From: Cyanobacteriota bacterium
GTDB taxonomy: Bacteria; Cyanobacteriota; Cyanobacteriia; Leptolyngbyales; Leptolyngbyaceae
Length of the DNA: 14,348 bases
Assembly: GCA_027482985.1 (NCBI GenBank)
Contig: JAIXVO010000613.1
Coordinates: 1-14,348 of the forward strand
Direction: 5' to 3'
How positions within the stretch are numbered: position 1 is the stretch's first letter; the number at the start of each line of letters is the position of its first letter. The position numbers and the translations under genes are program-made. Positions 1-14,348 of the stretch are shown here, piece after piece. The notes beneath the pieces are model-generated. The model did not search any database. It saw nothing but the letters and a program-made list of their open reading frames with translations, and had not been told where the DNA came from.

Positions 1-27
1 CATGCTTTTCCTGACCATTTGCCCCAA

Positions 28-76
28 CCAATGACCAATGACCAATGACCAATGACCCATTACCAATTCTCAATTC
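28..76. repeat. Heptamer tandem array (STRR type), CCAATGA units
   Basis: Four exact CCAATGA units (28-55) are followed by three degenerate ones, CCCATTA, CCAATTC and TCAATTC, making seven 7-bp units in phase. Short tandemly repeated repetitive heptamers are known in intergenic DNA of filamentous cyanobacteria. The array lies about 60 bp upstream of the Hsp70-like gene and could sit near its promoter, but no function is shown. The rest of positions 1-139 has no gene and no clear promoter. Confidence 0.85.
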
Positions 77-139
77 CCCTCACGCTAATTGCTTGTTACG
101 CTCATTAACAGAGTTGTCTAGGCTACCAATTGGAATGGC

Positions 140-1738
140 ATGGGAATCGCGATCGACTTTGGCACTAGTAATACGGTTATTGCCCGCTGGAATCGGGTGA
201 CGCAGCAACCGGAAACCCTGTCTTTACCGGGCATCACCTGGAAGACGGCGCAGAATCCGCCCTTGATTCCGAGTTTGGTGTATGTCGAAGAGGCCAGTCA
301 GGGCAAAGTGGTGGTGGGGCAGACGGTGCGCGATCGCGGGTTGGATCTGGCGACGGATCAGCGCTTTTTTCGCAACTTTAAACGCGGGATTGGGTCGCCG
401 ATTCAGGGGTTCATGCCGGAGTTGGATGGGCAGACAGTGCGGTTTGAGCAGGTGGGGCAATGGTTTTTGACGGCAGTGATTCAACAACTGAAAGCCATTG
501 ATCCAGAGGTGACCCAATCCCTCACCTTCACTGTTCCCGTGGATAGCTTTGAAACCTATCGGTTGTGGTTGGGGCAGGTGTGCCAATCGCTCCAGGTTGA
601 GCAAGTGCGGATGCTGGATGAACCGACGGCGGCAGCATTGGGCTATGGGCTGGGCGATCGCGAAACCTTGCTGGTGATTGACTTCGGGGGCGGCACCCTG
701 GATCTGTCTCTGGTGCGGTTAGACAGCAACACCCAGACGGGCAAACCGTTGGGATTTATTCTCAAATGGGGACAAAAGAATTTTGCTGAACAATCGGGAC
801 AGCAGCCCAAAACGGCGCGAGTCTTAGCGAAAGCGGGTCAAAATCTGGGCGGGTCAGACTTGGATAACTGGCTGGTGGATCATTTCGTCAAAACGCAGGG
901 CTTAGTTGCCAGCCCGATTACGGCGCGGTTGGCAGAACGCCTCAAAATTCAACTGTCGCTCCAAACTCAGGCGCAGGAGGTTTACTTTAACGACGAAACC
1001 TTTGACAGCTACGAGTTGCAACTGACCCGCGACGAGTTGGAAGGGATACTCAAACAGCACCAATTTTTCGATCGCCTGGATGAGTGCATGACGCAAGTGT
1101 TGCAACAGGCGCGACGGCAGGGTTTAGAAGCGGGCGATATTGATGCCGTGTTGCTGGTGGGCGGCACCGCACAAATTCCTGCCGTCCAGAACTGGGTACG
1201 AAATTATTTTGAGAGCAGCAAAATTCGCTGTGAGAAGCCCTTTGAAGCGATCGCCCAGGGTGCTTTGCAACTCAGTCAGGGCGTGGAACTAAAAGATTTC
1301 TTGTATCACAGTTACGGCGTGCGCTACTGGGATCGCCGCAACAATTGCCACAACTGGCATCCCATCATCAAAGCCGGACAAGCCTACCCCATGCTAGACT
1401 CTGTGGAACTGATGCTGGGTGCTTCCCTCGACAATCAACCCAGTATCGAATTAATCATCGGCGAGTTAGGCAGCGAATCGGAACAAACAGAAGTCTACTT
1501 TGACGGCGATCGCCTGATCACCCGCCGCATCGGTTCCAGCCAAACGCCAGTTCAACCTCTCAACGATCGCGACGGTGCCCGCAGTATCGCCCAACTCGAC
1601 CCTCCCGGCAATCCCGGCAGCGATCGTATCAAAGTCCAATTCCGCGTCGATGCCCAGCGCTTCCTCCGCATCACTGTCGATGATTTACTCGCCCTGCGCA
1701 CGTTGGTGGATGATCAGGCGGTGGTGCAGTTGAGTTGA
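140..1738 (+). CDS. Hsp70 family protein (short, DnaK-like ATPase)
   Basis: This 532-residue protein has the actin-like ATPase fold of Hsp70. The phosphate-1 loop is AIDFGTSNT (residues 4-12). The connect region is LDEPTAAALGYG (159-170), the phosphate-2 loop VIDFGGGTLDLS (179-190), and the adenosine motif VLLVGGTAQIP (337-347). The ATPase part fills roughly residues 1-380. Only about 150 residues follow, against about 250 in DnaK. That tail looks beta-rich, with no obvious helical lid and no acidic EEVD-like end. It is therefore a divergent Hsp70-like protein, not canonical DnaK, and substrate or partner is unknown. No DnaJ or GrpE gene is nearby. The ATG at 140 begins directly with the conserved motif, with a weak GGAA five bases upstream. 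The gene is monocistronic here and faces convergently into heptamer repeats. Confidence 0.93.
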   Translation: MGIAIDFGTSNTVIARWNRVTQQPETLSLPGITWKTAQNPPLIPSLVYVEEASQGKVVVGQTVRDRGLDLATDQRFFRNFKRGIGSPIQGFMPELDGQTVRFEQVGQWFLTAVIQQLKAIDPEVTQSLTFTVPVDSFETYRLWLGQVCQSLQVEQVRMLDEPTAAALGYGLGDRETLLVIDFGGGTLDLSLVRLDSNTQTGKPLGFILKWGQKNFAEQSGQQPKTARVLAKAGQNLGGSDLDNWLVDHFVKTQGLVASPITARLAERLKIQLSLQTQAQEVYFNDETFDSYELQLTRDELEGILKQHQFFDRLDECMTQVLQQARRQGLEAGDIDAVLLVGGTAQIPAVQNWVRNYFESSKIRCEKPFEAIAQGALQLSQGVELKDFLYHSYGVRYWDRRNNCHNWHPIIKAGQAYPMLDSVELMLGASLDNQPSIELIIGELGSESEQTEVYFDGDRLITRRIGSSQTPVQPLNDRDGARSIAQLDPPGNPGSDRIKVQFRVDAQRFLRITVDDLLALRTLVDDQAVVQLS

Positions 1739-1745
1739 CGCGGGT

Positions 1746-1808
1746 GGTAATGGGTAATGGGTAGTTGGTAATGGGTAGTTGGTGATTGGTAATTGGTGAT
1801 GGGTAATT
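1746..1808. repeat. Heptamer array, GGTAATG orientation (array A)
   Basis: Nine consecutive 7-bp units starting GGTAATG, with variants GGTAGTT, GGTGATT, GGTAATT and GGTGATG, begin 7 bp after the Hsp70 stop codon. A few degenerate units follow to about 1822. The orientation is opposite to the next array at 1972-2033, so the two could pair as a long imperfect stem around a 160-bp spacer and act as a transcription barrier between convergent genes. Confidence 0.85.
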
Positions 1809-1971
1809 GGTTGGTGGGTGATCGAAGGTTAGGAAAAGAATGACTGGGGAGTGTTCAGAAAATTGCGCCTAATAGGGCTGAAACCCTTGATTTTTGGTTG
1901 CCAGAATCAGGATTTACACAAAATTCTGATTGCACCCATGACTCCGATCGCTCCATCACCCTTCTTTCGGT
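1809..1971. other. Spacer between inverted heptamer arrays, no gene
   Basis: This AT-richer spacer contains two small imperfect dyads: AGGG-CTGAAA-CCCT near 1874-1887, and a CAGAAT...ATTCTG pair near 1904-1930. The latter is followed by text resembling degenerate extragenic repeats of cyanobacteria. The only open frame (from 1851) has no ribosome binding site and runs into translated heptamer repeat, so I do not call a gene. Confidence 0.5.
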
Positions 1972-2033
1972 TAACCCATCACCGATTACCCATTACCCAT
2001 TACCAACTACCCATTACCCATCACCCATTACCC
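1972..2033. repeat. Heptamer array, inverted orientation (array B)
   Basis: About nine units of the same heptamer lie on the opposite strand (plus strand reads CCCATTA, CCCATCA, CCAACTA). The array overlaps the 3' end of sipA: two full units and the TAA stop lie inside it. It pairs in sequence with array A at 1746-1808. Confidence 0.85.
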
Positions 2034-2238
2034 GTTCAAGATATTGACTCTCCAGCAGATACGCCCCCCTTGTTAGACGGACGCTCCAATAGTTGCCTGG
2101 TCGGCGATCGAGAATGGTGCCTTCTTCACCCAATGTCAGCAAATCGGGCGATCTCAACATTGGCATTGGGTCAGCAGTTTTGACATAGGGGGGCAGGGCA
2201 ATGACGCGCACGCGATCGCCGACAGCGAAGTCTTTCAT
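2014..2238 (-). CDS. sipA: SipA-like small regulatory protein (DUF3148, NblS-interacting)
   Basis: The 74-residue product starts MKDFAVGDRVRVIALPPYVK and matches the DUF3148/SipA family as I recall it. Conserved stretches are GDRVRV (7-12), ALPPYVKTADPMPMLR (14-29), LGEEGTILDRRPG (36-48) and RGAYLLESQYLE (57-68). In Synechococcus and Synechocystis SipA binds the histidine kinase NblS/Hik33 and stimulates its phosphorylation, linking it to high-light and nutrient stress. I chose the ATG at 2238 because the family begins there. An in-frame ATG at 2295 only adds translated heptamer repeat. The last four residues (MGDG) and the stop codon are repeat-derived. The leader is also largely repeat, and no Shine-Dalgarno is visible. 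The gene lies 203 bp downstream of cbiX on the same strand. Confidence 0.88.
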   Translation of the reverse strand: MKDFAVGDRVRVIALPPYVKTADPMPMLRSPDLLTLGEEGTILDRRPGNYWSVRLTRGAYLLESQYLERVMGDG

Positions 2239-2247
2239 AGGGGGGAG

Positions 2248-2296
2248 GGTAATGGGTAATGGGTAATCGGTAGTTGGTAATGGGTAATGGGGCATT
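2248..2296. repeat. Heptamer array, GGTAATG orientation (array C)
   Basis: Seven units (GGTAATG x2, GGTAATC, GGTAGTT, GGTAATG x2, GGGCATT) begin 9 bp upstream of the sipA start codon, so the sipA leader RNA would consist largely of this repeat. The orientation matches array A and is opposite to arrays B and D. Confidence 0.85.
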
Positions 2297-2374
2297 GGGG
2301 TAGAGAGGGAAACTGCGGTAGCGGGTGAAACTTTGAGTTCAGGGCATCAAGCGTAAATCACAGAATGCTAAGTC

Positions 2375-2394
2375 TAAAGCCGAAACCAGCTTTA
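2375..2394. repeat. Short dyad TAAAGC-N8-GCTTTA between arrays C and D
   Basis: A perfect 6-bp inverted repeat with an 8-nt loop lies in the 100-bp spacer between oppositely oriented heptamer arrays. No poly-T run follows on either strand. It is probably part of the repeat structure, and a regulatory role is not shown. Confidence 0.4.
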
Positions 2395-2395
2395 A

Positions 2396-2432
2396 ACCCA
2401 TTACCCATCACCCATTACCCATTACCCATTAC
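2396..2432. repeat. Heptamer array, inverted orientation (array D)
   Basis: Five units reading CCCATTA/CCCATCA on the plus strand, i.e. GGTAATG on the minus strand, begin about 10 nt beyond the cbiX stop. The array pairs in sequence with array C (2248-2296). It may help end cbiX transcription, though it has no canonical terminator T-tract. Confidence 0.85.
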
Positions 2433-2441
2433 CACTTCCCC

Positions 2442-3500
2442 CTACGGCACCTGCCAAATCCGTTGATGATACTGCTCCGGCGTGGCGTAGGGATCAACCA
2501 CCGGATGATCGTGGCTATGTCCATGCGCGTGGCCGTGATCGTGGTGATGCCCCTGATCGTGCCCGTGAGCGTGACCCTGATCGTGTCCGTGGCCGTGACC
2601 GTGAGGCTGGGCAGGGTCGATCGCGGCAAGGCGGAACTTACACATCTCGCAGTTCATGTTCACCTGACCGAGTTGGGTTTCGATTTCGCGATCGCGCATC
2701 ACGGCAAATAATTGCGGATGCAAGCCCATTTCTGGTAGGTTCACTAGCTCAATGTCGGGGGAGAGTTCCCGTTGCTGGGCGGTGATGTCGTAAATCTTTT
2801 TCACCAGGAGTCCGGTAAATAGGAAGTAGGGCAGCACGATGATGCGGCGCGGTTGGTACAGGCGGGCACGCCGGAAGCCTTCCTCTAGGCGCGGATGGGT
2901 GATACCGATGAAGCAGGTTTCCACGGTGCTGTAACCGCTGCCTTCCCAGACAATCCGGGCGAGTTTGGCAACATCTCCATTCGCATCCGGGTCGCTGGCA
3001 CCGCGTCCGACGAACAGCAGGACGGTGTCTTCCCGCGAGATGTTGTGCGGGTTATGTTCTGGCAAATCCAACTCAGCGAGGCGCGATCGCCACAGGTCGA
3101 GGATGCCGGGGGTGATGCCGAAATGCCGTCCGTAATGAAAATTCACCTGGGGATGGCGTTGCTTGGCGCGATCGAGTTCATTCGTTACGTCAAATTTGTT
3201 GTGACGGGCGGCAAACAGCAACACGGGCAAGGCGGAAATGTCGGTATAGCCCATCTCGACACATTGATCCACACCCTCCTGAATCGTGGGGCTGGTGAGT
3301 TCCAGGAAACAGGGAATGACGGGGCGGGAGGTATCCAGCTTTTGATACGCCTCGGCAAAATCGAGTAAACTTTGCCGTCCGTCGTTGTCCCGACTGCCAT
3401 GCCCAATCAGCAACAAGGGGCGTTGCAGGGGCAGCGGGGGTAGCGCGATCGCGGGAGCCGGATCGGGATGCCGGGATTCGATTCGATCTGAAGTCAGCAT
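2442..3500 (-). CDS. cbiX: Sirohydrochlorin chelatase CbiX, two-domain with His-rich tail
   Basis: This 352-residue class II chelatase inserts a metal (cobalt for B12, or iron for siroheme) into sirohydrochlorin. The first CbiX domain (about 28-142) carries the metal-site motifs [10 protein letters not shown] (31-40) and FAARHNKFD (96-104). The second (about 158-275) is a diverged copy in which GHGS is replaced by GRGASD (165-170), so only the N-terminal half keeps the catalytic His. Then comes MNCEMC (282-287), matching the MxCxxC Fe-S motif described for Bacillus CbiX, and a tail with 16 His between 300 and 332, a likely metal reservoir. The ATG at 3500 has CGGAG 11 nt upstream. A cobalamin riboswitch in the leader argues that cobalt chelation for B12 is the main role, although iron chelation cannot be excluded. 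Confidence 0.93.
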
Positions 3501-3516
3501 GAAGCGATAAACTCCG

Positions 3517-3535
3517 TTCCTGTGCGACGCAGGAA
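3517..3535 (-). promoter_or_regulatory. Leader hairpin next to the cbiX ribosome binding site (candidate expression platform)
   Basis: The minus strand reads TTCCTG-CGTCGCA-CAGGAA, a perfect 6-bp stem with a 7-nt loop. Its 3' arm contains AGGAA and abuts CGGAG (3512-3516), the likely ribosome binding site. The loop with its closing G reads GCGTC, complementary to GACGC in a riboswitch hairpin loop (minus strand of 3590-3595). A loop-loop contact of this sort is how many cobalamin riboswitches hide the ribosome binding site. The pairing here is inferred and could be chance. Confidence 0.5.
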
Positions 3536-3558
3536 ATAGAGTGAAGAAGCGCTCACCG

Positions 3559-3680
3559 GGGCATTCTGGCTGACCGAACCGGACCTGATCGCGTCATCAG
3601 GCAGTCTGATTCGGCTTACAGTTGCGGCACAGCGTTGGCTTCTCTGGTCATACAGTAGACTTACGCCTGACCGGATGCCC
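3559..3680 (-). promoter_or_regulatory. Cobalamin (B12) riboswitch upstream of cbiX
   Basis: Read on the minus strand, the leader holds the B12-box core GCTGTGCCGCAACTGTAAGC and a 3' box GTCAGCCAGAATGCC, close to the AGYCMGGAnaCCTGCC consensus. Helices support this. P1 is GGGCAT (3675-3680) with ATGCCC (3559-3564). GGTCA (3668-3672) pairs with TGACC (3646-3650). CCGAA (3610-3614) pairs with TTCGG (3574-3578). A hairpin CCTGAT-N6-ATCAGG covers 3584-3601. The usual GGTGnnAAnnCC hairpin between GGGAA and the core is absent: here GAGAAGCC leads straight into AACGCTGTGCC, so this is a compact variant. It should repress cbiX when cobalamin is abundant. I saw no clear promoter upstream in 3681-3760. 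Confidence 0.85.
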
Positions 3681-3766
3681 AAACCACCAAACTTTCCCCC
3701 AGCGATCGCTGTTCACGTTTGCCCCGTTATCTTATCTCATCCCCCCGCCTCACCGTATCCCGTGGG

Positions 3767-3802
3767 AGGGGGTTGGGTTTCGACCTCAGCACTCAAGTCG
3801 AA
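3767..3802. repeat. Composite palindromic element: GGAGGGGGTT-like head plus TTCGAC...GTCGAA dyad
   Basis: A G-rich head is followed by TTCGAC (3779-3784) and GTCGAA (3797-3802), a perfect 6-bp inverted repeat with a 12-nt loop. The G-rich head resembles the element at 14315-14348, suggesting a dispersed extragenic repeat family. Confidence 0.5.
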
Positions 3803-3847
3803 GGGCATTCAGCTGCACAGCCTCGCTCCAAGATCGCCCAGCCTCCC

Positions 3848-3911
3848 GATCTCCGACTTTTCCTCGCAGCGCCGCAGATAGCTTGGGTATCCACACCAGA
3901 AGTCGGAGATC
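3848..3911. repeat. 12-bp perfect inverted repeat GATCTCCGACTT / AAGTCGGAGATC
   Basis: The arms at 3848-3859 and 3900-3911 are exact reverse complements separated by 40 nt, and lie 25 nt past the ppk1 stop. Related AAGTCGGGGATC hairpins are, from memory, common extragenic repeats in cyanobacteria. The stem could slow polymerase after ppk1, but no T-tract follows, so a terminator role is uncertain. Confidence 0.65.
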
Positions 3912-3936
3912 TAACCCAACCGCGATCGCGGCTCCG

Positions 3937-6075
3937 TCAGGCTTGAGCCAGTTCCATGAGAATTTTTTGCGAACTTTGCTCAGGGCTATCGTTACTGGGG
4001 TGACGTTGGATGTAACGCCCATCGGGCTGGAGATCCCAGGCTTGGCGGTTGTCGGCTAGCAACACGCCCAGGATTTCCTGGAGGTCGATCATAATCGCTG
4101 GATCTTCGATCGGGACAACGGCTTCCACGCGGCGATCGAGGTTGCGTTGCATCCAGTCGGCACTGCCAATAAAGACTTCCTCTTGTCCGGCATTGTGGAA
4201 GTAGAAAATGCGGGAATGTTCCAGAAAGCGACCGACAATACTCACGACTCGAATATTGTCACTCACGCCTGGCACCCCTGGCCGGAGGCAACACATGCCG
4301 CGAATAATCAAATCGACCTGCACACCCGCCTGGGATGCCCGATAGAGTTCGGCAATGATGGCCGGGTCGATCAGAGAATTCATTTTGGCGACGATGCGGG
4401 CATGGTTCCCGGCGCGGGCGTGTTCGGCTTCGCGTTGAATCAGTGCCATCATGCGATCGCGTAAACTCACAGGAGCCACCAGCAACTTGCGATACTGCTT
4501 CTGGCGCGAGTAGCCCGTCAGGAAGTTGAACAAATCCGTCAGGTCAGCGCCCAACTCTTCCCGACAACTGAGCAGGCCAATGTCCGTATACAAACGGGCC
4601 GTTTTGGGGTTGTAGTTACCCGTCCCAATGTGCACATAGCGCCGCATCCGCCCTTCCTCTCGCCGCACCACCAGTACCACCTTCGTATGGGTCTTCAGCC
4701 CCACCAGCCCGTACACCACATGCACCCCGGCACTCTCTAATCGCCGCGCCCAGGTGATGTTATTTTCTTCGTCAAAGCGGGCTTTAATCTCCATCAAGAC
4801 CGCCACCTGTTTGCCATTCTCCGCCGCCTGCATCAAGGCATTCATGATGGGAGAATCGCCAGAGGTGCGATACATCGTCATTTTGATCGCCAGCACATTC
4901 GGATCGGCTGCGGCTTCGGTAATAAAGCGTTGGACGGTACGCGAAAAGGAATGGTAAGGATGATGCACCATCACATCCTGCTTGCGAATGATGGAGAACA
5001 GATCACATTCCACATCGGGATGCTCGGCATTGGCATCGCCGCCGCGCCGGAGGGCTGTGGGCACAGAGGAATGACAGGGTTGATCCTTCAACTGCGGCAG
5101 GGGGAGCGCCATGAAAGACATCAGATCCCGCAGGCAGAGGAGTCCCGTCGCCTCATAGACATCACCCTCGGTCAGATCCATTTCTTCCAGGAGCATCGCC
5201 CGCAGGTTTTCGGGCATCGAGGCATGCACTTCCAACCGGACGATTGAGCCACCCACCCGACGTTTGCGTAACTCTTGCTCGATCGCCAGTAACAGATCTT
5301 CGGCTTCATCCTCTTCCACCGTCAGGTCATTGTCGCGCGTCACGCGGAAGGGGTGGTACTCCTGAATGTTCAAGCCGGGAAACAGCGCCGCGAGGTTATG
5401 AGCAATCACCTGTTCCAGCGGTACGCCCGTCCACACGGGATTCACGCCTTTCTCCTGGCGTTGTAAATGCTCCGGCAGTTGCAAGAAGCGGGGCAGGCTA
5501 CTGGGCACCTTCACCCGCGCAAATAAGTCCTCCCCGTCTTCCTCATCGCGAATCACGACAGCCAGATTCAGGCTGAGGTTGGAAATGTAAGGGAAGGGGT
5601 GGCTGGGGTCGATCGCCAGCGGGGTCAGGACGGGAAAGATTTGTTCTTCAAAATATTGGTGAAAGTAGCGGCGCTGTTCCTGGTTGAGATCCATGTAATC
5701 CAGCAGGTAAACCCCGTGAGCCGCCAATTGGGGGCGTAACGCCTGGTCAAAATGTTGATGATGTTTGACCACGAGCGGACGGAGGCGCTGGCTGATCAAA
5801 TCTAATTGCTCCTGTGCCATGCGGCCATCGGCAGAGCGTTTTGTCACCTGAGCTTCCACCTGTTGCTTCAGGGCGGCCACCCGCACCATGAAATATTCAT
5901 CCAGGTTGGACGTAAAGATGGCGAGGAACTTGAGCCGTTCCAGCAGCGGCGTGCGCGGGTCAAAAGCTTCGTTTAACACCCGGTTATTGAATTCCAGCCA
6001 GCTCAGTTCCCGGTTGAAGTAATACTGGGGGTCGGTGACATCAATTTCAGGGGGTAGCGGCTTGCGTCTGGGCAT
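3937..6075 (-). CDS. ppk1: Polyphosphate kinase 1 (Ppk1)
   Basis: Ppk1 reversibly polymerises the gamma-phosphate of ATP into polyphosphate, the phosphate store of cyanobacteria. The 712-residue length fits the family. The N-terminal domain has YYFNRELSWLEFNNRVL (18-34) and LKFLAIFTSNLDEYFMVR (48-65). The catalytic domains show HHPYHSF (371-377), MEIKARFDEENN (428-439) and HVVYGLVGLKTHTK (452-465). VHIGTGNYNPKTARLYTD (481-498) and GSADWMQRNLDRRVE (637-651) follow. His463 (THTK) and His482 (VHIGTGN) correspond to the two essential histidines of E. coli Ppk, one of which is phosphorylated. Two starts are possible. The ATG at 6075 is called here; an in-frame TTG at 6081 overlaps the upstream stop (TTGA) and has the better-spaced GAGG, 7 nt away. 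It forms a tight unit with the upstream ~70-residue gene. Confidence 0.97.
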   Translation of the reverse strand: MPRRKPLPPEIDVTDPQYYFNRELSWLEFNNRVLNEAFDPRTPLLERLKFLAIFTSNLDEYFMVRVAALKQQVEAQVTKRSADGRMAQEQLDLISQRLRPLVVKHHQHFDQALRPQLAAHGVYLLDYMDLNQEQRRYFHQYFEEQIFPVLTPLAIDPSHPFPYISNLSLNLAVVIRDEEDGEDLFARVKVPSSLPRFLQLPEHLQRQEKGVNPVWTGVPLEQVIAHNLAALFPGLNIQEYHPFRVTRDNDLTVEEDEAEDLLLAIEQELRKRRVGGSIVRLEVHASMPENLRAMLLEEMDLTEGDVYEATGLLCLRDLMSFMALPLPQLKDQPCHSSVPTALRRGGDANAEHPDVECDLFSIIRKQDVMVHHPYHSFSRTVQRFITEAAADPNVLAIKMTMYRTSGDSPIMNALMQAAENGKQVAVLMEIKARFDEENNITWARRLESAGVHVVYGLVGLKTHTKVVLVVRREEGRMRRYVHIGTGNYNPKTARLYTDIGLLSCREELGADLTDLFNFLTGYSRQKQYRKLLVAPVSLRDRMMALIQREAEHARAGNHARIVAKMNSLIDPAIIAELYRASQAGVQVDLIIRGMCCLRPGVPGVSDNIRVVSIVGRFLEHSRIFYFHNAGQEEVFIGSADWMQRNLDRRVEAVVPIEDPAIMIDLQEILGVLLADNRQAWDLQPDGRYIQRHPSNDSPEQSSQKILMELAQA

Positions 6076-6077
6076 CT

Positions 6078-6299
6078 TCAACCGAACACCTCATCTTCGC
6101 GACCAACCCACCATTCGCCCAAATTCATCGTGTCTTGATGAACGCTAGCGATCGCCGCTTCATACTCCTCAACTGTCATCTGCGCCCGATTTTCCCGCAA
6201 CTTCAAGAGCCGCAATTGCGCCAACAACCAGGGTTTGGCGATGCCATCGGTGGCTTCGATATACTTTGCCAGATCCTCACTGTCCATGCGATTGTCCAC
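6078..6299 (-). CDS. Conserved-looking small protein co-transcribed with ppk1
   Basis: This 73-residue frame ends 2 nt before the ppk1 ATG, or overlaps the alternative ppk1 TTG. Its close spacing and shared strand make translational coupling likely. The sequence is soluble and mostly helical in character, with charged residues throughout and a final acidic segment (VGREDEVF). I recognise no domain. The first start is GTG at 6299 with AGAGGG about 11 nt upstream. An ATG at 6287 (MDSEDLAKYIEA, 69 residues) is the alternative but lacks a nearby ribosome binding site. Function is unknown, and a role in polyphosphate metabolism would rest only on gene order. Confidence 0.75.
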   Translation of the reverse strand: MDNRMDSEDLAKYIEATDGIAKPWLLAQLRLLKLRENRAQMTVEEYEAAIASVHQDTMNLGEWWVGREDEVFG

Positions 6300-6322
6300 A
6301 AGCGAAGTAACCCTCTTATAAT
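6292..6322 (+). promoter_or_regulatory. Candidate promoter for the 247-residue gene
   Basis: A perfect TATAAT lies at 6317-6322, 60 nt before the ATG at 6382. TTGTCC (6292-6297) matches the -35 at four of six bases but with a 19-nt spacer. The same spot on the minus strand reads TATAAG, so it may also serve the small gene/ppk1 unit that diverges from here. Confidence 0.4.
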
Positions 6323-6381
6323 GCCTCTAACATACGGGTAATGGTAGTAGATCGGCGACCAAAGGCGGGGATTAATTCAGC

Positions 6382-7125
6382 ATGGACAAGGCAACCCAAA
6401 ATACGTTGGAGCTGGCACGGCAGGGCGATCCAGGGGCGATCGCGGTGATTTTGACCTATCACCTATCCCAACGCTGGAATACCAGTGCCAGCGCCATTCG
6501 GCTGGGAAATTACCTATCGGTGTTGATTGATGTCAGCTATGCCATTCCCCAAGCCCGTCTGGTACAGCTCGTCCTCGACATTCTGCGGGATCTGGATATC
6601 CAAGGGATTACCGTGATCGAAATTAATGCGCGCCAAACGGACGATCCTGAGGTGCAATGGAGTCAGACAATAGAACTGGACTCTCCCACCCCCCTTACTA
6701 CCATGACCGATGCTCCGTCTGCTGACCTGACTCCCGCCGCCCCCCTCGATCTCACAACAGCCGAGCGATCGCCCGCTCCAGAACCCGCCAGCGACACCTG
6801 GGAACCCTCCCTCTATGCCTTCCTCCAGCGTCCCGAACTGGTCGCCCTGCTCGCCTTCGCGATCGTCCTGGTGCTGTGGGATTCGTATCTGGAATGGATG
6901 GGCGAAATTGACACCAGCCAGCCGTTAACCGGGGTGAAGCTGGCGCGCCGCTTAGGGGTGAGTGCCAGCACCCTGAGCAAGTTTAAATATCGCGCCAACT
7001 TTAGCGAGTGGAGCCGCGATCTCGACCCGGCAGGGATTGCCTGGAGCTACGAGAACAAACTGTTTGTGCCGCAACTTTATGGCTACCCCACGGGCGATCG
7101 CGAATTGGCTGGCTTAACTCACTAA
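6382..7125 (+). CDS. Unassigned protein: cyanobacterial N-terminal module, hydrophobic segment, C-terminal HTH-like module
   Basis: I cannot name a function for these 247 residues. Residues 5-97 ([20 protein letters not shown] at 8-27, then [21 protein letters not shown] at 79-99) resemble a module I associate with many cyanobacterial proteins of unknown role. Residues 100-140 are a Pro/Ala/Thr/Ser-rich linker. Residues 153-170 ([18 protein letters not shown]) form a hydrophobic stretch, either a short membrane helix or a buried helix. Residues 182-205 ([20 protein letters not shown]) look like a helix-turn-helix. [16 protein letters not shown] (215-230) recalls the tail of other cyanobacterial HTH-like modules. 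If the helix spans the membrane, the protein would be a membrane-tethered DNA or protein binder. The 3' end overlaps the convergent hydrolase gene by 12 bp. The ATG at 6382 has only a weak ribosome binding site. Confidence 0.8.
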
Positions 7126-7806
7126 CGCCGCACCTTTCCACGCCCGCAAGCCTTCTAAACACTGAGCCGCAGTGGCAGTCCAGCCGACAATCCCACCCTG
7201 CGCCCGCACCATTTCCAGGGTAGACGCTTTGAACTCAGGGAAGTAGCTTTCGGTGCAGTCTTCCACCATCAGGCATTCGTAGCCGCGATCGTTGGCCTCC
7301 CGCATCGTCGTTTGCACACACACCTCAGTCGTCACGCCCGTAATCAACAAATGGGTGATGTTATGTTCCTGCAAAATGGTAGCCATTTCCGTCGCGTAAA
7401 ACGCCCCTTTCCCCGGTTTATGAATCACAAACTCACCCGGTAGCGGTGCTAATTCAGGAATAATCCCATTCCCGGCTTCCCCTTTGACTAAAATTCGACC
7501 CATCGGCCCCTGATCGCCGATCGTCATCGCGCCCTTACCTCGCTTCAATTTCGCGGGGGGACAATCGGACAGATCGGGCAAATGGCATTCCAGCGTGTGA
7601 ATAATCGGCAGTCCCAATTCCCGAAAGCCCGCCATCAATTGTTGCAGCGTCGGCACGATCGCCTGTAACCGCCCCACATCATTGCCAAGCGCATCCCCAA
7701 AGCCCCCCAATTCCATAAAATCCCGTTGCATATCAATCACAACCAAGGCCACATGACTCGATGCTGGTAGCTCGTACTCGTAGGGCAGCGCAGAAATGGC
7801 AACCAT
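7114..7806 (-). CDS. Isochorismatase-family cysteine hydrolase
   Basis: This 230-residue protein has the isochorismatase fold with a complete catalytic triad. Asp25 lies in [10 protein letters not shown] (21-30), Lys130 in [11 protein letters not shown] (127-137), and the nucleophile Cys163 in [15 protein letters not shown] (157-171), after the usual cis-peptide region. The stretch [19 protein letters not shown] (171-189) resembles amidohydrolases acting on ureido compounds (RutB, biuret or triuret hydrolases). An amide-hydrolysing role is therefore plausible, but the substrate cannot be assigned. The ATG at 7806 was chosen because GAGG lies 9 nt upstream and the family begins here. The frame stays open to 7977, but that extension translates heptamer-repeat DNA. 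It is convergent with the 247-residue gene, and no partner gene hints at a pathway. Confidence 0.92.
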
Positions 7807-7879
7807 GCTGGACAACCTCGTAGGCAATTTATTTTCTGTAGAGTAGCGTGATGTGCGGATTTTCGGAATAGGGGAGGGA

Positions 7880-7911
7880 GAAGGAGTCAGGAGTCGGGGG
7901 TCAGGAGTTGG
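7880..7911. repeat. Heptamer array GGAGTCA type
   Basis: Four 7-bp units in phase, GGAGTCA, GGAGTCG, GGGGTCA and GGAGTTG, lie upstream of the hydrolase gene. A reverse-orientation fragment (CTCCTGACTCC) lies at about 8076-8086. The intervening 170 bp holds palindromes and no gene. This repeats the pattern of oppositely oriented arrays seen around sipA, with a different heptamer. Confidence 0.65.
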
Positions 7912-8017
7912 GTTGCGGCGCGATCGCTCAGCCAGTGCAGTTAGAAGAAGAAAAAGGCTGAAGGAAAATTTAGGCATTCATATACTTCACGCACCAAATG
8001 AACCGCCTTCACCTAAC

Positions 8018-8067
8018 CAGGGCTGTCATCCCTGCCTGACGACGTTCGGCTGAGCGCTCACGTCGAA
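8018..8067. repeat. Palindromes downstream of pgl
   Basis: CAGGG-N7-CCCTG (8018-8034) is followed by an imperfect dyad centred on the perfect 10-bp palindrome TGAGCGCTCA (8051-8060), flanked by TTCG (8045-8048) and CGAA (8064-8067). Both lie downstream of pgl on the minus strand and could act as its transcription end, but no T-run follows. The second resembles a dispersed extragenic cyanobacterial repeat. Confidence 0.5.
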
Positions 8068-8090
8068 GCCTGTGCCTCCTGACTCCCTCC

Positions 8091-8816
8091 CTACCCCCCC
8101 GGCAACCCCTTCGCCGCAGGCTGATCGAGGAGCCACCAGCAGTTGCCTTGGGGCTGAATTAGGCGGGAAGGATATTGGTCATCGTCGTCGATCGCGACAA
8201 AGACATGAGCGAGGGCGGTTTGTTTGTTTTCGCCAGCCACCAGGAAGATGACGGTACGCGCCTGGTTGATGAAAGGAGCAGTGAAGGTGAGGCGGGGTTG
8301 ATCGTCTTTTTGACCGACGGTGACGAGGCGATCGCGCACCTTCAATGCCGCCGTGTGGGGAAATAGGGAGGCGGTGTGCCCGTCGTCGCCCATGCCTTGT
8401 AACATCACATCCAGGGCGGGGAAGGTGCCGGGTGGGGTGTGGAAGAAGGTTTGCAACTCGGTTTCGTAGCGGGCGGCATCGATCGCGGGATCACCCGCTC
8501 CGGTGGGCATGGGATGAATATTGGCGGGGGGGATGGGGATATGGTTGAGCCAGACTTGGCGGGTCATGCCTTCGTTACTGTCGGGATGATCCGGGGGCAC
8601 GTAGCGTTCATCGCCCCAAAAAATGTGGATGTTGTCCCAGGGTAAAGTCTGTTGCGCCAAACTTTCGTACAACGGTTTGGGGGTACTGCCGCCAGAGAGG
8701 GCGATCGTGAACTGCCCCCGCGCCGCGATCGCGCTCGTGATTTGCGCCAAAATCAACTCCTGGGCGCGATCAACGAGGGCGGTTTTGTTGGGCAATATTT
8801 CGACAATGCGTTGCAT
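8091..8816 (-). CDS. pgl: 6-phosphogluconolactonase
   Basis: Pgl hydrolyses 6-phosphogluconolactone to 6-phosphogluconate in the oxidative pentose phosphate pathway, a source of NADPH in darkness. The 241-residue length fits the DevB/SOL family. Motifs are ALSGGSTPKPLYESL (39-53), HIFWGDERYVPPDHPDSN (64-81) and GMGDDGHTASLFPHT (141-155), where His147 matches the catalytic histidine of the GxDGHxxS motif. The ATG at 8816 was preferred over an in-frame TTG at 8852, since GAGG lies 8 nt upstream and homologues begin near here. It is divergent from trpB. No glucose-6-phosphate dehydrogenase or opcA gene lies alongside. The stop codon sits next to C-rich repeat sequence. Confidence 0.95.
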   Translation of the reverse strand: MQRIVEILPNKTALVDRAQELILAQITSAIAARGQFTIALSGGSTPKPLYESLAQQTLPWDNIHIFWGDERYVPPDHPDSNEGMTRQVWLNHIPIPPANIHPMPTGAGDPAIDAARYETELQTFFHTPPGTFPALDVMLQGMGDDGHTASLFPHTAALKVRDRLVTVGQKDDQPRLTFTAPFINQARTVIFLVAGENKQTALAHVFVAIDDDDQYPSRLIQPQGNCWWLLDQPAAKGLPGG

Positions 8817-8851
8817 CCTGCCTGCCTCAAATGGAGAGAAACCAATTCTCA

Positions 8852-8874
8852 AAAATCATAGGAGCGATGATTTT
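8852..8874. promoter_or_regulatory. Perfect 8-bp dyad upstream of pgl (possible operator)
   Basis: AAAATCAT (8852-8859) and ATGATTTT (8867-8874) are exact inverted repeats separated by seven bases. Read on the minus strand, TATGAT (8856-8861), a good -10 box about 40 nt before the pgl ATG, overlaps one arm. A protein bound to the dyad could block or set this promoter. No convincing -35 was found and the binding protein is unknown. Confidence 0.45.
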
Positions 8875-8978
8875 CGGAGCCACCATTGACCCGGAAAGAC
8901 TTAAGCTTCTGGGCGATCGCGGGTTGGCTTCTGGATCTTTGCACCCTGGATCGGAGTGCGTGACACCAACGCTTTCCC

Positions 8979-8984
8979 TATAAT
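8979..8984 (+). promoter_or_regulatory. TATAAT -10 element of the trpB promoter
   Basis: A perfect TATAAT lies 32 nt upstream of the trpB GTG, implying a leader of about 25 nt. This is too short for a tryptophan attenuator. GTGACA at 8960-8965 is a possible -35 but the spacer is only 13 nt, so the -35 remains unclear. Confidence 0.5.
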
Positions 8985-9016
8985 GAAGCTTGTCCTGTAA
9001 ATTCCCAAGCTGCCCT

Positions 9017-10264
9017 GTGACTACGACTCCTATCCGCACCAGCGCTCAATTCAATCCCACTACTCCCCGTCCCGATGCGCAAGGTCGCTTTGGTCAGTTT
9101 GGCGGCAAGTATGTGCCCGAAACCCTGATGCCAGCGCTCACCGAACTGGAAGCAGCCTTCTACCAATACAAAGCCGACCCGGAGTTTCAGCAAGAACTGA
9201 ATGGCCTCTTGAAAGATTATGTGGGCCGACCCAGCCCGCTCTACTTTGCGGAACGGTTGACGACGCACTATGCCCGTCCGGATGGCAGTGGGGCGCAGAT
9301 TTACTTGAAGCGGGAAGACCTCAACCACACGGGGGCGCACAAGATTAACAATGCCTTGGCGCAAGTGCTACTGGCGAAGCGGATGGGCAAACAGCGGATT
9401 ATTGCCGAAACGGGTGCCGGACAGCATGGCGTGGCGACGGCAACGGTCTGTGCGCGGTTTGGGCTGAAGTGCGTGATTTACATGGGCGTGCATGACATGG
9501 AGCGGCAAGCTCTGAATGTGTTTCGGATGCGGCTCATGGGCGCGGAAGTTTCCCCCGTGTCATCGGGGACGGGCACCTTGAAGGATGCCACTTCCGAAGC
9601 AATTCGGGATTGGGTGACGAATGTGGAAACGACCCATTACATTTTGGGATCGGTGGCGGGTCCCCATCCTTACCCCATGCTGGTGCGCGATTTTCATGCG
9701 GTGATTGGGCAGGAAACGCGATCGCAATGTCAGGAAAAATGGGGCGGCTTACCCGATATTCTTCTAGCCTGTGTGGGTGGCGGTTCCAACGCGATGGGAT
9801 TGTTTCATGAATTTGTCCACGAACCGTCCGTCCGTCTGATTGGCGTGGAAGCGGCAGGACATGGCGTACCCAGTGGACAACATGCCGCCACCTTAACGGC
9901 GGGACGAGTCGGCGTGTTGCATGGAGCAATGAGCTATCTCTTGCAGGACGAAGATGGGCAGGTGATTGAACCTCATTCCATTAGTGCTGGGTTAGATTAT
10001 CCCGGTGTCGGACCTGAACATAGTTACTTGAAAGACCTGGGACGGGCTGAGTATTACGGGGTCACCGATGCCGATGCGTTGGCTGCATTCCAACGGTTAT
10101 CACAATTGGAAGGGATTATTCCAGCGCTGGAAACGGCTCACGCGATCGCCTATCTGGAAACCCTCTGTCCGCAACTCTCTGGTCATCCCCGGATCGTAAT
10201 TAATTGTTCTGGACGTGGCGATAAGGACGTGCAAACCGTCGCGAAAGTCCTGCATCCGGACTAG
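9017..10264 (+). CDS. trpB: Tryptophan synthase beta subunit
   Basis: TrpB joins indole, channelled from TrpA, with L-serine to give tryptophan, using PLP. Key residues are present: [19 protein letters not shown] (23-41), the PLP lysine Lys109 in [12 protein letters not shown] (102-113), the catalytic Glu131 in AETGAGQHG (130-138), the phosphate-binding GGGSNAMG (254-261), and CSGRGDKD (397-404). The start is taken as GTG at 9017, giving VTTTPIRTS, like the usual N-terminus in cyanobacteria, for 415 residues. An in-frame TTG at 8990 is possible but would sit at the expected transcription start. No Shine-Dalgarno is visible. trpA and other trp genes are not adjacent, as is common in cyanobacteria. 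Confidence 0.97.
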
Positions 10265-10281
10265 TGAGATTGACGTAGTAG

Positions 10282-10301
10282 GGGCGAATGGTCATTCGCC
10301 C
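10282..10301. terminator. Hairpin GGGCGAATG-GT-CATTCGCCC after trpB
   Basis: Exact 9-bp arms (10282-10290 and 10293-10301) lie 18 nt past the trpB stop. In RNA this would form at least a 7-bp GC-rich stem, followed by only a loose T-rich tail (TGATTTCATTT). It probably serves as the trpB terminator. The sequence also resembles a dispersed GGGGCGAA...TTCGCCCC repeat common in cyanobacteria. Confidence 0.6.
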
Positions 10302-10508
10302 TGATTTCATTTGCCGCGATCGCACTTGCCTGCGGTCTACCATTTCATGCTGGAATGAGACCATTACGGCGGCAATCACCCCACGATTGATTGTTGTCTG
10401 GGCAAAGCGCTGAATCATTGAGGGTTTACCTCTGCCTGCTGCCCTACTGAACTGGAACCATCCGTACACTTTTTCTAATTTTGGTCAAAACCTCATTGGG
10501 GGTTCAAA

Positions 10509-10530
10509 GAGCGGGTCGCTCCATGTTTTT
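10509..10530 (+). terminator. Weak hairpin GAGCG-GGT-CGCTC followed by TTTTT
   Basis: A 5-bp stem with a 3-nt loop is followed after four bases by five Ts. It has the form of a weak intrinsic terminator on the plus strand but has no gene of its own just upstream. It may back up the trpB hairpin or be chance. Confidence 0.25.
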
Positions 10531-10737
10531 CCCTTAAAGCTGAATAACCGCAGGAATGCGGATGCTATGGTGAGGTTACGTAAATCTACCAGCCTTCATT
10601 CCAGCCTCGGCGATCGCGCTGTGAAGAATGAATTCGCTGCTGTAAGGAGTTCCTGAAGGCGTGCTTGAGGGTGCTACATGCCATGAGCTTCCGGTGCATT
10701 CACCCAGAGAATTTCAAACGCTTGTAGGAGTTGCTTC

Positions 10738-10902
10738 ATGTTTAAAATTGATTTGGCCTATCCGGTGGTATCTCGCTCCACCCTACGGTTTTCACTGCGA
10801 GGAGTAGCCCACTACTGCATCGAACATCCCTTCACGACTGCTGTCTTGGCCACCCTCCTCGCGTGGCAAGACCCGTACGAGGGCAACTCTACGCTGGAGT
10901 AG
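10738..10902 (+). CDS. Possible small protein, 54 codons
   Basis: An ATG at 10738 is preceded by AGGAG with 7-nt spacing, the best ribosome binding site in the window. The frame runs 54 codons (starting MFKIDLAYPVVSRSTLRFSL) to TAG at 10902. It carries a mildly hydrophobic stretch FTTAVLATLLAW near residues 32-43 and an acidic end. It overlaps the 3' end of the convergent RarA gene by 14 bp. I recognise no family and cannot show it is expressed. It may be a real small protein or a chance frame. Confidence 0.4.
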   Translation: MFKIDLAYPVVSRSTLRFSLRGVAHYCIEHPFTTAVLATLLAWQDPYEGNSTLE

Positions 10903-13138
10903 GCCACCGCGCCTGGATGATCGCGATCGCGCTGTGCCACGGCACGGGGTGATGGCACAAGGATTCGGTAAAGCGATCGCGGATCAGGGCAATCTCGGCG
11001 GGCTGCAAGGACTGGCTGAGGTACTCGGCATAGGTGAACGGCATCGAGCCTGCCGTAAACCAGCGGGCAATTAGAGCGGGCGTGATCCATAACTCCGTGG
11101 GTACCCGCTCCAGTTGCACCGTCACCGCAAATCCCGCCAGTTGGAACCAGTGTTCCAGATCCGCCACATCCCATTGCAACCTGGCTTCCTGAGGATGGGC
11201 ATAAATGGCTTCCTCTGCCGCGACCAGTCGGTCGTAGAGGGGCAAGCCAATCCACTCCGGTTGCAGCAGGCGGTATAACCGTTGCGCCTGCCGGGGAATT
11301 GATTCGGCCAACAGGAGGCCGGTTGTAGGGGCGAAATGGCGGGTTTGCCAGATCTGCGCCAGGGTCTGGATTGTCGTTTCTGGAGTGGTTTCAGCCGCTA
11401 AGACTTGCCGCCCGATCGCCCAATCAAACTGCACATTCTGACCTGTGTCTGCGAGGACTTGCGGGAATTCGAGCAACCGCGACGATCGCAGCACAACTGG
11501 ACGGGACAGGGCAGGAAGGGCTTGACTTTGTTCAGTCAAAGCGATCGCTTCCGTCGCTGTCCACACGCAGGCATACACCCCACCCTCTGGGACTCGCCGC
11601 ACCGCTTCCCAGGTGAGGAGTCCGGTGCCTGCGTTGAAGTCCAGTACCAGATGATGCCGTTGCAGGGTGGCGAGGCTAAACAGGCGATCGCGGATTGTCC
11701 CCAGTTGCCCCCCTACCTGGCTTAAGGTGCGTTGGAGCCAGCGCTCCTGGGCGGCATCGGCAGGGCCAAAGGTGAGCGCTTCCAGCGGGCCACCCCAACT
11801 GGTGCCTTCCACCATTGCCGCTAATTGGGCTTCTCGACGTTGTGCGACCTGGGTTTGGATGTGGGCTTCATAGCCTTGCTGCGACGGTTGGTAAAACACC
11901 TGTCCCTGCAACCCGCTGGGCAGATATTGTTGTTCCACCCAATGATCGCGGTAGGCATGGGGATAGAGATATCCCGCCCCATGACCAAACCCTTTTTTGT
12001 CCCGGTTGGCATCCCGCAGGGGCGACGGCACTTCCGCTTCCCGCTCTTGTTCCACAGCCGCCAGCGCATCAAAAAAGCCCATCACACTATTCGATTTGGG
12101 ACAAGTCGCCAGATACAACGTGGCTTGCGCCAGGGGATACCGACCTTCTGGCAACCCAACGCGATCGAAGGCCATCGCACAAGCATTCACCACGACGATC
12201 GCCTGCGGATCTGCCATCCCCACATCTTCTCCCGCCAGAATCAATAAGCGCCGAAAGATGAAGCGCGGATCTTCCCCGGCATAGACCATCCGCGCCAGCC
12301 AGTAGAGCGCCGCATCCGGATCAGAGCCGCGCACACTTTTGATAAAGGCGCTGATCGTATCGAAATGGGCATCCCCTTCTTTGTCGTACAACACCGCCCG
12401 CCGCTGAATCGACTCTTCCGCCACCGCCAGCGTCAGGTGAATCTGCCCCTCAGCGTTACGAGGTGTGGTTTCCACCGCTAATTCCACAGCATTCAGGAGG
12501 GCGCGGGCATCCCCATTCGCCACATTCGCCCAATGGTTGAGGGCATCCTCATCGAGTTGGATGGGGCGATCGCCGTAGCCGCGAATCGGGTCAGTCAGGG
12601 CTTGCTGCACAATTTGCCGTAAGCCTACCGCATCCAGCGGTTTGAGTTGGAACAGGCGCGATCGCGAAACCAGGGCTTTGTTCACTTCAAAGTAAGGATT
12701 TTCCGTCGTCGCTCCAATCAAAATCACGGTGCCATTCTCCACCCACGGCAGCAGGGCATCCTGTTGCGCCTTGTTGAACCGATGCACTTCATCCACAAAC
12801 AAAATCGTGCGCTGGTCATACATCCCGCGTTTTTCTTGGGCCGTGGCGATCGCTTCCCGAATTTCTTTCACCCCCGCCAGCACTGCATTGATCGCAATAA
12901 AGTGCGCCTTTGTCGTATTCGCGATGATGCGCGCCAGGGTGGTTTTGCCAGTTCCAGGGGGCCCATAGAAAATCAGGGACGAGAGTTGATCCGCCTGAAT
13001 CGCTCGCCGCAACAAACGTCCCTCACCGACGATCGCCGCCTGCCCGACAAATTCATCCAGCGTCCGGGGGCGCATCCGAGCGGCGAGGGGGGCTTCGGCT
13101 TCCGTTTTTTCCTGTCGATGCCGTTCAAACAAATCCAT
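10889..13138 (-). CDS. rarA: RarA/MgsA AAA+ ATPase fused to a methyltransferase-like C-terminal domain
   Basis: RarA is a clamp-loader-like ATPase acting at stalled replication forks. In this 749-residue protein the N-terminal 430 residues are RarA. Walker A is GPPGTGKTT (59-67), Walker B ILFVDEVHRF (112-121), and sensor 1 IGATTENPYF (141-150). The arginine finger region is SRSR (158-161), followed by FIKSVRGSDPDAALYWLARM (265-284) and the terminal YLYPHAYRDHWVEQQYLP (390-407). Residues 460-749 are extra: HLVLDFNAGTGLLTWEA (496-512) looks like motif I of class I SAM-dependent methyltransferases. This RarA plus unknown-domain fusion is known from cyanobacteria; the activity of the second half is not established. 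The start MDLFERHRQ at 13138 is preferred over ATG 13150 and the longer open frame to 13273. No strong Shine-Dalgarno is visible for either. It is divergent from the DUF3445 gene. Confidence 0.93.
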   Translation of the reverse strand: MDLFERHRQEKTEAEAPLAARMRPRTLDEFVGQAAIVGEGRLLRRAIQADQLSSLIFYGPPGTGKTTLARIIANTTKAHFIAINAVLAGVKEIREAIATAQEKRGMYDQRTILFVDEVHRFNKAQQDALLPWVENGTVILIGATTENPYFEVNKALVSRSRLFQLKPLDAVGLRQIVQQALTDPIRGYGDRPIQLDEDALNHWANVANGDARALLNAVELAVETTPRNAEGQIHLTLAVAEESIQRRAVLYDKEGDAHFDTISAFIKSVRGSDPDAALYWLARMVYAGEDPRFIFRRLLILAGEDVGMADPQAIVVVNACAMAFDRVGLPEGRYPLAQATLYLATCPKSNSVMGFFDALAAVEQEREAEVPSPLRDANRDKKGFGHGAGYLYPHAYRDHWVEQQYLPSGLQGQVFYQPSQQGYEAHIQTQVAQRREAQLAAMVEGTSWGGPLEALTFGPADAAQERWLQRTLSQVGGQLGTIRDRLFSLATLQRHHLVLDFNAGTGLLTWEAVRRVPEGGVYACVWTATEAIALTEQSQALPALSRPVVLRSSRLLEFPQVLADTGQNVQFDWAIGRQVLAAETTPETTIQTLAQIWQTRHFAPTTGLLLAESIPRQAQRLYRLLQPEWIGLPLYDRLVAAEEAIYAHPQEARLQWDVADLEHWFQLAGFAVTVQLERVPTELWITPALIARWFTAGSMPFTYAEYLSQSLQPAEIALIRDRFTESLCHHPVPWHSAIAIIQARWPTPA

Positions 13139-13185
13139 AAGCGGTGCCATTAGGATCAAGATGAACTGTAGCCGGAATCTTGCGC
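13139..13185. promoter_or_regulatory. 47-bp divergent gap between rarA and the DUF3445 gene
   Basis: Both genes start from this very short gap, so their promoters must overlap or lie inside the opposite coding region. No clear -10/-35 pair or dyad is visible. GGAA about 8-10 nt before the DUF3445 ATG is the only ribosome-binding hint. Confidence 0.4.
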
Positions 13186-14217
13186 ATGATGGAACAACCT
13201 GTGGCGCGATCGCTGGATCAGGCTCCAACCGTTGACCGCCTCCCCGCTGCCGCCGAGTATTTTCCCCTGGCAAATGGGCGCTATGAAGTCAAACCCGGTT
13301 TGTTTCGGTGGGGTACTGATTTTGGCAATGGTAACGCGGATCAGCAGGTGTTTCAGCTTGATCATAGCGTTGCCCACTACCGCCAGATGAAACAACAGGC
13401 GCGGGCAGAAGCTTTGCCCAAGTATTACCAAACGCACCAGTATGGGGACGACGTAGCCCAGGCGATCGCCCACTTCATCATCCACCGTCTGGTGACAGAC
13501 CATCCCCACCACTTTCATCTGACCCCCCACGGGGACGGTTGCACCCTGCACAATCAACTCACCCAAGAAACCCTACATTTTACTGCCGATTATCAGTTGC
13601 AACGGGTGGACTCCCCTGATCCAGTCACCTTGCCGCCCTACCAGGACTCGCTGGATGCTCTCGCCCTACAAGTCCAGGAAGATCTGGCAGTCGTGAGTCG
13701 GGAAGTCGATCGCCATTGGATCAGCGCGATTCACTTATGTTTTCCCAACCATTGGGCAGCGGCAACCAAAATTGGGCAACCCTTCGCGATCGCCCATGCG
13801 CCAGTCCCAGGCATGACCGCCATGAATCAGCGTAGTGATGCGATCGTCCACATGTTGATCACCCGTCCGCCCACCGTCCGGTTTGCCTGGGGAGTGAGTA
13901 CCGACACCCGCCTGAATCATCACCCGGAACCACCCGATGGCATCGCGATCGCAGATTGGCAAGGACGCGCCTTTGATCCCGCTCACCCCCGCCTGTACTT
14001 GCGCATTGAACGCCAAGTCTGTTGGGGTTTACCCGCTGTGAATGCCTTCCTGTTTACGATTCGCACGTCCTTTCGCGATGTTCAGGCATTAAAACGAGAT
14101 CCGGTGTTGCGATCGCAATTGGGGAACGCGGTGCGATCGATGTCCCCTGCCGCCCTCGCCTACAAAGGGCTGGCGACCCAGCAAACCGAGATTTTGCACT
14201 GGCTAGAACACTCCTGA
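13186..14217 (+). CDS. Heme-dependent oxidative N-demethylase family protein (DUF3445)
   Basis: This 343-residue protein matches the DUF3445 family, whose characterised members use heme and oxygen to remove methyl groups from secondary amines. Recognisable conserved stretches, in order, are LQVQEDLAVVSRE (161-173), IHLCFPNHWAAATKIGQPF (182-200), IAHAPVPGM (202-210), LYLRIERQVCWGLP (270-283) and LFTIRTS (289-295). The order and spacing fit the family. The heme ligand cannot be pinned from sequence alone, and the physiological substrate is unknown. The frame opens at TTG 13180, but ATG 13186 (or the adjacent ATG 13189) is the likely start. It is divergent from rarA, with no pathway partner in view. 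A second-copy or cyanobacteria-specific role is possible. Confidence 0.88.
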   Translation: MMEQPVARSLDQAPTVDRLPAAAEYFPLANGRYEVKPGLFRWGTDFGNGNADQQVFQLDHSVAHYRQMKQQARAEALPKYYQTHQYGDDVAQAIAHFIIHRLVTDHPHHFHLTPHGDGCTLHNQLTQETLHFTADYQLQRVDSPDPVTLPPYQDSLDALALQVQEDLAVVSREVDRHWISAIHLCFPNHWAAATKIGQPFAIAHAPVPGMTAMNQRSDAIVHMLITRPPTVRFAWGVSTDTRLNHHPEPPDGIAIADWQGRAFDPAHPRLYLRIERQVCWGLPAVNAFLFTIRTSFRDVQALKRDPVLRSQLGNAVRSMSPAALAYKGLATQQTEILHWLEHS

Positions 14218-14314
14218 GTAAGTCAGAGCGATCTACCCACATCACCTTGGCTCATTACTAGCGATAATCTCCACCACGTCACCACTAGAGTTTATCTGCG
14301 CAGCCCCAGCGTTG

Positions 14315-14348
14315 CCCTCTGGAGGGGGTTCGGGGGACGCAGCCGTCC
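14315..14348. repeat. Palindromic extragenic element cut by the window end
   Basis: CCCTC-TG-GAGGG is followed by a GGAGGGGGTT run and GGACG-CAGC-CGTCC (14335-14348), a 5-bp dyad reaching the last base. It resembles the G-rich head of the element at 3767-3802. The rest of 14218-14314 shows no gene and no clear terminator. Confidence 0.5.

Follow-up and report, generated by a model that had tools for sequence, protein, structure and literature searches.

Our analysis suggests that the leader of cbiX in the window, as we call the whole stretch of 14,348 nucleotides studied here, carries a complete cobalamin (corrinoid) riboswitch whose ligand would lower the translation of CbiX, and we consider this the best explanation of the data, with a probability of roughly 0.87. 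The main evidence comes from R1, a covariance model built from 16 aligned orthologous cbiX leaders with a hand-written structure, the window itself being outside the training set. R1 matched the minus strand at positions 3513-3723 with 101.4 bits (E 1.9e-26) over all of its positions (1-160 of 160), and at E up to 10 the window contained no second match to it. The matched leader, which comprises the aptamer and the P13 hairpin, is separated by 12 nt from the ATG of cbiX and hence sits before a B12/cobalt gene. Rfam, when applied at its own gathering cut-offs, returned no match in the window, and in a permissive scan RF00174 gave only 13 bits (E 0.49) against a cut-off of 31.5, with model positions 1-189 spanned over 3541-3718 and a long insertion in loop 4. 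The covariance check of the original prediction therefore failed on the Rfam side and succeeded with the orthologue-trained model. Because the RF00174 alignment already covers 3541-3718, the boundaries first proposed for the element, 3559-3680, are too narrow, and the R1 match replaces them. At E up to 10 the window was listed under neither RF01482 (AdoCbl) nor RF01689 (AdoCbl-II), which form clan CL00101 together with RF00174, this listing keeping one match, the best, wherever clan matches overlap.

The orthologous leaders fared better in the same comparison. Seven of 11 (L005-L015) passed a cobalamin-clan cut-off at the Rfam gathering thresholds, namely RF00174 (L005, L009, L010 and L012), RF01482 (L011 and L013) and RF01689 (L015), while L006, L007, L008, whose leader is incomplete, and L014 stayed below. 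As the orthologues split over three models, an assignment to one Rfam class or to an upper ligand was rejected. Together with the R1 match, these leaders bear out the central claim of the original prediction, that a cobalamin riboswitch lies in front of cbiX, and it is on orthology and predicted structure, rather than on the Rfam score, that we identify 3513-3723 as a cobalamin riboswitch. Rfam as sole judge is too insensitive here, and its cut-offs probably miss the window switch through the enlarged loop 4 and sequence divergence. With RF00174 the window shares GGGAA, P4, L5, the CUG/CAG of P6, the 3' box and a flanking P1; it differs in its score below the cut-off, in a loop 4 of 48 nt and in a P6 extension that consists of one hairpin. 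The switch is of a known type, which the extra loop-4 hairpin makes mildly unusual, and it is real, complete and probably working.

Read along the minus strand, the leader opens with an outer closing helix in which GUGAA (3716-3712) pairs with UUCAC (3545-3541), followed by P1-P3, whose 5' strand AGCGAUCGCUGGGG (3710-3697) forms 13 of 14 pairs with the 3' strand CCCCGGUGAGCGCU (3561-3548). The J3/4 motif GGGAA is found in the sequence at 3698-3694, with its GG and A columns invariant in the 16-leader alignment. In P4, as placed by both the R1 match and the fold, UUGG (3690-3687), after which comes the UG of the GGUG motif (UUGG-UG, 3690-3685), pairs with CCAA (3638-3635), and the fold puts a hairpin into loop L4 at 3683-3643. 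P5-L5 (UG-UGCCG-CA, 3631-3623) is the kissing partner of L13, as five kissing pairs and covariation indicate. It runs into the B12-box core GCCGCAACTGTAAGC (3628-3614), within which the 5' strand of P6, CUG (3621-3619, invariant in 16/16 training leaders), pairs with 3568-3566. A variable P6 extension hairpin, seen in both the minimum-energy and the centroid folds, occupies 3615-3573, and the 3' box AGCCAGAAUGCC, which we also give as AGCCAGAATGCC, spans the 3' strand of P6, J6/3 and the start of P3 (3571-3560). Core and 3' box were present in the sequence, as the original prediction had stated; both agree with the consensus of the 16 leaders, in which many columns of the 3' box are invariant or nearly so. 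The two further helices of that prediction exist as well, one being the hairpin in loop 4 and the other the extension of P6. All elements of the conserved core were thus found in the window: GGGAA, the GGUG of P4, the L5 core, the CUG/CAG of P6 and the 3' box. Downstream of the aptamer, P13, which was located from the training leaders and the kissing pairs, occupies 3535-3517, with loop L13 (CGUCGCA) at 3529-3523, and its 3' strand overlaps the Shine-Dalgarno region GGAACGGAG (3520-3512), whose GGAG stops 11 nt short of the start codon, an ATG at 3500. When the leader was folded freely, P1, P4 with its insert, P6 and P13 all appeared in the minimum-energy structure, at -84.9 kcal/mol vs -83.8 kcal/mol under the canonical constraint. 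The stretch 3541-3716 had a z-score of -3.06, with 2 of 200 shuffles as stable, and its centroid contained P1-P3, the P6 extension and a P4 that carries the inserted hairpin.

These data leave little room for the version first proposed, a reduced riboswitch without P4 and with GGGCAT/ATGCCC as its closing helix, which we regard as very improbable. The two hexamers (3680-3675 and 3564-3559) are in fact perfectly complementary, as had been claimed; they do not form P1, however, because the actual P1-P3 is made by 3710-3697 and 3561-3548, and GGGCAT sits within the loop-4 insert. There it is poorly kept, since out of 33 other full-length cbiX leaders a single one (L096) has GGGCAU, GGGCGU or GGGUAU, and has it downstream of L5 and outside loop 4; among 23 other switches, the hexamer or a close variant was seen in one (L077). 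The GGTG hairpin reported as missing is present as P4, which the limit drawn at 3680 cuts off. P1-P3 is likewise there, and P1 is backed across relatives. Furthermore, the stretch 3555-3700, close to the one proposed, was no more stable than many shuffles (z-score -1.24; 21/200 as stable). Neither compact nor reduced describes the element, as the window stretch is longer than in most orthologues and the loop of P4 is enlarged.

Comparison among leaders supports the canonical helices and the kissing loop. Pairing is seen in 91.1% of the cells of the training alignment, vs 88.2% in column shuffles, with 0/500 shuffles as high, and structures slid along the same alignment paired 33-51% of cells; two of five covariation measures did not rise above shuffles in this alignment, that is, pair changes on both sides (111/500 as high) and the number of pair types (246/500). 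P1 was paired in 67.5% of cells on the fixed 16-leader alignment, with weak outer columns, which in our reading means that its arms shift in length. In an alignment-free arm-swap test, where each 5' arm was paired with its own 3' arm vs those of the other leaders, own arms of 21 leaders averaged -21.1 vs -14.2 kcal/mol for swapped arms, and none of 2000 permutations was as good. Single leaders could be weak, with foreign arms equal or better in 6/20 cases for L018 and 5/20 for L011, while the window arms had the lowest duplex energy of all 21 (-29.0 kcal/mol). Across the aligned orthologous leaders the core is kept, and the closing helix P1 appears conserved despite changes in its letters. The P13 stem was paired in 97.9% of cells in the 16 training leaders. 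All five pairs of the L5-L13 kissing loop can form in the window and in 49 of 56 switches (a count that leaves out L008 and L018, while our alignment A2 leaves out four weak antisense matches in L010, L008, L011 and L013). Over the 56 rows, pair 3 is C-G in 48, G-C in 3, U-A in 2 and unpaired in 3, and pair 4 is C-G in 46, G-C in 9 and U-G in 1. Two covarying pairs are good comparative evidence for the predicted kissing loop.

The most distinctive trait of the window switch is its loop 4, with 48 nt vs 7 nt in most switches measured. Seven nucleotides were in fact found in 26 of 34 cbiX leaders, a set that includes the gene remnant of G012 and leaves out the incomplete L008, and in each of the 23 other switches that were measured. 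Enlarged loops of 19-83 nt occurred in eight of the 34 cbiX leaders (window 48, L005 22, L006 21, L018 53, L031 83, L032 19, L036 22 and L083 21 nt) and in 0/23 of the others (Fisher p 0.011, relatedness being ignored), these 23 being the ones that were fetched, with many more R1 matches of the genome search outside the count. The window insert forms a hairpin of -15.1 kcal/mol, whose stability was equaled by 14/500 shuffles and is therefore moderate. Folded alone, six of seven inserts gave a single hairpin, and the seventh (L031) formed a two-branched stem. Compared with 500 shuffles, the stability was strong for L018 (0 as stable) and weak for L036 (23), L031 (35) and L006 (41), and for L005 and L032 it did not exceed that of the shuffles (99 and 102 as stable). 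On a CbiX tree of 40 rows, whose bootstrap has not settled and from which L090 (11 aa as read) was left out, the insert label required six changes, at least three of them forced by well-supported branches, and was not clustered (162/500 shuffles as low). As an insertion, the loop-4 hairpin is peripheral. That loop 4 of cbiX switches is a hot spot in cyanobacteria, where stem-forming inserts arose several times in place of the 7-nt loop, perhaps tuning inner contacts of the aptamer, ligand choice or folding speed for the cobalt-insertion gene only, is a doubtful proposal that we offer only tentatively.

Such a large insert, together with the Rfam score of 13 bits, might also be taken as the sign of a decaying relic that no longer functions, and a genome of the same genus does in fact hold a cbiX remnant behind a switch with an altered L5. 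In the window, however, cbiX is intact, the five kissing pairs form and the core and 3' box match the consensus, its P1 arms are the most stable among the leaders compared, and in six further leaders whose loop 4 is enlarged (L005, L006, L018, L031, L032 and L083) a full-length cbiX frame follows. Loss of function is, on balance, quite unlikely.

With regard to mechanism, the aptamer architecture, the kissing loop, P13 and the position before cbiX are shown by sequence comparison, and from them, by analogy, we infer the identity of the ligand, the sign of the response and a translational rather than terminating mode. In the proposed scheme, aptamer P1-P6 would bind a cofactor of the B12 type, which is probably the (pseudo)cobalamin that the cell itself makes, pseudocobalamin being thought to be the main product of cyanobacteria according to PMC10878165. 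Binding would favor the L5-L13 kissing loop and so stabilize the P13 hairpin over the ribosome-binding site, which would lower CbiX translation and shut the gene off when B12 is plentiful, as an end-product feedback on cobalt insertion. The presence of an L5-L13 kissing loop and of a P13 that overlaps the ribosome-binding site points to translational repression. If the window switch behaves like E. coli btuB and env8HyCbl, in which the kissing loop stabilizes P13 and promotes the hairpin at the RBS (PMC10653944), the effect of the ligand should be negative. In the window P13 overlaps the first part of the Shine-Dalgarno region only, with the GGAG just outside it. The same aptamer could instead act through transcription termination, mRNA decay or activation; corrinoid switches that terminate and that activate both exist (PMC10653944), a switch of Synechococcus sp. 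PCC 7002 has been postulated to act as a terminator, and in Anabaena deprived of cobalt one transcript was about 100-fold more abundant (both from PMC10878165). No terminator-like site was found in 3480-3960, however, and the overlap of P13 with the Shine-Dalgarno region also argues against these modes, which we judge improbable. Repression of translation remains our preferred reading.

In the cyanobacterium Anabaena sp. PCC 7120, a cobalamin switch has been described before in front of alr4027-btuB2. The genes under its control respond to cobalt supply and, unlike the gene behind the window switch, serve cobalamin uptake (PMC10878165), and no word beginning with cbiX occurs in the main text of that paper. 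Among the matches listed from the open-access literature, supplements being outside the search, no title or start of an abstract mentions a cyanobacterial cbiX switch, and we do not claim on this ground that such a switch is unpublished.

The gene controlled encodes a CbiX of the long two-domain form, or CbiX-L type (2442-3500, minus strand), which PF01903 matches in two stretches with an E value of 2.5e-60. The 4Fe-4S center of CbiX-L has the motif MxCxxC. The window protein shows the first-domain histidine motifs GHGSR and AARHNKF, the stretch MNCEMC and a His-rich tail, and with its two CbiX domains, first-domain histidines, MxCxxC and His-rich tail it would qualify as a CbiX-L. The CbiX-L of Bacillus megaterium likewise has two domains, histidines in the first of them and, at its C terminus, an extension that contains both a His-rich stretch and a 4Fe-4S center (PMC7689651); the window protein differs in being cyanobacterial and known here from sequence alone. 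A second, shorter CbiX occurs in all 10 genomes with the long form, and is of two domains in nine of them and cut by a contig end in the window genome (L050 1-597, minus strand, contig G000:C709). No R1 match was found in the L050 locus as fetched, nor near the shorter copies in the 10 genomes when coordinates were compared by eye. The CbiX-L marks and the existence of a second CbiX with no detected switch favor a role in cobalt insertion, and the preference for cobalt over iron voiced in the original prediction is therefore consistent with our findings and supported by them, if not proven. Sequence cannot prove a cobalt-only function, and a use of iron would be compatible with these marks. 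Against a firm claim stand the same-genus genome G012, which lost the long form and keeps only the shorter CbiX, and the best matches among solved structures, labeled sirohydrochlorin ferrochelatase (E 2.4e-32 and 3.4e-32), with cobaltochelatase chains ranking lower (E 5.5e-5). According to the review PMC7689651, metal specificity seems to be absent from most chelatases of this kind, and in Paracoccus a CbiX-L-like protein works in the making of siroheme.

The arrangement of switch and gene recurs beyond the window. A protein scan of the named genome contigs gave 21 cbiX loci, of which 15 had an R1 match before cbiX (in L008 only in part) and six had none (L014, L016 and L022-L025). A near-full-length long CbiX was found in 10/42 genomes of the order, the window genome included, and in nine of these 10 R1 matched directly before the gene, G028 being the exception; six of the nine (G013, G002, G027, G024, G026 and G004) correspond to training loci or copies of them, whereas G000, G015 and G025 are independent, and the search of the 42 genomes used stricter filters that may lose weak matches. 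Across the phylum, 57 of 386 genomes held a long CbiX at E up to 1e-60, and among 27 loci newly fetched from the best 30 of these 57 matches a switch preceded cbiX in 13 and was not detected in 14. Given the six named loci, the 14 further leaders and G028 in which no switch was detected, this form of regulation is not universal. In G028 (L029, about 2645-2578, minus strand) the promoter-like stretch is kept, no riboswitch was detected, and the ATG comes soon after the TAAGATA element. In G012 (L036 1244-1612, same genus as the window) the cbiX remnant consists of the leader, the start, ten codons to a stop and the His-rich C-terminal tail; the switch is present and most of the gene is lost, and the changed L5 fails two of the five kissing pairs. 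The window genome has two further cobalamin riboswitches, one (L001 1473-1679, minus strand) upstream of a DUF1636 gene, from which an unassigned frame separates it, the other (L002 1474-1614, minus strand) upstream of a gene for the CbtB cobalt transporter. A fourth, weak Rfam match (L004, 11.2 bits) was not found by R1.

Upstream of the switch, recurrence among leaders revealed a candidate cbiX promoter at 3728-3771 of the minus strand, made of the C-rich box CCCCTCCC and a -10-like TAAGATA, from which a transcription start near 3723 would follow. A C-rich box like CCCCTCCCCnGCATT that ends 17-23 nt, mostly 22-23 nt, before a TAAGATA-like element occurs in 29/56 cbiX leaders, nine of which have no detected riboswitch, vs a mean of 0.1/56 in 20 shuffles. 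The exact composite had seven matches in 42 genomes, six of them at cbiX, and the reversed control had three. A sigma-70 scan with a -35 box found no promoter-like site at the candidate, and the composite may be the site of a cbiX-specific factor. Downstream of cbiX on the same strand lies sipA (regulatory protein SipA, NF045913; 2014-2295), which by eye also follows closely behind the cbiX remnant of L036. Elsewhere in the window, a 247-aa open frame on the plus strand (6382-7125) matched nothing in Pfam or NCBIfam at E up to 0.001.

At the level of annotation, these results correct the record on an element that falls below the Rfam cut-offs and that had been taken for a reduced form. The repeated occurrence of inserts in loop 4 marks a site at which a well-studied riboswitch tolerates insertion. 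Two genomes offer natural controls, G028 with its promoter and no detected switch, and G012, where most of the gene and two kissing pairs are gone. If the proposed mode of action holds, the cobalt-insertion step would be tied to B12 feedback in a cyanobacterial lineage.
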